Source of the DNA: Labrys monachus
Lineage (GTDB): Bacteria; Pseudomonadota; Alphaproteobacteria; Rhizobiales; Labraceae
NCBI RefSeq assembly: GCF_030814655.1
Contig: NZ_JAUSVK010000001.1
Coordinates: forward strand, 1,569,501-1,633,500
Length of the DNA stretch: 64,000 bases
Direction of reading: 5' to 3'
This document shows positions 1-64,000 of this stretch, piece after piece (position 1 is the first letter of the stretch; every line of letters starts with the position of its first letter). Both the position numbers and the translations under genes were made by a program. A model generated the notes under the pieces. That model was not told where the DNA came from and made no database searches. It worked only from the letters and a program-made list of their open reading frames with translations.

Positions 1-1
1 G

Positions 2-67
2 GTGCTTTTCGAGTTGCTGTGCCTCGTCGCGCTCAAGAATGACGGCGGCACGCCGCATCGACCATGA
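2..67 (+). CDS. C-terminal end of an unidentified protein (partial)
   Basis: An open frame enters from the left edge and stops with TGA at 65-67. Only about 21 residues are visible (ending NDGGTPHRP), too few to assign a family. It lies 32 bases upstream of the transporter operon on the same strand, so it may be the last codons of an upstream operon member or regulator. The frame could also be fortuitous, since high-GC DNA stays open easily. Confidence 0.3.
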   Translation: MLFELLCLVALKNDGGTPHRP

Positions 68-99
68 ACGATCAGTCTTCAGAAGGGGTATAAAAGATC

Positions 100-1245
100 A
101 TGGCTAAATTCGAAGGAAGAGGTTTGTTCGCCGACAGGATCTCGCGGCGCGGCTTCATCAAGACCGGCGCGCTCGTCGGCCTGGGCGTTTCGGCCGGGCT
201 GTCGTTCGACGCCGCCAAGGCGGCCGACGGCGGCGTGCTCAACCTGCTGAGCTGGCCCGGGCACGCCAGCCCCGAGGTCGTCGGCGGCTTCGAGAAGCAG
301 TACAACGTGAAGGTCCAGGCCAAGGAATATACCGGCGGCGAAGAGATGATGGCGCTGCTGCAATCCTCGCCACCCGGTACCTTCGACGTGGTGCTGACCG
401 ACGCCGAATATGTGACGATGCTGGCGAAGGCGGGGCAGATCGACGCGCTCGATCCCGCGCAATATCCGCTGAACGACTTCTGGCCGCAGTTCCAGAAATT
501 CCCGCTGCATTGGGAGGGCGGCAAGCTCTACTCGCTGATCAACAGCTTCGGATATCTCGGGCTCGTCTACAACAACACCAAGCTCTCCGCGGAGGAGGCC
601 AAGTCCTACAAGGTGATGTGGGACGGCAAGGTGACGAAGAAGGTCGGCATGTATGATTGGTACCTGCCGAACATGTCGTGCCTGAGCATGTATAACGGCA
701 ACCGTCCTCCCTACGACGTCGACAAGGCGAAGTTCGCCAAGCTGAGCGACACGCTGATGTCGCTCTCCCCGCAGATGTCCGGGATCGGGCCGTGGTCGTC
801 GGTGTTCTCCTCGCTGACCAATGGCGAGGCCTGGGTGATGCCGGGGGTTGGCGCCTGGGCGGCTATCCTGCTGCAGAAGAACGGCGTGCCGGTGGTGGCC
901 AGCATTCCCGACGAGGGCGGCGTGCAATGGACCGAATCGCTGTCGATCGTATCGTCCTCGGCCAACAAGGACCTGGCGGTGAAGTTCCTGCAATACCGGG
1001 CCTCCTCGGCCGGACAGGTGCAGACCGCGACCAAGTCCTCCTATGTCGCCTCCATGCCGAGCAAGGCCGGCTGGAAGCTGCTGAACGAGACCGATCCCAA
1101 GATGGCCGATCTGCTCGAGCACCGCTTCGACAAGCGCAACGTGATGAACGAGATCACCGACGGCAAGATCGAGATCCGCGGCCTGCCGACCCAGCAGACG
1201 ATCGAGGACTGGACGGACGTGTGGACTCGCTTCAAGAACGCCTGA
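100..1245 (+). CDS. ABC transporter substrate-binding protein, spermidine/putrescine type, Tat-exported
   Basis: Periplasmic solute receptor of an ABC importer, 381 aa, the usual length for PotD/PotF-like proteins. The N-terminus carries a twin-arginine signal (SRRGFIK, Arg16-Arg17), a hydrophobic stretch and a likely cleavage site after AKA near residue 41, so it is probably exported folded by Tat. The mature protein starts with LNLLSWPGH, as in polyamine-binding proteins. It is first in an operon with two permeases, an ATPase and a creatininase. The creatininase suggests that the ligand may be creatinine or another guanidino or cyclic amide compound rather than a polyamine; that is inference. 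An AGAAGGGG stretch lies upstream of the ATG. Confidence 0.9.
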   Translation: MAKFEGRGLFADRISRRGFIKTGALVGLGVSAGLSFDAAKAADGGVLNLLSWPGHASPEVVGGFEKQYNVKVQAKEYTGGEEMMALLQSSPPGTFDVVLTDAEYVTMLAKAGQIDALDPAQYPLNDFWPQFQKFPLHWEGGKLYSLINSFGYLGLVYNNTKLSAEEAKSYKVMWDGKVTKKVGMYDWYLPNMSCLSMYNGNRPPYDVDKAKFAKLSDTLMSLSPQMSGIGPWSSVFSSLTNGEAWVMPGVGAWAAILLQKNGVPVVASIPDEGGVQWTESLSIVSSSANKDLAVKFLQYRASSAGQVQTATKSSYVASMPSKAGWKLLNETDPKMADLLEHRFDKRNVMNEITDGKIEIRGLPTQQTIEDWTDVWTRFKNA

Positions 1246-1322
1246 GATAAAGGCGCGGCAGGCCGTCCAACCGGGTTGGCCTGCCGCGCATCGTCGTTTC
1301 CTTCCTCGAGGTGAGATCGCAG

Positions 1323-2219
1323 ATGCCCAGTGAGGCGGCCCGCGCGCCGGCAATTCCCGTCGGCCGGCAAGGAATGTCGCGCGGCCTGTTCGGCGTGATG
1401 CTCGCGGCGCCGATGCTGATCTGGCAGGTGCTGCTGTTCGTGGCGCCGCTCTGCTTCCTCGTCATGATGACGTTCTGGAGCGTGCGGAACTACAAGCTCG
1501 CCCCGGATTTCACCTTCGCCAATTGGCAGAAGGTGCTTTCGACCGGGTATTTCTGGGATATCTACCTCCGCACGCTCCTCTACGCCCTGCTGGCTGCCGG
1601 CATCACCAGCCTCGTGAGCTTTCCCGGTGCGTTCTACCTGTCCTACCGGATTCCGGCTGGCCTGCGCCGGTCCTTTCTGTTCCTGCTGATCACGCCCTAT
1701 TTCACCAGCTATCTCGTCCGCATCTATTCCTGGAAGATCCTGCTCACCGACCAGGGCCTGATCAATCTCGGGCTCGGTGCGTTGGGGCTCGGTCCGTTCC
1801 GCATGTACAGCAACCTGTTCGGCACGACGGTCGGCTACGTCACGCTGTGCTTCCCGCTGGTCCTGCTGATCCAGATGATCAGCCTGTCCAATGTCGACCG
1901 CAATCTCATCGAGGCCGCTCACAATCTGGGCTGCGGCCGGTTGCGGACGGTCTTCGAGGTCATCATACCCTCGGCAAAGGTCGGCCTCGTGCTGGCCGCG
2001 ACCTTCGCCTTCATTCTGTCCTTCGGCGATTTCGTCAGCCCGACCTTGCTCGGCGGCAGCAAGCCGCCGACCCTGAGCATTCTGATGGTGGACACGGTGC
2101 GCTCGGGCTCGGACTGGCCGCGCGCCTCGGTGATCGCCATGGTGATGGTGGCGACATTGCTGGCCTGCGGGCTCGGTGCGCTGCGCCTCGCCTATGGCGG
2201 CCGGAAGGCAGGCCGGTGA
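1323..2219 (+). CDS. ABC transporter permease, PotB-like
   Basis: Inner-membrane subunit of the importer, 298 aa with about six hydrophobic segments. The cytoplasmic EAA loop that docks on the ATPase reads EAAHNLGCGRLRTVFEVIIP. An in-frame GTG lies 12 bases upstream at 1311, but GAGGTGAG spaced about seven bases before the ATG at 1323 favours the later start. Its stop overlaps the start of the next permease (TGATG), indicating translational coupling. Family: binding-protein-dependent transport inner-membrane components. Confidence 0.9.
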   Translation: MPSEAARAPAIPVGRQGMSRGLFGVMLAAPMLIWQVLLFVAPLCFLVMMTFWSVRNYKLAPDFTFANWQKVLSTGYFWDIYLRTLLYALLAAGITSLVSFPGAFYLSYRIPAGLRRSFLFLLITPYFTSYLVRIYSWKILLTDQGLINLGLGALGLGPFRMYSNLFGTTVGYVTLCFPLVLLIQMISLSNVDRNLIEAAHNLGCGRLRTVFEVIIPSAKVGLVLAATFAFILSFGDFVSPTLLGGSKPPTLSILMVDTVRSGSDWPRASVIAMVMVATLLACGLGALRLAYGGRKAGR

Positions 2220-3046
2220 TGGCGAACCGTCTCATCGGCTGGGCCTTGCTGGGCTATCTCGCGCTGATCCTCGTCTTCATCCTCGCGCCGATCGTTTCCA
2301 GCTTCGTGTTCTCCTTCAACGCCGGGCGCTTCCCGAGCCTGCCCTGGGCGGGCTTCAGTACGCAGTGGTATGCCGCCGTGCTGTCGGATTCGGCCATACG
2401 CTCGGGGCTGATCAACAGCCTGATCGTGGCGGCGTGCACCTCCGTCATTGCCACCGCGCTGGGCTTCACCGCGGCCTATACCGACTATCGCTACACTTTC
2501 ACCGGCAAGTCGATCTATATGGCGGTGGCGATGCTGCCGCCGAACGTGCCGGTCATGATCCTCGGCCTGGCGATGCTGGTCTATCAGAGCGAATTGTCCC
2601 TGTCGGGGGCGCTGTATTCGGTCATCATCGCCCACGTCGTCTATTGCGCGCCTTTCGCCATGGCGCTGATCCGCCTGCGCCTGTCGCAGATGGACGCGGA
2701 TCTGGAGGCGGCGGCGTGGAATCTCGGGGCGAGCCAGGGGCAGGCGATACGGCATGTCATCATACCCTTCACCTTGCCGTCCATTCTCGCGGCGCTCTTC
2801 CTGACCATGGCCGTCTCCTTCGACGAGTTCGCCATGGCGTGGTTCGTGTCGGGCTTCCAGGAGACGTTGCCGGTGCGCATTCTCGTGCTGCTGCAACGCG
2901 AGGTGAGCCCGCGCGTCAACGCCATCGGCAGCATCGTCTTCCTCGTCACCATCGTGCTGGCTGCCGTCGCGCTGTTCCTGTCTTCGGGGCGGCGGCGTGA
3001 CGAAGCCGCCCCTGTCCCTGCCTCCAGCCAACGCGATGCCTTATGA
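2219..3046 (+). CDS. ABC transporter permease, PotC-like
   Basis: Second inner-membrane permease, 275 aa, opening with a hydrophobic helix (LIGWALLGYLALILVFILAP). The EAA loop reads EAAAWNLGASQGQAIRHVII. The ATG overlaps the stop of the upstream permease by one base, and its own stop overlaps the ATPase start (ATGA), so the three genes are tightly coupled. A much longer open frame runs through this start from upstream, but that extension lies over the PotB-like gene in another frame and is not coding. Confidence 0.9.
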   Translation: MANRLIGWALLGYLALILVFILAPIVSSFVFSFNAGRFPSLPWAGFSTQWYAAVLSDSAIRSGLINSLIVAACTSVIATALGFTAAYTDYRYTFTGKSIYMAVAMLPPNVPVMILGLAMLVYQSELSLSGALYSVIIAHVVYCAPFAMALIRLRLSQMDADLEAAAWNLGASQGQAIRHVIIPFTLPSILAALFLTMAVSFDEFAMAWFVSGFQETLPVRILVLLQREVSPRVNAIGSIVFLVTIVLAAVALFLSSGRRRDEAAPVPASSQRDAL

Positions 3047-4119
3047 CCGCCCCTCTGCTCGTTCTGGACAAAGTCGAAAAGCGCTACGATGATTTCGTCG
3101 CGGTCAAGTCGATCGATCTCACCGTGGAGGCCGGCGAATTCATCGCCATCATGGGGCCGAGCGGCTGCGGCAAGACCACGACGCTGCGCATGATCGCCGG
3201 GCTCGACGTGCCGACATCCGGCGAAATCCGCCTGCGCGGCAGGAGATTGAACGATGTCGCGCCCTGGGGGCGGGAGACGCCGCTGGTGTGGCAGAGCCTG
3301 GCGCTGTTTCCGTTCCTGAATGTGCGCCAGAACGTGGAATTCGGCCTCAAGATGCGAGGCGTCCACACCGCCACCCGGCGGGCGAAGGCGGACCGCTGGC
3401 TGGAGAGGCTCGGCCTCGGCGCCTTTGCCGGGCGCCGGGTGAACCAGCTGTCGGGCGGCCAGCGGCAGCGCGTCGCGCTGGCGAGGTCGCTGGTGCTCGA
3501 ACCGGAGCTCCTGCTTCTCGACGAGCCGCTGAGCGCCCTCGACGCCCATCTCGTCGTCAAGATGCAGGCCGAATTGACCGAGTTGCAGAAGCAGCTCGGC
3601 ATCACCTTCTGCTACGTCACCCACAGCCAGTCGGAGGCCTTCGCCATGGCCGACAGGGTCGTGATCATGAATGGCGGCAGCATCCAGCAGGTCGGCGCGC
3701 CGCGCGAGATCTTCCGCAGGCCCGCCAACCGTTTCGTCGCGGAGTTCGTCGGCACCAACAATATCGTGTCGGGCGTGGTGCGCATGGCGGGGACACAGGC
3801 GGCCATCGATTCCGCCTTCGGACCGCTGCTCATACCCGGCGAGGGGCGGCTCACCGCCGGCCAGCGTGTCGACATGGTGATCGGCGCCGATTTCCTCGTC
3901 CTGTCGCGGGAGCGCCCCGACATGCCCAACGTGGTGCCGGTCCGGGTCGCCGGCGAGCAGTTCGTCGGATCGGTCGTCGTCGTCCATCTCGATGCCGGCA
4001 GCGACAACAGCCTCCGCGCGCAAGTGCCGCTGCATGTTTTCGAGCGGCTGTCGCCCGGCAACGGCGATGAGCTCTTTGCCGGCTGGGCGCCCGAGAATGC
4101 CTATCTGCTCGAATCATGA
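3043..4119 (+). CDS. ABC transporter ATP-binding protein, PotA-like
   Basis: Cytoplasmic ATPase powering the importer, 358 aa. Walker A is GPSGCGKTT (residues 38-46), the ABC signature LSGGQRQR, Walker B LLLLDEPLSALD, and the H-loop YVTHSQSEA. A C-terminal TOBE-like region follows from about residue 240, as in PotA. One oddity: the residue after the H-loop histidine is Ser, where most relatives have Asp (THDQ). The start overlaps the permease stop by four bases. The creatininase gene follows 34 bases downstream. Confidence 0.92.
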   Translation: MTAPLLVLDKVEKRYDDFVAVKSIDLTVEAGEFIAIMGPSGCGKTTTLRMIAGLDVPTSGEIRLRGRRLNDVAPWGRETPLVWQSLALFPFLNVRQNVEFGLKMRGVHTATRRAKADRWLERLGLGAFAGRRVNQLSGGQRQRVALARSLVLEPELLLLDEPLSALDAHLVVKMQAELTELQKQLGITFCYVTHSQSEAFAMADRVVIMNGGSIQQVGAPREIFRRPANRFVAEFVGTNNIVSGVVRMAGTQAAIDSAFGPLLIPGEGRLTAGQRVDMVIGADFLVLSRERPDMPNVVPVRVAGEQFVGSVVVVHLDAGSDNSLRAQVPLHVFERLSPGNGDELFAGWAPENAYLLES

Positions 4120-4153
4120 GACATCCTGAAAACCGCTTCGCGAGGAGAGCAAC

Positions 4154-4924
4154 GTGACCAGTTTCCGCATGGCCGACATCACATGGCCCGAATACCAGGA
4201 GGCTCTCGCCGGCGATCCGGTGATCCTCATTCCGGTCGGCGCCACGGAGCAGCACGGCCCGCATTTGCCGCTCTCGGTCGATGTCATTCTTCCCACCGCC
4301 GTCTGCGAGGGCGTGGCCGCCGCCGGCGGCTATCTCGTCGCGCCGCCCTTGGCCTATGGCTACAAATCCATGCCCCGTTCGGGCGGCGGCCAGCATTTTC
4401 CGGGGACCACCAGCCTCGACGCGGCGAGCCTGATCGCGCAGGTGCGCGACCTGACGCGGGAATTCGTCCGGCACGGGGCGCGCAAGATCGCCTTCATCGT
4501 CGGCCATACCGAGAATCTCTGGCATGTCAGCGAGGGATGCGATCTCGCCTATCGCGAAAATGCGCCGAATGCGGAAGGGCTTCGCCTGCTGAATGTCGGC
4601 TATTGGCAGTTCCTTCCGGCTGCGACCGCGCAGGCGATCTTCGGCACCACCTCGATCGACTGGGACATGGAGCATGCGGGCATCATGGAGACATCGATGA
4701 TGCTGCATCTGCGTCCTGACCTCGTCCATATGGACCGGCTCGTCGATCACGCGCCCTCGCGCGTCCCCGGCTACGAGCTGTGGCCCTACGATATCGAGGC
4801 GGTACCCGCCGACGGCGTGCTCAACACCGCCTCCAGCGCCACGGCGGACAAGGGGCAGCAGTTTCTCGATGCCTATGTGAGCAGCCTGTCGGTCGCTCTC
4901 ACGGAGGCGTTCGGGGCCCGCTAG
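4154..4924 (+). CDS. Creatininase (creatinine amidohydrolase family)
   Basis: 256 aa, matching creatininases of about 260 aa, which interconvert creatinine and creatine using a binuclear metal centre. Metal-ligand residues of the family are present: Glu32, His34 and Asp43 in [13 protein letters not shown], and His118 and Glu120 in GHTEN. The segments [20 protein letters not shown] and [10 protein letters not shown] closely resemble true creatininase rather than distant mycofactocin- or riboflavin-pathway members. It starts with GTG behind an AGGAGAG site. It is last in the transporter operon, so the operon probably imports its substrate. A related amidohydrolase specificity cannot be excluded. 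Confidence 0.85.
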
Positions 4925-5036
4925 CGCGTTCTGTCGCCGGCAGGATGTCGCGACGTCCTGCCGCGATATTTCCGCCTGGGGGCGGCATAGTCCTGCCATC
5001 CCCCCGGCGACAGGTGCCGCGTGCCCGCCGCCGGCC

Positions 5037-5065
5037 GGGCGCCGCATCGGCGCGCCCGCTTTTTT
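5037..5065 (+). terminator. Rho-independent terminator after the creatininase operon
   Basis: GGGCGCCG-CAT-CGGCGC-GC-CC forms a GC-rich hairpin: six perfect pairs, then two more beyond a two-base bulge. Six T follow at 5060-5065. It sits about 115 bases after the creatininase stop and before the next gene. Confidence 0.7.
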
Positions 5066-5148
5066 GCTTGCCTTCCGACCTTCGCGCCCCGAAAACGGCA
5101 ACAGCCGGGGCGGGGATCAGCATCCGGCCGATTTCTTCGGGAGAACGC

Positions 5149-6135
5149 ATGTCGACCTTCAGGGCCCTCGTGGTCACGAAACCGGATACCGGCTATTCCT
5201 GCAATTTCGCCGATTTCGACGAGCGCGATCTGATGGATGGCGACGTCACGGTGCGCATCACCCATTCGACGGTGAACTACAAGGACGGCCTCGCCATCAC
5301 CGGCAAGTCGCCCGTGGTGCGGCGCTTTCCGATGATTCCGGGTGTCGACTTCGCCGGCGAAGTGATCGCTTCCTCGCACAAGGACTGGAATCCGGGCGAC
5401 CATGTGCTCCTGAACGGCTGGGGTGTCGGCGAAACCCATCTCGGCGGCTATGCCGAGAGGGCCCGCGTCAAAGGCGACTGGCTGGTGCAGGTGCCCTTCG
5501 GCATGACGCATGCCCAGGTGATGGCGATCGGCACCGCCGGCTACACCGCCATGCTCTGCCTCATGGCGCTGGAGGCTCATGCCATCACGCCGGAGCGGGG
5601 CCCCGTGCTGGTCACGGGCGCGGCGGGAGGCGTCGGCTCGGTGGCCGTCGCATTGCTGGCGCGGGCGGGCCACCACGTCGTCGCCTCGACCGGCCGGCCG
5701 GAGGAGGGGGACTACCTCCGGGGTCTGGGCGCCGCCGAAGTCATCGACCGGGCCGAGTTCACCGGGCCGGTGAAGCCGCTGGGCAAGGAACGTTTCGCGG
5801 GGGCCGTCGACACGGTGGGCTCGACCACGCTCGCCAACGTGCTGTCCCAGACCAAATATGGCGGTGCGGTCGCCGCCTGCGGCCTTGCCGGCGGCATGGA
5901 CCTGCCCGCCACCGTGGCGCCCTTCATCCTGCGCGGCGTCTCGCTGCTGGGCGTCGATTCGGTGCAGTGTCCGGCGGTGGTGCGCCGCGAGGCCTGGCGC
6001 CGCCTCTCCGGCGAACTCGATCGGGACAAGCTGGACGCGATGACGCAGTCCATCCCGTTCGACGAGGTGAAGGACATCGCGACCAAGATCCTCGACGGCC
6101 AGGTCCGCGGCCGCGTGGTGGTGGAGATCGGGTGA
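5149..6135 (+). CDS. MDR-family quinone/acrylyl-CoA reductase (AcuI/YhdH type)
   Basis: Zinc-free medium-chain dehydrogenase, 328 aa, the standard length for AcuI/YhdH, which use NADPH to reduce acryloyl-CoA or related enones. Visible features are the GroES-like N-terminal half with [16 protein letters not shown] and [10 protein letters not shown], then a Rossmann nucleotide-binding half with [19 protein letters not shown]. The ATG at 5149 follows TTCGGGAGAACGC. A terminator separates it from the upstream operon and a LysR regulator converges on it. The substrate cannot be told from sequence alone; acrylyl-CoA reductase is the usual annotation for this subfamily. Confidence 0.85.
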
Positions 6136-6144
6136 GGAGGCTTG

Positions 6145-6167
6145 CCTTCTCCCGCAAGGGGCGAAGG
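6145..6167. terminator. Hairpin between convergent genes, related to a dispersed repeat
   Basis: CCTTCTCCC-GCAAG-GGGCGAAGG forms an imperfect stem in the 40-base gap between the stops of the reductase and the LysR gene. It could end transcription from both sides, although no T-run follows. Its arm resembles the inverted repeat pair at 16614-16757. Confidence 0.45.
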
Positions 6168-6175
6168 GCTCTGCA

Positions 6176-7090
6176 TTACCCCCCCGTCCCCTCCAGCAGC
6201 GGGCGCTGCTTCGTCAGCGCTTCCCATGTGTGGTCCATGAAGGCGCGGACACGGGCCGATTGCTTCAGGTCCGGATGGGTGAGCAGCCAGATGTTGGCGC
6301 CGATGTCCGGCATGGTCTCGGACAGCCGCGCCAGCGGGAGGGTGTCGCCGATGAAGCAGGGCAGCAGCCCGATGCCGGCGCTCGCCTGCAGCGCTTCCGC
6401 CACGCCAAGGATGGTGTTGATGCGCATGACGATGCGCTCCGTCGGCACTTCCCGCTCGAGCCAGCGGGCCGACGGGATATTGCCGAGATTCTCGCCGGTG
6501 CCGATCCAGCGCTCCGAGAAGAGGTCGAGCATGTCGGCGCCCCTCAGGCGCTCCGGCCCGTAGACCGCCCATCCGAGCGTGCAGACGCGCCGGCCGACCA
6601 GCGTGTCCGGCGGCGAGGAGGTGGCGCGGATGGCGACGTCGGCATCGCGCTTCGACAGGTTCAGCGGCGCATTGGAGACGACGATGTCGAGGCGGATGTC
6701 GGGGCAGGCGTCGAGGAAGCTGGAGAATACCGGCATCATCAGATGCGCCATCATGCTGTCATTGGTGGTGACCCGCAATTCGCCGGAGGGCTTGACGTCG
6801 CGGCCGGCGATGCGGCGCTCGAAGCCGGTGATGTCGTCGGCCATGCGGGCGGCCAGCGCCACCATCTCCTCGCCGGCGGCCGTCAGCGAATAGCCGCCGC
6901 GCCCGCGTTCGAACAGGCGGGCGCCGAGCACCTCCTCGACGGCGTTGATGCGGCGGAACACGGTCGAATGGTTGACGCCGAGGATCTCGGCGGCGCCGAC
7001 CAGCGACTTGGTTTCCGCGACCGCGCGGACATACCGGTAGTCGTCCCAGTTGGTCGAGGGGCGGGGGAGTGTCGTTTCCGAAACTGTCAT
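6176..7090 (-). CDS. LysR-family transcriptional regulator
   Basis: 304 aa. The N-terminal winged helix-turn-helix contains SLVGAAEILGVNHSTVFRRI and is followed by a LysR substrate-binding domain from about residue 90 (GELRVTTNDSMMAHLM). The ATG at 7090 is preferred; a TTG in frame at 7120 would add ten residues of poor quality. It converges on the reductase at 5149-6135. Upstream lie a perfect palindrome (7159-7175) and a tandem 12-mer (7129-7152), which could hold its own binding site. The effector is unknown. Confidence 0.88.
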   Translation of the reverse strand: MTVSETTLPRPSTNWDDYRYVRAVAETKSLVGAAEILGVNHSTVFRRINAVEEVLGARLFERGRGGYSLTAAGEEMVALAARMADDITGFERRIAGRDVKPSGELRVTTNDSMMAHLMMPVFSSFLDACPDIRLDIVVSNAPLNLSKRDADVAIRATSSPPDTLVGRRVCTLGWAVYGPERLRGADMLDLFSERWIGTGENLGNIPSARWLEREVPTERIVMRINTILGVAEALQASAGIGLLPCFIGDTLPLARLSETMPDIGANIWLLTHPDLKQSARVRAFMDHTWEALTKQRPLLEGTGG

Positions 7091-7128
7091 GCCGGCGCCT
7101 GCGTTGAACGGCAGTGCCAAACCATGCG

Positions 7129-7152
7129 CGAGCCTGATTCCGAGCCTGATTC
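7129..7152. repeat. Tandem 12-bp direct repeat CGAGCCTGATTC x2
   Basis: Two exact, adjacent copies of CGAGCCTGATTC occur 39-62 bases upstream of the LysR start. Each contains GATTC, a GANTC site of the kind methylated by CcrM. Confidence 0.8.
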
Positions 7153-7158
7153 ATGGCG

Positions 7159-7175
7159 ATGCCGCATATCGGCAT
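7159..7175. promoter_or_regulatory. Perfect inverted repeat upstream of lysR, candidate operator
   Basis: ATGCCG-CATAT-CGGCAT is a perfect six-base inverted repeat with a five-base spacer, about 70 bases upstream of the LysR start. Its size and place suit an autoregulatory LysR box, but binding is inferred. Confidence 0.5.
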
Positions 7176-7266
7176 GAGTTAACACCATCCGGGCCGCATA
7201 ATGCAATCTATCGAGAGGATCGATGATCGGCCGGCCCGGACGGGATGTCTTGCAGTCGCGGCGCGA

Positions 7267-9372
7267 TCAACCCTCGATTTTCGAGAAATCGGCGACGCTG
7301 CGCATGGCCGCGCGGATTTCCTCCAGCAGCTTCAAGCGGTTGAGCCGCAGGGCGGCGTCGTCCGCATTGACGAGGATCCTGTCGAAAAAGGCATCGACTG
7401 GGAGGCGCAGCTGCGCCAGCGCCGTCATCGCGCCTTCGAAATCCTCGGTCGCGACCGCTGCCGCGGCGGCCTGGCGGGCCGTCTGCAGCGCGGCCTGGAG
7501 CGCCCGTTCCTCCGGCTCGGCCAGCAAAGCGGGGTCGAGGCCGCCGGCATAGGCGCCGGCGCCGTCCTTCTTTTCCTCGATGCGCAGGATGTTGGCCGCA
7601 CGCTTGGCGCCGGCCAGCAGCGCCTTGCCGTCGTCGGTGCCGAGGAAGCGCCCGAGCGCCTCGACGCGCCGCACGATGAGCAGCAGGTCGTCCTGGCCGC
7701 CGAGCGCGAACACCGCGTCGACGAGATCGTGGCGCGCGCCCTGTTCGCGCAACTGCACCTTGAGGCGGTCGGCGAAGAAGGCGAGGAGATCGTCAGCGAT
7801 GCCGCCGCCGCCGGCAAAGGGGGCCTTCCGCACGAGGGCGAGCAGCGGCAGGCGCAGACGGTTGTCCAAGGCGATGCGGATCACGCCGAGCGCCGCCCGG
7901 CGCAAGGCGTAGGGGTCCTTGCTGCCGGTGGGCTTTTCGTCGATGGACCAGAAGCCCACCAGCGTGTCGAGCTTGTCGGCGAGCGCCACGGCGATCGCCA
8001 CGGGCTCGGACGGCGCCGCGTCGCCGGCGCCCCGGGGCCGGTAATGATCCTCCACCGCGGCGGCGACCGAGACCTCCTCGCCCTGCGCTTCGGCGTAATA
8101 GCGGCCCATCAGGCCCTGCAGCTCCGGGAACTCGCCGACCATCTCGGAAGCGAGGTCCGCCTTGGCGAGCCGCGCCGCCCGCTCGGCCTTGGCAGGATCG
8201 GCGCCGACCAGCGGCGCGATGGCTCCCGCCAGCGCCGCGATGCGGGCGATGCGCTCGCCCTGGGTGCCGAGCTTCTCGTGGAAGACGACATTCGAGGCGA
8301 TGATCTTGGCGAGGCGCTGGTCGAGCGGCTTGCCAGTGTCCTCATAGCCGGGCAGGGGCTTCTGGTCGGTCTCCCAGAAGAATTTGGCGTCCGACAGGCG
8401 GGCGCGGATGACGCGCTCATTGCCGGCGACGATCGCCGCCCCGCCGTCCTTGGCCTCGATATTGGCGATGAGGATGAAGCGGTTGGTCAGGCGTCCGGTG
8501 TTCGGATCGCGCACGACGAAGCATTTCTGGTTCGCCCGGATGGTGGCCTGGATCGCCTCGTCCGGCACGCCGAGGAAGGCGGGGTCGAAGGCGCCCATCA
8601 GCACGACCGGCCATTCGACGAGGCCGGCGGCCTCGTGCAGCACGGCGTCGTCCTCGACCAGTTCGAGGCCCTGGGCGAAGGCGAGGTTGCGGGCGTCGTT
8701 GAGGATGATGTCGCGGCGGCGGGCCGGGTCGAGCACCACGCGGGCGGCTTCGAGCTTGGCGACGTAATCCTCGAATCGGCGCACCTTGAGGAGGCCGGGC
8801 GCCATGAAGCGGTGCCCCCGCGTGGTGTCGCCGACGCTGACGCCCTCGATCTCGAACGGCACCACCTCCGGGTCCTCCGTCTCCAGCCCGAAGGTACAGA
8901 TGATCGAATGCAGCGGCCGGACCCAGCGCAGCGAGCCCGAGCCCCAGCGCATCGATTTCGGCCAGGGGAAGGCCTTCACCGTCTCCGGCACGATCTCGGC
9001 GATCAGCTCCGGCACGGCGCGGCCCTGCCTTTCGATGACCGCGACGTAGAAGGAGCCCTTCTTCGGGTCGCTCTCGATCTTCGCCTCGTCGAGCGAAGCG
9101 AGGCCCGCCGATTTGAGGAAGCCCTGGACGGCTCCTTCCGGCGCGCCGACGCGGGGGCCCTTGCGCTCCTCGCGCGTGTCGGGCTGGCGGGCCGGCAGGC
9201 CGTGCACGGTGAGGGCGAGACGGCGCGGCGTGGCATAGGCCGAGGCGCCCTCATAGACCACGCCCCGCGCCACCAGCGCATCCGTCACCAGTTTCTTGAG
9301 GTCCTCGGCCGCCTTGGCCTGCATGCGGGCGGGAATTTCCTCGGAGAAGAGTTCAAGCAGAAGATCGGGCAT
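7267..9372 (-). CDS. glyS: Glycyl-tRNA synthetase beta subunit
   Basis: 701 aa, the normal length of the bacterial GlyS beta chain, which with GlyQ forms the tetrameric enzyme that charges tRNA-Gly. It begins [18 protein letters not shown], the characteristic GlyS N-terminus, and contains [19 protein letters not shown] and [10 protein letters not shown]. Its ATG lies only three bases from the stop of the DUF559 gene. The partner glyQ is on the same strand but about 900 bases further upstream, because a nuclease/repeat block lies between them. Confidence 0.97.
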
Positions 9373-9375
9373 GGG

Positions 9376-9894
9376 TTAGTCGGTGCCAGGTTCACCCTCC
9401 CCTGGATGGGGAGGGTCGGCCCGCAGGGCCGGGGTGGGGTGATGCGCAGCATCGGTGTGGTGTGGACTATCGACGGGATCGGACGGGATTCGATGAAGTC
9501 GCCGACGCTCAAACCGCGTCGGTGCGGCATGGAGGTCGCCATACAGCGCCGCATAGATGGTATCGAGGACACCTTCCAGATTGGAACGGACGTCGTCGTT
9601 CCAGAACCGGAGCACCCGATATCCCTGGCCTTCGAGGAAAGCCGCGCGCCGTGCATCATGGGAACGAGCGAGGGAGGAGCCGTGCTGGTCGCCGTCCAGT
9701 TCGATGATGAGGCCTGCATTGTGGCTGACGAAGTCGACGACGTAGCGATCGATCGGAGCCTGCCGCCGGAAATGGGTGCCGTGGAGCGGTATCCGTTCGA
9801 GATGGCGCCATAGAATCTGCTCGGGCGGCGTGGTGTTCGCTCGCAGGCGTTTGGCATTTGCGAGCCGGAAACGGGAGAGAGCGTCACCTTTCAT
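9376..9894 (-). CDS. DUF559 endonuclease-domain protein
   Basis: 172 aa. DUF559 proteins have a restriction-like (PD-D/E-xK) fold related to very-short-patch-repair nucleases; most have no assigned role. Seen here: FRLANAKRLRANTTPPEQIL, IPLHGTHFRRQAPIDRYVVD and LIIELDGDQH, followed by RVLRFWNDDV, all usual for the family. The ATG at 9894 is chosen because upstream sequence reads into a repeat. The last 20 or so codons are themselves made of repeat DNA (9391-9441). It sits inside the glyQ-glyS gap with a damaged sister copy next to it, suggesting a mobile origin. Confidence 0.85.
   Translation of the reverse strand: MKGDALSRFRLANAKRLRANTTPPEQILWRHLERIPLHGTHFRRQAPIDRYVVDFVSHNAGLIIELDGDQHGSSLARSHDARRAAFLEGQGYRVLRFWNDDVRSNLEGVLDTIYAALYGDLHAAPTRFERRRLHRIPSDPVDSPHHTDAAHHPTPALRADPPHPGEGEPGTD
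9391..9441 (-). repeat. Palindromic repeat, copy 1 (3' flank of intact DUF559 gene)
   Basis: Read on the minus strand it has two nested palindromes: GGCCCT-GC-GGGCC, and CCCTCCCCatccaggGGAGGG, ending in GTGAA. It lies within the 3' end of the DUF559 frame. Same orientation as copy 2, opposite to copies 3 and 4. Confidence 0.8.
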
Positions 9895-9921
9895 ACGATC
9901 TCCGTGTGGAATGGAACCGCA

Positions 9922-9963
9922 ACCCGCACCTTCCCTCGATGGGGAGCGTCGGGGTGGGGCGCC
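9922..9963 (-). repeat. Palindromic repeat, copy 2 (5' flank of intact DUF559 gene), degenerate
   Basis: Shorter relative of copy 1 (plus strand ACCTTCCCTCGATGGGGAG then GTCGGGGTGGGG), lacking the GGCCC hairpin. Located just upstream of the DUF559 start, in direct orientation with copy 1. Confidence 0.65.
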
Positions 9964-10030
9964 GTCTGGCGTCGTTTCGAACAATTGCATCTGGCTGCAG
10001 GGTTTCCAATAACATTGCCGCCGTAGAGCC

Positions 10031-10084
10031 GCCACCCCGCCCCGGCCCTACGGGCCGACCCTCCCCATTGAGGGGAGGGTGAAG
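10031..10084 (+). repeat. Palindromic repeat, copy 3 (at the breakpoint of the truncated DUF559 copy)
   Basis: CCACCCCGCCCCGGCCCTACGG continues into the CCCTCCCCattgAGGGGAGGG stem. It is a close inverted copy of copy 1 and abuts the point where the truncated DUF559 frame loses homology. Confidence 0.8.
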
Positions 10085-10093
10085 TGTGGCGCA

Positions 10094-10216
10094 TTTCGAG
10101 CCCTCCAGGGGAATCCGCTGCAAGGCATGCCAGAGTTTCTGTTCGGCTCCCGTGGTGTTCTCGCGTAGACGTCGAGCGCCGGCGCGGCGAAAGTCGGAAA
10201 TGGTTTTTCTCGTCAT
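10094..10216 (-). pseudogene. Truncated DUF559 nuclease remnant
   Basis: The first 41 codons of a second DUF559 gene, including FRRAGARRLRENTTGAEQKL and WHALQRIPLEGSK. They align residue for residue with the intact copy at 9376-9894 (FRLANAKRLRANTTPPEQIL, RHLERIPLHGTH). Homology stops after GSK, exactly where the family continues with FRRQ. The DNA then enters repeat copy 3. The catalytic region is missing, so this is a non-functional fragment. Confidence 0.75.
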
Positions 10217-10231
10217 TCCGCTCCCTTTCGG

Positions 10232-10283
10232 GCCACCCCACCCCGACGCTTCGCGTCGACCCTCCCCCTCCAGGGGAGGGTAG
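10232..10283 (+). repeat. Palindromic repeat, copy 4 (5' flank of truncated DUF559 copy)
   Basis: CCACCCCACCCCGACGCTTCGC then GTCGACCCTCCCCctccAGGGGAGGG. Here the first hairpin is GACGC-TT-GCGTC instead of GGCCC-GGGCC, but the second stem is conserved. It ends just before the glyQ stop and has the same orientation as copy 3. Confidence 0.8.
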
Positions 10284-10287
10284 CTCG

Positions 10288-11211
10288 TTAGGCGCCGCCG
10301 GCTGCGGTTTTTACCCAGGCTTCGCCGCACGCCTTGGCGAGCTCGCGCACGCGCAGGATGTAGCTCTGGCGTTCCGTCACGGAGATGGCGCCGCGGGCGT
10401 CGAGCAAGTTGAAGCGGTGGCTCGCCTTGATGCACTGGTCGTAGGCGGGCAAAGCGAGTTCGTGCCGGTCGCCCTTGTCGCCGGCGGCGAGCAGGGCCCG
10501 GCACTCCTTCTCGGCGTCGGCGAAGTGCTGCTTGAGCATGGCGATGTCGGCATGTTCGAAATTATGGCGTGAATATTCCTGCTCGGCCTGCAGGAAGACA
10601 TCGCCATAGGTGACCTTTTCGGCGCCTTCGCGGCCGTTGAAATTGAGGTCGTAGACATTCTCGACGCCCTGCACATACATGGCGAGCCGTTCGAGGCCGT
10701 AGGTGAGTTCGCCGGACACCGGGTTGCATTCCTGCCCCGCGACCTGCTGGAAATAGGTGAACTGCGACACTTCCATGCCGTCGCACCAGCATTCCCAGCC
10801 CAGGCCCCAGGCGCCGAGGGTGGGGCTTTCCCAATCGTCCTCGACGAAGCGGATGTCGTGCAGCAGCGGGTCGACGCCGATGGCGGCGAGCGATCCGAGA
10901 TAGAGCTCCTGGAGATCCGGCGGCGACGGCTTCAGGATGACCTGGAACTGGTAGTAATGCTGCAGACGATTGGGATTTTCGCCGTAGCGCCCGTCCTTCG
11001 GACGCCGGGAGGGCTGCACATAGGCCGCATGCCACGGCCTCGGGCCGAGCGAACGCAAGGTCGTGGCCGGATGGAAGGTGCCGGCGCCGACCTCCATGTC
11101 GTAGGGCTGCAGCACGACGCAGCCGTAATCGGCCCAATAGCGCTGCAGGGTCAGGATGAGGCCCTGGAAGGACCGTTCGGGGCGCATATGGGCGGGCAAG
11201 GCATCGGCCAT
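10288..11211 (-). CDS. glyQ: Glycyl-tRNA synthetase alpha subunit
   Basis: 307 aa, the usual length of the catalytic alpha chain, a class II aminoacyl-tRNA synthetase. It begins [20 protein letters not shown] and contains [20 protein letters not shown] and [20 protein letters not shown], all diagnostic. The ATG at 11211 fits family N-termini; further upstream codons have no conservation. A weak GCAGTGAA precedes it. It probably once formed a compact operon with glyS, now interrupted by the DUF559 block. Confidence 0.97.
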
Positions 11212-11436
11212 TTCACTGCTCGGGCTTGGTCGTTGTCGTCGTCCCGGCCGAAGCCCCGGACGACGGGCCACACCCTTAGAGCAAGATCGAAACAGGGGAA
11301 ACCGGATTCTGAATAGCGCCGGCGCCGCTTCCGCCGTGCCGAGGGATGTGTGCCGGCCCGCACATCCTTCCGGGGCCGGTCATGGGACTTTCGAGGGACG
11401 GGAACGGATGGCGTTCCGCAATTTGGGAGAAATGCC

Positions 11437-11832
11437 ATGGACAAGCGATTTCATCTGCGCGGCGGCCTCGTCGCAGCCCTCGTCATCGGCGCGCTCGCGG
11501 TTTCCTCCGCATCGGCCTCCGCGGCGACCACCGGCCGTTCCGGAAATTCGCCGGGAGGCTCCTCGCCCGGCGGCTCAACGTCCTCCGGCGGCCATAGCGG
11601 CGGCGATACATCCGCACTGGTCATCGTCACGGGCAATTGTCCGCCCGGCATCGCCGCCGGACGCTGCGGCCATCGCGGGCCGCCGGTCGTCAGGATCCGC
11701 GACCGGGCCGTGACCGGATCGCATTGCGACGTCTATGAATGGCAGCACGTCATCCTGTCCGACGGAACGATCGTCGAAGATCGCAGCCTGCCGATGCGCC
11801 GGGCATGCAGGATCGTGCAGGACGAAGACTGA
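11437..11832 (+). CDS. Hypothetical secreted protein
   Basis: 131 aa, no family recognised. Residues 1-30 look like a Sec signal peptide (basic MDKRFHLRGG, hydrophobic core, cleavage near ASA-AT). A low-complexity Gly/Ser linker follows (GNSPGGSSPGGSTSSGGHSG), then a C-terminal domain with four cysteines (NCPPG, GRCG, SHCD, RRAC) that could form two disulfides in the periplasm. The ATG follows GGGAGA at good spacing; an in-frame start at 11350 would destroy the signal peptide. It is divergent from glyQ. Confidence 0.65.
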   Translation: MDKRFHLRGGLVAALVIGALAVSSASASAATTGRSGNSPGGSSPGGSTSSGGHSGGDTSALVIVTGNCPPGIAAGRCGHRGPPVVRIRDRAVTGSHCDVYEWQHVILSDGTIVEDRSLPMRRACRIVQDED

Positions 11833-11918
11833 ACGGGCCGGCGACAGCCACCGGCGTTCGTCGCACCCATTCCAGGCCGGACGGGCCGCCGGATCGGCGC
11901 CCCGCAACGGGCATCAGG

Positions 11919-12092
11919 CTATTCGGGGCGCCAGACGCCGCTCCTGGGGTCTCGCCGGAGATTGACGGCCTCCTGCCTCACGGGCTGAGGCTTGTAGAGC
12001 TCGCGGTTGATCCTGTCCCATTCCCGCTTGATGAGGCGCAGGAGGATCACGGTGCCGACGAAGCCGGCGAGTGCGAGAACGACAGGGTGCAT
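11919..12092 (-). CDS. Small single-pass membrane protein, hypothetical
   Basis: 57 aa. One N-terminal transmembrane helix (VVLALAGFVGTVILLRL) is followed by a basic, charged tail ending RDPRSGVWRPE. No family is recognised, but similar short proteins sit beside S49 peptidase genes in rhizobial genomes. It begins with ATG about 30 bases downstream of the S49 peptidase stop on the same strand, so the two may be cotranscribed. Confidence 0.6.
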   Translation of the reverse strand: MHPVVLALAGFVGTVILLRLIKREWDRINRELYKPQPVRQEAVNLRRDPRSGVWRPE

Positions 12093-12121
12093 GGCAGGCC
12101 CTCTGTTTGACACATTGGTGA

Positions 12122-13060
12122 CTATAGACCGAAACGCGAGCGAATTGCACGCGCTTCGATGGCGGCGAGCAATCCTTCCGCCCATTGCTCGCTTTGGGCG
12201 GCCGCAAGGCCGGTCCCCAGCCCGAGACGGCGGCTCAGGAAGCCGCGCGGCTCCGACACCGGCTTGAAGCGGACCTTCTCGCCGAAACGCCGGCGCAGGG
12301 TCGAGCGGATGTCGCCGATGCCGTCGGCGAGGCCCAGTTCGATCGCGCGCGAGGCGAGCCAGAACTCGCCGGTGAACAGGACGTCGTCCGCTCCCTTCAG
12401 CTTGGCGCCGCGCCGCTCCTTGACGAGCGCGATGAAGATGTCGTGCACGTCCCGCTGCAAGGCGAGGAGCCTGTCGACGTCTTCCTGCTTTTCCGGCCGG
12501 AAGGGGTCGAGCATCGTCTTGGAGCGGCCGGCCGTGTGGACGCGCCGCTCGATGCCCAGCTTGTCGATCAGCCGGTCGAAGCCGAAGGAGGCGGAGACCA
12601 CGCCGATCGAGCCGATGATCGATGTGGGATCGGCGATGATCTCGTCGGCGGCGCAGGCGATCATGTAACCGCCAGAGGCCGCGACATCCTCGACGAAGGC
12701 GAAGACGGGAAGCTTCTTCTCCTCGGCCAGCGCCCGGATGCGCCGCATGATCAGGTGGGATTGGGCGGGCGAGCCGCCCGGCGAATTGATGACCAACGCG
12801 ACCGCGCTGGCACCCTTCACCCGGAAGGCGCCGTCGATCGTCTTCTCCAGCCTGGCGATGTTCAGGCCGCCGCCGAAGCGCGAGGCGGCGCTGATGGCGC
12901 CGGAGAGGTGGAGCACGGCGACCACGGGCGCCCGGCGGCGCCATTTCTCCGGCACGAGGGCGAGGAGCGGCGCCAGCATGCGCCGCACCGGTCCAGCTTT
13001 CGAAACCTTGGTGGAAGAGGGGGAATCCGGGGAAAGGGTGTCGGTGATCGTCGGGGACAA
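12122..13060 (-). CDS. S49-family signal peptide peptidase (SppA-like)
   Basis: Serine protease that degrades cleaved signal peptides in the membrane. About 312 aa from the chosen TTG, or 285 aa from an ATG at 12979; the short, single-domain SppA type. Visible are VVAVLHLSGAIS, the oxyanion segment INSPGGSP, the nucleophile region AASGGYMIACAADEI (Ser in ASGG) and a candidate catalytic Lys in RSKTMLDPFRPEK. TTG at 13060 is preceded by AAGGA at usable spacing, while the internal ATG has no visible ribosome site, so the exact start is uncertain. Neighbours glyQ/glyS and (further away) the methyltransferase/ispB genes suit a Rhizobiales backbone. Confidence 0.85.
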   Translation of the reverse strand: MSPTITDTLSPDSPSSTKVSKAGPVRRMLAPLLALVPEKWRRRAPVVAVLHLSGAISAASRFGGGLNIARLEKTIDGAFRVKGASAVALVINSPGGSPAQSHLIMRRIRALAEEKKLPVFAFVEDVAASGGYMIACAADEIIADPTSIIGSIGVVSASFGFDRLIDKLGIERRVHTAGRSKTMLDPFRPEKQEDVDRLLALQRDVHDIFIALVKERRGAKLKGADDVLFTGEFWLASRAIELGLADGIGDIRSTLRRRFGEKVRFKPVSEPRGFLSRRLGLGTGLAAAQSEQWAEGLLAAIEARAIRSRFGL

Positions 13061-13512
13061 CGCGTTTCCGTCCTTGCAACAGGAGCGCCGTCGGGGGCGC
13101 CCGCCGATCAATATAGGGATCGAATCCCCTTCGCAGAAGGAGGGCCCCGCCTCCGCGATGTCCCGGCCGAACCTCGCCGGCATCGCGAGGCGCCGTTCAT
13201 GCCGGTGAACGCCGCATGAATGTATCGATCAAGCCACGTTCAACTATGAATAGGAATAGTTGCGGTATGGATGTATGATGTCTGCAGAGGTGACAAGGTT
13301 CCATAATATATCGCTTGACTGTCTTGCCGGCGACGTGCCGGCCGGCACGTGCGAACTTTTCGGCATTTCGTGCGGAGACTTTGCCGATCCAAGGAGGGCG
13401 GGAATCCGAAAACGAGAGAGTCGGCGATCTCGGATCGAGGCGCCGGCTGCAGCGGGGGGCCTGAATCGGGTTCGACCAGGCCTTCATATCGGCAATAGCA
13501 AAGGAGGCTAGA
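13061..13512. other. Non-coding stretch between S49 peptidase and secreted protein
   Basis: About 450 bases. The left part is the divergent upstream region of the peptidase. The part near 13210-13320 is locally AT-rich compared with its surroundings, consistent with promoters for the gene at 13513. No RNA gene or convincing protein frame was seen. Confidence 0.5.
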
Positions 13513-13851
13513 ATGTTTCGTAAGCTCGTCTTCGCTGTTACCCTGGCGCTCGGCATGGGCAGCGGCGCCCTCGCCGTCACGAATGCGCAGGCGGCCGTCA
13601 TCCATCCGGCGGCCAGCAATGCGCTCGTCCAGGCGATCGAACAGACCGGACCCGCCCCGGCGGCCACGGACGTGCAGTATCGGCGCCACTATGGTTACCG
13701 TCATGGCTACCGTCATTACGGCTATGGCTATCACCGCCGCGGCTACGGCTATCGTCACGGCTATTACGGGCACCGGCGTTGCCGCTGGGTAAACCGCAGG
13801 GTCTATTACCGGCACCGCGTGGTCTGGGTCCGTCGTCGCGTCTGCTGGTGA
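13513..13851 (+). CDS. His/Tyr/Arg-rich secreted protein
   Basis: 112 aa. The start is fixed by a near-perfect ribosome site (AAAGGAGG) seven bases before the ATG. Residues 1-28 are a signal peptide ending NAQA. The C-terminal half is a low-complexity run of Gly-Tyr-His-Arg units (for example YGYRHGYRHYGYGYHRR) followed by an Arg-rich tail with two cysteines. Such proteins are common in alphaproteobacteria and have no firm function. Metal binding through His or cell-surface interaction is possible but only inferred. Confidence 0.75.
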   Translation: MFRKLVFAVTLALGMGSGALAVTNAQAAVIHPAASNALVQAIEQTGPAPAATDVQYRRHYGYRHGYRHYGYGYHRRGYGYRHGYYGHRRCRWVNRRVYYRHRVVWVRRRVCW

Positions 13852-13871
13852 TCCCCGCACGGTAAGACAGG

Positions 13872-13890
13872 GGGCGACCGCCGGTCGCCC
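13872..13890 (+). terminator. Hairpin after the His/Tyr/Arg-rich gene
   Basis: GGGCGACC-GCC-GGTCGCCC is a perfect eight-base stem 20 bases after the stop. No T-run follows, so Rho-independent termination is plausible but weak. Confidence 0.45.
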
Positions 13891-13974
13891 TCCACCAAGC
13901 CGACTATGGCATTTTCAGAAAAGCCGATCGAATTTCGATTAAGAAAACGCGTCAAAACAATGCGTTAATTTGCG

Positions 13975-14736
13975 TTACGAGATGCTCTCGCCGCCGTCGA
14001 CGACGAGGGCATGGCCGGTGACGAAGGAGGAGCGGTCGGAGACGAGGAAGAGGATGGCCTCGGCGATCTCCTCGGCGCTGGCCCAGCGTCCCATCGGGAT
14101 CTTGTCACGGACATAGGCCTCGATCGCGCCCCGGCCGCCCATCTGGGCGATGAAGGGGTCGTTGAACGGGGTATCCACCCAGCCGGGGCACAGCGCGTTC
14201 ACCCGCACCCCGTAGCGGGCATAGTCGATAGCCATCTGCCTGGTCATCGCCACGATGGCGTGCTTGGACGTCGCATAGGCGATCATCTCGCGGTCGAAGA
14301 AGACGCCCGAATTGGAGGCGGTGTTGAGGATGACGCCGCGGCCCGCCGCCATCATGGCCGGCATCGCCAGCTTGGCGGTATGGAAATGGGCGCGGACGTT
14401 CACCCGCCAGGAAGCATCCATCGCCGCGAGCGTCACCTCGGTGAGCGGGCCGCCGACCTGGATGCCGGCATGGTTGTGCAGGATGTCGATGCGGCCGTGC
14501 TTTGCGAGCGTCGACCGGATCAGTCTCTCGACCGCATCGTCGTCGTCCACGTCGGTCGCCACGGCTTCGGCACGCCCGCCCTGCGACAGGATCCGGCCGG
14601 CCGTCTCCTCGCCGGCCGCGGCGTTGCGATCGGCGACGACGACATGGGCGCCCTCGCGCGCCATGGCGAGGGCGCCCGCACGGCCGATGCCGGAACCCGC
14701 GCCGGTGACGATGGCGATGCGGTCTTGCAGGATCAT
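13975..14736 (-). CDS. SDR-family NAD(P)-dependent oxidoreductase
   Basis: Classical short-chain dehydrogenase, 253 aa. The cofactor motif TGAGSGIG lies near residue 12, NHAG takes the place of the more usual NNAG, the catalytic Ser is in NTASNSG, and the Tyr-x3-Lys pair is in AYATSKHA; PGWVDTPF follows. The ATG at 14736 is preferred because GAGAGAA lies eight bases upstream; another ATG 18 bases earlier has no such site. It is last in the second transporter operon (52 bases after the PotC-like permease), so it probably oxidises or reduces the imported compound. Confidence 0.88.
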   Translation of the reverse strand: MILQDRIAIVTGAGSGIGRAGALAMAREGAHVVVADRNAAAGEETAGRILSQGGRAEAVATDVDDDDAVERLIRSTLAKHGRIDILHNHAGIQVGGPLTEVTLAAMDASWRVNVRAHFHTAKLAMPAMMAAGRGVILNTASNSGVFFDREMIAYATSKHAIVAMTRQMAIDYARYGVRVNALCPGWVDTPFNDPFIAQMGGRGAIEAYVRDKIPMGRWASAEEIAEAILFLVSDRSSFVTGHALVVDGGESIS

Positions 14737-14788
14737 GGATTTTCTCTCGGGCATGGGCTGGAGGGCTGGCGCCTGCGAAAGGCGTTCT

Positions 14789-15592
14789 TCAACTGCGCCG
14801 GCGCAGCAGGGCCTGCGCCACGAGAACCATCGCCACGGAGGCGATGAGGACGATGGTGGCGATGGCGTTGATCTCGGGCGTCACGCCGCGCCGGATCGAG
14901 GCGAAGATGTAGATCGGCAGCGTGGTCTGCGCGCCGGCGACGAAGAAGGCGATGATGAAATCGTCGAAGGAGAAGGTGAAGGCGAGCAGCAGCCCGGCGA
15001 GGATGGCGGGGAAGATCTGCGGCAGGACGATCGAGCGGAAGGTGGTCAGCGGGGTGGCGTAGAGATCGCTCGAAGCCTCGACGAGGTCGCGGCTGAGGCT
15101 GCCGAGGCGCGCCCTGACGATCATGGTGACCAGCGCCATCGAGAACAGGCCGTGAGCGGCGATGATCGAGCTGTAGCCGAGGCCGAGCCGGGGCGGGTTC
15201 GGCCCGGGCCAGGCCGAGGCCAGCAGCGGATTGACGGCGGCGAACAGCGCCACCAGCGCCACCAGCGTGGCGATGCCGATGACGACGCCCGGCACCACGA
15301 TCGCGGCGCCGAACAGGGCGTCGAACACCGCGCGGGTCCTGGGGCCGACGCGCGCCAGGCCGAGCGCGGCCGACGTGCCGAAGACCGCGGCGAGGACGGC
15401 GCTGGTCGAGGCCACGATCAGCGTGTTCTGCAGCGCTTCCACCAGGAACGGGTTGGACAGCGCCGTGCCATACCACCGGAACGAGAAGCCGACGATCTCG
15501 CTGGCGTTGCGGCCGGCGTTGAAGGAGAACAGCACGACCAGCGCGATCGGCAGATAAAGAAAGCCGAAGACGGCGATGACGAAGGCGCGCAT
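14789..15592 (-). CDS. ABC transporter permease, PotC-like (second system)
   Basis: 267 aa with about six membrane segments. The N-terminus is MRAFVIAVFGFLYLPIALVV, typical of PotC. The EAA-type loop is EASSDLYATPLTTFRSIVLP. It follows the PotB-like permease 30 bases downstream on the minus strand. Confidence 0.9.
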   Translation of the reverse strand: MRAFVIAVFGFLYLPIALVVLFSFNAGRNASEIVGFSFRWYGTALSNPFLVEALQNTLIVASTSAVLAAVFGTSAALGLARVGPRTRAVFDALFGAAIVVPGVVIGIATLVALVALFAAVNPLLASAWPGPNPPRLGLGYSSIIAAHGLFSMALVTMIVRARLGSLSRDLVEASSDLYATPLTTFRSIVLPQIFPAILAGLLLAFTFSFDDFIIAFFVAGAQTTLPIYIFASIRRGVTPEINAIATIVLIASVAMVLVAQALLRRRS

Positions 15593-15622
15593 CAGACGAG
15601 ATCCACTAGATGAGGTCCACCC

Positions 15623-16552
15623 TTAGATGAGGTCCACTTGGCGCGCGCCCGAAATCCGTGCCGTGACCCTGTTGGCGACCAGCAGGACCAGCACCGAGGC
15701 CACCACCAGCGTCACCGCGATGGCCGAACCGAAGGGCCAGTTGCGCGACTGCAGGAAGAGGTCGACGAGGGCGTTGCCGATGAAGAAGACCTTGCCGCCG
15801 CCCAGGAGGGTCGGGATCAGGTACTCGCCGAGCAGCAGGATCGTCACCAGCGAGATGCCGGTCATCACCCCGGGCAGGGAGAGCGGCAGCGTCACGCCGA
15901 GGAAGGTCGAGACCGGCGTGGCGCCGAGATCCGCCGAGGCTTCGAGCAGGCGCCTGTCGAGCCGCTCGAGGCTGACATAGATCGGCAGGATCATCAGCGG
16001 CAGATAGCCGTAGACGATGCCGAGCATCACCGAGCCCGGCGTGTTCAGGAGCCTGACGTCGGGAATGCCGATGAGGTCGAGAAAGGCGGGTATGCCGCGC
16101 GCTCCGAGGATATACATCCAGGCATAGGTGCGCATCAGCAGGCTGGTCCAGAACGGGATCACCACCAAAGCGAGCAGGATGAGGCGCCGGCGCGGCGACA
16201 CCCGCAAGGCAAGGTAATAGGCGACGGGATAGGCGACGAGCAGGCAGGCGAGCGCACCGGCGGGCGCCAGCACCATGGTGTTCCAGAAGGCGGTCGAGCG
16301 GGCGCCGAGATTGGCATATTGCGCCAGGGTGAAGGCCGCCTGGTAGCCTCCTTCGGGCGCACGCAGGCCGACGCTGAAGACGATCACGGCGATGAACGGC
16401 AGCACAAGGAAGACCACCAGCCACGCCGTCGCCGGCGCGAGGAGCAGGGTGGTCACGAGGGTGCGGCGTGCGGTAGCGGTGGCCACGGGGCGGGGTGTCC
16501 TGGTGTGGTCGGTCAGTCTGTGTGGGTCCCGGCGGAGCCGGACGCGGCGCAT
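15623..16552 (-). CDS. ABC transporter permease, PotB-like (second system)
   Basis: 309 aa from the ATG at 16552. The frame stays open further upstream into repeat DNA, but hydrophobic family-like sequence begins only around TLLLAPATAWLVVFLVLPF. A GTG at 16486 is the alternative start. The EAA loop reads EASADLGATPVSTFLGVTLP. It pairs with the PotC-like gene downstream and lies about 230 bases after the binding-protein gene; that gap carries an inverted repeat pair. Confidence 0.87.
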   Translation of the reverse strand: MRRVRLRRDPHRLTDHTRTPRPVATATARRTLVTTLLLAPATAWLVVFLVLPFIAVIVFSVGLRAPEGGYQAAFTLAQYANLGARSTAFWNTMVLAPAGALACLLVAYPVAYYLALRVSPRRRLILLALVVIPFWTSLLMRTYAWMYILGARGIPAFLDLIGIPDVRLLNTPGSVMLGIVYGYLPLMILPIYVSLERLDRRLLEASADLGATPVSTFLGVTLPLSLPGVMTGISLVTILLLGEYLIPTLLGGGKVFFIGNALVDLFLQSRNWPFGSAIAVTLVVASVLVLLVANRVTARISGARQVDLI

Positions 16553-16613
16553 ATTTCCGGGGAAGGCGGCGGGGTGTCCATAGGCGCAGGGCATGCAAGA
16601 AATGGCGCAATTT

Positions 16614-16757
16614 CCTTCTCCCGGGCGGGAAGAGGTGGCGCGTAGCGCCGGATGAGGGACTGGCATTCGACAATTCCAGCGCAACTATCGAGCTGTCTTC
16701 GTCGACGTCCAGACCCTCATCCCCCCGCCGGGACCTTCTCCCAAACGGGAGAGAAGG
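16614..16757. repeat. Pair of inverted REP-like elements
   Basis: The left element (16614-16658) begins CCTTCTCCC and ends GGATGAGGG. The right element (16714-16757), read on the minus strand, also begins CCTTCTC and ends GGATGAGGG. Each contains its own short stem, and together they form a large inverted repeat with a spacer of about 55 bases. They lie between the binding-protein and permease genes of an operon and might reduce downstream expression or stabilise the upstream mRNA. Confidence 0.7.
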
Positions 16758-16781
16758 CCGTTGAAATGCCCGTTTTGAGGC

Positions 16782-17945
16782 TCATGCCGCCTTGAAGCGG
16801 GCCATCAGCTCGGCGCGGTCGGGACTGGTGAGCGTCGCGGCGGCGCCGAATTCCAGCGGCGCCAGCAGTTCGGCGGCCGGATAGAGGATCGGGTTGGTGA
16901 GGAATTCCTTCGGCAAAAGCGCATTGACGCGCGAATCCGTGCAGGGGGCGCCGTTGGCGAGGTGTTCCTTGACGGCATTCTCCGGCGTCATCAGGTAGTT
17001 GAGCAGGGCGTAGCCGGCCGGCTTGTTGGGCGCGTCCTTCGGGATGGCATAGAAATCGGTCCAGATCTCGCCGCCCTCCCGGCCGAGGACATATTGGATG
17101 TGGGGGAGATCGCGGGCGAGCTGCGCCCCGTCATTGGTCCAGCACATCGTCATCCAGGCGTCGCCCGCGCGCATCGGCGGCTGGTAGTCGCTGGAGATGC
17201 CGTAGAGATGCGGCTTGACCTTGAGCAGCAACTCCTCGGCCTTGGCCATCTCCTCCGGCTTCAGGGAGTTGAAGGAGAAGCCGTAATATTTCAGGGCGTT
17301 GCCGATGGCGGTGAGCTGGTAGTCGTGCACGAGGGTGCGGTTGTCGCCCTCGGCCATCGCGGTGTCCCAGAATTCCTTCCAGCTCGACATCGGCTTGCTG
17401 AGCTTCTGCGTGTTGACCGAGAAGCCGGTGGTGCCCCAGTTCTTCGGCACGGCATAGATGGTGCCGTCGATGGTGCCTTCGGCGGTGAAGCGCTTGTCTT
17501 CCGTCGGGCCGTTATAGGCGGGCAGCTTGGACATATCGAGCGCTTCGATGACGCCGAGCTTCTTGTAGGTCGAGATCGTATAATTCGTCGGCACGAACAG
17601 GCTCCAGCCCGAGGCGCCGGCCTGCAGCTTGGCCAGCATCTCCTCGTTCGAGCCGAAGACGTTGACCTCGACGGCGACGCCCGTCGCCTTGGTGAAGTTC
17701 ACGAAGGTCTGCGGATCGTGGTAGTTCGGCCAGGTCGCGATCGACATCTTGTCGCCGAGCTCTCCGGCGGCATAGGCGGGCGCCGGCAGGAAGCCGTTCT
17801 CGCGCGCCAGCACCGCCATCGCCATGCCGAGGCCGGTCACCCCGAGGAAATGGCGGCGGCTGATCGAGCCCTTGCGATAGCGCAGCAATTGGTCGACGAA
17901 CGCCCTGGCCGAGATCGGCAGGTTGTCGCGGTAGGATTTCGACAT
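16782..17945 (-). CDS. ABC transporter substrate-binding protein, polyamine type, Tat-exported (second system)
   Basis: 387 aa periplasmic receptor. The twin-arginine motif SRRHFLG (Arg30-Arg31) is followed by a hydrophobic run and a likely cleavage after AYA. The mature part starts ELGDKMSIATWPNYHDPQTF, as in PotD-like proteins. It lies directly after the ATPase gene and before the permeases, giving the order potA-potD-potB-potC-SDR on the minus strand. The ligand is unknown; the cotranscribed SDR hints at a hydroxylated or carbonyl compound. Confidence 0.9.
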   Translation of the reverse strand: MSKSYRDNLPISARAFVDQLLRYRKGSISRRHFLGVTGLGMAMAVLARENGFLPAPAYAAGELGDKMSIATWPNYHDPQTFVNFTKATGVAVEVNVFGSNEEMLAKLQAGASGWSLFVPTNYTISTYKKLGVIEALDMSKLPAYNGPTEDKRFTAEGTIDGTIYAVPKNWGTTGFSVNTQKLSKPMSSWKEFWDTAMAEGDNRTLVHDYQLTAIGNALKYYGFSFNSLKPEEMAKAEELLLKVKPHLYGISSDYQPPMRAGDAWMTMCWTNDGAQLARDLPHIQYVLGREGGEIWTDFYAIPKDAPNKPAGYALLNYLMTPENAVKEHLANGAPCTDSRVNALLPKEFLTNPILYPAAELLAPLEFGAAATLTSPDRAELMARFKAA

Positions 17946-17992
17946 GGCTGGTTTCCCTCTGTGTGTCGACCGTTTCCACGGCCTTTGAAGAT

Positions 17993-19084
17993 TCAGGAGG
18001 CGGGGAAGGCGAGCGGGGCGCCCGGAGCGAAGCCGATGGCGACGCTGTCGCCCGGTCCCCTGAGGCCCGCTTCGTTCGCGTTGTGGTCGGCCGTCACCAT
18101 CACCGTGCCGAGGCCGATGACATCGACGGCATATTCGGCCGTCGAGCCGAGAAAGATGCGGTTCTGGATCGTGCCCTGCAGCAGCGGCCCCTCCGTGGCG
18201 CCGAGCCGCAGGGCTTCCGGCCGGATGCTGACCGAGACCGCCTGGCCGCCGTGGAGGCGGCTGCGGCTGCGGGAGGCTAGGGCAACGCCGTTGGCGAGCC
18301 GGATCTGGGCGCCGTCCTCGCCGGCCTGCGCGACCGTGCCGGGCAGGAGGTTGGTCTTGCCGACGAAATCGGCGACGAAGAGGTCCGCCGGGTCGTCATA
18401 GATCGCGCTGGGCTGGCCGAGCTGGACGATGCGGCCCTTGTTCATGACGCAGACGAGGTCGCTCATCGACAGCGCCTCCTCCTGGTCGTGCGTCACCAGC
18501 ACGAAGGTGATGCCGAGCTCGCGCTGGAGGTTCTGCAGTTCGAGCTGCATCTCCGTGCGCAGCTTCTTGTCGAGCGCCGCCAGCGGCTCGTCGAGGAGGA
18601 GAACCGCCGGCCTGTTGACCAGCGCGCGCGCCAGGGCGACGCGCTGCTGCTGGCCGCCGGACAATTCGTGGACGCGCCGCCGCTGATAGCCGGCGAGGCG
18701 GACCATCGCCAGCGCCTCGTCGACCCGGCGGCCGATCTCGGCACGTTCGATGCGCGGGCGCGCCTGGCGCAGGCCGTAGGCGATGTTGTCGCCGACGTCG
18801 AAATGGGGAAACAGCGCGTATTGCTGGAACACCATGTTGACGGGACGCCGGAAGGGCGGCGTGCCCGCCATGTCCCGCCCGCGGATCATCACCTGGCCGG
18901 TGCTGGGCTCCTCGAAGCCGCCGATCATGCGCAGGCAGGTGGTCTTGCCGCAGCCGGACGGGCCGAGCAGCGCGACGAAGGCGCCCTTGGGAACGGCGAG
19001 GTCGACGCCGTGGACGGCGGTCACCTCGCCATATTTCTTGGTGATGGCGCGAAATTCGATATCGGGCAGTGCCGTCTCGCTCAC
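17993..19084 (-). CDS. ABC transporter ATP-binding protein, PotA-like (second system)
   Basis: 363 aa from the chosen GTG. Walker A is GPSGCGKTT, the signature ELSGGQQQR, Walker B LLLDEPLAALD, and the H-loop VTHDQEEALS. A C-terminal TOBE region follows. A second GTG at 19123 is in frame, but an AGGGG site about nine bases before 19084 favours the later start. It opens the operon and is divergent from the LuxR-type regulator at 19310, which may control it. Confidence 0.92.
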   Translation of the reverse strand: MSETALPDIEFRAITKKYGEVTAVHGVDLAVPKGAFVALLGPSGCGKTTCLRMIGGFEEPSTGQVMIRGRDMAGTPPFRRPVNMVFQQYALFPHFDVGDNIAYGLRQARPRIERAEIGRRVDEALAMVRLAGYQRRRVHELSGGQQQRVALARALVNRPAVLLLDEPLAALDKKLRTEMQLELQNLQRELGITFVLVTHDQEEALSMSDLVCVMNKGRIVQLGQPSAIYDDPADLFVADFVGKTNLLPGTVAQAGEDGAQIRLANGVALASRSRSRLHGGQAVSVSIRPEALRLGATEGPLLQGTIQNRIFLGSTAEYAVDVIGLGTVMVTADHNANEAGLRGPGDSVAIGFAPGAPLAFPAS

Positions 19085-19181
19085 TGGTCCAACCCCTGGA
19101 TGCGGGCTTTCCGCCGGGCTCACCTTCAGGCTTTCGTCCCGGTATCAGGGAATGCTAACAGAGGAAATTCGTGGCCGTATA

Positions 19182-19197
19182 TACCTCTCGGGGGGTA
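19182..19197. promoter_or_regulatory. Imperfect palindrome in the potA/luxR intergenic region
   Basis: TACCTCTCGGGGGGTA is an inverted repeat with six of eight positions paired, between the divergent ATPase and LuxR-type genes. It is a candidate operator for the LuxR-type protein; binding is inferred. Confidence 0.35.
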
Positions 19198-19309
19198 GAA
19201 TCTGCTTGTTTGTTCGGCAGGAGGGGTAGTCATTCGCGCGTCCAATCCTCGATTCAAGAGTGCGCTCACGCTGGCCGATGCGATCCGGTCGGCGGGCGGA
19301 ACGGGCGGC

Positions 19310-20044
19310 GTGTTCGAGCGGGCCCTGCTCGACTGGCTGCGCCTGCATGTGGGTTTCGATCACTGCGTGGTGTTCGGCTATCGCGGCGCGGCGCGCCCGC
19401 CGATGCTGTTCGAGACGTTCTCCGCCGCAGAAAGCTACATCTATGTGGCGCTCTATCAGGAGGGCCCCTATCTGCTCGACCCGTTCTACCATGCCGCCAT
19501 CGAGGGGCGGGAAGGCTTCTGGCGCATGCGGGAACTGGCGCCCGACCGGTTCTACACGAGCGAGTATTATCGCTCCTACTACACCCAGACGGGGCTCGCG
19601 GAAGAGGCCGGCTTCTTCGTCCAGCTGCCCGAAAGCACGGCCGTCGTGCTGTCGCTGATGCGTCTGGCCCGCTCGGGGCCGTTCGGCACCGCCGAGGTGC
19701 GGGCGTTGCGCGACCTCGCGCCGCTCGTCCTGTGCCTCTGCGGGCAGCATTGGAAGGATCTGCCGACCGCCCGGAGCGCGCCGGACCGTACGGCCCTTCC
19801 GCTGCTGCCGGGCTCCGAGTTCGATCGGGCGCGGCTGTGGGCGAGCCAGTCCCTGACCGGACGCGAGGGCGAGATCGTCAATCTCGTGCTGCAGGGCCAT
19901 TCGTCCGAATCGATCGGCCGCGCCCTCGGCATCAGCGTCGGCACCGTGAAGGTGCATCGGCGCAACATCCACCAGAAGCTCGGCATCCATTCCCAGGCCG
20001 GCCTGTTCGCCCGGTTCATCGAGCTGATCAACCGCATGGCGTGA
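19310..20044 (+). CDS. LuxR-family transcriptional regulator
   Basis: At least 244 aa. The C-terminal LuxR/FixJ helix-turn-helix is clear (LTGREGEIVNLVLQGHSSES, then ALGISVGTVKVHRRNIHQKL). The N-terminal 170 residues are rich in aromatics and unlike the classical acyl-homoserine-lactone domain, so the signal is unknown. GTG at 19310 is the first standard start, but in-frame codons upstream read like protein (LTLADAIRSAGGTGG) back to 19232, where an ATT codon follows AGGAGGGG at ideal spacing; translation may begin there. It is divergent from the polyamine-type transporter operon and probably regulates it. Confidence 0.85.
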   Translation: MFERALLDWLRLHVGFDHCVVFGYRGAARPPMLFETFSAAESYIYVALYQEGPYLLDPFYHAAIEGREGFWRMRELAPDRFYTSEYYRSYYTQTGLAEEAGFFVQLPESTAVVLSLMRLARSGPFGTAEVRALRDLAPLVLCLCGQHWKDLPTARSAPDRTALPLLPGSEFDRARLWASQSLTGREGEIVNLVLQGHSSESIGRALGISVGTVKVHRRNIHQKLGIHSQAGLFARFIELINRMA

Positions 20045-20046
20045 AC

Positions 20047-20805
20047 TCAGCCGCCGTTCCGCCAGTCGATCAGGCCCTCGCCCCGATGCAGAGCCTGCGC
20101 CTCGGGGGTGAAGGCGCCGTCGGCACCGTGGAGCACCAGCGGCGGCAGCAGCACCAGCGGGGCGCGGCTGTCCTTCACGGCGCGCAGCAGGATGCGGCCG
20201 GCGGGCTCGTCCATGCGCGGGAGGACAGGCTTGATGCGGATGTCGCCGAAGCGTCGGTCGAGCGCGGCGAGCAACCGGGGCAGCGCATCGGCGCGATGGA
20301 TGATCGTCAGCGTGCCCTTGGAGCGCAGCAGCGCGTGCGCGCAGCGGATCCATGCTTCGTCCCCTTCCGGCCCGTGGATATGGGCGGTGCCGCGATAGGC
20401 GCTCGGCGGGGCGCGTACGGTGCCCTCGAGGTGGAAGGGCGGGTTCATGATGACGTAGTCGGCGCCCGAGGGCTGCATCGGGCCTTCCTGAAGCAGCGGC
20501 GCGGTGACGTCGGCCCGCATGGCCGCGACATGGGCGCCGAGACCGTTCTCCCGGATATTGGCATCCGCGAGTTCCTCGATCTCGGCGACGATCTCGACCA
20601 GCCGGATCCGGCATTCGGGCGCACGGATCGCCACGGCGAGGCCGGCCGCGCCGACGCCGGCGCCGAGGTCGAACAACGTCTCGCCCGGTTTCGGTGCAGC
20701 CGAAGCGGCCAGCAGCACGGCATCCGTGCCGGCGCGGTGGCCCTTCTCCGGCTGGAGGAGCGTCAGCCGTCCGCCGAGGAACGGGCTCTTGGTGACGACG
20801 CTCAC
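20047..20805 (-). CDS. tRNA1(Val) adenine-N6 methyltransferase-like protein (TrmN6 family)
   Basis: 252 aa SAM-dependent methyltransferase. Motif I is LFDLGAGVGAAGLAVA and the catalytic motif NPPF occurs in YVIMNPPFHLEG, the signature of N6-adenine methylation; the N-terminal QPEKGHRAGTDAVLLA is typical of TrmN6. It starts with GTG at 20805, overlapping the stop of the DUF2007 gene (GTGA), so the two are translationally coupled. The probable substrate is adenine 37 of a tRNA, by family. Confidence 0.85.
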   Translation of the reverse strand: MSVVTKSPFLGGRLTLLQPEKGHRAGTDAVLLAASAAPKPGETLFDLGAGVGAAGLAVAIRAPECRIRLVEIVAEIEELADANIRENGLGAHVAAMRADVTAPLLQEGPMQPSGADYVIMNPPFHLEGTVRAPPSAYRGTAHIHGPEGDEAWIRCAHALLRSKGTLTIIHRADALPRLLAALDRRFGDIRIKPVLPRMDEPAGRILLRAVKDSRAPLVLLPPLVLHGADGAFTPEAQALHRGEGLIDWRNGG

Positions 20806-21026
20806 GTCTCGCGCAGTTCCTTGGCGAGCCCGGCCTCGCGCAGGCGCATGCGGGCCAGCCCGGCCTGGTCCGAATCGACCAGGATGCGGCGCGGGATGAT
20901 GCCGAGCGATCCCTCGAGCACGCTCATATGTGTGTCGAGCACCAGATGGGTGACGCCGGCCTGATCGAGCAAGGCTTCGATATAGGAGATGAGGACAAGG
21001 TCGTTGGTGCGCACGATTTCTTCCAT
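20802..21026 (-). CDS. DUF2007-domain protein
   Basis: 74 aa. Small alpha/beta protein of the DUF2007 (putative signal-transducing) family, recognised by TNDLVLISYIEALLDQAGV and the closing segment DSDQAGLARMRLREAGL. Function is not established; this family often sits next to the TrmN6-like gene and ispB in Rhizobiales, as here. The ATG at 21026 is chosen over an adjacent GTG at 21029. It is divergent from ispB. Confidence 0.8.
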   Translation of the reverse strand: MEEIVRTNDLVLISYIEALLDQAGVTHLVLDTHMSVLEGSLGIIPRRILVDSDQAGLARMRLREAGLAKELRET

Positions 21027-21206
21027 CACCCAATTGTTGCTGCTATGGGCACGACATGCAACAGCGGGGATGATAATCGGGCACGATATCGCCCATGCCG
21101 TAGAACTCCGGGTTCGATCAGCCGGAGGTGATTACGATGCGGCAACAGGATGCTTGTGTGCGGCGACGCTCATTTCTATGGTGCGCCGGTCAAGGGAGTG
21201 GTTATT

Positions 21207-22223
21207 TTGGGTGTCGTCGTCGCATTTGAAGACAAATCCGGGCCGCTGGCGTCCATCGATGCCATCGTCGGGCTGACCAGGGCCGACATGGCGAAGGTGA
21301 ATTCCACCATTTTGTCGCGCACGGGATCGGATGTGACGATGATTCCCGAGGTCGCCAACCACCTGATCTCGTCGGGCGGCAAGCGTCTGAGGCCGATTCT
21401 CACCCTCGCGACCGCCCAGCTCGCCAATTATGGCGGCGAGGGGCACATCAAGCTGGCCGCCTCGGTCGAATTCATGCACACCGCGACGCTCCTGCACGAC
21501 GATGTCGTCGACGAGAGCGACATGCGCCGGGGAAAGCCGGCCGCCCGCATGCTGTGGGGCAATGAGGCGAGCGTGCTGGTCGGCGACTTCCTGCTCGGCC
21601 AGGCCTTCCGCATGATGGTCGAGGTGGGGTCGCTTCGGGCCCTCGACATCCTCTCCAGCGCCGCGACCGTGATCGCCGAAGGCGAGGTTGCCCAGCTTGC
21701 GGCCGCCAAGGACACGGCGACGACCGAAGACGATTATCTCGCCGTGATTCGCGGCAAGACCGCCGAACTCTTCGCCGCCGCCTGCGAGGTCGGGCCGGTG
21801 CTCGCCGAGCGCCCCCGCGACGAGCAGTCGGCCTGCCGGTCGTTCGGCATGAATCTCGGCATCGCGTTCCAGCTCGTCGACGATGCGCTCGACTATGGCG
21901 GCTCGGGCGCCGAGCTCGGCAAGAATGTCGGCGACGATTTCCGCGAGGGCAAGATCACCCTGCCGGTGGTGCTCGCCTTTCGCCGCGGCAGCGAGCAGGA
22001 GCGCGAATTCTGGCGCCGCACGCTCGAGCGGGGCGAGATTGCGGAGGCCGACCTCGACCATGCGGTGGCGCTGATCCGGCGCCATCACGCCCTGGAGGAT
22101 ACGATCGAGCGCGCCCGTCACTACGGGTCGATGGCGAAGGATGCCCTGGGCCTCTTTGCCGATGGCCCGGTGAAATCGGCCCTGCTCGACGTCGTGGATT
22201 TCTGCATCGACAGGGCCCATTGA
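21207..22223 (+). CDS. ispB: Polyprenyl (octaprenyl-type) diphosphate synthase
   Basis: 338 aa, the usual length. Makes the long isoprenoid side chain of ubiquinone. The first aspartate-rich motif is LLHDDVVDESDMRRGK, the second QLVDDALDY, and the substrate-binding region is SSGGKRLRPILT. No ATG or GTG gives a good N-terminus: the TTG at 21207 follows GGGAG at about nine bases and yields MGVVVAFEDKSGPLASIDAI, which fits alphaproteobacterial homologues. It is divergent from the DUF2007/TrmN6 pair. Confidence 0.93.
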   Translation: MGVVVAFEDKSGPLASIDAIVGLTRADMAKVNSTILSRTGSDVTMIPEVANHLISSGGKRLRPILTLATAQLANYGGEGHIKLAASVEFMHTATLLHDDVVDESDMRRGKPAARMLWGNEASVLVGDFLLGQAFRMMVEVGSLRALDILSSAATVIAEGEVAQLAAAKDTATTEDDYLAVIRGKTAELFAAACEVGPVLAERPRDEQSACRSFGMNLGIAFQLVDDALDYGGSGAELGKNVGDDFREGKITLPVVLAFRRGSEQEREFWRRTLERGEIAEADLDHAVALIRRHHALEDTIERARHYGSMAKDALGLFADGPVKSALLDVVDFCIDRAH

Positions 22224-22521
22224 GGTAGCCCCGGCGCGTTCGCGCCGGCGGGCCGCCCCTATGCGCCAACTCAGGCCCGATTGGAGGGGCGATCCCCGAT
22301 CGACCTCTTCCTCTCCGCCGAGAAGGGTGACCTGGTGATCGCCCTCCATCGTCACGCCTTACCTGGCAAAACCAGCGCATGGGGGCCTGCGTTTTCTCCT
22401 TCGCCACCGGCCCGCGGCCGGTCGCCCCAGTCCCGCCTGCCGACACGGCGATGTCACAGGCCCGTGCCAAGACACTGGCGCATTTGCGCCTCTGCGGCGC
22501 GGGATTGGGAGAACGGACACC
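22224..22521. other. Intergenic stretch with a hairpin after ispB
   Basis: About 300 bases with no convincing gene. CCGGCGCG-TT-CGCGCCGG at 22231-22248 is a perfect eight-base stem eight bases after the ispB stop and may terminate transcription, though no T-run follows. The remainder leads into the patatin-like gene. Confidence 0.45.
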
Positions 22522-23685
22522 GTGCTTGATCGAAACCGGGACAAGGCCGCGCGTGCGAGCATCGCGGAAATCGCCGGGCGGTATGACCGCGTCGCACTGG
22601 TCTTCCAGGGCGGCGGCGCGCTCGGCGCCTACCAGGCCGGCGTCTACCAGGCGCTCGCCGACGCCGACTGCGAGCCCAACTGGCTCTCCGGCGTCTCCAT
22701 CGGCGCGGTGAATGCCTCGATCATCGCCGGCAACGAGCCGAGCCGGCGCCTCGCCCGCCTCGAGCAGTTCTGGCAGAAGATCTCCGGGCGGAAGGTGTGG
22801 AGCTACACGCCGGAGGGCGACATCTTCCGCGACATCCGCAACCGCACCAGTTCGTGGCTGACGATGACGCTGGGCCAGCCCGGCTTCTTCAAGCCCCGCT
22901 TCCCCAGTCCATGGCTGATGCCGGCCGGGGCCGAGGGCGCGACCAGCTTCTACCAGACCGAGGAATTGCGGGAGACGCTGACGGAAGTCATCGATTTCGA
23001 TATCCTCAATAACGGCAGGAAGCGGCTCAGTGTCGGCGCCGTGAACGTCCGCACCGGCAATTTCCTCTATTTCGACACCGACAATGTGCGCATCGGCCCC
23101 GAGCACATCATGGCCAGCGGCGCGCTTCCGCCGGCCCTGCCGCCTGTGCGCATCGAGGGCGAATATTACTGGGACGGCGGCATCGTCTCCAACACGCCGC
23201 TGCAATATCTGCTCGACCTGGACGAGGATCGCAGTTCCCTGGTGTTCCAGGTCGACCTGTTCAGCGCGCGGGGCGAACTGCCGCGCAGCATGCCCGACGT
23301 GTTGTCGCGCCACAAGGACATCATGTATTCGAGCCGGACGCGCCAGAACACCGACAATTTCGAACGCATCCACCAGCTCAAGCAGAAGCTTCTGGAGGCG
23401 CTGAAACGGGTGCCGGCCGACCAGCTCACGGGGGAAGAGCGGGCGCTCATCGAGGATTACTCGGATGCCGGCGTCGTCAACATCGTGCACCTGATCTACC
23501 AGCACAAGAATTACGAGGGCCACGCCAAGGACTACGAGTTCTCGGGCACCTCGATGCGGGAGCATTGGACCGCCGGCCTCGAGGACACGCAGCGCACCCT
23601 GCGCCACAGCGAGTGGCTGCTGCCCCCTGTCAACCAGGACGCCGGCGTCGCCATCCACGACCTCCATCGCGAAGACCCGACCTGA
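22522..23685 (+). CDS. Patatin-like phospholipase
   Basis: 387 aa. Ser-Asp dyad hydrolase of the patatin family. The oxyanion motif is GGGALGAYQAGV, the nucleophile elbow GVSIGAVNAS (G-x-S-x-G), and the catalytic Asp lies in WDGGIVSNTPL. The C-terminal 130 residues (SRTRQNTDNFERIHQL onward) match the DUF3734-type extension of alphaproteobacterial patatins. The start is GTG. It presumably acts on membrane or storage lipids; a PHA-related role is possible. It converges on the ATP synthase operon with a shared terminator. Confidence 0.88.
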   Translation: MLDRNRDKAARASIAEIAGRYDRVALVFQGGGALGAYQAGVYQALADADCEPNWLSGVSIGAVNASIIAGNEPSRRLARLEQFWQKISGRKVWSYTPEGDIFRDIRNRTSSWLTMTLGQPGFFKPRFPSPWLMPAGAEGATSFYQTEELRETLTEVIDFDILNNGRKRLSVGAVNVRTGNFLYFDTDNVRIGPEHIMASGALPPALPPVRIEGEYYWDGGIVSNTPLQYLLDLDEDRSSLVFQVDLFSARGELPRSMPDVLSRHKDIMYSSRTRQNTDNFERIHQLKQKLLEALKRVPADQLTGEERALIEDYSDAGVVNIVHLIYQHKNYEGHAKDYEFSGTSMREHWTAGLEDTQRTLRHSEWLLPPVNQDAGVAIHDLHREDPT

Positions 23686-23842
23686 GACCGGGGAGCGCAT
23701 GCCGGGTGCGCGGACGCCTCGACGACAGGTGTCCGGGCATCAGCGGATGGACGCGATCATTCCGTCCGGGCTTGTTCGCGCAGCAACTGGCCTTCCGGGC
23801 ATAAGGAAGAGAGGGCAGGGGGCCTGCTCCAGGGGAAATGGC

Positions 23843-23868
23843 AAAGGCCGCCTTGTGGGCGGCCTTTT
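23843..23868. terminator. Bidirectional terminator between patatin gene and F0 operon
   Basis: AAAGGCCGCC-TTGTG-GGCGGCCTTTT forms a strong stem flanked by A on one side and TTTTCTT on the other. It serves the patatin gene on the plus strand and atpF on the minus strand. Confidence 0.8.
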
Positions 23869-23893
23869 CTTCAGAAATCCGACGGATCGGGGC

Positions 23894-24409
23894 TCAGTTG
23901 AGCTTGGCGCGAACCTCGTTGAGGGCGGCCGACATCAGATTGGCGGCGCTCGATGCCGGCTGGTCCGACAGGATCGAGGAAGCCGCCTTCACGGCGGCGT
24001 CCGCTGCGGCCGCGCGGACTTCCGCGATCGCGGTGGCTTCGGCCTGGGCGATCTTCTGGTCCGCGAGCTTGGTACGGCGGGCCACGAAATCCTCGATCTT
24101 GGCGATCTGCTCGGCCTTGAAGCGTTCCGCGTCGATCCTGGCCGTCTCGATCATCGAAGCCGCCTCTGCCTCGGCTTCCTTCTGCCGGCGCTGGTAGTCC
24201 GTCAGCAGCCTCTGCGCTTCTTCACGCAGCGAACGGGCCTGATCGAGTTCCATGCGCACGGCATTGCCGCGGGCGTCGAGCGCCTTGCCGATCTGGGCGA
24301 AGCCGCCGACCTTCCAGATGACGAGGAGGAAGATCACCACCGCGAGCAGGATATAGAATTCCGGACCGGCAGGATCGAAGACTTCGTGAAGCATCTCTGC
24401 AAAGTACAT
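23894..24409 (-). CDS. atpF: ATP synthase F0 subunit b
   Basis: 171 aa. Peripheral stalk subunit: one N-terminal membrane helix (FYILLAVVIFLLVIWKVGGF) followed by a long charged coiled coil reaching F1. It is last in the F0 operon, ten bases after atpF'. Having both b and b' is usual in alphaproteobacteria. A terminator follows. Confidence 0.93.
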   Translation of the reverse strand: MYFAEMLHEVFDPAGPEFYILLAVVIFLLVIWKVGGFAQIGKALDARGNAVRMELDQARSLREEAQRLLTDYQRRQKEAEAEAASMIETARIDAERFKAEQIAKIEDFVARRTKLADQKIAQAEATAIAEVRAAAADAAVKAASSILSDQPASSAANLMSAALNEVRAKLN

Positions 24410-24418
24410 GGCGCGATC

Positions 24419-24961
24419 CTAGTTCGAGACCGCGGCGTCGACCGCCGCCTGGACGGTGTGGGCGTCCGGAGCCTTGCCGATGAGCTGCTCGACGATGGCG
24501 GCGGCAGCCTCCACGGCAATGCCGTTCACGCTGCCGAGCGCCGCCGTCTTGGTGGCGGTGATCTGCGTCTCCGCCGTCGCGAGCTTGGCCGAAAGCTCCG
24601 CTTCGAGCTGCTGGCGGGTGGCATTGGTTTCCGCCGTCACCGCCTGCCGGGTTTCCGCAGCGATGTTCTGCGCCTTGGCGCGCGCCTGCGCCAGCGACGT
24701 CTCATAGGTCGCGAGAGCCGCGTCGCTCTCCGCCCTCGCCTTGCGGGCGGCATCGAGGTCGGCCGCGATCTTGCCGGCCCGATCGTCCAGGATGCCGGCG
24801 ACGCGCGGCAGCGCGATCCTCGACATCAGGAGATAGAGAAGCCCGAAAGCGATAACCAGCCACACGATCTGCGAAGCGAAGGTCGAGCTGTCGAAGGGCG
24901 GAAACGCGCCGTCCTTATGTGATTCGGCAGGAACCTCGGTTCCTGCAGTCGTTGCGGCCAT
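24419..24961 (-). CDS. atpF': ATP synthase F0 subunit b'
   Basis: 180 aa. Second, divergent peripheral stalk subunit, with a Pro-containing N-terminal extension, one membrane helix (IVWLVIAFGLLYLLMSRIAL) and an Ala/Lys/Glu-rich coiled coil. Paired with atpF, it forms the b/b' heterodimer stalk. Also called atpX or atpG in some genomes. It lies about 130 bases after atpE. Confidence 0.92.
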   Translation of the reverse strand: MAATTAGTEVPAESHKDGAFPPFDSSTFASQIVWLVIAFGLLYLLMSRIALPRVAGILDDRAGKIAADLDAARKARAESDAALATYETSLAQARAKAQNIAAETRQAVTAETNATRQQLEAELSAKLATAETQITATKTAALGSVNGIAVEAAAAIVEQLIGKAPDAHTVQAAVDAAVSN

Positions 24962-25093
24962 GAAACACCTTCAACGGATTGCGGGCCCGTCCACGACAGG
25001 CGGAGCCAATATGATTGCAGCATCGCCGCCGAAGCTATGCACGGCTCCCCGGCCTGGTGGCCGAAGAGCCGTCGCCTCTGTCGCCGGCTGGCG

Positions 25094-25321
25094 TCAGACC
25101 ACGAAGAGCAGCAGCAGCGCGATCAGCAGCGAGAAGATGCCGAGCGCTTCCGTCAGCGCGAAGCCGAGCAGCAGGTTCGCACGCTGGCCGTCGGCAGCCG
25201 ACGGGTTGCGCAGCGCGCCGGAGAGGAACTGGCCGAACAGATTGCCGAGGCCGATGCCGGCGCCAGCCATGCCGAGGCAAGCGATACCAGCGCCGATGTA
25301 CTTTGCTGCGACGGGATCCAT
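25094..25321 (-). CDS. atpE: ATP synthase F0 subunit c
   Basis: 75 aa proteolipid that forms the rotating ring. Two membrane helices flank a polar loop (RNPSAADGQ). The proton-carrying carboxylate is Glu58 in [11 protein letters not shown]. The glycine-rich first helix ([18 protein letters not shown]) is standard. The ATG at 25321 follows an AGGAG site (CAGGAGTTTCCC). An in-frame start upstream would add a non-conserved leader. Confidence 0.96.
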
Positions 25322-25371
25322 GGGAAACTCCTGTTTAGAATGTTGGCAGAGGTTGAGTGGTCGGGATGCGA

Positions 25372-26106
25372 TCAATGGCCGGGATGAAGGGCGTCATTGA
25401 GGTAGATGCAGGTGAGCGTTGCAAACACATAGGCCTGCAACACCGCAACCAGCGTTTCGAGAGCCACCAGGGCGATGACCAGAAGGAAGGGCAGGGGCGA
25501 AAGGAGCGCGACCAGGAAGCCGCCGCTCGCCAGGGCGATGATGAAGCTCGCAAAGATCTTCAGGGCGATGTGGCCGGCGAGCATGTTGGCGAAGAGACGG
25601 ACGGAGAGGCTGATCGGACGGGAGGCGAAGGAGATGATCTCGATCGCCACGAGAAGCGGCATCAGCCAGCCCGGCACGCCCGACGGCGTGAACAGGTGCA
25701 GGAAATGCATGCCGTTCTTGTAGAAGCCGTAGATGATGACGACGCCGATGACGAGCGCGGCGAGCGCGAAGGTGACGATGATGTGGCTGGTGACCGAGAA
25801 GAAGCCGGGGATCAGGCCGAGCATGTTGCACATCAGCACGAACATGAAGACCGAGAACACGAAGGGCATGAAGCGCATGCCTTCGACGCCGGCCGAGCCC
25901 CGCACCGTGCCGGCCACGAATTCATAGAACGTCTCGGCGAGAGCCTGCCAGCGGCCCGGGACCACGGCGCGGCTCGAGGTGCTCGCGATCATCAGCAAGG
26001 CCGTCAGCACGACGGCGAGAAGCATGAAGAAAGCCGAATTGGTGAAGGCGAAGCCATGGCCAAACGTGAAAATCGGCTCGATTGCGAACTGATGAATCGG
26101 ATCCAT
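25372..26106 (-). CDS. atpB: ATP synthase F0 subunit a
   Basis: 244 aa, five to six membrane helices. The essential Arg of the proton channel lies in [15 protein letters not shown]. The start [13 protein letters not shown] is the typical alphaproteobacterial N-terminus; the frame extends further upstream over atpI but that part is not coding. It is second in the operon, after atpI. Confidence 0.95.
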
Positions 26107-26144
26107 CGCCTGTGAGGCCCTGTCTTCTATGGCGCGATGCGCCG

Positions 26145-26513
26145 TTATTCCTGTTTGCCGGGCGGTTTGCCCAGCGCGTCCGCGGCGCGCATCAGATTCC
26201 GGACACCCGCCACGAAGCCGAGTATCAGGAAAACGAAGAGGCCCCAAGGGGAGGTGCCCGCGAACCTGTCCACCACCCATCCGAGGGCCGCGCCGGCGAG
26301 AATGCCGGCCACGAATTCGGACGAAAGGCGCAACGCCTTGCCAAGCGAGGAGGGATCCCCCTCCTGCTTCTGCCGCCGAACCTCCCGAGCATCCGCTTCG
26401 GCTTTCACGCTACCGAGGCGTTCGTCGAGACGGCGCAGGCGATCGGACAGGTCGGCTTCGCTGGGATTGTCTTTGCCGGGTGGACCGGCCTGGTTCGCCT
26501 CGTCGCTCGCCAT
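26145..26513 (-). CDS. atpI: ATP synthase subunit I
   Basis: 122 aa. Two membrane helices (FVAGILAGAALGWVVDRF and LFVFLILGFVAGVRNLM) follow a charged N-terminal half. AtpI helps assemble the c-ring or supplies Mg2+. It is first in the operon, 38 bases upstream of atpB. The ATG at 26513 is preferred over a TTG at 26540; neither has a strong ribosome site. Confidence 0.88.
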   Translation of the reverse strand: MASDEANQAGPPGKDNPSEADLSDRLRRLDERLGSVKAEADAREVRRQKQEGDPSSLGKALRLSSEFVAGILAGAALGWVVDRFAGTSPWGLFVFLILGFVAGVRNLMRAADALGKPPGKQE

Positions 26514-26959
26514 CGCGGCAACATGCTCCCTGGCCGGCAAAACCCTGCCGGACGCCCCCTTGAAAACGGGCGGACCATACCCACGCCCCCTTGCGGTGTC
26601 AAGGCGAGTCGGAAATTACTTAAGCGTTTGATAATGATTATAAAAAAGCGCTTTCCGTTCGCGCGGGGGCTGCTTTTGCACATGCCGTGCGCCCGGTTCG
26701 TCCCGCAGAAAGCCCTGTTCCAGCCCGCCGCCGGCCGCAATGTCGCCGTGCAGAACGCGGCGGCCACTCTCCGTCGGCCTTTCCGGCGGCGCCGATCCGC
26801 ACGTCGGCGGGATCGCCGCAGGCGGAAGGGAGCGTCTGATTCGGGAGGGGGAGTGCGGCGAAGCGGCGGCTTGCGCGCCAATCTCGGGCCTGCGATGCGA
26901 AAAGCGAACGGAGGACCGGTGCCGCGGGACTCTTGAAAGGACGCGGCGAAAAATTCTGC
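26514..26959. other. Long non-coding region upstream of the F0 operon
   Basis: About 445 bases between atpI and the mucR stop, with no supported gene. Near 26620-26655 the sequence becomes AT-rich and contains AAAGCGCTTT; read on the minus strand it includes TTTTATAATC, a possible -10 element for the atp operon. The promoter call is tentative. Confidence 0.4.
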
Positions 26960-27373
26960 TTAGGCCCGGCTTTCCGCGCGGCTTTCGGTGTGATGCCTGA
27001 CGTGCGGCTTCTTGCCGACGGCCGGCCGCCGGACGGCGAAGTTCGGCGCCACCATCGGGTAATTGTTGGGCAGGCCCCATTTTTCCCGATATTGCTTGGG
27101 CGTCAGATTGTATTTCGTCGAGAGGTGGCGGACGAGCGACCTGTATTTGAGGCCGTCCTCGAGGCAGACGATGAAGTCGGGGGTTACGGACCCCCTGATC
27201 GGGACAGCCGGGATCGGCTTGGTCCGCGACGGAGAGGGGGCGTCCTTGGCCAGACGATGAAGGGCGCTGTGGACATCGTCGATGAGGCCCGTGAGGCCGG
27301 CGGACGTCATCCAATTGTTGGAGACATAGGCGACGATGATTCTGGCCGTAATCGTGGCGAGCCTGTCGGTCAT
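26960..27373 (-). CDS. MucR/Ros-family transcriptional regulator
   Basis: 137 aa, usual length. MucR proteins are global regulators of surface polysaccharide, motility and cell cycle in alphaproteobacteria. The conserved core is present: PAVPIRGSVTPDFIVCLEDG, then LTPKQYREKWGLPNNYPMVA. In the zinc-finger-like element the second cysteine is Asp (CLED) and a histidine found in many homologues is Lys (HLSTKYN), so it may fold without zinc. The N-terminal 40 residues contain the oligomerisation region. A long AT-rich region lies upstream. Confidence 0.92.
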   Translation of the reverse strand: MTDRLATITARIIVAYVSNNWMTSAGLTGLIDDVHSALHRLAKDAPSPSRTKPIPAVPIRGSVTPDFIVCLEDGLKYRSLVRHLSTKYNLTPKQYREKWGLPNNYPMVAPNFAVRRPAVGKKPHVRHHTESRAESRA

Positions 27374-27870
27374 TCAATCAATTCCAGACCATTCCGCCGC
27401 CACGCCTGAGGTGGAGCGGTTCGATGCGAGCGATGGCATGTTCTTCCGCGCAGCGCGATTTCACGCCTGCGGGACTGCGAAACAGCGTACAGACAAGAAT
27501 GCGACGAACTTTCCGTACAGACCCGCCTCTCCGGTAAGCCGTACGTCTCGCCTTTTGCTTTCTCTGTTTCGATCTCGACAGGGGCGATGTAGATTAGACT
27601 TACATCCGCTCCTTCAAAGTACGCCACTTATAAATAAGCGCTGAAGACAGGAAGAGCAACGCTTGAAATATTTAAATTCTTTTACAATACGCAACTGCTG
27701 ACATCCCATCTTCAGTCAAATGGAACGTTCCGCCGGGCGGAAAGGGATGGGGCGAAGGCGAGGGCGCGCGATTCGAAGTATCGGCGTGGCGCCGGAAGGA
27801 AGTCGACGCTTTCCGCAACGGATATATAAATGGCATCGGCCGACGGGCCCTAAACCGGCGGGCTATAATA
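27374..27870. other. AT-rich non-coding region upstream of mucR
   Basis: About 500 bases without a supported gene. From about 27590 to 27700 the DNA is AT-rich compared with neighbours, with overlapping AAATATTT and ATTTAAAT. MucR proteins prefer AT-rich DNA with TpA steps, so self-regulation here is plausible. A small hairpin TTCCGCC-G-GGCGGAA lies near 27728-27742. Confidence 0.45.
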
Positions 27871-29244
27871 CTAGGATACGGGCGGCACGCCACGTTGAAT
27901 TTCGTGCGGACGCGCCGGCGCCGAACCGCGATTCGGAAGCGTGATCCGTGCGACGAGCCCATGCGGCTGACGGTCGAGGAGAGCCAGCGTGCCGTCATGG
28001 CCGGACAGGATTTCTTGCACGATCGATAGTCCCAGCCCGACGCTGCCGGGACGGTTCGCGCGTGACGGATCCAGGCGGACGAACGGCTCGACCACGTCGC
28101 GGCGGCGGTCGTCCGGTATGCCCGGTCCGTCGTCTTCGACGTCGACGATGATCCCGCCGACGGTCGTGTCGGCGCGGATGGTGATCTCACGGCCGAAATG
28201 GCAGGCGTTCTCCAGCAGGTTCGTCAGCGCCCGGGCCATGGCATTGGGCCGACAGAAGCATTCGAGCCGCTCGGGCCCATCATAATGCACGTGGAAACCG
28301 GCTTCCTCGAATTCATCGCGCAGTGTGTGCAGGAGCGCGCCGAGATCGAGCCATTCCGGCTCTTCCTGGTCGACGCGACCGCTGAGATAGGCGAGGGCGG
28401 AGGTGACCATCGACTGCATCAGAATCACGTTCCTGAGCAGCTTGGCCTCCATGTCTCCGGGCGGGCTGGTCTCGAGGAGAAGGCGCATCCTCGTCAGCGG
28501 CGTGCGAAGGTCGTGGCTGATGGCGGCGAGCATGCGCGTGCGGTCCTGGACCGAGCGGGCGATGCGCTCCTGCATCAGGTTGTAGGCGCGCGCCACGCGC
28601 CTGATCTCGACGGGACCCTCCTCGTCGATCGGGGCAACGGCGATGTCGTGGCCGAAGGCGTCCGCCTTCTCCGACAGCCGGCGCAGCGGACCGATCACGC
28701 GCCAGACGGCCCAGGCCGACATGGCCGCGACCGCCACGCAGAGGAAGAGCAAAGCGCCGACCAGCGGGAAGGTCAGCTTGGCAAAGGCAGGCGGTTCCCT
28801 CCCTCTCGTCACGAATTCCACCGTCTGGCCGTTCAGCCTCGCGAGGACTTGGATGTCTCCTTCGTCATGCGCGTTCGGCATGTCGCAGGAGCGGATGGTA
28901 AGATCCGGCAGCGGGGCGCGGAGTTTGCTCGTCAGGGCGTCCTGCATCTTTTCTGCATCGGCGTCGAATCCGCTGCAGGCTGTCGGCGTCTGTGTCAGCC
29001 GGGCGGACAGCTCCGGTCGGTTCACGGCGGCGATCGCGCCGGCCCATTCCCCCTCCGGAAGGACGCGCAACTCTTTGATGAGGTCCGCGATCCTGTAGGC
29101 GGTCAACCAAGGCCAGGGGGGAGGGGGCGGGCCCGGATACAGGGACCACAGCAGAAGGAGGATCAGAATGAAGGTGACCGCGGATGCGCTGGCGGTGATC
29201 GCGAGAATCTGCCCGAGAGTCGTTCCCAGGAAGCGGCGTATCAT
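27871..29244 (-). CDS. Two-component sensor histidine kinase (EnvZ-like)
   Basis: 457 aa membrane kinase. The first membrane helix (residues 10-35) is followed by a Pro/Trp-rich segment (YPGPPPPPWPW) and a periplasmic sensor domain with two cysteines. The second helix lies near 165-190, then a HAMP domain. The phospho-acceptor is His in ISHDLRTPLTRM; the N-box is ALTNLLENACHF, and the G-boxes DVEDDGPGIPDD and GLGLSIVQEI. Its ATG overlaps the stop of the response regulator gene (ATGA), so the two form an operon. The stimulus is unknown. Confidence 0.92.
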   Translation of the reverse strand: MIRRFLGTTLGQILAITASASAVTFILILLLLWSLYPGPPPPPWPWLTAYRIADLIKELRVLPEGEWAGAIAAVNRPELSARLTQTPTACSGFDADAEKMQDALTSKLRAPLPDLTIRSCDMPNAHDEGDIQVLARLNGQTVEFVTRGREPPAFAKLTFPLVGALLFLCVAVAAMSAWAVWRVIGPLRRLSEKADAFGHDIAVAPIDEEGPVEIRRVARAYNLMQERIARSVQDRTRMLAAISHDLRTPLTRMRLLLETSPPGDMEAKLLRNVILMQSMVTSALAYLSGRVDQEEPEWLDLGALLHTLRDEFEEAGFHVHYDGPERLECFCRPNAMARALTNLLENACHFGREITIRADTTVGGIIVDVEDDGPGIPDDRRRDVVEPFVRLDPSRANRPGSVGLGLSIVQEILSGHDGTLALLDRQPHGLVARITLPNRGSAPARPHEIQRGVPPVS

Positions 29245-29960
29245 TCCGCGACGACCTGCGGCTGGAACGCGTATCCGTCGGTCCGGACCGTCCGGATGAC
29301 GTCGGCGAGCGGGTCGTTGCCGGCCAGCTTGCGCCGGAGCCGGCTGACGAGGATGTCGATGGATCGCGCGGCGATGGCGAATCCCTCGCCCCGGGTCAGC
29401 GCGATCAGCTCCTCGCGTGAAAGGACCTTGCGCGGATGCTGGCAGAGGACGAGCAGGAGATCAGCCTCGGCGCCGGTCAGGGGTACCCTCAGCCCTGCGG
29501 GCGAGCGCAGGAAGCGGCGCTGCGGATAGAAGGAAAACCCGGTGAAGTGGAGGACCGTGTCCGCGCCGCGGGGGCGCGGCTCCTCCTCGGCCAGGGGCGG
29601 ACGCCGCAGGACGGCGCGAATCCGCGCCAGCAGCTCGCGCAGGTCGAACGGCTTGCAGACATAGTCGTCGGCGCCGAGCTCCAGTCCGACGACCTTGTCG
29701 GTCGGCTCCCCCAGCGCGGTCAGCATGATGATGCGCGGTCCGTCCGAGGATCGCAGGCGTCGGCAGAGGTCGAGCCCGGTCTCGCCGGGCAGCATCAGGT
29801 CGAGCAGGACGAGATCGATGTCGTTCGCCGCCAGAATCGGGTCCGCGGCCTCCACGCTTCCGGCCACAGAAGTCGCGAAGCCCTTCTCGCTCAGAAAGCC
29901 GGCGAGCGGGCCGCTGATTTCCGCATCGTCCTCGACAATAAGTATATGAGTCTGGGTCAC
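29241..29960 (-). CDS. Response regulator, OmpR/PhoB family
   Basis: 239 aa. The receiver domain has acidic residues Asp11-Asp12, phospho-acceptor Asp54 in LVLLDLMLPGETG and Lys in YVCKPFD. The C-terminal winged helix includes VLSREELIALTRG and RSIDILVSRLRRKL. It is the partner of the overlapping histidine kinase gene downstream. The short upstream gap (29961-30076) must carry the promoter, as the clpP gene upstream runs the same way. Confidence 0.93.
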   Translation of the reverse strand: MTQTHILIVEDDAEISGPLAGFLSEKGFATSVAGSVEAADPILAANDIDLVLLDLMLPGETGLDLCRRLRSSDGPRIIMLTALGEPTDKVVGLELGADDYVCKPFDLRELLARIRAVLRRPPLAEEEPRPRGADTVLHFTGFSFYPQRRFLRSPAGLRVPLTGAEADLLLVLCQHPRKVLSREELIALTRGEGFAIAARSIDILVSRLRRKLAGNDPLADVIRTVRTDGYAFQPQVVAE

Positions 29961-30076
29961 CGGGCCTCTGGGTGTGCATCGCTCGGGCCGGCTCGCATTC
30001 CGGCGCCCTCCCTCCTCGATGTCGGGAGGAGGCGAGCATACCGTCGCAATGCGCCAATATGAAGAGGCGGTTTCGG

Positions 30077-30685
30077 CTAGGCGGCTTCGGCCCGCCGCTC
30101 GGAGACGTGGTCGACGAGGCCCCAGGCCTGTGCTTCCTCCGCCGTCATGAAATTGTCGCGGTCGAGGGCGGCCGCGACTTCCTCGATCGTGCGCCGGCAG
30201 TGCCGCGCGTAGAGGGCGTGCAGCCGCGTCCTCGTCCTGGCGATGTTGGCGGCGTGGATCAGGATGTCGCTGGCCTGTCCCTGATAGCCGCCCAATGGCT
30301 GGTGGACCATGATCGAGGCGTTGGGCAGGGCGAATCGCCGCCCGGGCGCGCCGGCCATCAGGATGAACGATCCGAGGGAAAAGGCCGAGCCCATGCAGAG
30401 CGTCGACACGGGGGCCGCGATGAACTGCATGGTATCGTAGATCGCCAGGCCGCTGGTGACCGAGCCCCCCGGCGAATTGATGTAGATCGAGATCTCCTTC
30501 TTCGGATTCTCCGCCTCGAGGAACAGCAATTGCGCGCAGACGAGCGCCGATGTGCCGTCGTCTATCGGCCCGTTGATGAAGATGATCCTCTCGCGCAGCA
30601 TGCGCGAGAAAATGTCGAAGGACCGTTCTCCCCGCATCGACTGCTCGACGACGATCGGCACGAGGGCATTCATGGAAAGGGTCAT
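30077..30685 (-). CDS. ATP-dependent Clp protease proteolytic subunit (ClpP paralog)
   Basis: 202 aa, normal ClpP length. The catalytic triad is complete: Ser103, His128 (IMVHQPLGG) and Asp177 (LDRDNF). The sequence around the nucleophile is GSAFSLGS rather than the usual GQAASMGA, so it is a diverged paralog and probably not the main ClpP. No clpX or other unfoldase gene is nearby. It begins 12 bases after the SRPBCC gene, itself overlapping arsR, which suggests one operon under ArsR control. Confidence 0.9.
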
Positions 30686-30697
30686 TGCGTCATCGCC

Positions 30698-31117
30698 TCA
30701 GGCTGCAAGCATCATCATTGCCGGGATATTGGTATTGGCCGCGAGCGGCGTGGCGACGAAATCGCCATGGACGATGCGCAGCCGCGTGCCGCCCCGGCCG
30801 TCGGCGTCGAGTTCGAAGGTCACGACGCTGTCGATCGTCCGCTCCCCGTCACGCTCGCGCCAGGAATAGCGCAGCAGCCGGTGGGGCTCGGCGGCCAGAA
30901 CACGGCATTCGATCGGGCCGGGCAGGCCCGATGCCTCGCCGTCGAAATCGAAACGGGCTCCGGGCGTCGCGTCGACCTCGCCCGGCATCAGCCAGGCGGC
31001 GACGAGCGTCGGCACCGTCAGGGCCCGCCATACCTTCTGCGGCGGTGCGTCGAGGCTGCATTCAATCACGACGTCCTCGCCGGCCACCGGCGCCGCTCCA
31101 TCCTGCACCATCGTCAT
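30698..31117 (-). CDS. SRPBCC/AHSA1-domain protein
   Basis: 139 aa of the START-like AHSA1 family. IECSLDAPPQKVWRALTVP and ATPGARFDFDG are typical, but the C-terminus is short. Family members bind hydrophobic ligands or, like Aha1, act on chaperones; the specific role is unknown. The start is fixed by AAGGGGAT upstream and by the four-base overlap (ATGA) with the arsR stop. The ArsR plus SRPBCC pair is a widespread two-gene module. Confidence 0.83.
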   Translation of the reverse strand: MTMVQDGAAPVAGEDVVIECSLDAPPQKVWRALTVPTLVAAWLMPGEVDATPGARFDFDGEASGLPGPIECRVLAAEPHRLLRYSWRERDGERTIDSVVTFELDADGRGGTRLRIVHGDFVATPLAANTNIPAMMMLAA

Positions 31118-31428
31118 TGGTCCATCCCCTTGAGCACGTCCTTGAGCCTTTCCATCCGCGCCGGCCAGAAGTCGCGATAGCGCTCCACCCATTCGGCGAG
31201 CGGCGCCAGGGCCTGCGGCGCGATGCGGTAATGGGCCTTGCGGCCCTCGCGCCGTTCGATCACCAGCCCCGCCTGCTTCAGTACCGCCAGATGCTGCGAA
31301 ATCGCCGGCTGCGATACGTCGAACCCCGCCTTGAGTTCGGAGACGCTCATTTCGCGTGCCGCCAGCCTTTCGAACACGGCTCGGCGCGTCGGGTCGGCGA
31401 GGGCGCGGAAGAGATCGGCTTGGTTCAT
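31114..31428 (-). CDS. ArsR-family transcriptional repressor
   Basis: 104 aa winged-helix protein, starting MNQADLFRALADPTRRAVFE, the usual opening of ArsR proteins paired with SRPBCC genes. The recognition helix is in VSQPAISQHLAVLKQAGLV. No metal-binding cysteine motif (ELCVCDL type) is present, so it is not a classical metal sensor. The ATG at 31428 follows AGAAG; a perfect palindrome (31437-31454) lies nine bases upstream and is the likely autoregulatory operator. First gene of arsR-SRPBCC-clpP. Confidence 0.9.
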   Translation of the reverse strand: MNQADLFRALADPTRRAVFERLAAREMSVSELKAGFDVSQPAISQHLAVLKQAGLVIERREGRKAHYRIAPQALAPLAEWVERYRDFWPARMERLKDVLKGMDQ

Positions 31429-31436
31429 GATCTTCT

Positions 31437-31454
31437 TATAAGCGCACACTTATA
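31437..31454. promoter_or_regulatory. Palindromic operator upstream of arsR
   Basis: TATAAG-CGCACA-CTTATA is a perfect six-base inverted repeat with a six-base spacer, nine bases before the arsR start. Its AT-rich half-sites resemble ArsR/SmtB-type operators. The place suggests negative autoregulation of the whole operon. Confidence 0.6.
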
Positions 31455-31529
31455 TATTCGGCAAGAGCCGATCGCGGGCGTGCTGAGGCGTCCTGCTCGG
31501 GCGGGGCCGGCGACCGGCCGGCCCGAGCG

Positions 31530-34500
31530 TCACACCGCTTCGAGGAATTTGCCGGCGTCGCCGAGGTCGACGGAGACGAGCTGGCTCACGCCGCGCTCGG
31601 CCATGGTGACGCCGAAGAGCCGGTTCATGCGCGCCATGGTGATCGGATTGTGGGTGATGGTGATGAAGCGCGTCTCGGTCTTCAGGATCATGGCGTCGAG
31701 GAGGTCGCAGAAGCGCTCGACATTGGCGTCGTCGAGAGGGGCGTCGACCTCGTCCAGGACGCAGATCGGCGCGGGATTGGTGAGGAACACCGCGAAGATC
31801 AGTGCCATCGCGGTCAACGCCTGCTCGCCGCCCGACAGCAGGGAGAGGGTCTGGGGCTTCTTGCCCGGCGGCTTGGCGAGGATGTCGAGGCCGGCCTCCA
31901 GCGGATCGTCCGATTCGGTGAGCTGCAACTCGGCCGTGCCGCCGCCGAACAGCGTCTCGAACAGGCTCTGGAAATGGCCGTTGACGACATCGAAGGCGAC
32001 GAGCAGCCTCTCGCGTCCTTCCTTGTTCAGGCCGGCGATGGCCTGGCGCAGCCGCTTGATCGCCCCGACGAGATCGTCGCGCTCGGAGACGAGGCCGTCG
32101 AGGCGGGCCTGGACGTCCTTCTGCTCCTCCTCGGCCCGCAGGTTGACCGAGCCCAGCCGGTCGCGCTCGCGCCGGGCTTCCTCCAGCCTGCGCTCGGCGT
32201 CGCGCCGGTCCGGCATCGGGGCGTCGGGCGCAAGCTCGGCGATCTTCAGGAGCCGCTCGGGCGGCACCTGCAGCGCCTCCTCGATCTCGCCGGCGATCTG
32301 CTTGCGGCGGCTCCGAAGGGCGCCGAGCTTCTCCTCCGAACGCGCCTGTTCCTCGCGCGCCCGGCTGAGCGCGACGAGCGCGTCGCGGCTCCGGTGCTCG
32401 GCGGCGGCGGCGGCGCTTTCCGCCTCGGCGAGGCGGTCGGCGGCGGCCCGGCGATGGGATTCGGCTGCGTCCGTCTCGCCCTTCAGGGCGCGGCGTCGTG
32501 CGGCGAACACCGCCGGAACGTCTTCGAGGTCGGCACGCCCGGCCTGAAGTTCGGCGAGGCGGGCATCGAGAATCTCGATCTGGGCCTGGCCTGCCCGCCT
32601 GCGATCGAGCCAGGACCGGCTCTCCTGTGCGATGGCGGCAAGGCGGGCCGTCCGGATCTCGTCCTCGCGGGCGATGGTCTGCGCCCTGGCCCGCGCCTCG
32701 GCGACGACGGCGCGCCCCATGGCGACGTCGCCGCGCAGATCCTGCAGCCTTGCCTGCAGGGCGCTGCCGTCCGGCAGGGCGGCCAGCGCGCCGCGGGCGT
32801 TTTCGCGCTGCTTCAGCGCCTCTGCGAGATCCGCCCCGAGCCGGGCCGCCGCCTCGTCGAGGGCCGCCTGCCGGCTGGCGATCTGCGAGGCCTGCCTTTC
32901 GGCCCTCGCGGCGCGGTCACGCAATTGGTTGACCTCGCCGCCGAGCGCGCGCGAGGCGTCGCGTGCCGCACGATCGCGCTCACCCGCTGCACGCAGGGCC
33001 GCCTCGGCGGCCTCGGCGGCCAGGCGCTTCGGCGCGACGGCCAGGCGCGCGGCGTGCGCCTCCTGCTCGAGCTCGGCAAGCCGGTTGCGTTCGGCGAGCC
33101 GGCGGGCGGCGCCGGAGGGGGCGCCTGCCGCCGCGACGAAGCCGTCCCAGCGCCAGAGGTCGCCGGCCCGCGTCACCAGGCGTTGGCCGGGGGCGAGCAC
33201 GGGCATCAGGCTCGGACCGTCTGCGGCATCGACGAGGCCGATCTGCGCCAGGCGGCGCTGCAGGGCCGGGGGCGCGCGGACGAAGCCGGCCAAAGGCTCG
33301 GCCCCTTGAGGCAAGGCCGGATCTTCGCCGCCGGCCGCCACCCCGGACCAGTGTGCCGGCGCGGCGACATCGGCGGGCGCGTCGAGATCGTCGCCGAGCG
33401 CGGCGCCGAGCGCGGCCTCGTAGCCCTTGGCGACCTCGATTCCGTCGGCGACGGGCGGGTATTTCGCGGCGGAGGGAGCGAGTACCAGCTTGGCGAGGGT
33501 TCTCGCCTCGGTCTCGAGCCTGCCGGCGTGACGCTCCGCCTCCTCCAGCGGGCCGCGCGTCGCGGCCTCCGCCTCGCGCGCCGCCGCGTGCTCCGCCTCG
33601 GCAACGAGGGCCGCCTGTTCCGCCGAGCCCTGCCGTGCGAGCAGGGCGCCGAGCTCGGCGCGCAGACCCTCGGCGATCCGCATGGCGTCGGATCCGGCCT
33701 TCAGCGCCTCGCCTTCGCGCCTGACGGCGGCGAGTTCCCGTTCGAGCCGGGACAGGCGGTCGGCGGCCTCGCGCTCGGCGCGCTCCGCCTGGCCGCGGCC
33801 GGCCTGCGATTCGGCGCAGGCCGCCTGCGCTTCGGCCATCGCCTTCTCGTTGGCCGCCAGCCCGGCCTCCGCCGCGCGCAAAGCCTCGGCGGCCTGGCTC
33901 GCCTGGCCGCCCGAGGCTTCCTGCCCGGCTGCCAGCCCTGCCGCCTCGGCACCGAGGCGCGCCAGAATGGCGTCGGCGTCGGCGATCATCGTCCTTTCGC
34001 GGGTGGCGTCGGTGGAGGCCTGCGCGATGCGCCGGTCGAGTTCGACCCTCCTCTCGCCGGCACGCCGCTCCTCCTGGTGGAGCGTCTCGCCAGCCAGCGC
34101 CAGCCTGTGCAGCGCGGCGGCCGCCGCCGCCTCGGCCTCGCGCAGGGGCGGGATTTCATGTGCGGCGAGGGCGGCGGCATGGGCATCCTCCGCCTGGGCC
34201 TTCAGCCGTTCCGCGACGGTGGTGGCATCCCGGTCGAGCCGCTTCTCGGCGTCCGCGATCTGCCTGCCTGCTTCCTCGAAAGAGAGATGGAGCAGGAGCG
34301 CCTCGGCCCGGCGGATCTCCTGGGACAGCACGCGGTAGCGGGAAGCCTGGCGCGCCTGCCGCTTGAGGCCTTCGAGCTGCGATTCGATCTGGGCGAGCAC
34401 GTCTTCGAGACGCTCGAGGTTCTGCTCGGCGGCCTTGAGGCGCAGTTCCGCCTCGTGGCGGCGCGAATGCAGGCCCGAGATGCCGGCGGCCTCCTCGAGG

Positions 34501-34988
34501 ATGCGCCGGCGGGCCTGCGGCTTGGCGGCGATCAGCTCGGCGATCTGGCCCTGGCGCACCATGGCCGGCGAGCGGGCGCCGGTCGAGGCATCGGCGAAGA
34601 TGAGTTGCACGTCGCGGGCGCGCACTTCGCGGCTGTTGATGCGATAATTGGAGCCGCGTTCGCGTTCGATGCGGCGCGAGATCTCCAGCGTGTCGACATC
34701 GTTGAAGACCGCGGGCGCCGTACGATCCCGGTTCTCGACCGTCAGCACCACCTCGGCCATGTTGCGGGCCGGGCGGCTGCCGGATCCGCCGAAGATGACG
34801 TCCTCCATCTCGGCGGCGCGCAGGTTCCTGTGCGAATTCTCGCCCATGACCCAGCGCAGCGCCTCGACGAGGTTGGACTTGCCGCAGCCATTCGGCCCGA
34901 CCACGCCGGTCAGGCCGGGCTCGATGACGAAATCGGTCGGTTCGACGAAAGATTTGAAGCCGAGGAGCCTCAGTCTGGTAAGTTTCAT
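31530..34988 (-). CDS. smc: Chromosome segregation protein SMC
   Basis: 1152 aa, typical for bacterial SMC, the condensin ATPase that organises and segregates the chromosome. Walker A is GPNGCGKSN (residues 31-39). Two long coiled coils rich in Ala/Glu/Arg flank a hinge at roughly residues 490-640. The C-terminal ABC signature is LSLLSGGEQALTAMAL and Walker B ICVLDEVDAPLDD. The N-terminal MKLTRLRLLGFKSFVEPTDF is diagnostic. It lies 31 bases after the DsbA-like gene, probably in one operon. Confidence 0.97.
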   Translation of the reverse strand: MKLTRLRLLGFKSFVEPTDFVIEPGLTGVVGPNGCGKSNLVEALRWVMGENSHRNLRAAEMEDVIFGGSGSRPARNMAEVVLTVENRDRTAPAVFNDVDTLEISRRIERERGSNYRINSREVRARDVQLIFADASTGARSPAMVRQGQIAELIAAKPQARRRILEEAAGISGLHSRRHEAELRLKAAEQNLERLEDVLAQIESQLEGLKRQARQASRYRVLSQEIRRAEALLLHLSFEEAGRQIADAEKRLDRDATTVAERLKAQAEDAHAAALAAHEIPPLREAEAAAAAALHRLALAGETLHQEERRAGERRVELDRRIAQASTDATRERTMIADADAILARLGAEAAGLAAGQEASGGQASQAAEALRAAEAGLAANEKAMAEAQAACAESQAGRGQAERAEREAADRLSRLERELAAVRREGEALKAGSDAMRIAEGLRAELGALLARQGSAEQAALVAEAEHAAAREAEAATRGPLEEAERHAGRLETEARTLAKLVLAPSAAKYPPVADGIEVAKGYEAALGAALGDDLDAPADVAAPAHWSGVAAGGEDPALPQGAEPLAGFVRAPPALQRRLAQIGLVDAADGPSLMPVLAPGQRLVTRAGDLWRWDGFVAAAGAPSGAARRLAERNRLAELEQEAHAARLAVAPKRLAAEAAEAALRAAGERDRAARDASRALGGEVNQLRDRAARAERQASQIASRQAALDEAAARLGADLAEALKQRENARGALAALPDGSALQARLQDLRGDVAMGRAVVAEARARAQTIAREDEIRTARLAAIAQESRSWLDRRRAGQAQIEILDARLAELQAGRADLEDVPAVFAARRRALKGETDAAESHRRAAADRLAEAESAAAAAEHRSRDALVALSRAREEQARSEEKLGALRSRRKQIAGEIEEALQVPPERLLKIAELAPDAPMPDRRDAERRLEEARRERDRLGSVNLRAEEEQKDVQARLDGLVSERDDLVGAIKRLRQAIAGLNKEGRERLLVAFDVVNGHFQSLFETLFGGGTAELQLTESDDPLEAGLDILAKPPGKKPQTLSLLSGGEQALTAMALIFAVFLTNPAPICVLDEVDAPLDDANVERFCDLLDAMILKTETRFITITHNPITMARMNRLFGVTMAERGVSQLVSVDLGDAGKFLEAV

Positions 34989-35019
34989 CCTTCACCCCGC
35001 GACGTGCGGGACGTCGCTC

Positions 35020-35679
35020 TCAGGACTTGATCAGCGGATCAACCATCTTGGCGAAATCATCGAGCGTGATCTCGCCGCTTTTTTCCGTGCCGTTGACGAA
35101 AAAGGTCGGCGTACCCTCGATCTTGAAGACCGATTCGCCGCGCTGCTTGACGGCCATCACGCCATCATACAGCGTCTTGTCTTTCAAGCAGGCCTCGAAC
35201 TGTTCCTGTGTAAAACCGGATTGCTGCGCGATCTTCTGCAGGCCCGGCAGCACTTTGGGAGCATCGACGAAGGCCCAATTGTCCTGTTGGGCGAACAGCA
35301 CGTCGAGAGCGCTGTAATACTTTCCGGCGTCGCTGTTGGCGATGCAGCGCGCCAGCATGAAGCCGGCCGTGGCGCGCGGATCGAGCGGGAACTCCCGCAT
35401 CGTCCACTGGACCTTGCCGGTGTCGATGTATTTTTCCTTGATGGCCGGAAAGACCTCCTTGGCGAAACGCGCGCAATGCGGGCAGGTCATCGAGGCGTAT
35501 TCATACACCTTGACCGGAGCGTCTGCCTTGCCGAGCGCGAGATCGGGGATCGGGCCGGGGACGACGAGCTCCATCGGATTGAACTTGTCGCCGTCGGCGG
35601 CGAAAGCGGGCAGAACCGGAAGCGCCGAGGTCGCCGCGAGGGCTGCGATCAGGGTACGGCGGGAAAGCATCGGGCTCAT
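35020..35679 (-). CDS. DsbA-family thiol-disulfide protein
   Basis: 219 aa periplasmic thioredoxin-fold protein. Signal peptide residues 1-27 (with a twin Arg LSRRTLIAALA, perhaps Tat) end in AFA. The active site is CPHC (Cys66-Cys69), the DsbA type, and the cis-proline loop is GTPTFFVNG. It probably introduces disulfides into exported proteins. It precedes smc and follows the DciA-like gene, as in many Rhizobiales. Confidence 0.9.
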   Translation of the reverse strand: MSPMLSRRTLIAALAATSALPVLPAFAADGDKFNPMELVVPGPIPDLALGKADAPVKVYEYASMTCPHCARFAKEVFPAIKEKYIDTGKVQWTMREFPLDPRATAGFMLARCIANSDAGKYYSALDVLFAQQDNWAFVDAPKVLPGLQKIAQQSGFTQEQFEACLKDKTLYDGVMAVKQRGESVFKIEGTPTFFVNGTEKSGEITLDDFAKMVDPLIKS

Positions 35680-35800
35680 TCTGGGCTCATGTCCTTCGAT
35701 CTGGCGCCAAAGCGCATTTCAATCCAGTCTCATTGTCCGGAAGCTGCGGTACTTGAGCCGTACGATTATGGCAACAGCCAGACGCGGCCGGCCGGAAATA

Positions 35801-36352
35801 TCACGGAGCTTTGACCGGCCCCGCGCCGCGGACCTGGCGGCCGAGTCTTTCGAGCGCTTCGCGCAGGCCCGGGTGCTCGATGCCGCCGAGGTCGTCGGCG
35901 AGCGTCCTGGCCTGCAGCGGCGTGAGCTTCGGCGCGGCCGGCGGCTGGCGCCGGACCGGATGCTCGACCGGCCCCTGGCGGATGCGCAGCTTGCCGACGC
36001 AGCGCCAGCCGAACACCGCATTGATGCGCTCGATGATCTGGGCCGCCGACATCTCGACTTCCAGGGCGAAGGCGCTCTCGACGCGCAGGACGAGGGTGGC
36101 GGCCCGCGGCGCGGCCTCGGGCGCCTCGGTCTTGGGACGCGGCGGCCATTGGATCTTCATCGGCTGCGACTGGGTCGCTAGGCGCGCGCCCACGATGTCC
36201 GCCCAGCGGCCGACGATGTCCGCGGTGGCGAAGCCGCGCGCCTTCAAAGAATCGGCGAGCGTCGGACCGAGCAGGTCGGAGACCGAGCGGACCGAGGAAG
36301 GCCGGGAAGGCTTGAAAGTCCTGGAAGCGGAACGCTGGGGCTTGTTGATCAT
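35801..36352 (-). CDS. DUF721 protein, DciA-like helicase loader
   Basis: 183 aa. DciA (DUF721) proteins load the replicative helicase DnaB in bacteria lacking DnaC. The conserved region is SVSDLLGPTLADSLKARGFA and IVGRWADIVGARLATQSQPM, followed by LVLRVESAFALEVEMSAAQI. The start MINKPQRSAS lies 24 bases from the mutY start on the other strand, so they share a short divergent promoter region. Gene order with the DsbA-like gene and smc supports the assignment. Confidence 0.8.
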   Translation of the reverse strand: MINKPQRSASRTFKPSRPSSVRSVSDLLGPTLADSLKARGFATADIVGRWADIVGARLATQSQPMKIQWPPRPKTEAPEAAPRAATLVLRVESAFALEVEMSAAQIIERINAVFGWRCVGKLRIRQGPVEHPVRRQPPAAPKLTPLQARTLADDLGGIEHPGLREALERLGRQVRGAGPVKAP

Positions 36353-36376
36353 GGCCGACCTGTGGGATGAGGCGCC

Positions 36377-37441
36377 ATGCTCGCCAACACCGACCCCGAG
36401 GTCAAGCATGCCGATGCCCTGCTGGCCTGGTACGACAGGCATCGCAGGCGGCTGCCCTGGCGTGCGCTGCCGGGCGAGGCCGCGGATCCCTACCGGGTCT
36501 GGCTCTCGGAGATCATGCTGCAGCAGACCACGGTGAAGACGGTCGGCCCCTATTTCGAGGCCTTCGTCGCGCGATGGCCCGATGTCGGGGCGATGGCGGC
36601 GAGCGACGTGGAGGACATCCTCAAGGCATGGGCCGGCCTCGGCTATTATTCCCGGGCCCGCAACCTGCACGCCTGCGCGCGCGTCGTCAGCGAGACGCTG
36701 GGCGGGCGGTTTCCCGACGACGTCGAGGGCCTGCGCAAGCTGCCCGGGGTGGGGGCCTATACCGCGGCGGCGGTGGCGGCGATCGCCTTCGGCCGGCGCG
36801 CGGCGGTGGTCGACGGCAATGTCGAGCGGGTCGTCACCCGGCTCGAGGCGATCGAGACGCCGCTGCCCCAGGCCAAGCCGCTGATCGCCGCCTGCGTCGA
36901 GGCGATCACGCCGGAGTCGCGCCCCGGCGACTTCGCCCAGGCCATGATGGATCTCGGCGCCACGATCTGCACGCCGAAGCGGCCGGCCTGCGCCCTCTGT
37001 CCGTTCATGGCGCGATGCAGCGCCCGGCAGGCGGGTACGCAGGAGACCTTTCCGCGCAAGGCGCCGAAGGCCCGGCGTCCGTTGCGGCGGGGCGCCGCCT
37101 TCTGGGTGACGCGGCCGGATGGCTGGGTCCTGGTCCGCAAGCGGCCGGACAAGGGCCTGCTCGGCGGCATGACTGAGATTCCCTCGAGCGTCTGGAGCGA
37201 AGATTTCGATGCCGCCGGCGCCGTCGGCCATGCGCCGCTCAAGATGAAATGGCGCAGGCTCCCCGGCGAAGTCCAGCACGGCTTCACCCATTTCGAACTT
37301 GCGGTCACCGTCTATGCCGCGGACGCGCCGCTGACCGCCAAGGCCCCGCCCGATTGCCGCTGGGTCCGCCTCGCCGATCTCGACGGCGAGGCGCTGCCGA
37401 CCGTCATGCGCAAGATCGCCGCCCTCGCCAGAGGGCAGTGA
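36377..37441 (+). CDS. mutY: A/G-specific adenine glycosylase
   Basis: 354 aa. Removes adenine paired with 8-oxoguanine. The helix-hairpin-helix is LPGVGAYTAAAVAAIAFG, followed by VVDGNVERV with the catalytic Asp region. The 4Fe-4S cluster motif C-x6-C-x2-C-x5-C is intact in CTPKRPACALCPFMARC. The C-terminal NUDIX-like domain that reads 8-oxoG starts near GAAFWVTRPDGWVLVRKR. The ATG at 36377 is supported by homology at LLAWYDRHRRRLPWR. Confidence 0.96.
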   Translation: MLANTDPEVKHADALLAWYDRHRRRLPWRALPGEAADPYRVWLSEIMLQQTTVKTVGPYFEAFVARWPDVGAMAASDVEDILKAWAGLGYYSRARNLHACARVVSETLGGRFPDDVEGLRKLPGVGAYTAAAVAAIAFGRRAAVVDGNVERVVTRLEAIETPLPQAKPLIAACVEAITPESRPGDFAQAMMDLGATICTPKRPACALCPFMARCSARQAGTQETFPRKAPKARRPLRRGAAFWVTRPDGWVLVRKRPDKGLLGGMTEIPSSVWSEDFDAAGAVGHAPLKMKWRRLPGEVQHGFTHFELAVTVYAADAPLTAKAPPDCRWVRLADLDGEALPTVMRKIAALARGQ

Positions 37442-37577
37442 AGGCCGGGATGCGCGAGGCCCCGTCCGACGGCCGGTGTCGCAAAGAACGGGTGAAGTCT
37501 ACATCGCTTCGGCTGCGATTTGATTTGCGTCGGCAAGGTGTTTTCAGCGAGCATGGCCGCCTTACAAGGGGGATGTC

Positions 37578-38039
37578 ATGGCAATCGTTGGGGCACTTTT
37601 GATCGGCGTGATCGCGGGGCTGCGCGCCTTCACCGCGCCGGCAGCCGTCAGTTGGGCAGCCTATCTCGGCTGGCTGCCGCTCGAGGGCACGGCGCTGGCC
37701 TTCCTGGGCTATACCGTCACGCCCTATATCATCACCATTCTGGCGATCGTGGAGCTGATCGGCGACCAGCTGCCGGCGACGCCGAGCCGCAAGACGCCCA
37801 TGCAGTTCGGCGCACGCCTCGTCACCGGCGCCTTCAGCGGCGCGGCGATCGGGCTCGGAAGCGGCTCCTGGATCGCCGGCCTCGTCGCCGGCGTGATCGG
37901 CGCGGTGATCGGCACGCTGGGCGGCGCCGAGATCCGCAGGCGTCTGGCCGAATCCTTCGGCAAAGACATGCCGGCCGCGCTGCTGGAGGACGCGGTCGCC
38001 GTCATCGGCGCCCTGCTGATCGTGAAGGCGCTGGCATGA
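37578..38039 (+). CDS. DUF4126-family membrane protein
   Basis: 153 aa with about four hydrophobic helices (VGALLIGVIAGLRAFTAP, ITILAIVELIGDQLP, and Gly-rich segments near SWIAGLVAGVIGAVIG). The GLRAFTAPAAVSWA opening is typical of DUF4126, whose function is unknown. The ATG follows AAGGGGGATGTC. Its stop overlaps the start of the oxidoreductase gene (ATGA), so they form a two-gene operon. Confidence 0.8.
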   Translation: MAIVGALLIGVIAGLRAFTAPAAVSWAAYLGWLPLEGTALAFLGYTVTPYIITILAIVELIGDQLPATPSRKTPMQFGARLVTGAFSGAAIGLGSGSWIAGLVAGVIGAVIGTLGGAEIRRRLAESFGKDMPAALLEDAVAVIGALLIVKALA

Positions 38040-39415
38040 CGAAGCCTTACGACGCGATCATCGTCGGCGCCGGCCAGGCCGGGCCGCCTCTGGCGGGCCG
38101 CCTCACCCAGGCGGGCATGACCGTCGCCGTGATCGAGCGCAAGCTGTTCGGCGGAACCTGCGTCAACACCGGCTGCATGCCGACCAAGACCATGGTCGCC
38201 AGCGCCTATGCAGCCCATGTCGCCCGCCGGGCGGCCGACTACGGCGTCGCCCTGACGGGCGGCGTCGGCATCGACATGGACAGGGTCCGTGCCCGAAAGG
38301 ATGAGGTTTCCGGCAATGCGCGGCGCGGGGTGGAATCCTGGCTGCGCGGCATGGAGCGCTGTACGGTGTATCAGGGCCATGCCCGCTTCGTCTCGCCGCG
38401 GGAGATCGAAGTGGACGGCGAGATCCTCTCGGCGCCGCGCATCTTCCTCAACACCGGCGGCCGGGCCTCGGTGCCGGACATTCCGGGCCTCGACCGGGTC
38501 GACTATCTCACCAACACCTCGATCCTCGAGCTCGACACGCTGCCGCGCCATCTGGTGGTGATCGGCGGCAGCTATATAGGGCTGGAATTCGCGCAGATGT
38601 TTCGCCGCTTCGGCAGCGAGGTAACCATCATCGAGCGCGGCCCCCGCCTCATCGCCCGCGAGGACGAGGACATCTCGGCCGCGATCCGCGAGATTCTCGA
38701 AGCCGAGGGCATCCGCGTCCATGCCGGGGCCGGGAGCATCGCCTTCACGCCGCAGGGCGACGACTTCGCGGTGGCGGTTTCGGGCAGCGAGGGCGCCGCC
38801 AATCTGACCGGCTCCCACGTGCTGGTCGCCGTCGGCCGCAGTCCCAATACCGACGATCTCGGCCTGGACAAGGCCGGCGTGACCGTCGATTCGCGTGGCT
38901 ATATCGAAGTCGACGACCAGCTGCGCACCAGCGTCGAGGACATCTGGGCGATGGGCGACTGCAACGGCAGAGGGGCCTTCACCCATACCTCCTACAATGA
39001 TTTCGAGATCGTCGCCGCCAACCTGCTCGACGACGATCCGCGCCGCGTCAGCGACCGCATCACCGCCTATGCGCTCTATATCGATCCGCCGCTCGGCCGC
39101 ATCGGCATGACGGAGGACCAGGTGCGCCGGTCGGGCCGCAAGGCGCTCATCGGCAGGCGGGCGATGACGCAGGTCGGCCGCGCCATCGAGAAGGGCGAGA
39201 CGCGCGGCTTCATGAAGGTGGTGGTCGACGCGGAGAGCCATGCCATTCTCGGCGCCGCCATCCTCGGCGTCGGGGGCGACGAGGTCATCCACGGCATGCT
39301 CGACGGCATGTATGCGCATGCGCCCTACAGCACCATCCAGCGCGCCGTGCACATCCATCCCACGGTGTCGGAACTGGTGCCGACCATGCTGGGCGAGATG
39401 AAGCCGCTGGTGTGA
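38036..39415 (+). CDS. FAD-dependent pyridine nucleotide-disulfide oxidoreductase (mercuric reductase-like)
   Basis: 459 aa. FAD-binding GAGQAG (residues 11-16), redox-active CVNTGC (Cys42 and Cys47), NAD(P)-binding VVIGGSYIGLEFAQMF, second FAD motif IWAMGDCNGRGAFTHT, and a C-terminal dimerisation domain with HIHPTVSELVPTML. It belongs to the group often annotated as mercuric reductase, but it lacks the N-terminal metal-binding domain and the C-terminal Cys pair of true MerA, so mercury reduction is unlikely. The substrate is unknown. Confidence 0.87.
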   Translation: MTKPYDAIIVGAGQAGPPLAGRLTQAGMTVAVIERKLFGGTCVNTGCMPTKTMVASAYAAHVARRAADYGVALTGGVGIDMDRVRARKDEVSGNARRGVESWLRGMERCTVYQGHARFVSPREIEVDGEILSAPRIFLNTGGRASVPDIPGLDRVDYLTNTSILELDTLPRHLVVIGGSYIGLEFAQMFRRFGSEVTIIERGPRLIAREDEDISAAIREILEAEGIRVHAGAGSIAFTPQGDDFAVAVSGSEGAANLTGSHVLVAVGRSPNTDDLGLDKAGVTVDSRGYIEVDDQLRTSVEDIWAMGDCNGRGAFTHTSYNDFEIVAANLLDDDPRRVSDRITAYALYIDPPLGRIGMTEDQVRRSGRKALIGRRAMTQVGRAIEKGETRGFMKVVVDAESHAILGAAILGVGGDEVIHGMLDGMYAHAPYSTIQRAVHIHPTVSELVPTMLGEMKPLV

Positions 39416-39457
39416 ACGCACGACAGCGGCGTGCGCTCGCCAGCTTTTCGTCCGGGA

Positions 39458-39853
39458 TCAGGCGCCGAGCGGCAGCAATGTCCGCAGGCGCCCGTCGCGC
39501 AGATACAGCCCGCCCCAGGTCAGCGCGCCGAGGAGGAGGCAGATCAGCTGCGGCGGCGAGCCGATCTCGCCGAGCCGGAAATGGGTGGAGATCGCGCCGC
39601 CGAGGAAGCCGGTCACCAGGATGGCGCCGAGCACGGCCGTCTGCGGGACCGCATAGACGATCGCGCAGGCCAGCATGATGACCCCGAGCGCGAAGGCCTG
39701 GCTCGGCGGGAAGCCCGTCAGCTCCATCTCCGCCCGCATCATGTCCGGCGCGAAGAGCTGCACGGCGGCATCCGCGAGCAGGGCCGCGACGACGACGGCG
39801 CTGAGGATGCGGCCCGTCCAGGAACGGCCCGGCGTTGCGGAAATGTCGGTCAT
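39458..39853 (-). CDS. DoxX-like membrane protein
   Basis: 131 aa, four membrane helices (ILSAVVVAALLADAAVQLF, FALGVIMLACAIVYAV, TAVLGAILVTGFLGGAISTH, LICLLLGALTWGGLYL). The pattern matches DoxX-like proteins found next to SRPBCC genes. The ATG at 39853 follows GGGAGAAG. It runs the same way as the SRPBCC gene upstream (39992-40456), so the two may be cotranscribed. Confidence 0.75.
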   Translation of the reverse strand: MTDISATPGRSWTGRILSAVVVAALLADAAVQLFAPDMMRAEMELTGFPPSQAFALGVIMLACAIVYAVPQTAVLGAILVTGFLGGAISTHFRLGEIGSPPQLICLLLGALTWGGLYLRDGRLRTLLPLGA

Positions 39854-39991
39854 GAATGGCTTCTCCCTGTGGAATCGGTCTTGTTGCCGGGGGGCGTCCG
39901 AAGACCGACCGCCGGATTGCCGCCTGCGAGGCGAGACATGCGAAAATGCCGTGCGTCGAGAACGCAAGTCAACGGCGCGGCAGGGCGGGGC

Positions 39992-40456
39992 CTATTCTGT
40001 GAAGGCGGCGAGGTTCGCCAGCGTCGAGGCCATTCCGGCCTGATGGTCCTCCGGCCTTATGCCGTCGGGGACATTCTCGCAGCGGAAGGCGACCTCGGTG
40101 CCATCCGGCACGGCGGTGAGCGTCGTGACGATCCTCATCGCGCCGGCGAAGGCGGGGTCGTCCGCCTCGAATTCGACCTCCTCGACGATGCGGCGGCCGG
40201 GTACCAGCTCGACGAATCGTCCGCGGAAGACGTCGGCATGCTCGGATGTCTTGCCCGGCACCGCATGGGCGGCATCGGCATAGGTGAAGGACATCCGGAA
40301 CACGCCGCCTTCCCGCGGCTCGAACGCGAAGACCTCGGCGGTCATGCCCTTTGGCGGCCGCCAGGAGGCGACGGCCTGCCCGTCGAGAAAGGCTTCATAG
40401 ATCCGTTGCGGCGTCGCCTTGATGATCCTCGAAGCGGCGTCGGTTCTCGGTGCCAT
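39992..40456 (-). CDS. SRPBCC/AHSA1-domain protein
   Basis: 154 aa START-like protein. Opening AASRIIKATPQRIYEAFLDG with WRPPKGM and FEPREGGVFRMSFTY is a well-known AHSA1 subgroup. It ends CENVPDGIRPEDHQAGMAST, usual for the group. The ATG follows AAAGGAGGATCGCC, a strong ribosome site. The DoxX-like gene lies downstream. No ArsR partner is next to it, unlike the other SRPBCC gene in this window. Confidence 0.87.
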   Translation of the reverse strand: MAPRTDAASRIIKATPQRIYEAFLDGQAVASWRPPKGMTAEVFAFEPREGGVFRMSFTYADAAHAVPGKTSEHADVFRGRFVELVPGRRIVEEVEFEADDPAFAGAMRIVTTLTAVPDGTEVAFRCENVPDGIRPEDHQAGMASTLANLAAFTE

Positions 40457-40649
40457 GGCGATCCTCCTTTTCCGTCATTCCGGCGAGGCCGAGGGAAGAA
40501 AGCCATGTCGCAGGGCGTAATTGATAGAGGCAGGCAGCCGTTGATCCATCTCTCTTGTCGGTGAGAATGCAGACGAACGGCATCAGGCCCTCGCCCCATG
40601 ACGTAGGGCGCAGTCCCTCAAAACGTCATTCACCAAGATCGAAGGGAAC

Positions 40650-41828
<1,179 letters not shown>

Positions 41829-42097
41829 CTACTCACACGCTACGCTACTGGGACGACGCGGTGATCCTCGCCCGGTTCTGGTAAATGCCGCGTTGAGACG
41901 CCGATAAAACTTGCGTGCCGGTTCGGGACTGCGGCCCGCACCGGCCGACGTCATCGGGCCGTCTGCGAATTCGGGCATGGCAACCGGGGTTTTTTCCTCC
42001 GGCCTCTTGGCAATCGGCGCCCGGCGGCGTTTCCTGCAGCGCAAGCCTGCCGGCGAGCCAAGGCAGGAGAGAAAACCAAACTGCGACAGGAGACACG

Positions 42098-42544
42098 ATG
42101 CTCAAGAACATTGATCCGCTACTCAACGCCGATGTGCTCTATGCGCTGGCGGCGATGGGCCATGGCGACACGATGGTGGTCTGCGACGCCAATTTTCCGG
42201 CCGATTCGGTCGCCCGCGCCACCGTCTATGGCAGCCTGCTCCGCATGGACGGCGCCGATGCGCCGCAAGCGGTGAGGGCCGTGCTCTCCGTCCTGCCGCT
42301 CGATACCTTCGTCGACGATTCGGCCAGGCGCATGGAGATCGTCGGCAGCCCCGACGAAATTCCCCCCGTCCAGCGCGAAGTCCAGGTCGAGATCGACAGG
42401 GCCGAAGGCAAGTCCTGGCCGATGACCTCGATCGAACGCATGGAATTCTACGAGCACGCACGCGACGCCTATTGCGTGATCCAGAGCGGGGAGCGCCGCT
42501 TCTACGGCTGCTTCATCTTCCGCAAGGGCGTGATCGCGCCCTGA
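42098..42544 (+). CDS. RbsD/FucU-family sugar mutarotase
   Basis: 148 aa, the FucU length. Such proteins interconvert alpha and beta anomers of fucose or ribose. Recognised by MLKNIDPLLNADVLYALAAM, the catalytic-His region MGHGDTMVVCDANFPAD and the closing ERRFYGCFIFRKGVI. The ATG follows GACAGGAGACACG. No sugar transporter or kinase is next to it, so its pathway is not shown by context. Confidence 0.88.
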   Translation: MLKNIDPLLNADVLYALAAMGHGDTMVVCDANFPADSVARATVYGSLLRMDGADAPQAVRAVLSVLPLDTFVDDSARRMEIVGSPDEIPPVQREVQVEIDRAEGKSWPMTSIERMEFYEHARDAYCVIQSGERRFYGCFIFRKGVIAP

Positions 42545-42585
42545 GCGGAAAATTGCCGCGTCCCTTCAAGAGTCTTGCTAAGATG

Positions 42586-42603
42586 ATGGGCGTTCTCGCC
42601 CAT
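42586..42603. terminator. Hairpin between fucU-like and CGNR genes
   Basis: ATGGGCG-TTCT-CGCCCAT is a perfect seven-base stem in the gap between two convergent genes. No T-run follows; a shared terminator role is plausible. Confidence 0.45.
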
Positions 42604-42620
42604 GAATCTCCGCTTGGCGC

Positions 42621-43244
42621 TCACAAGGCGCCCGGGGCCTTCGCACGGAATCGAAGCACCCGGGCGTGCGAGCCGCAGGTCTCGTCGGAGCACCACCGGC
42701 GGCGGCCGCCCCGCGACGTATCGAGGAACAACCACCCGCAATTGCGCCCGTGGCACTCGCGCACCGGCCGGCGTCCGGTCCGTGCGGTGAGGAGATCGGC
42801 CGCGGCCACCGCGACGCGGCGGGTGAGGGCGTCGAGGTCGTCGTCGTCGCGCCACTGCCAGGCGAAGGTTCCCGACCGGTAGGCCAGCACGCGGCGGGCT
42901 GCCGCATCCCTGACGGCGGCATCGAGTTCTCCCGCGTCGGAGGGCGCCGGCACCATTCCCTCCGCTTCCGCCAGGAACAAGGCGTGCAGGGCCCGCCGCA
43001 GCGCCTTGGCACGGTCCAGCGCCTCGGCGGCAGCGGCCGGATCCGCGCGTGCCTCGCCGCGCAGCCTTTCCGCGTGCTCGCGCGCGATCAGGCCGGCCCG
43101 TTCCCCCCAGGCGAGGAGATCTTCGTAGCACAGCAGGAAATCCGGCCCCCAGCGGTCCCGCCAGGCATCCACGGTGTTGACGAAATCGAGGGCAGGGTGG
43201 CCGCCGAGGAGCGGGATGTCCGCAATGGTCTTCGTCTTTTCCAT
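42621..43244 (-). CDS. ABATE/CGNR zinc-finger regulator
   Basis: 207 aa. The N-terminal ABATE domain opens PLLGGHPALDFVNTVDAW. The C-terminal zinc finger holds CHGRNCGWLFLDTSRGGRRR then WCSDETCG. In the name-giving CGNR motif the last two residues are changed (CGSH). These proteins are thought to be transcription regulators. The ATG follows GAGGAGCC. A perfect inverted repeat (43289-43318) lies between it and the divergent DMT transporter, making self-regulation and control of the transporter likely. Confidence 0.85.
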   Translation of the reverse strand: MEKTKTIADIPLLGGHPALDFVNTVDAWRDRWGPDFLLCYEDLLAWGERAGLIAREHAERLRGEARADPAAAAEALDRAKALRRALHALFLAEAEGMVPAPSDAGELDAAVRDAAARRVLAYRSGTFAWQWRDDDDLDALTRRVAVAAADLLTARTGRRPVRECHGRNCGWLFLDTSRGGRRRWCSDETCGSHARVLRFRAKAPGAL

Positions 43245-43288
43245 CGGCTCCTCGTCGGTTCGGGAACTTCGAGCGTTCAAGGGAGGTT

Positions 43289-43318
43289 GTAACGCTATAA
43301 ATAGAGTATAAGCGTTAC
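43289..43318. promoter_or_regulatory. Inverted-repeat operator between CGNR gene and DMT transporter
   Basis: GTAACGCT-(14 bases, AT-rich)-AGCGTTAC is a perfect eight-base inverted repeat centred between the divergent starts. The AT-rich core (ATAAATAGAGTATA) may hold overlapping -10 elements. Its place fits repression of both genes by one regulator. Confidence 0.6.
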
Positions 43319-43363
43319 GCAAGCGTGCGGCGTATCACGCCGATTCGCGGGGGAGGGCCGAGG

Positions 43364-44299
43364 ATGAAATTCGATCGCAATCTGCTGCTCTTCCTCGTCC
43401 TCTGCGCGATCTGGGGCACGACCTGGATCGGCATCAAGGCCGGGGTCGAGGCGGTTCCGCCGCTCTTCTTCGCGGGCACACGCTTCACGACGGCCGGCTT
43501 CGTCATGCTCGCGGCCTGCGTGCTGGGCGGCCGGATGCCGTCGGTCGCTCGGCGCGATTGGCCGAGGCTGGCCGGAACCAGCCTGCTGATGATCACCTTC
43601 TGCTACGCGCCGCTGTTCTGGGGCATGCTCTATGTCGATTCCGGCACGGCCGCCGTGCTCGAAATGTCCCTCACGCCGATCGCGCTGATGGGCTTTGCGG
43701 TACTGCTCGGGGAGGAGGCGTTCGACCGCCGGCGGGCGGGGGCGATCGCGCTCGGCATTTGCGGCCTCGCCGTCCTGTTCGGCCCGACGGCCTACAGGGG
43801 CTGGCTCATCCGCTCCGGCACCGACGCGGCGGGCATGATGCGTGTCCTCGGTGCGGCGGCGGTCGCCTTCGCGGCGATCACCTATGCCTGGGGCTCCGTC
43901 GCCGCCCGTCCCCTGCTCAGGACCTACCCCTCGCTGCTCGTGGCCGGCGTCACCACCTTTGCCGGCGGCGGTGTCCTCCTCGCGCTGTCGCTGGCGTTCG
44001 AGCCGGGAGCGGCCGCCGCCCTGTCGGGGCGGTGGGGCCTTGCGGCGTGGAGCGGCTGGCTCTTCCTCGTGCTGTTCGGCTCGCTCCTCGGCTACACGAT
44101 GTATATGCGCCTCCTCAGGGATATCGGCGCCACCCGGGCCGGCACCTATGCCTTCGTTTCGCCGGTCGTCGCCGTCCTGCTCGGCATGGCGTTCTTCGGC
44201 GAGCAGTTGCGCATGCTCGACGTCCTCGGCATGGCGATCATGCTGCTGGCGGCGGCGCTTGCGATGTTCGAAAGCGGGGCGCGCGCAGAAACCGCCTGA
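43364..44299 (+). CDS. EamA/DMT-superfamily transporter
   Basis: 311 aa with ten hydrophobic helices in two EamA repeats. The start FDRNLLLFLVLCAIWGTTWI and the helix GVEAVPPLFFAGTRF are typical. DMT proteins usually export amino acids, nucleosides or drugs; the substrate is unknown. The ATG at 43364 follows GGGAGGGCC; an earlier in-frame start would overlap the operator region. It is divergent from the CGNR regulator. Confidence 0.88.
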   Translation: MKFDRNLLLFLVLCAIWGTTWIGIKAGVEAVPPLFFAGTRFTTAGFVMLAACVLGGRMPSVARRDWPRLAGTSLLMITFCYAPLFWGMLYVDSGTAAVLEMSLTPIALMGFAVLLGEEAFDRRRAGAIALGICGLAVLFGPTAYRGWLIRSGTDAAGMMRVLGAAAVAFAAITYAWGSVAARPLLRTYPSLLVAGVTTFAGGGVLLALSLAFEPGAAAALSGRWGLAAWSGWLFLVLFGSLLGYTMYMRLLRDIGATRAGTYAFVSPVVAVLLGMAFFGEQLRMLDVLGMAIMLLAAALAMFESGARAETA

Positions 44300-44371
44300 T
44301 GACGGCGATCCTCGGCGACGCGATGGACGAGGAGCACGCCGGCCCGCCGACCGGACGCCGCAGCAGCAGCG

Positions 44372-46231
44372 TCAGACCGCTTCTTCCTTCGGCGCCTCCT
44401 GCCTCGCATCCTGGCCGGAACGCTGTTCGGCCGGCTTCTTGGAATGCATCAAATTGTGCACGGTGTTGATGAGGCCGACATGCGAGAAGGCCTGCGGGAA
44501 ATTGCCGAGCTGGCGGCCGAGCGGGCCGCTATATTCCTCCGCCAGCAGGCCGACATCGTTGCGCAGAGCCAGCAGCCTGCGCAGGAGCGTCTCGGCGTCG
44601 CCGAGCCGGCCGAGGAGCGCATAGGCATCCGCCAGCCAGAAGCTGCAGGCCAGAAAGGCGCCCTCGCGGGTGGGCAGGTTCCGCTCGACCAGGCCGGGGT
44701 CGTGGCGCAGCACGAAGCCGCCGGCCATCATGCGCTGCTCGATGGCCGCGATCGTGCCGTGGAGGCGGGGATCGTCCGGCGGCAGGAAGCCGGTCATCGG
44801 AACCAGGAGCAGGCTGGCGTCGAGCAGATCCGACCCGTACCAGGCGACGAAACTGTCGATGTTCCGGTCGAAGCCCCGGGCACAGACGTCGCGATGGATC
44901 GCATCGCGCGTCTGGCGCCACCGCTCCGAGGGACCTTCGAGCCCGAACGTCTCGACCATGCGGACGGCCCGGTCATAGGCGACCCAGCACATGATCTTGG
45001 AATGGGTGTAGTGCCTGGGCTCGTCGCGCGATTCCCAGATGCCGTGGTCCGGCTTGGACCATCGCCCGTCGAGCTCGTGCAGCAGGGCCTGGACCAGGGC
45101 CCATCCGGTCGCGTCGAGGGCGAGGCCGCCCTTCAGGCCCTGGTAGAAGCTGTCGATCACCTCGCCATAGACGTCCAGCTGCATCTGGCCGGCGGCGGCA
45201 TTGCCGATGCGGACCGGCCGGGAGCCCTCATAGCCGGGGAGCCAGTCGGCGGTCCATTCGGAGAGCCGCCGTTCGCCGGCGAGGCCATACATGATCTGGA
45301 CGGCGGCGGGATTTCCCGCGATGGCGCGCTGCAGCCAGTCGCGCCAGGCCTTGGCCTCGTCGAAGAAACCGGCATTCATCAGGGCCATCAGCGTCAGCGT
45401 CGCGTCGCGCAGCCAGCAGAAGCGGTAATCCCAGTTCCTCGCCTCGCCGAGCGTCTCGGGAAGCGAGGTGGTGGGCGCGGCCACGATGCCGCCGGTCGGC
45501 GCATAAATGAGGGCCTTGAGCGTGATCAAGGACCGGGCGATGATCTTCTTCGCGGCGGGTTCGGCGTTGGAGCGCCCCAGCCATTCGGTCCATTGCGCCT
45601 GCGTCCTGGCCAGTGCCTCGTCCGGATCGATGGCGGGGGGCGGCGGCAGGTGGGAACGCCCGTAGGACATGACGAACGAGACCGTCTCTCCTTCGGCCAC
45701 GGTGAATTCCCCCACGGTCTTCATGCCGACGCCGCGAAGCGCGACCGTCGTCCGCAGGACCACCATGTCGGGGCCGGCGACCGCCTGGAGCGCGCCGTCG
45801 GGCGTGCGCGAGACCCAGGGAACGTCGGCCCCATAGCCGAAGCGCAGCACGAATTCGGTGGTCATCCGCACCGACCCGCTTTCGCCCGTGACCTGGCGGA
45901 TCAATTCGATGCCGTTGCGCAGGGGCATGAAATCGGTGACGCGCACCGTCCCGGCCTGCGTGGCGAAGCGTGTATCCAGAATGAGGGTGTCGCCGCGATA
46001 GGAGCGCTCGACCGACAGGATCGAGGCTTCCTCCGGCGCGATCAGCCAGCGCCCGTTGTCCGGTGAGCCGAGCAGGGCTGCAAAGCAGGCATCGGAATCG
46101 AAGCGGGGCCAGCACAGCCAGTCGATCGAGCCGTTTCGGCCGACCAGGGCGGCCGATTCGCAGTCCCCGATCATCGCATAGTCTTCGATACGGCCGGCTG
46201 AGGAGGCGGGAGGTCGTTTCGATACGTGCAA
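44372..46231 (-). CDS. Glycoside hydrolase family 15 (glucoamylase/trehalase-like)
   Basis: 619 aa from a TTG at 46231 preceded by AAGGAAG. N-terminal beta-sandwich domain with RIEDYAMIGDCESAALVGRN and GSIDWLCWPRFDSDACFAAL, then the (alpha/alpha)6 catalytic barrel: GEARNWDYRFCWLRDATLTL and WESRDEPRHYTHSKIMCW, the segment holding a catalytic Glu. Bacterial proteins of this type hydrolyse alpha-glucosides or trehalose. No signal peptide, so cytoplasmic. An ATG at MIGDCES would cut conserved residues. Confidence 0.9.
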   Translation of the reverse strand: MHVSKRPPASSAGRIEDYAMIGDCESAALVGRNGSIDWLCWPRFDSDACFAALLGSPDNGRWLIAPEEASILSVERSYRGDTLILDTRFATQAGTVRVTDFMPLRNGIELIRQVTGESGSVRMTTEFVLRFGYGADVPWVSRTPDGALQAVAGPDMVVLRTTVALRGVGMKTVGEFTVAEGETVSFVMSYGRSHLPPPPAIDPDEALARTQAQWTEWLGRSNAEPAAKKIIARSLITLKALIYAPTGGIVAAPTTSLPETLGEARNWDYRFCWLRDATLTLMALMNAGFFDEAKAWRDWLQRAIAGNPAAVQIMYGLAGERRLSEWTADWLPGYEGSRPVRIGNAAAGQMQLDVYGEVIDSFYQGLKGGLALDATGWALVQALLHELDGRWSKPDHGIWESRDEPRHYTHSKIMCWVAYDRAVRMVETFGLEGPSERWRQTRDAIHRDVCARGFDRNIDSFVAWYGSDLLDASLLLVPMTGFLPPDDPRLHGTIAAIEQRMMAGGFVLRHDPGLVERNLPTREGAFLACSFWLADAYALLGRLGDAETLLRRLLALRNDVGLLAEEYSGPLGRQLGNFPQAFSHVGLINTVHNLMHSKKPAEQRSGQDARQEAPKEEAV

Positions 46232-46321
46232 GGAAGCTTCCTTTCGGATCACGACACCGCAGCCGCTCCGGCTTCCCGGAAGAAGCGCCGACGGTCTCAT
46301 CCGCTCCCTGCGACGGATGCC

Positions 46322-46894
46322 TCAGGCCTGGTAGGCCTTGAGGCGCCCGAAGGTCAATCGATGATGCTGCGTCGGTCCATGAACCTCGATCGCATAGGTA
46401 TGTTCCGGAGTGCCGTAGCCCATATGGCGCTCGAAGCCATAGGCCGGGAATTCGGCGGCGAGCCGGACCATCAGATTGTCGCGCGTGACCTTGGCGATGA
46501 TCGAGGCTGCCGAAATGGCCGGCACCAGCGCATCGCCGTCCACGATGGCACGCGCGGGAAGATCGAGCCCATGGGGCACGTCCTTGCCGTCGATCTCCAC
46601 CGATGACGGGCGGACCGACAGGCCGCGGACGGCACGACGCATCGCGTCGAGCGTGGCGACGCGTATGTTGAGCCGTTCGATCGTGGCCGGTCCGGCGAAG
46701 GCGACGGAAACCGCGATCGCCGACCCCATGATGTCCCGGTAGAGCGCCTGGCGCCTGGCCGCCGTCAGCACCTTGGAATCGGCGAGGCCGGCCGGGATAT
46801 GGGCAGGATCCAGGATGACCGCTGCCGCAGCGACCGGCCCGGCCAACGGCCCGCGTCCCGCTTCGTCGACACCGGCGATAAAACTGTTTGTCAT
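46322..46894 (-). CDS. rnhB: Ribonuclease HII
   Basis: 190 aa. Cleaves RNA in RNA-DNA hybrids and single ribonucleotides in DNA. Metal-binding motif GVDEAGRGPLAGPV, then LADSKVL, EIDGKDVP and VDGDALVPAISAASIIAKVT, all conserved. A short C-terminal end (TFGRLKAYQA) matches the family. It lies 91 bases upstream of the GH15 gene on the same strand. Confidence 0.95.
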   Translation of the reverse strand: MTNSFIAGVDEAGRGPLAGPVAAAAVILDPAHIPAGLADSKVLTAARRQALYRDIMGSAIAVSVAFAGPATIERLNIRVATLDAMRRAVRGLSVRPSSVEIDGKDVPHGLDLPARAIVDGDALVPAISAASIIAKVTRDNLMVRLAAEFPAYGFERHMGYGTPEHTYAIEVHGPTQHHRLTFGRLKAYQA

Positions 46895-47095
46895 GTTTCG
46901 GCGTTAGATCATTTAGGGCATGATATCCAGCCGTTCGTGCGATGCTCCCCAAAACTCTTCTTGATTTAGGCTGGCCTCATGCGAAAACTGGAGCATACTC
47001 CCAGGCAAGGCAGGCGGCGACCGAAGGACCGGGAACCGATCGACGGCGTTTCGGTTCCGGACGCGAACGCCCGAAGCCAACAAGAGACAGGTATC

Positions 47096-47647
47096 ATGGT
47101 GAGGCAGGCTGTGACTCAAGAAGCTGTGACCCGAGAAGATGCAACCGACATCGCGGCTCCGGCCGCTCCTGTTTCCGAGGCGCCCAAGCAGCAGGCATCC
47201 GCCATCGACGGCGTGGAGGGCGTGCGGGATACCGTGTTCGACCGGCTCGTGCGCGAGGAGGAGGACATCATCGGGCTCCTCGCCTTCTCGCTGTCGATGC
47301 AGAACAAGCGCGACTGGCTGGCCGCCTTCCACCAGGAAGTCGGGCGTGATCCCAACAGCGCCGAGCTTGCCGCCTACGACATCGGCGAGCGGATCGAGCG
47401 CCGGCTCGCGACCTACCGCAAGCTCGCCGAGAACGCGCTTTCCGGCAACGCCTTCTGGGCCTCGGCCTCCCTCACGCCGGTGAGCGAACTGCCGGGCGCT
47501 CCGATGGTGGAGCCCACGGCGGGACCGTCCACGACGCCTGTGGGGCGTCCGTCCCGCTTCGGCGGCAGCGCCTTCGCCATGCTTTTCGGCCTCGTCGTCA
47601 TCGCCGCGGTGGCGGTGGTCGCCTCGCGCCATTATTGGGGCGCCTGA
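47096..47647 (+). CDS. Hypothetical protein with C-terminal membrane anchor
   Basis: 183 aa, no family recognised with certainty. The middle (VFDRLVREEEDIIGLLAFSL, then HQEVGRDPNSAELAAYDIGE) looks like a compact helical cytoplasmic domain. A Pro/Thr/Gly-rich linker precedes one C-terminal hydrophobic helix (AMLFGLVVIAAVAVVA), giving a tail-anchored layout. The ATG at 47096 follows AGACAGG; the earlier in-frame codons at 46979 have no ribosome site. It is divergent from rnhB and converges on the radical SAM gene. Confidence 0.65.
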   Translation: MVRQAVTQEAVTREDATDIAAPAAPVSEAPKQQASAIDGVEGVRDTVFDRLVREEEDIIGLLAFSLSMQNKRDWLAAFHQEVGRDPNSAELAAYDIGERIERRLATYRKLAENALSGNAFWASASLTPVSELPGAPMVEPTAGPSTTPVGRPSRFGGSAFAMLFGLVVIAAVAVVASRHYWGA

Positions 47648-47652
47648 CGGCG

Positions 47653-48777
47653 TCAGAACAGCGACAGCTGGTCTCCGGCCCGGCTCGGCCGGACGAAGAG
47701 ATCGGTGCGGAGCTTGAGCCGCCGCGCGTTGAGGCCAAGCCGGGCGGCCGCCAGTTCGAAGCGCCGGCCGACGGTCCAGGCATAGGGCCCGGTGCCCGTC
47801 ATGCGCAGGCCCCAGCGCGAATCATAGTCCTTGCCGTCGCGCGTCGAATGCACGAGCGAGAACACATGGTTGAGCGCGTCCGGGCGATGCTCGGCGAGCC
47901 ATTCGCGCATCAGGCCGCTGACCTCGAGCGGCAGGCGCAGCATGACGTAGCCGCCCTCGCGCGCCCCGGCGGCGTGCGCCGCGTCCAGGATGCGCTCGAT
48001 CTCCGCATCGTTGATGCGCGGGATGACCGGCGCGACCATGACGGCGACGGGAATGCCGGCCTCGGCCAATTGCCGGATCGCCTTCAGGCGCAGGGACGGC
48101 GTCGCCGCACGCGGCTCGAGCGAACGGGCGAGCCCGGCGTCCAGCGTCGTCACCGAAAGGGCGACCTTGGCGAGGCCGCGCTCGGCCATGCGCGCGAGAA
48201 TGTCGATGTCGCGGGTGACCAGACCCGACTTGGTGACGATGCCGACCGGGTGGTTGGTGCGGTCGAGCACCTCCAATATCGAGCGCGTGATGCGGCGCTG
48301 GCGCTCGATCGGCTGGTAGGGATCTGTGTTGGTGCCCATCGCGATCGTCTTCGGCTGATAGTTCTTCGCCGCCAGCTCCTTTTCCAGCAGCGCGGCCGCA
48401 TTCGGCTTGGCGAAGAGCCTCGTCTCGAAGTCGAGGCCGGGCGAAAGACCCATATGGGCGTGGGTCGGGCGCGCGAAGCAATAGACACAGCCATGCTCGC
48501 AGCCGCGATAGGGATTGATGGACCGGTCGAAGGAGATGTCGGGCGAATCGTTGAAGGTGATGATCTTGCGCGCCTGCTCGTCCTGCACCTCGGTGCGCAG
48601 GGGCGGCAGTTCCTCCGTCGAGTTCCAGCCGTCATCCTCGGCGAAACGGGCGAGGCTCTCGAAGCGGCCGCTCGCATTCGACGCCGAACCGCGCCCGCGC
48701 CGCCTGTCGATGTCGACCAGCGTCGACCCGATGGGGGCGGGTGCGACGAGGGATTGTCTGGTTGCCGGCACGCCCAT
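47653..48777 (-). CDS. PA0069-family radical SAM protein
   Basis: 374 aa. The 4Fe-4S cluster cysteines are in CEHGCVYCFARPTHAHMG, a variant of the radical SAM C-x3-C-x2-C motif. The family resembles spore photoproduct lyase and Rv2578c; no reaction is known. Other recognised parts are NPYRGCEHGC, AMGTNTDPYQPIERQRRITR and SVTTLDAGLARSLEPRAATP. It is the only member of its transcript; the glycosyltransferase gene is divergent. Confidence 0.88.
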   Translation of the reverse strand: MGVPATRQSLVAPAPIGSTLVDIDRRRGRGSASNASGRFESLARFAEDDGWNSTEELPPLRTEVQDEQARKIITFNDSPDISFDRSINPYRGCEHGCVYCFARPTHAHMGLSPGLDFETRLFAKPNAAALLEKELAAKNYQPKTIAMGTNTDPYQPIERQRRITRSILEVLDRTNHPVGIVTKSGLVTRDIDILARMAERGLAKVALSVTTLDAGLARSLEPRAATPSLRLKAIRQLAEAGIPVAVMVAPVIPRINDAEIERILDAAHAAGAREGGYVMLRLPLEVSGLMREWLAEHRPDALNHVFSLVHSTRDGKDYDSRWGLRMTGTGPYAWTVGRRFELAAARLGLNARRLKLRTDLFVRPSRAGDQLSLF

Positions 48778-48959
48778 GGAAGCCTCCGCGAATCATCTTG
48801 TCTTTTCCGATTAGAACAAAAAGAGAACATCGATGCAAGCGGACATGAAATGCCGATTATTTACGCAGTTTCCGCCCCTGTTCCCGCTGCCGCTCCCCTG
48901 CGCGGCGTGATATGCGGGCCAAATCGGGAGCCGCCGGAAACCGCCGGAAAACCATTTCC

Positions 48960-49478
48960 ATGATCAGTGTCGTCATCGCCGCCAAGGACCAGGAATATGC
49001 GCTGGCCGAGACCCTGGCGGCCCTCGTCCCCGCGGCGGCGGAAGGCTTCGTACGGGAGGTCGTCGTGGCCGACGGCGGCTCCACGGACGGCACGCTGATC
49101 GTCGCCGACGCAGTGGGCTGCGTCATCGTCGCGGGTGACGCGGCCGCGGGCCTGCGGGCGGCGCGCAGCGAATGGGTGCTGCTGATCGCCCCGGGCATAA
49201 GGCTGGAAGCGGACTGGTTCCGCGAGGCCGGCGTCACGCTGCACCGGCTGCAGCGCGGCGGGCAGCGGGTGTCGGCCCTGTTTCGCTGCGTGGTGGACGA
49301 CCAGGGCTGGCGGGCGCGGCTGAGCGAGATAGGGCTGAAATTTTCGCGCACGCGCCGCCGGCGCCAGGCGGTGCTGGCGCCCCGGGCGGCCCTGCTGCGG
49401 GGCGAGAAACTGATGGCCTACACCTTGCGGGCGAGGGCCTTCAGCGGCGGAGAGGCAGCTCCCTTCGGAAGGGCGTGA
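48960..49478 (+). CDS. Small family-2-like glycosyltransferase
   Basis: 172 aa, short compared with the usual 220-300. GT-A fold start MISVVIAAKDQEYALAETLA and the nucleotide-sugar motif VVVADGGSTDGTLIVADA are clear. The donor and acceptor sites after residue 90 are compressed: no second DxD was found, and the C-terminal part is Arg-rich (FSRTRRRRQ). It may be a minimal enzyme or a degraded one. It converges with the metallopeptidase gene 15 bases downstream. Confidence 0.75.
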   Translation: MISVVIAAKDQEYALAETLAALVPAAAEGFVREVVVADGGSTDGTLIVADAVGCVIVAGDAAAGLRAARSEWVLLIAPGIRLEADWFREAGVTLHRLQRGGQRVSALFRCVVDDQGWRARLSEIGLKFSRTRRRRQAVLAPRAALLRGEKLMAYTLRARAFSGGEAAPFGRA

Positions 49479-49493
49479 CCGGAGCGTGCCGCT

Positions 49494-50414
49494 TCAGAGC
49501 TGCTGGGCGCGGAAGGTGTTGCAGGACGACATGGTCCCGCTCTGCAGGCCGGCGCTGAACCAGCGCTGGCGCTGCGCCGACGTGCCGTGGGTGAAGCTGT
49601 CCGGCACGACATAGCCGCGCGCCTTCTTCTGCAGCATGTCGTCGCCGATGGCGTTCGCGGTCTGCAGCGCAGCCTCGACGTCGCCCTGCTCGATGAACTT
49701 GAAGTCCCTCTGCGTGCGGTTGGCCCAGACGCCGGCAAGGCAGTCGGCCTGCAGCTCGAGCCGAACGGAGAGCGCGTTGGCGCCGGATTCGCTCGCTTGC
49801 TGCTGCGCCTGATGCACCTGCGAGAGAATGCCGAGCAGGTCCTGCACGTGATGGCCGACCTCATGCGCGATCACATAGGCCTGGGCGAAGGCGCAGGCGC
49901 CCTGCGCCGCGGGGCAGGCGTTGAAGCGGTTGCGCATCTCGTCGAAGAACTCGGTGTCGAGATAGACCTTCTTGTCGTTCGGGCAATAGAAGGGGCCCAT
50001 CGCCGACTGCGCGGTGCCGCAGGCCGAACGCGTGGCGCCGCTGAACAGGACGAGAGCCGTCGGCGTGTAGGCGCGGCCGGCGTTCTGCTCCTTGAAGATC
50101 TCGGTCCAGGTATCCTCCGTCGATCCCAGCACCTTGCGGACGAACTGGCCGGACGGATCGTTCGGGCCGCCGACCTGGCTGGCCGGCCGCGTCTGCTGCT
50201 GGGTGACCGTCTGCCCGCCGCCGTTGACGGTCTCATAGCCGTTGATGAGCGTCGCGGGGTTGATGCCGGTGAAATAGGAGATCAGGAGGACGATGACGAT
50301 GCCCCCGATGCCGAGCCCGCCGCGCCCGATGGGAAAACCGCCGCCACCGCTGCCGCCATCGGAACCGCGCCGATCCTCGACATTGTCGGATGAACGAAAA
50401 TCGTCGAGTTTCAT
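49494..50414 (-). CDS. YpfJ-family neutral zinc metallopeptidase
   Basis: 306 aa. The zinc motif HEVGHH is in AYVIAHEVGHHVQDLLG, with the downstream acidic ligand in RLELQADCLAGVWA. A Gly-rich cytoplasmic N-terminus (RRGSDGGSGGGGFPIG) leads to one membrane helix (IGGIVIVLLISYF), so the peptidase domain faces the periplasm. The start MKLDDFRSSDNVEDRRG is the usual family N-terminus. Function is not established. Confidence 0.9.
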   Translation of the reverse strand: MKLDDFRSSDNVEDRRGSDGGSGGGGFPIGRGGLGIGGIVIVLLISYFTGINPATLINGYETVNGGGQTVTQQQTRPASQVGGPNDPSGQFVRKVLGSTEDTWTEIFKEQNAGRAYTPTALVLFSGATRSACGTAQSAMGPFYCPNDKKVYLDTEFFDEMRNRFNACPAAQGACAFAQAYVIAHEVGHHVQDLLGILSQVHQAQQQASESGANALSVRLELQADCLAGVWANRTQRDFKFIEQGDVEAALQTANAIGDDMLQKKARGYVVPDSFTHGTSAQRQRWFSAGLQSGTMSSCNTFRAQQL

Positions 50415-50706
50415 TGCTCTGCTCCGATGTCTTCCCCAGGGGATTTCAATCCGCCCGAACTCGTCATGCATCCTACCGCAATTTAAGGCAGACGCCGCGA
50501 TTTTCACAAAGTCCAGCCCGGTCTTGCGGGCACCGAAGCATCGACGCCGCTATCGAGCGAAAGTTCCGCGCCCGCATGCAGCTCCTTCCATATCAAGCCG
50601 CGGGCGCCTCGATGCACGTCCCGGGCGCCGCGCGCTCGATGGCCCCTGTCGAGCGGGCCTCCTCCGGCCGGCCGCGACAGGGCCGGCCCCGGGCATGTTC
50701 GGCGGC
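50415..50706. other. Intergenic stretch with a hairpin after the uracil-DNA glycosylase gene
   Basis: About 290 bases with no supported gene. GGCCGGCC-(7 bases)-GGCCGGCC at 50666-50688 forms a strong stem just past the glycosylase stop on the minus strand and may terminate it. The rest contains the metallopeptidase upstream region. Confidence 0.45.
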
Positions 50707-51540
50707 TCAGCCTTCCCCGATCGCCGCGCGGATGGCGCGAAAGTCGCGCCAGGCCAGCCTCTTCTGCAAGGGCTGGCGCAGCAGATAGGCCGGATGCAGC
50801 GTGGCGACGGCGCGCCTCGGGGCGCCGCCGATCTCGTGGTCGATCCAGCGGCCGCGCAGCTTCAGGATGCCGTCGGTCACGCCCAGCAGCGTCTGCGCGC
50901 TGCGGGCGCCGAGGCACACCAGGATCTTCGGATTCACCAATTCGATCTGCCGTTCGATGAAGGGGCGGCAGATCGTGGTCTCCTGCGGGGTCGGGTCGCG
51001 GTTGCCCGGCGGGCGCCAGGGGACGATGTTGGCGATATAGACCTTGGTGCGGTCGAGCCCGATTGCCGCCAGCATGCTGTCGAGCAACTGGCCGGACCGC
51101 CCGACGAACGGCTTTCCCTGCAGGTCCTCGTCACGGCCCGGCGCTTCGCCGACGAACATCACCCGGGCATCCGGCACGCCGTCGGAGAAGACGAGGCGCG
51201 TCGCCGTCGCCTTGAGCGCGCAGCCTTCGAAACGGTCGAGGATGTCGCGCAGCTCCTCCAGGGACTGCGCGGCGCCCGCCTGCTCGCGGGCGGCGAGCAC
51301 CACCGCGTCGGGGGCCGCCGTCAGCAGGGAAGGGGCGGGGGCGGCGACGCGCGGCGGCGCCGCCGCGGGCTGCGAAGCCGGTGCCGGGCTCGGCATGCGG
51401 GCCGGAGCGGAAGCGGCGGCCGCCGCGCTCTCGGCGAAGCGGTCCGCCGGCGTCTCGTCGACGGGCACGTCGACGCCCATTTCCGCGTACCAGCGCAGCA
51501 GCGCGATGACTTCTTCCGGTGAGGCTGGCAATGACGGCAT
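50707..51540 (-). CDS. Uracil-DNA glycosylase, family 4-like
   Basis: 277 aa. Removes uracil from DNA. Motif 1 is GEAPGRDEDLQGKPFVGRSG, then NIVPWRPPGNRDPTP and the C-terminal HPAYLLRQP. About 90 N-terminal residues are Pro/Ala-rich and variable. Family 4 enzymes carry a 4Fe-4S cluster with C-x2-C; here the first cysteine position is Phe (RFEGCALK), with the other Cys in TTIC and ILVC present. The ATG at 51540 is chosen (MPSLPASPEEV). It is divergent from the SleB-like gene. Confidence 0.9.
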   Translation of the reverse strand: MPSLPASPEEVIALLRWYAEMGVDVPVDETPADRFAESAAAAASAPARMPSPAPASQPAAAPPRVAAPAPSLLTAAPDAVVLAAREQAGAAQSLEELRDILDRFEGCALKATATRLVFSDGVPDARVMFVGEAPGRDEDLQGKPFVGRSGQLLDSMLAAIGLDRTKVYIANIVPWRPPGNRDPTPQETTICRPFIERQIELVNPKILVCLGARSAQTLLGVTDGILKLRGRWIDHEIGGAPRRAVATLHPAYLLRQPLQKRLAWRDFRAIRAAIGEG

Positions 51541-51700
51541 GCCGCCAGGATAGAGCAAAGCCCGGCGGGTTTGAACTGCGATCTGCCGGGAGCCGGCGGG
51601 CGGCCAGGCCCGCCGGCGTCGTTAACCGCCCATCAAGGTTAATGCCGCATCACTGGACGCACCGGCACCGACAGCCGGCTTCAACGAGCGAGCCCCGCCT

Positions 51701-53083
51701 ATGGTCGCATGGCGTCGACCCCTCATCATCGCGCTCCTGATCGGCGCCGGCATCACCACCACGGTGACGTATCGCCGGCTCACGGCGGTGACGGCGGTGC
51801 CACCGGCCTCTTCCGAGCGCGGCGCGCTCGACCGTGGGCTGACGACCTTCGCCGCCCTGCACGGGCCCGTGATGCAGGCGGGGCTCTTCCAGATGCCGCT
51901 GCTGAGCCTCTCCGACATGCGCTCCGTGCCGCGCTCGGCGATGGGGCCCATCTTTGCCTCGCTCCCTTCGTCCGCCTCGTTGATCCCGTCGCCGGACCGC
52001 AGCGACGATGTCGCCATGCCCGATGACGTCGATCCGCCGGGCCTGCCGATTCACGACGGCATGAAGGACGGGGCGACCGCGTGGCCCGAGGTCATGCGCG
52101 GCGGCAAGGGCGACCTCGACGCCGATCCGCAGCCTCTCGACGACGTCGCTCACCTGGTCTCGGCCGGGTCCTACCTCCTTCTGCCTCCGCAAGGCGCCGT
52201 GCCGATGGCCCGGCTGTCGCGCAAGCTGCAGGGACCTGCGAGCGCCGAAGGGCTCGAGCCGTTCCGGCCGACCCGGATGAGCGCGGCGCTGGCGACCCGG
52301 TTGGCGCAACGCTTCGCCCGGAACGAAACCCGCATGGGCGGCGCCGACGGTGCCGTTCCGCTCTATCATTCGCTCGCACCGGCGGGCGGCACCTCGCCGG
52401 CGGCGAGCCGCCCCGATCTCGCCAGCCTGGAGCGCAGCGCGACACATGCGGAGGATGGCGCCCCCGTCGAGATGGCGCTGGCCGGCCCCGAGGCGGGCGA
52501 GCCGGTGATCACGCTCGCCAGCGTCCATCCCACCACGCCGGACGGGGCCTCCCCGATGCCGGACCTCGGCGACGACGAGGGGCTTACCGAGGCCCAGAAG
52601 AAATCCCGCATCGCGGGTCTTCCCGGCCTCGACGACGGCAAGGCGCGGCCGCTCGATCTGCCGCCCGTCGCCTTCACCAGGGCGCAGACCTGCCTCGCCA
52701 CCGCGATCTATTTCGAAGCGCGGGGCGAGAGCCGGGAAGGACAGGTCGCGGTGGCCCAGGTCGTCATCAACCGCCTGCGCTCGCCCTTCTATCCGAAGAA
52801 TGTCTGCGACGTGGTCTATCAGGGCGCGAGCAACCGCCGCTATGGCGGCTGCCAATTCTCCTTCGCATGCGACGGCGTCGCCGACAGGATCACCGAGAAG
52901 GAGCCGTGGGAACAGGCGCTCACCATCGCTGCCCGGGTGATGAATGCGCAGGACTGGATTCCCGAAATCGGCAATGCCACGCATTACCATGCCGACTATG
53001 TCCGGCCGCGCTGGGTGCGCGACATGACCGAGAAGGACAGGATCGGCAAGCACATCTTCTATCGCGTGAAATGGTGGGCCTGA
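51701..53083 (+). CDS. Cell wall hydrolase, SleB-like
   Basis: 460 aa. N-terminal membrane anchor or signal (RPLIIALLIGAGITTTVTY), a long Pro/Ala/Asp-rich low-complexity stretch to about residue 320, and a C-terminal SleB-type hydrolase domain of about 130 residues. The catalytic Glu is in AIYFEARGES; also seen are QVVINRLRSPFYP and YGGCQFSFACDG. It probably remodels peptidoglycan in the periplasm. Long alphaproteobacterial SleB proteins of this form are common. Confidence 0.88.
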   Translation: MVAWRRPLIIALLIGAGITTTVTYRRLTAVTAVPPASSERGALDRGLTTFAALHGPVMQAGLFQMPLLSLSDMRSVPRSAMGPIFASLPSSASLIPSPDRSDDVAMPDDVDPPGLPIHDGMKDGATAWPEVMRGGKGDLDADPQPLDDVAHLVSAGSYLLLPPQGAVPMARLSRKLQGPASAEGLEPFRPTRMSAALATRLAQRFARNETRMGGADGAVPLYHSLAPAGGTSPAASRPDLASLERSATHAEDGAPVEMALAGPEAGEPVITLASVHPTTPDGASPMPDLGDDEGLTEAQKKSRIAGLPGLDDGKARPLDLPPVAFTRAQTCLATAIYFEARGESREGQVAVAQVVINRLRSPFYPKNVCDVVYQGASNRRYGGCQFSFACDGVADRITEKEPWEQALTIAARVMNAQDWIPEIGNATHYHADYVRPRWVRDMTEKDRIGKHIFYRVKWWA

Positions 53084-53165
53084 CCGCAGCGGGCATCTCC
53101 GGTCGACGTCTTCTGCGACGCCGGCGCCGTGGATCCGCTATGTCGACCTCCGGGCGCCGGTCGCC

Positions 53166-54092
53166 TCAACCCTTCAGGAAAGGATTGTCGTTCGCAGACA
53201 GGTGCTGGCTGCGGATCATCTCGATGAGGGCCCGCAGCGCGGCCGGCACCTGCCGATGGCTCGGATAATAAAGGAAAAGTCCCTCGAAGGTCGATGACCA
53301 CTCCTCCAGCACGCGGACGAGTTGTCCGGAGCGAAGAAAGGGGCCGGCCTGGGCTTCGAGCGTGTAGGCGAGCCCCAGGCCGTCGACGGCCGCGCGCACG
53401 GCCAGATCCGGATCGTTGACCATGATCGCCCCGCGTACCGAAATCACCCGCGACGCGCCGTTGCGCTCGAACGGCCATTCGAACATGGCGCCATCGGCGC
53501 GCCGGCGAAACTGCACGCAGCTATGGTGGGCGAGCTCCTCCGGGGTCCGCGGCTGATGGTGCCGGGCGAAATAGGAGGGCGCGCCGACCACGGCCCTCTT
53601 CAGCGGCCCCGTCATCCGTACGACGATCATGTCGGCAGCCGCCCGGTCCTGCGGCCCGATGCCGGCATCGAAGCCCTTCGCCACGATGTCGATGGGGGCT
53701 TCGTCCACCTGGAGTTCGAGGTGAACGTCCGGATAGGCCGAAAGAAAGCGCTGCCAGATTGGCGTGATCACCGCGGCGGCCGACATATGGGTGGCATAGA
53801 TCCTCAGATGCCCGAAGGGACGGCTGCGTTCGCCGTTCAGGTCCTCCAGCGCGCCGTCGATCTCCTCCAGCGCTGGCCTCAGCCGCTCCAGCAGCCGGAA
53901 GCCGGCGTCGGTCGGCGAGACGCTGCGCGTCGTGCGATGCAGCAGGCGTACCCCCAGGCGCTCCTCCAGCTGCCGCATCGAATGGCTGAGCGCGGACGGC
54001 GTGATGCCGAGGCGAAGGGCGGCGGCACGAAAGCTCAGATGATCTGCGATGGCGACAAACGCCCTGAGATCCGCGAGGTCACCGCGCTGCAT
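53166..54092 (-). CDS. LysR-family transcriptional regulator
   Basis: 308 aa. Winged helix MQRGDLADLRAFVAIADHLS and FRAAALRLGITPSALSHSMR, then a substrate-binding domain from about residue 95 of the CrgA/AaeR-like type, whose members are often repressors of a divergent operon. The ATG at 54092 follows GAGAGGAATTCAGC; upstream in-frame codons lack support. A perfect inverted repeat (54093-54111) covers the ribosome site region. It is divergent from a small secreted protein gene. Confidence 0.9.
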   Translation of the reverse strand: MQRGDLADLRAFVAIADHLSFRAAALRLGITPSALSHSMRQLEERLGVRLLHRTTRSVSPTDAGFRLLERLRPALEEIDGALEDLNGERSRPFGHLRIYATHMSAAAVITPIWQRFLSAYPDVHLELQVDEAPIDIVAKGFDAGIGPQDRAAADMIVVRMTGPLKRAVVGAPSYFARHHQPRTPEELAHHSCVQFRRRADGAMFEWPFERNGASRVISVRGAIMVNDPDLAVRAAVDGLGLAYTLEAQAGPFLRSGQLVRVLEEWSSTFEGLFLYYPSHRQVPAALRALIEMIRSQHLSANDNPFLKG

Positions 54093-54111
54093 TGCTGAAT
54101 TCCTCTCAGCA
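54093..54111. promoter_or_regulatory. Inverted repeat immediately upstream of lysR, candidate operator
   Basis: TGCTGA-ATTCCTC-TCAGCA is a perfect six-base inverted repeat directly before the LysR start, overlapping its ribosome site. Autoregulation or an mRNA hairpin blocking the ribosome site are both possible. Confidence 0.4.
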
Positions 54112-54210
54112 TCGAATGAAACGAATACGGGATTGAGTGGCAAAACCGCGGAAATTAAAATGCGCTTATTGGGCGAGGGTTACCGCCACAGGTGAATAGG
54201 GAGAAAATTC

Positions 54211-54459
54211 ATGAAGATTGCCATTGTTTCAGCCATTGCAGCCGCCGTGATCGCCGGTTCGGCGACAGCCGCCCTCGCAGACGGCATGGACGAGGATTTC
54301 TACGCCATCCAGCGCGGCGAACCCTATGCCGGCGCGGCGCCGGTGAACCATGCCGCGCCCGAAGCAGTACCTGGGCGCCGGGTCTTCCTCAACGGCTACC
54401 AGCCGGCCTATGCGGTCCGCCACCACCAGCGCCGCCTGCCTCGGAAGATCGAGCAGTAA
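54211..54459 (+). CDS. Small secreted hypothetical protein
   Basis: 82 aa. Signal peptide residues 1-23 (MKIAIVSAIAAAVIAGSATA, cleavage near ALA). The mature part is basic and contains YAIQRGEPYAG and RRVFLNGYQPAYAVRHHQ. No known domain. The ATG follows GGGAGAAAATTC. It is divergent from the LysR gene and may be its target. Confidence 0.65.
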   Translation: MKIAIVSAIAAAVIAGSATAALADGMDEDFYAIQRGEPYAGAAPVNHAAPEAVPGRRVFLNGYQPAYAVRHHQRRLPRKIEQ

Positions 54460-54601
54460 GTCTGCGGGGCCCTTCGATCCCGGCGGGCTGTCCGCCGGGA
54501 TCCTTCATGGCAGGCAGGTACGTGTCCCGCCGCCGTAGTGCATCTTTTGGTTGTGTTTCGCAGGGCATACACATCCCGGTCAATTCGTCCTATGCAAAGG
54601 C

Positions 54602-57415
54602 ATGGACGAAGATTCGCTGATCGTGCTTGCCATACTCGCGCTGATCCTGTTCCCGATCCTGGCGATCGTCAGCTTCGTCATGGTCCTGGTGCAGAGGGGG
54701 CGGCTCGCAAGGCTCGAGGAGCAGGTGCGGCAGCTCTCGCTGCTGCGCTCGCCTGACGTCCCCGCGTCGGTTCCGGCTGGCGATTCGTCGCCGGCAGAGC
54801 CGCCTGGAGCCGTTCGCCAGGACGCCGTTTCCGAAGCCACCGTTTCCGAGGACATTGTCTCAGAAGACTTCGCGCCCGAGGCGGCACGCACCGGCGGCGA
54901 GCCAATGCCGGACGGCGAGGAGCCCGCTTTCGCGCGGGACGAGCCGATTTCCGCTTCATCGCCCCCGACGCCGCGCGGCCGCGCCGCTGCCGACAGGCCG
55001 GGCCCTGGCTTCGAGGAGAAGCTCGGCAGCCGCTGGGCGGTGTGGGTCGGCGGCGTGGCGCTGGCGCTCGGTGGCGCCTTCCTCGTCCGCTACGCCGTCG
55101 AGGAAGACCTGCTGGGTCCGGGCGCCCGCATCCTCGCGGGCCTCGCCTTCTCGCTCGGCCTGATTGCGGCCGGCGAATATCTGCGCCGCCGGCAGGGCCT
55201 GCCTCTCCCCGGCAGGGCCGCCTATATACCGGGCGTCGTGACCGCGGCGGGAACCGCGGCACTCTTTGCCACCGTCTATGCGGCCCATGCGCTCTACGGT
55301 TTCCTCGGGCCCGCGGAAACCTTCGTCATCCTCGGCGTCGTCGGCGTCGCCGCCATGTTTGCCGCCGCCCTGCACGGACCATGGCTGGCCGGGCTCGGGC
55401 TCGTCGGCGCCTATGCGACGCCGCTGCTCGTCTCCTCCGACGAGCCCGACCCATGGGCGCTCGCCTCCTTCGTCATCGTCGTCACCGCCGCCGCCTTCCT
55501 TCTCGCCCGCATGCGGCTCTGGCGTTGGCTCGCAGTCGCGGCGACGGTGGCAGCGATCGCCTATGGCTTCGTCCTCGTCGACCTCGCCGGCGACGGGGAC
55601 GGGCCCGTCATCTTCTTCGTCATGGCCCTGGCGGCGCTTGTCGGCGCCGTGCTCGTCTATGACGTGCATCGCGGCAGGGCCTATCAGCGCTTCGATGCCG
55701 TCGGGCTCGGCGCGATGGCGGGGCTCGCCGCCCTCGCGGTCTTTTTCGCCCAGGCGGACATGTTCTCGCAGGCCTCCCTGGCGACACTGCTCCTCGTCGC
55801 CGCCTTCACCCTGGCCGCCGCGCTGATGTTCGACGCGCTCGCGCCCGGCGCCGTGATCGCCGGCCTCGCGGTGCTGGCATCGTTGCTGCTGTGGCCGATC
55901 GCGCATCAGCTTGCCGAGAACCCGATCCAGATCATACCGAACCAGCTCGTCATGCCCATCCTCGTGCCGGATGCGCTGGAAGCCTATCTCGAAATCGCCG
56001 TCATCCCCGCCGCCGCCCTGTTCCTTGCCACCACGGCGAGCCTGATGCGGCGGCCGAGGCCCGTGCCGCCCGGCTTCGCGCTGGCGCTGGCCGGGACGGC
56101 GACGCCGATCTTCGCGCTCGCGGTCACCTATCTCAGGGTCGCAGGCTTCCAGTTCAGCCTGCCGTTCGGCGGCGTCGCGGCAGGCCTGGCGCTGCTCTTC
56201 GCCGCGACGACGGAGCGCTTCCTCGCCGTCGAGAGGCGGCGGGGCGGCGGGGAAGCCTCCCCGGGCATGGGCTCGGCGCTGCACGCGACAGCGAGCTGCG
56301 CGGCGGTGGCCCTGACCGTCACCTTCGTCATCGCCGATTCGCCGCTGACCCTGGCATTCGGCCTGTCGGCGCTCGGCGCCGCCTGGGTCTCGACCCTGCG
56401 GCCCCTGCCGGCGCTGCGCTGGTGCGCGGCCGGATTCGTGCTGATCGTGCTCGCCCGCATGGGCGGAGCCTGGATGCTGGCCGGCGAGATGCTGGACAGT
56501 TTCCCCGGCTGGCACGACATCGCCCTGCGCTATGCCGTCCCGGCGGCTGCGATCTATTGGGGCGGGCGCCTGCTGCGGCGGGACAGCCTGGACCTGCCGG
56601 CCGCGATCCTCGACTGCGGCGCCATTCTTCTCGGCGCAGCCGGCGCGGGCTTGGCGATCCGCCTCGGCGTGCGCGGCCCGGCGGAGGCGCTCGCGCCTGG
56701 CCTGAGCCTCGCCGAGGCCGGCCTCTACGCGGCGCTCGCCTTCGCGGCCTCGGCCCTGCTCGTGCAGCGCGCCTCGCCGACCACCAGCCCTGTCTATCGC
56801 GCCGCCGCGCCCGCGAGCGCCCTTCTGGCGCTCTGCCTGGCGGTCGCGGGCCCGCTCGGCCTCGCCAACCCCCTCGTCAGCGGGGAGGACATCGCCGGCG
56901 GCGTCCTCGCCAACACGCTGCTGCCGGGCTATGCGCTGCCCGGGCTTCTTGCCGGAGCGGCCGGGATGTTCTGGCTGTGGTTCGGCGGGCGATTCGCTGG
57001 GGTCAGCCCGAAGGCGAGGCCCGAGGCGCCGCATCCCTTTGCCTGGCTCAGCGGTCTCGCCGCCTTCCTCCTGGGCTTCTGCTATGTGACCTTCGAGGCC
57101 AGGAAGATCGTGACGGGCGGGCAGGCCGCCGACCAGGCGATCTCCTCGGCGCAAAGCTACGGCTATACGCTCGCCTGGCTGCTCTATGGCGTGGCGCTGC
57201 TGGCGCTCGGCATCGCGGCGCGCTCGCGCGGCATCCGCCTGGCTTCCGCGACGGCGATCATGCTCGCCGTCGCCAAGGCCTTCCTGTTCGACATGTCCGA
57301 ACTCTCCGGCATCTGGCGGGCGCTCTCCTTCATGGGGCTGGGCGCGGCGCTGATCGGCATCGGGCTCGTCTATCAGCGCCTGCTCTTCGGCAGCGGCCGC
57401 GACAGGAAGGCGTGA
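54602..57415 (+). CDS. DUF2339-family multi-pass membrane protein
   Basis: 937 aa. After one N-terminal helix and a charged Pro/Glu-rich linker (residues 40-140) comes a block of more than 20 hydrophobic helices, starting at GSRWAVWVGGVALALGGAFL, the DUF2339 signature. Its function is unknown. The ATG at 54602 fits the family; an in-frame start at 54551 has no support. A hairpin at 57434-57451 follows. Confidence 0.88.
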   Translation: MDEDSLIVLAILALILFPILAIVSFVMVLVQRGRLARLEEQVRQLSLLRSPDVPASVPAGDSSPAEPPGAVRQDAVSEATVSEDIVSEDFAPEAARTGGEPMPDGEEPAFARDEPISASSPPTPRGRAAADRPGPGFEEKLGSRWAVWVGGVALALGGAFLVRYAVEEDLLGPGARILAGLAFSLGLIAAGEYLRRRQGLPLPGRAAYIPGVVTAAGTAALFATVYAAHALYGFLGPAETFVILGVVGVAAMFAAALHGPWLAGLGLVGAYATPLLVSSDEPDPWALASFVIVVTAAAFLLARMRLWRWLAVAATVAAIAYGFVLVDLAGDGDGPVIFFVMALAALVGAVLVYDVHRGRAYQRFDAVGLGAMAGLAALAVFFAQADMFSQASLATLLLVAAFTLAAALMFDALAPGAVIAGLAVLASLLLWPIAHQLAENPIQIIPNQLVMPILVPDALEAYLEIAVIPAAALFLATTASLMRRPRPVPPGFALALAGTATPIFALAVTYLRVAGFQFSLPFGGVAAGLALLFAATTERFLAVERRRGGGEASPGMGSALHATASCAAVALTVTFVIADSPLTLAFGLSALGAAWVSTLRPLPALRWCAAGFVLIVLARMGGAWMLAGEMLDSFPGWHDIALRYAVPAAAIYWGGRLLRRDSLDLPAAILDCGAILLGAAGAGLAIRLGVRGPAEALAPGLSLAEAGLYAALAFAASALLVQRASPTTSPVYRAAAPASALLALCLAVAGPLGLANPLVSGEDIAGGVLANTLLPGYALPGLLAGAAGMFWLWFGGRFAGVSPKARPEAPHPFAWLSGLAAFLLGFCYVTFEARKIVTGGQAADQAISSAQSYGYTLAWLLYGVALLALGIAARSRGIRLASATAIMLAVAKAFLFDMSELSGIWRALSFMGLGAALIGIGLVYQRLLFGSGRDRKA

Positions 57416-57433
57416 GCGCAGGCTTCCGGGACC

Positions 57434-57451
57434 GCCGACGTCCCCGTCGGC
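57434..57451. terminator. Hairpin between DUF2339 and cytochrome b561 genes
   Basis: GCCGACG-TCCC-CGTCGGC is a perfect seven-base stem inside an outer GCAGGC/GCCTGC pair, between convergent genes. No long T-run. Confidence 0.5.
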
Positions 57452-57482
57452 TCTTGCCTGCCGCGGGGGTGGAGCAGGCCGC

Positions 57483-58061
57483 TCAGGGCACGGGCACGAC
57501 GGCGGGCGGTTCCTCGTTCCGCCCTTTCGGTGCGCGCCAGGGCGCCATGCTCTCGAACACGCCGTCGCGGTGGATCAGCGCATGCATCAGGGCGGCGGCG
57601 AGATGGGCCGATATGGTCGCGAACAGGAGATAGGCCAGCACCGTGTGCGCCTGGCGCAGGGCGGCATAGACCATGGCGTCGTGCGGGAGGATCGGCGGCA
57701 GGTGCAGCGATCCCCACAGCGCGATCGGATAGCCCGCCGCCGACAGCATGGCCCAGCCGATCAGCGGCATCGCCAGCATCAGGCCATAGAGTGCGACATG
57801 GGACGCTTTCGCCGCCAGTCTCTGCCAGCGCGGCAGATGCCCGGGCAGAGGCGGTGCCGGGTGGAGGAGGCGGTTCGCGAGGCGGATGACGACGAGGGCG
57901 AGGATGAGGATACCCAAGGGCTCATGCAGCGAGACGAGCGCATGATAGTCCGCCAGCGAGGCGACCATGGCGACGCCGATGAACAGCATGGCGAGGATCA
58001 GGGCCGCCATCAGCCAGTGCAGGCCCCGTGAGAGAAGGGTGAAGCCGGGTCGGCTGCTCAT
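57483..58061 (-). CDS. Cytochrome b561
   Basis: 192 aa membrane diheme protein with four core helices. Candidate heme-ligand histidines lie in GLHWLMAALI, SLHEPLGILI, ASHVALYGLM and HTVLAYLLFATISAH. The ATG overlaps the stop of the catalase-like gene (ATGA), so they are translationally coupled. Such b561 proteins are often paired with periplasmic catalase-like peroxidases and may deliver electrons to them from the quinone pool; that link is inferred. Confidence 0.9.
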   Translation of the reverse strand: MSSRPGFTLLSRGLHWLMAALILAMLFIGVAMVASLADYHALVSLHEPLGILILALVVIRLANRLLHPAPPLPGHLPRWQRLAAKASHVALYGLMLAMPLIGWAMLSAAGYPIALWGSLHLPPILPHDAMVYAALRQAHTVLAYLLFATISAHLAAALMHALIHRDGVFESMAPWRAPKGRNEEPPAVVPVP

Positions 58062-59158
58062 GAATTCTGTCCCTCCGTCCTGGCAGGGGTGGCGACGGCG
58101 CTCGGCTGCCTGGCTTCGCCGGCCCTTCGCGTGAAGGATTGCGCATAGGCCGCCGAGCGGGCGCTGAGCAGCGGGTCGTCCGAAGGCTCGATGCCCGCGG
58201 GCAGCACGAGCGGATCGAAATTGAGGTCGCGGCACGGGCCGGTCGCCTCGCCTTCGATGTGATCGATCGTCAGCGTTCCCGCGTCGACGGTCCGGCGGCC
58301 GGCGGGCCAGGCGATGGTGGCATCGTCGGTGGGATCGCCGGGCTGGCCGATGGTGACGACGAGCCGCCATTGCAGCGGATGCTGGCCGATGGCGGCGATC
58401 AAGGCGTCGAACAGGTAATTCTTGTCGGTCTGCGCTGTCTGCGCCGGGGTTTCGGATGTCGCCGGTCCGACCGGCACCGTGGCCCAGCGCACCGGCGTCG
58501 AGACGCCGTCAGCGTTCACGAAGCGGAAGGCGTCGAGGCTGTTGAAGGTGGAGTCGGCAAAGCCGCTCGACGGCGTCGCCGCCTTGATCGCGGCGACGGC
58601 GCGGGCCGTCTCGGGATGCCGGTCCAGAAAGGCCTTCATCCGCGCCGGATCGGGCTTGCCGGTGGCGGCATCCGGCCTGGAGGCCACCAGCTGGTCGTAG
58701 AAGCCCTGCGGCGTGCTGACTGCGAAGACGGGGATGTCGTTCATGCCCGTCCGCCATTCCTCGCCGTCCGGCAGCGTGAAGCGAAGGGCCATGCTGCGCA
58801 CGGTGACGGCGGCGTCGGCGGCATAGGGCTGACCGCCGGCCAGCGCGAAGCGTCCGATGACGGGGACGCGCCCCCGCGCGAATATCTGCGCCTTCGAAAG
58901 GCCGGATGCCTCGCCGCTGCCTTCGAAGAAGCCGCCGACGCACACGCCCTTGGCGTGGTTGCGGCGGAAGCCCGCATGGACGCCGTTGTCCCGTTCGAAC
59001 TGGTCGACGAGTCGCGCCGGGGTGAGGGTGCCCGGCGACAGCCATCCGCCGGCATAGGCGAACCCCCCGGCCATCGCCGCCACAGCCGCGCCGATCACTG
59101 CGAGCCGCGACATCGTCGCGCCCGCGCCCAGTTTCGCCGGCGTCGTGCCATCCGCCAT
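58058..59158 (-). CDS. Catalase-family peroxidase, membrane-anchored
   Basis: 366 aa, the small (SrpA-like) catalase-related type. A single N-terminal hydrophobic helix (LAVIGAAVAAMAGGFAYAGG) makes it a periplasmic signal or anchor. The distal His is in RRNHAKGVCVGGFF and the heme-ligand Tyr in RSAAYAQSF. The ATG at 59158 follows GGAGA; another ATG 24 bases earlier is possible. Operon with cytochrome b561. It is a peroxide-removing enzyme by family, reducing rather than disproportionating peroxide if the b561 feeds it. Confidence 0.87.
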   Translation of the reverse strand: MADGTTPAKLGAGATMSRLAVIGAAVAAMAGGFAYAGGWLSPGTLTPARLVDQFERDNGVHAGFRRNHAKGVCVGGFFEGSGEASGLSKAQIFARGRVPVIGRFALAGGQPYAADAAVTVRSMALRFTLPDGEEWRTGMNDIPVFAVSTPQGFYDQLVASRPDAATGKPDPARMKAFLDRHPETARAVAAIKAATPSSGFADSTFNSLDAFRFVNADGVSTPVRWATVPVGPATSETPAQTAQTDKNYLFDALIAAIGQHPLQWRLVVTIGQPGDPTDDATIAWPAGRRTVDAGTLTIDHIEGEATGPCRDLNFDPLVLPAGIEPSDDPLLSARSAAYAQSFTRRAGEARQPSAVATPARTEGQNS

Positions 59159-59279
59159 CGCCGTTCTCCGCATTGGTCTCATGCGCAGACAGACGACGGG
59201 CGGCGCGGCTTATTCCGGGCGAGGGGAAGTATTTTTCCGCAGCCCGGTCGCTGACGGGATCGAGGCGCTCCGCCGATCT

Positions 59280-59837
59280 TCAGAACGTCAGTGCGAAGGG
59301 CACGCCTTCGAAGCACTCCTCGCCCCGGCCGATGGCGTCGATGGCGGCGAGCATGCGGCCTTCGCGGCCGAGTCTCGCATCGGCGAGGGCGACGATGCGG
59401 CGGTTGGGGGTGGCGGTCGGCGAGAGGCGGCGGATGGTCTGCGCGATGTCGTGTTCATCGCGTTCCGGCGCCAGCATACAGGCCGAAACGAAGGCGGCGG
59501 CGGTGGAGCGGCTGACGCCGGCATAGCAATGGATCACCAGCGGCGTCTCGTGGTCCCAGGCCCGCACGAAGCGCAGCAATTGCGACAGATGGTCCTCGCC
59601 GGGCAGGACCTGCCCGTCCGCCGCTTCGATGATGTCGTTCATGCCGAGGAAGAGGTGCATCCGCTCCTCGACCGAGGCCGGACGCACCATCCGGGTGCCG
59701 ACATTGAGAAGGGTCAGGATCCGCCGCGCGCCGGTGGCGAGCACGGTCGCATCGACGAGGGAAAGCGGACAGACATTGATCTGCCGGCGGAGCGGCTCCT
59801 TCAGGACCTGTTCTGCGGTCCGGGTCTGGATTTGCAT
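59280..59837 (-). CDS. Dual-specificity-type tyrosine phosphatase
   Basis: 185 aa. The phosphate-binding loop is HCYAGVSRST (Cys104 nucleophile, Arg110), with the likely general acid Asp68 in GMNDIIE. A cysteine-dependent phosphatase; protein or small-molecule phosphate substrates are both possible. It is last of three same-strand genes with the HD protein nine bases upstream. Confidence 0.87.
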   Translation of the reverse strand: MQIQTRTAEQVLKEPLRRQINVCPLSLVDATVLATGARRILTLLNVGTRMVRPASVEERMHLFLGMNDIIEAADGQVLPGEDHLSQLLRFVRAWDHETPLVIHCYAGVSRSTAAAFVSACMLAPERDEHDIAQTIRRLSPTATPNRRIVALADARLGREGRMLAAIDAIGRGEECFEGVPFALTF

Positions 59838-59845
59838 GGATGGGC

Positions 59846-60454
59846 CTATCGGAACAATTGCGCGAAACGGTCGAGGAAGGCCTGCTGGGCTTCCGCGGCG
59901 GGCTGGGGGACGAGGATGGCCTCCTCCATGGGCATGGGCAAGGGGCGGGGATCGCCGAAATAGCGGCAGGATTCCTCGATGCCGAAGCCGGCGAGCTGCG
60001 TCGCCTCCAGGAAGGCGGCGACACGGTCGGCCTTCTTGGTCAGCGCCCGGATCGCCGGCGGCGGCACGGCGGGAAGGCCGAAGCGGATATGGATGGCGGA
60101 CAGAAGCCGGGCTTCCACCGCCTTGTAGCTCTCGCCGATCACCGCCTTGAAGGGCGAGATCATGTCGCCGATCACATATTCGGGCGCATCGTGCAGGAGC
60201 ACCATCAGCTTGGTCGAGGCGGGGGCATCGGGTTCGAACGCGCCGAGCACGTCGCAGACGAGCACGCTGTGCTGGGCCACGGAGAAGATGGCGTTGCCGC
60301 GCGTCTGCCCGTTCCAGCGCGCGACGCGGGCGAGGCCATGCGCGATGTCCTCGATCTCTATGTCCAGCGGCGAGGGATCGAGCAGGTCGAGCCGCCGCCC
60401 CGACAGCATGCGCTGCCAGGCGCGCGTGGTGGTGCCTGTCCTTGCCCGCGCCAT
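59846..60454 (-). CDS. HD-domain phosphohydrolase (YfbR-like)
   Basis: 202 aa. HD motif residues His39 (DIAHGLARV), His62 (AQHSVLV) and His88-Asp89 (LLHDAPEYVIGD). YfbR proteins are 5'-nucleotidases acting on deoxyribonucleoside monophosphates. Also has MLSGRRLDLLDPSPLDIEIE, a typical opening. Its stop is nine bases from the phosphatase start; its start is close to the stop of tag, suggesting one operon. Confidence 0.85.
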   Translation of the reverse strand: MARARTGTTTRAWQRMLSGRRLDLLDPSPLDIEIEDIAHGLARVARWNGQTRGNAIFSVAQHSVLVCDVLGAFEPDAPASTKLMVLLHDAPEYVIGDMISPFKAVIGESYKAVEARLLSAIHIRFGLPAVPPPAIRALTKKADRVAAFLEATQLAGFGIEESCRYFGDPRPLPMPMEEAILVPQPAAEAQQAFLDRFAQLFR

Positions 60455-60455
60455 C

Positions 60456-61073
60456 TCAGCCGGGATGCCCGGCTCGGCCGAGATCGGCGCATTCGGCGTG
60501 GCGGTAGCAGCCGACGAGATGATCGTTGACCATGCCGACCGCCTGCATGAAGGCGTAGACGATGGTCGGCCCGACGAAGCGGAAGCCGCGGGAACGCAGG
60601 TCCTTGGAGATGCGCTGCGACAGCGGCGTCTCCGCCGGCACCTGCTCGCCGCCTTGCCACTGGTTCTGGAGCGGCCTTCCGTCGAGAAAATCCCACATAT
60701 AGCGGGAGAAGCCCTGCTCCTCCTCGATCTTCAGCCAGGCCCCGGCGCCCCCAATCGTGCCTTCGATCTTGGCGCGGTTGCGGACGATGCCGGCGTCGCC
60801 CATCAGCGCCGCCACCTTGTCCGGCCCGTATCGCGCCACCTTTTCCGGCTCGAAGCCGTCGAAGACTTTGCGGAAATGCTCGCGCTTGCGCAGGATGGTG
60901 ATCCAGGACAATCCCGCCTGGAAGCCGTCGAGGATCAGCTTCTCGTACAGCGCCCGGCCGTCATATTCGGGCACGCCCCATTCCTCGTCGTGATAGGCGA
61001 CGTAGAAGGGGTCCGTGCCCGGCCAGGGACAGCGCCATTTGCCGTCGTCGTGGAGGATGGGGATGCGTTCCAT
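60456..61073 (-). CDS. tag: DNA-3-methyladenine glycosylase I
   Basis: 205 aa. Removes 3-methyladenine from DNA. The zinc site is intact: Cys15 (RCPWPG), His28 (YHDEEWG) and H-x3-C in NDHLVGCYRH. Other Tag features are LILDGFQAGLSWITILRKRE and GFRFVGPTIVYAFMQAVGMV. Two adjacent ATG codons (61079 and 61073) are possible; AAAGAA lies at better spacing from 61073. First gene of tag, HD hydrolase, phosphatase. Confidence 0.93.
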   Translation of the reverse strand: MERIPILHDDGKWRCPWPGTDPFYVAYHDEEWGVPEYDGRALYEKLILDGFQAGLSWITILRKREHFRKVFDGFEPEKVARYGPDKVAALMGDAGIVRNRAKIEGTIGGAGAWLKIEEEQGFSRYMWDFLDGRPLQNQWQGGEQVPAETPLSQRISKDLRSRGFRFVGPTIVYAFMQAVGMVNDHLVGCYRHAECADLGRAGHPG

Positions 61074-61266
61074 CGCCATTCTTTGCCATGTCGGATGCGA
61101 CTCTGGAAGGCCCCTCGTCCTCTTCGGATGACGCGGTGCCTGCGTGCCGGTCGGGGACCGGCACACCGACGTCGGGGCGGGCCGGCGCCGCCGGCCGCCT
61201 TTCTTCACGCAGGCGACGCCCGGCGCATGGGATTATCGCGACCCAGCACCCATATTGCTCTCATCG

Positions 61267-62313
61267 ATGACCGCATCAGTGACCTTCATGACGCCGCTTT
61301 CCATCCTCGACCTTTCTCCCATCGCCCTCGGCAGCGATGCCGGGCAGGCGCTTCGCAATTCGCTTCGCCTGGCCCAGGCCGCCGAACGCCTCGGCTACAA
61401 GCGGCTCTGGCTCGCCGAGCACCACAACATGCCGGGCATCGCCAGCGCGGCGACGGCGGTCGCGCTCGCCCATGTCGCGTCGGGAACCTCCACCATCCGC
61501 CTCGGCTCTGGCGGCATCATGCTGCCCAACCATGCGCCGCTGATGGTGGCGGAAGCCTTCGGCACGCTCGCCGCCCTCCATCCCGGCCGTATCGACCTCG
61601 GCGTCGGGCGGGCGCCGGGAACCGACCAGGTGACGTCGCAGGCGCTTCGCCGCAATCTCGACGCGGATGTCAACGCCTTCCCGCGCGACGTCGTCGAGCT
61701 GCTCGGCTATTTCCGGCCGGTCGAACCCGGCCAGCGCGTGCAGGCGGTGCCGGGCGCCGGGCTCGACGTCCCCGTCTGGATCCTCGGCTCCAGCCTCTTC
61801 GGCGCCCAGCTCGCCGCGATGCTCGGCCTGCCCTTCGGCTTCGCCTCGCATTTCGCGGCGGGCGACATGGAGCAGGCGGTCGCCCTCTACCGCTCCCGCT
61901 TCGAACCCTCCGCCTATCTCGCCAAGCCCTATGTCATGCTCGGGCTGAACGTCGTCGCCGCCGAGACCGACGCCGAAGCGCAGTTCCTGCAGACATCGCG
62001 CCTGCAGGCCTTCGTCAACCTGCGCACCGGCCGTGCCGGCCCGCTGCCGCCGCCGGTGGAACGCTACGAGGAGACGCTCGACCCGGTCGGGCGCTCCGTC
62101 CTCGCCCAGATGCAGTTCTGCTCGGTGGTCGGCTCGCCGCAGACGGTCAAGGCGGGCCTGGAGGACTTCATCCGCCGCACCGGCGCCGATGAGGTCATCA
62201 CCACCAACATGATGTTCGATCACGCGGCCTGCATACGGTCCTATGAGATCCTGGCCGATGTCATGATCGCGCCCGCGCGGGCGGCCGGCGAGCTTCAGAC
62301 CAGCGTGTCGTAG
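61267..62313 (+). CDS. LLM-class flavin-dependent oxidoreductase
   Basis: 348 aa. Luciferase-like monooxygenase (YhbW group) using reduced FMN. Recognised by [60 protein letters not shown] and [15 protein letters not shown]. The ATG at 61267 is the first plausible start; a second Met 21 bases on is also usable. Divergent from the tag operon and convergent with a membrane protein whose frame overlaps its 3' end by 19 bases. Substrate unknown. Confidence 0.87.
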
Positions 62314-62885
62314 AAACTCAGCGCCCACGCCACCTCATAGACGAGCGCGACGATCGCATAGGCCAGCTGGAAGCGCTGGTTCTCCACGCGGATGGCGACG
62401 GCGCTCGCCACCACGTAGAAGCCGATGCGGATCCAGTATTCCGGTCCGAGGGCGTGCATATAGGCCGAGCCCTTGATCGTGGTGTCGACGATGTCGAGCA
62501 GGAAGGTTGCGATGAGGATGCCGAAGAACCATTTCCGGCGCGACATGAAGTAGTCCCGGAAACCGCTATATTCCTGCATCGTGTCGGGAAAGAGCATGGT
62601 GCACAGGAAGAAGAACGTGCTGGCGTAGAGCGCGACGAAGCCATAGAGCGGGAAAGTCCAGCCGACCCCGGAAAGATGGAATTCCCACCACCAGAAATAG
62701 ACGATGTTGACCATCATGAAGACCGTCCAGACGAGGTGGACCGGATAGATCTTCTGAAGGCTCGGATGCTGCACGAAGCGGGCGAGGCCCGTCAACAGCC
62801 GGCCGAGGCTCAGGCCGACGATGATGCTGATGATCGTTCTTACGTGGATATAGATGGTCGGATCGGCGGCGGGCACTGGGTTCAT
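62295..62885 (-). CDS. Hypothetical multi-pass membrane protein
   Basis: 196 aa with about six aromatic-rich membrane helices (for example [54 protein letters not shown]). No family recognised. The ATG at 62885 begins [15 protein letters not shown]. Its stop lies inside the 3' end of the convergent oxidoreductase gene (19-base overlap). Cytoplasmic membrane location is clear; the function is not. Confidence 0.75.
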
Positions 62886-63151
62886 GGTCTGGCTCCGGCT
62901 ATGTTCGGATCCCCGAGACGGTGGCGCGCGACTGCGAGGCTTTTCACGGCGGAGGGAGCATAGCGGAAATCGCGGATCGCCGTGATCCGCCCGCCGGTTC
63001 ATTCGAGCCGGACGACAGAGGCGGCGGTCCGGGGCCTTGATGTCGCGGTTGAAACACACCGACATGTCGGCCCGGCCTATGCGAAGGAGATCGGCGCGCG
63101 ATGCGAGGCACCGCCGGGACCGACGCGCCTCCTTGCCGAACTCGTCGGCTC

Positions 63152-64000
63152 CTACGGGATGGCGTCGGCCTGAGCCGGCGCGGGCCAGGACGCCATCCAC
63201 CAGCGCGGCCGGACGAGGGCGAGGGCGACATGACCTGCCGTCGGGACCGCGCCGGCGTCGAGCCCGTCCTGCACCCGGTCGAGGCGCAGCATGGCGAGGC
63301 CGCGCCGTCCCGACGACGAGCCGAGGGTCCCCGCCACCTTGTCGGCTATGCGGACTTCGGTGCCGGCCGGCGGCAGAACGTCGCTCGCCGACACCGGCAC
63401 GATCCGGGTGCGGGCGGTGCCGCGGTGCTGCATGCGGCTGACGACTTCCTGGCCGACATAACAGCCCTTGCGGAAGTCGACGCCGCCGAGCATGTCCATC
63501 AGCACTTCGTGGGGGAAGGCCTCGCCCCAGGCGAAGTCCTTGCCGCCCTCGGGAATGCCGAGGGCGATGCGCCGGGCGTGATAGGCCGCGAAAGCCTCGT
63601 CATCCGGCTGCCCCGGACGGGGGGCGATGCCGCGCCGGCCGAGATCGGGATCGCGCGGGTCGACATAGGCGGCGATGGCGCCGCCGTCCTGCGCCGGCGG
63701 AAAGGCATGCACGGCGAAACCCTCATCCGCGGACAGGTCCTCGATCGTCACCCGCGCTCGAAGACGATAGAAGTTCAGCCGCCTGGAGAAATCGGCGGCC
63801 TTGTCGCGGTCGGTGTCGAGAAGAAGGCCGTCGCCGCCGTCTGGCGTGGCGAGGAAATCGAACAGGATCTTGCCCTGCGGCGCCAGCAGCGCGCCCCAGC
63901 GCGCCTCGCCCGGCATCAGGCCGGCGATGTCGCAGGTGACGATATTGGCGAACCAGGAACGGGCGTCCTCGCCGGTGAGGCGCAGCACCGCACGATCTGG
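63152..64000 (-). CDS. YgfZ-family folate-binding protein (N-terminus beyond window)
   Basis: At least 282 codons are visible; the frame continues past the right edge, so the true start is not seen. YgfZ proteins use folate to help maintain or repair iron-sulfur clusters and resemble GcvT. The diagnostic motif is KGCYVGQEVVSRMQHRG, with the conserved Cys. Also WFANIVTCDIAGLMPGEARW and LLAPQGKILFDFLA. About 265 bases with no clear gene separate it from the membrane protein. Confidence 0.9.
   Translation of the reverse strand, partial: PDRAVLRLTGEDARSWFANIVTCDIAGLMPGEARWGALLAPQGKILFDFLATPDGGDGLLLDTDRDKAADFSRRLNFYRLRARVTIEDLSADEGFAVHAFPPAQDGGAIAAYVDPRDPDLGRRGIAPRPGQPDDEAFAAYHARRIALGIPEGGKDFAWGEAFPHEVLMDMLGGVDFRKGCYVGQEVVSRMQHRGTARTRIVPVSASDVLPPAGTEVRIADKVAGTLGSSSGRRGLAMLRLDRVQDGLDAGAVPTAGHVALALVRPRWWMASWPAPAQADAIP

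Follow-up and report, generated by a model that had tools for sequence, protein, structure and literature searches.

DUF559 nuclease genes and their candidate partner repeats in Labrys monachus and other bacteria

Genes of the DUF559 nuclease family (PF04480) lie between inverted copies of small palindromic repeats in Labrys monachus, and loci bracketed in this way occur across Pseudomonadota; one such locus was found in a Chloroflexota assembly and one in a CPR assembly. Each repeat consists of a pyrimidine/purine hairpin and a tag that mirrors its 3' arm, A or T standing at A. The association between DUF559 and the repeats is close to certain, and we have little doubt that gene and repeats form one system. 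DUF559 is likely to be the dedicated enzyme of a second, non-RAYT system of the REP/REPIN type, in which it would cut the repeats and set them in motion. Repeats of the triplex type were known already, and DUF559 is likely to be the partner that they lacked. In a partial search of the literature, from which bioRxiv preprints were absent, no link of DUF559 to these repeats was found, and nothing in the same partial literature connected repetitive extragenic palindromic sequences to very short patch repair.

The glyQ-glyS gap and the Labrys genomes

The stretch of DNA analyzed (the window) is 64,000 nucleotides long. Its glyQ and glyS genes are separated by a gap of 915 bp, in which we confirmed the four repeats and the two DUF559 genes, one whole and one truncated, that the initial annotation had described (Table 1). 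The orientations given there were also correct: copies 1 and 2 are on the forward strand, and copies 3 and 4 on the reverse strand. The 3' end of the intact gene reads through copy 1. Copy 2 is 88% identical to copy 1 along 24 nt and 87% identical along 15 nt. The initial annotation stressed the direct pairs, but copies 1 and 3, inverted around the intact DUF559 gene, are the more telling pair. A REPIN-like inverted doublet, with tags that face each other, seems to be made up of copies 2 and 3. When copies 1, 3, and 4 were folded as single strands, the folding z-scores were −3.26, −3.96, and −5.10, respectively. In the genome as a whole, 18 sites match the strict palindrome, three of them in the glyQ-glyS gap, compared with 0 for a backwards control; like the folding, this exceeds chance. 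The doublet in the last row of Table 1 is of the repeat type found at two DUF559 loci elsewhere in the genome (L001 and L002).

Table 1. Features of the glyQ-glyS region and a further doublet in the window (positions in the window).
Feature	Position	Strand	Remarks
glyS ORF	7267-9372	-	left border of the repeat/DUF559 block
Intact DUF559 gene	9376-9894	-	172 aa from ATG; PF04480 E 5.9e-37, residues 12-117
Repeat copy 1	9391-9441	+	pairs with copy 3 along 51 nt (92% complementary); tag towards intact gene
Copy 1, hairpin	9394-9416		
Copy 1, second hairpin	9417-9431		
Copy 1, tag	9432-9439		GGGTGGGG
Repeat copy 2	~9927-9959	+	degenerate, without second hairpin; boundaries approximate
Repeat copy 3	10033-10083	-	inverted partner of copy 1; tag towards intact DUF559 gene
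Truncated DUF559 gene	10094-10216	-	first ~41 codons, second lineage; between copies 3 and 4
Repeat copy 4	10232-10283	-	beside start of truncated DUF559 gene
glyQ ORF	10288-11271	-	right border of the repeat/DUF559 block
REPIN-like inverted doublet	16612-16757	.	CCTTCTCC repeat type; no DUF559 gene inside; hairpin listed, sequence inspected

The glyQ-glyS gap was compared across the five Labrys species found, i.e., that of the window and four congeners. A search for empty gaps had been suggested at the outset, and two of the four congeners have them: the gaps of G143 (78 bp) and G146 (34 bp) showed neither DUF559 nor repeat. The 569 bp gap of G145 holds one DUF559 gene of the truncated gene's lineage (PF04480 E 1.1e-38) between inverted repeats, and a near-identical counterpart of copy 4 sits there at the same place. 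In G144 the gap measures 672 bp and has a single DUF559 gene, from the lineage of the intact one; a doublet lies upstream of this gene, and downstream of it no repeat was seen. The site is thus polymorphic and was occupied by two DUF559 lineages. We reject the idea that one gene was simply duplicated in the window, as the two lineages occur singly in G145 and G144.

Of ten sites of the L. monachus genome that were queried, the eight with loci in relatives were set against these. A doublet at 3,383 kb is shared with G145; G143 and G144 lack it, and their flanks join cleanly. The DUF559 unit at 6,524 kb is missing in G146, again a clean empty site. At 3,984 kb, G146 has the unit as well; G144 and G145 lack it and have other DNA between the flanks. 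The remaining five sites were unreadable owing to divergence or rearrangement. Units and doublets thus come and go as blocks among congeners, as shown at a few sites. A target-site duplication was sought at the two clean empty sites, where the flanks are too diverged for the boundaries to be read.

The L. monachus genome has five DUF559 genes. Four of them (L001, L003, L004, and L005) are bracketed by inverted repeats; at L002, both inverted repeats are on the same side of the gene. Four repeat types can be told apart by eye at these loci, one of which is common to L001 and L002. The repeats are also scattered over the genome, a pattern expected of an enzyme that acts in trans: there are 138 sites with the CCTTCTCC hairpin (0 for the control) and 65 with CCTCYCC hairpins (7 for the control). 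Among 12 sites picked for a doublet-like look, 11 have two hairpins about 120 bp apart, the REPIN arrangement; at the twelfth (L269) only one hairpin passes the hairpin rule. The tags of the 11 doublets face inward by eye, which is the polarity of the gene-bearing unit.

DUF559 loci and repeats across genomes

Our class sample comprised 143 alphaproteobacterial genomes, of which 51 contain PF04480 (95 matches). The 73 loci with E ≤ 1e-25 were taken, leaving out 22 weaker and mostly partial matches, and 71 could be tested for bracketing, two being too near a contig end. Bracketing was called from the inverted-repeat score between the 700-bp flanks (cut-off ≥44) with no hairpin rule, and sliding, mutually overlapping positions inside the same loci served as controls. 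Inverted repeats at this score bracket 46/71 loci vs. 0/1772 control positions, and at a score of at least 40 the counts are 48/71 and 3/1772. Direct repeats scoring at least 44 were found at 24/71 loci and 25/1772 control positions. The other 25 of the 71 loci lack a bracketing inverted repeat at score 44. The initial annotation had proposed that DUF559 and its repeats may be a mobile or repeat-spreading element. The results largely support this proposal; mobility and the spreading of repeats are what we infer below.

The hairpin and tag rules behind the following counts were fixed after the first loci had been seen. Over the 73 class loci, pyrimidine-arm hairpins reach a density of 7.5/kb within 100 bp of the DUF559 domain vs. 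0.03-0.09/kb at 1-6 kb, and so the enrichment within 100 bp about which the initial annotation had asked is present. Within 400 bp, hairpins lie on both sides of 43 class loci, on one side of 24, and on neither side of four (n = 71). A second sample consisted of the best 80 of 370 GTDB relatives of the window's DUF559 protein and is rich in Mesorhizobium. Here 49/78 testable loci are bracketed vs. 5/1850 controls, and hairpins within 400 bp are on both sides of 36 loci, one side of 39, and neither side of three (n = 78). The bracketed relatives include Beta- and Gammaproteobacteria, one Dehalococcoidia, and one Harrisonbacteria assembly. Among these best 80 of 370, the closest named relatives (Jiella and Bosea; L108-L111) are unbracketed. 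A phylum draw found PF04480 in 80/199 genomes, from which 28 non-alphaproteobacterial matches (E ≤ 1e-20) were taken; 11/28 are bracketed vs. 5/698 controls, with hairpins within 400 bp on both sides of 19, one side of seven, and neither side of two (n = 28).

Tags were called by the mirror rule. The nearest callable tag faces inward in 149 cases and outward in 41, or about one-fifth, over 181 loci. Where both sides were callable, 46/55 loci are inverted. At seven loci (L036, L044, L063, L065, L081, L088, and L100) contig ends are less than 3 kb off, as if assemblies break at the repeats. Five rhizobial loci (L126, L149, L170, L181, and L183) have an A/T-richer stem in place of the G+C-rich second hairpin.

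The link also holds between genomes. In the 143 alphaproteobacteria, whose genomes share descent, at least 10 hairpins occur in 34/38 genomes with full-length DUF559 vs. 6/105 others (Fisher 2.5e-22), the six being 2/13 genomes with weaker DUF559 matches only and 4/92 without any. The remaining four of the 38 have fewer than 10 hairpins. When only genomes of at least 2.5 Mb are counted, the figures are 31/34 and 3/49. Two observations had been named beforehand as evidence against the pairing, namely repeats equally common away from DUF559, and DUF559 kept in the glyQ-glyS gap of distant genera without repeats. Neither holds: the repeats are scattered widely, but 10 or more are reached in just 6/105 genomes that lack full-length DUF559. 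The E. coli control gave no PF04480 match though strain MG1655 has an annotated DUF559 protein, YcjD. Some DUF559 absences in the genome tables, those used for TMECO below included, may therefore be misses, unless the control was a different strain.

Gene and repeat types appear to have diversified together. A set of 86/101 loci with a tagged repeat gave a Mantel rho of 0.256 between DUF559 distance and repeat distance, the largest of 1000 permutations being 0.196. When permutation was confined within genomes (six genomes with at least three genes, 52 pairs), the observed value was reached in 9/2000 permutations; such permutations remove kinship only partly.

Repeat architecture and the BoxC/PIT/TMECO elements

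Over 226 elements, with T at A scored as a match, the fit of the tag to the mirror of its own arm is 0.973 vs. 0.883 for permuted arms (z 19.8). With one element per arm type (24 types), the fit is 0.953 vs. at most 0.896 in 5000 permutations. When T is scored as a mismatch, the changes in the tag at A are to T in 114 cases, to G in 16, and to C in three, with 256 kept, and at G there are 24 changes vs. 1355 kept. A tag that copies the arm directly, which would form an alternative hairpin, fits more weakly (z 8.5); among 172 asymmetric elements compared over an arm of 9, the mirror is better in 98, the direct copy in 10, and the two are equal in 64. The tags found are GGGTGAGG, GGGAGAGG, GGGTGGGG, GGAGGGGG, GGATGAGG and similar, not GTAG or CGTC. 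The linker is 3 nt in 118/214 aligned elements and 2-4 nt in 145. Longer linkers could accommodate a second hairpin, like that seen in the window, and the CCTTCTCC...GGAGAAGG type with its second hairpin presumably resembles the rhizobial RIME and other alphaproteobacterial intergenic palindromes.

Judged by the sequence rule, a pyrimidine arm, a purine arm, and a third antiparallel purine/T stretch make up the architecture of a purine-motif triplex. As read from the letters, the mirror-tag rule is the known purine-motif triplex code, G at G and A or T at A (PMC4666352). The same G runs might also form a G-quadruplex, which by itself predicts neither the mirror order nor the A-to-T exchanges.

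BoxC, PIT, and TMECO are names for known intrastrand triplex motifs of E. coli, of which 3610 were counted in 262 proteobacterial genomes (PMC4666352). Triplex formation by TMECO was measured in vitro, and in vivo footprinting gave none. The motifs have been tied to genome instability in E. coli, and their sites are highly variable, with 29 TMECO in strain 55989, 23 in MG1655, and one in IHE3034 (PMC4666352). In that 2015 study, the origin of the motifs was left open, no genetic-mobility activity had ever been found around them, and TMECO sites had no common flanking gene function and no mobility gene nearby. The repeats described here share with these motifs the C-rich stem, loop, G-rich stem, 3-nt linker, and second G-rich stretch, as well as the code, and are likewise intergenic, dispersed, and variable between strains. 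Unlike the motifs as published, they have the DUF559 enzyme family attached, and linker variants with a second hairpin are common. The window's own repeat type is such a TMECO variant; the exact string, 5'-CCCTCNCCC N3-6 GGGNGAGGG N3 GGGNGAGGG, has 0 copies in the window's genome. Exact TMECO copies were found in 42/199 phylum genomes, and some adjoin DUF559 directly (e.g., G082, G318, and G352). A DUF559 match (any, E ≤ 0.001) is present in 26 of the 32 phylum genomes with at least three exact copies vs. 54/167 others (Fisher 3e-7); six genomes with at least three copies have no DUF559 match.

In E. coli MG1655, ycjD is annotated as DUF559 and has a BoxC-like motif (three mismatches) about 170 bp off, on one side only. 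At least 80% of the ycjD query was matched in 3365/5426 complete genomes. We compared 60 records spread over the ranking of one search, in which the query contained BoxC and ycjD; clonal structure was kept, and the records share descent. The 37 records with ycjD have 11-24 BoxC-like places (median 16) vs. 1-13 (median 3) in the 23 without it (Mann-Whitney 4e-10; 2e-9 without the ycjD-linked place). Nine of the 23 listed ycjD-negative records keep 6-13 BoxC-like places, as relics would. Strain 55989 has ycjD. IHE3034 does not, and an efflux operon, at a site seen whole, is in its place. In further ycjD-negative strains, eight beyond IHE3034 (L317-L324 and L327, IHE3034 included), the fabI-sapF gap also holds the efflux operon, partly seen.

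A candidate enzyme for the repeats and the alternatives

The active-site residues of DUF559 are nearly invariant over 101 domains (E 101/101, D 101/101, E 101/101, and H 100/101), and we take them to correspond to the catalytic residues of Vsr. Vsr repairs T:G mismatches and is not known to be partnered by a repeat, and I-Bth0305I belongs to the homing endonucleases. The window's DUF559 sequence matches 3hrl, a DUF559 crystal structure, with E 2.3e-16. The fold predicted for it (47 sequences, pLDDT 77.9, pTM 0.70) is nearest 3hrl, then the I-Bth0305I homing endonuclease domain (E 1.7e-5), and weakly Vsr (E 5.7e-3). In its predicted fold and its conserved E, D, E, and H, DUF559 would thus be like Vsr and the EDxHD homing endonuclease I-Bth0305I. 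YcjD was placed in the PD-(D/E)XK superfamily earlier (PMC1189080).

The unit consists of a repeat, a DUF559 gene, and an inverted repeat, with tags mostly inward. Single dispersed repeats, and doublets that keep this polarity and have a short spacer where the gene would be, appear to be its non-autonomous derivatives. As a single strand, the repeat may fold into the pyrimidine/purine hairpin, with its 3' tag returning along the purine arm to make a third strand. Each DUF559 lineage goes with a repeat type of its own, as the statistics above show. The nuclease may recognize the folded repeat on transiently single-stranded DNA and cut there; it is plausible, though we hold it only tentatively, that the triplex-folded strand is the form recognized. 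Repair or replication-coupled copying, similar to homing, could then carry the unit or doublet to new intergenic sites, which would leave the block-wise presence and absence seen at a few sites in the congeners. Where the gene is lost, the repeats would persist as decaying relics. The polarity, the cognate pairing, and the doublets, together with the analogy to RAYT, suggest that DUF559 probably spreads the repeats. They may represent a class of elements in which a nuclease of the Vsr/homing type spreads repeats via an intrastrand DNA triplex, whether selfish or domesticated, a reading that we would put somewhat short of even. The candidate enzyme is tied to triplex-type repeats by position, orientation, co-occurrence, co-diversification, and within-species polymorphism. 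If this is true, we know of no earlier enzyme dedicated to DNA repeats that fold as triplexes, the finding would explain the origin of the E. coli BoxC/PIT elements and the hypervariability of their sites, and DUF559 (YcjD), an uncharacterized nuclease family, would gain a function.

DUF559 could instead serve the host in genome maintenance, either as a Vsr-like nuclease or by clearing DNA that triplexes block; it would then be kept because the repeats are there and would not spread them. This would suit the predicted Vsr-like fold and the VsrA protein of Caulobacter, which has a DUF559 domain, is linked to the DNA-damage response, and is proposed to be a mismatch-repair endonuclease (PMC12907096), and it accounts for the genome-level co-occurrence. 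We nonetheless regard it as unlikely, since it leaves unexplained why inverted repeats with inward tags surround the gene itself, why each paralogue within a genome has a cognate repeat different from the others, and why units are gained and lost as blocks. Such repeats are intergenic and hairpins adjoining genes can affect transcription, so that gene and repeats might be gathered by permissive intergenic sites, or the hairpins might be the gene's terminators or attenuators, with no functional pair. The near/far density ratio of more than 80 is beyond what intergenic confinement would plausibly give, and the two-sided inverted layout and cognate matching within genomes also make this quite improbable; PIT elements, moreover, are reported to have shown neither promoter nor terminator activity when studied earlier (PMC4666352). 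A small insertion sequence of the ordinary kind, with DUF559 as its transposase and the doublets as its MITEs, would likewise have a single gene between terminal inverted repeats and MITE-like doublets. Yet DUF559 genes are diverged within a genome (protein distances of 0.35-0.66 among eight genes of G009), unlike a freshly amplifying insertion sequence, no target duplication was read at the two clean sites with their diverged flanks, and the modeled fold appears to be that of cutting nucleases; we consider this explanation improbable as well.

The analogy to RAYT and REP sequences drawn in the initial annotation holds for the anatomy, while enzyme and repeat class differ. As in a RAYT/REPtron, one small gene is flanked by palindromes of its own type that are tagged at one end, and as with GTAG REPs, inverted doublets (REPINs) are scattered intergenically and gene and repeat types co-vary. 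DUF559, however, is a PD-(D/E)XK nuclease and RAYT a HUH tyrosine transposase, and the tag mirrors the purine arm here and is GTAG there. By membership this is no RAYT system, yet it would work like one, and the DUF559 system would be a second, independent solution to the role that RAYT has for GTAG REPs. RAYT-like Y1 transposases might themselves spread the repeats, with DUF559 as a passenger, as the window's genome has five PF01797 (Y1/RAYT-like) genes and 37/143 class genomes have a match. We disfavor this strongly. The gene beside the repeats is PF04480, no HUH/Y1 tyrosine transposase was found there, and the Y1 genes lie elsewhere with other repeats. At 20 PF01797 loci examined with 1000-bp flanks, this genome's five included, inverted repeats scoring at least 44 occur at 4/20, one of which is a long duplication, and inspection by eye shows other kinds of arm. 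Between PF01797 and richness in hairpins there is no association (13/37 vs. 27/106, p 0.29), and 0/23 PF01797-bearing genomes without full-length DUF559 reach 10 hairpins. In the window's genome, the flanks of three Y1 transposase genes (L190-L192) carry another palindrome family, which is CGCAGGC...GCCTGC-like, and the genome thus seems to have two unrelated REP systems. A further Y1 transposase gene (L188) is inside a very long inverted duplication (flank alignment score 1374).
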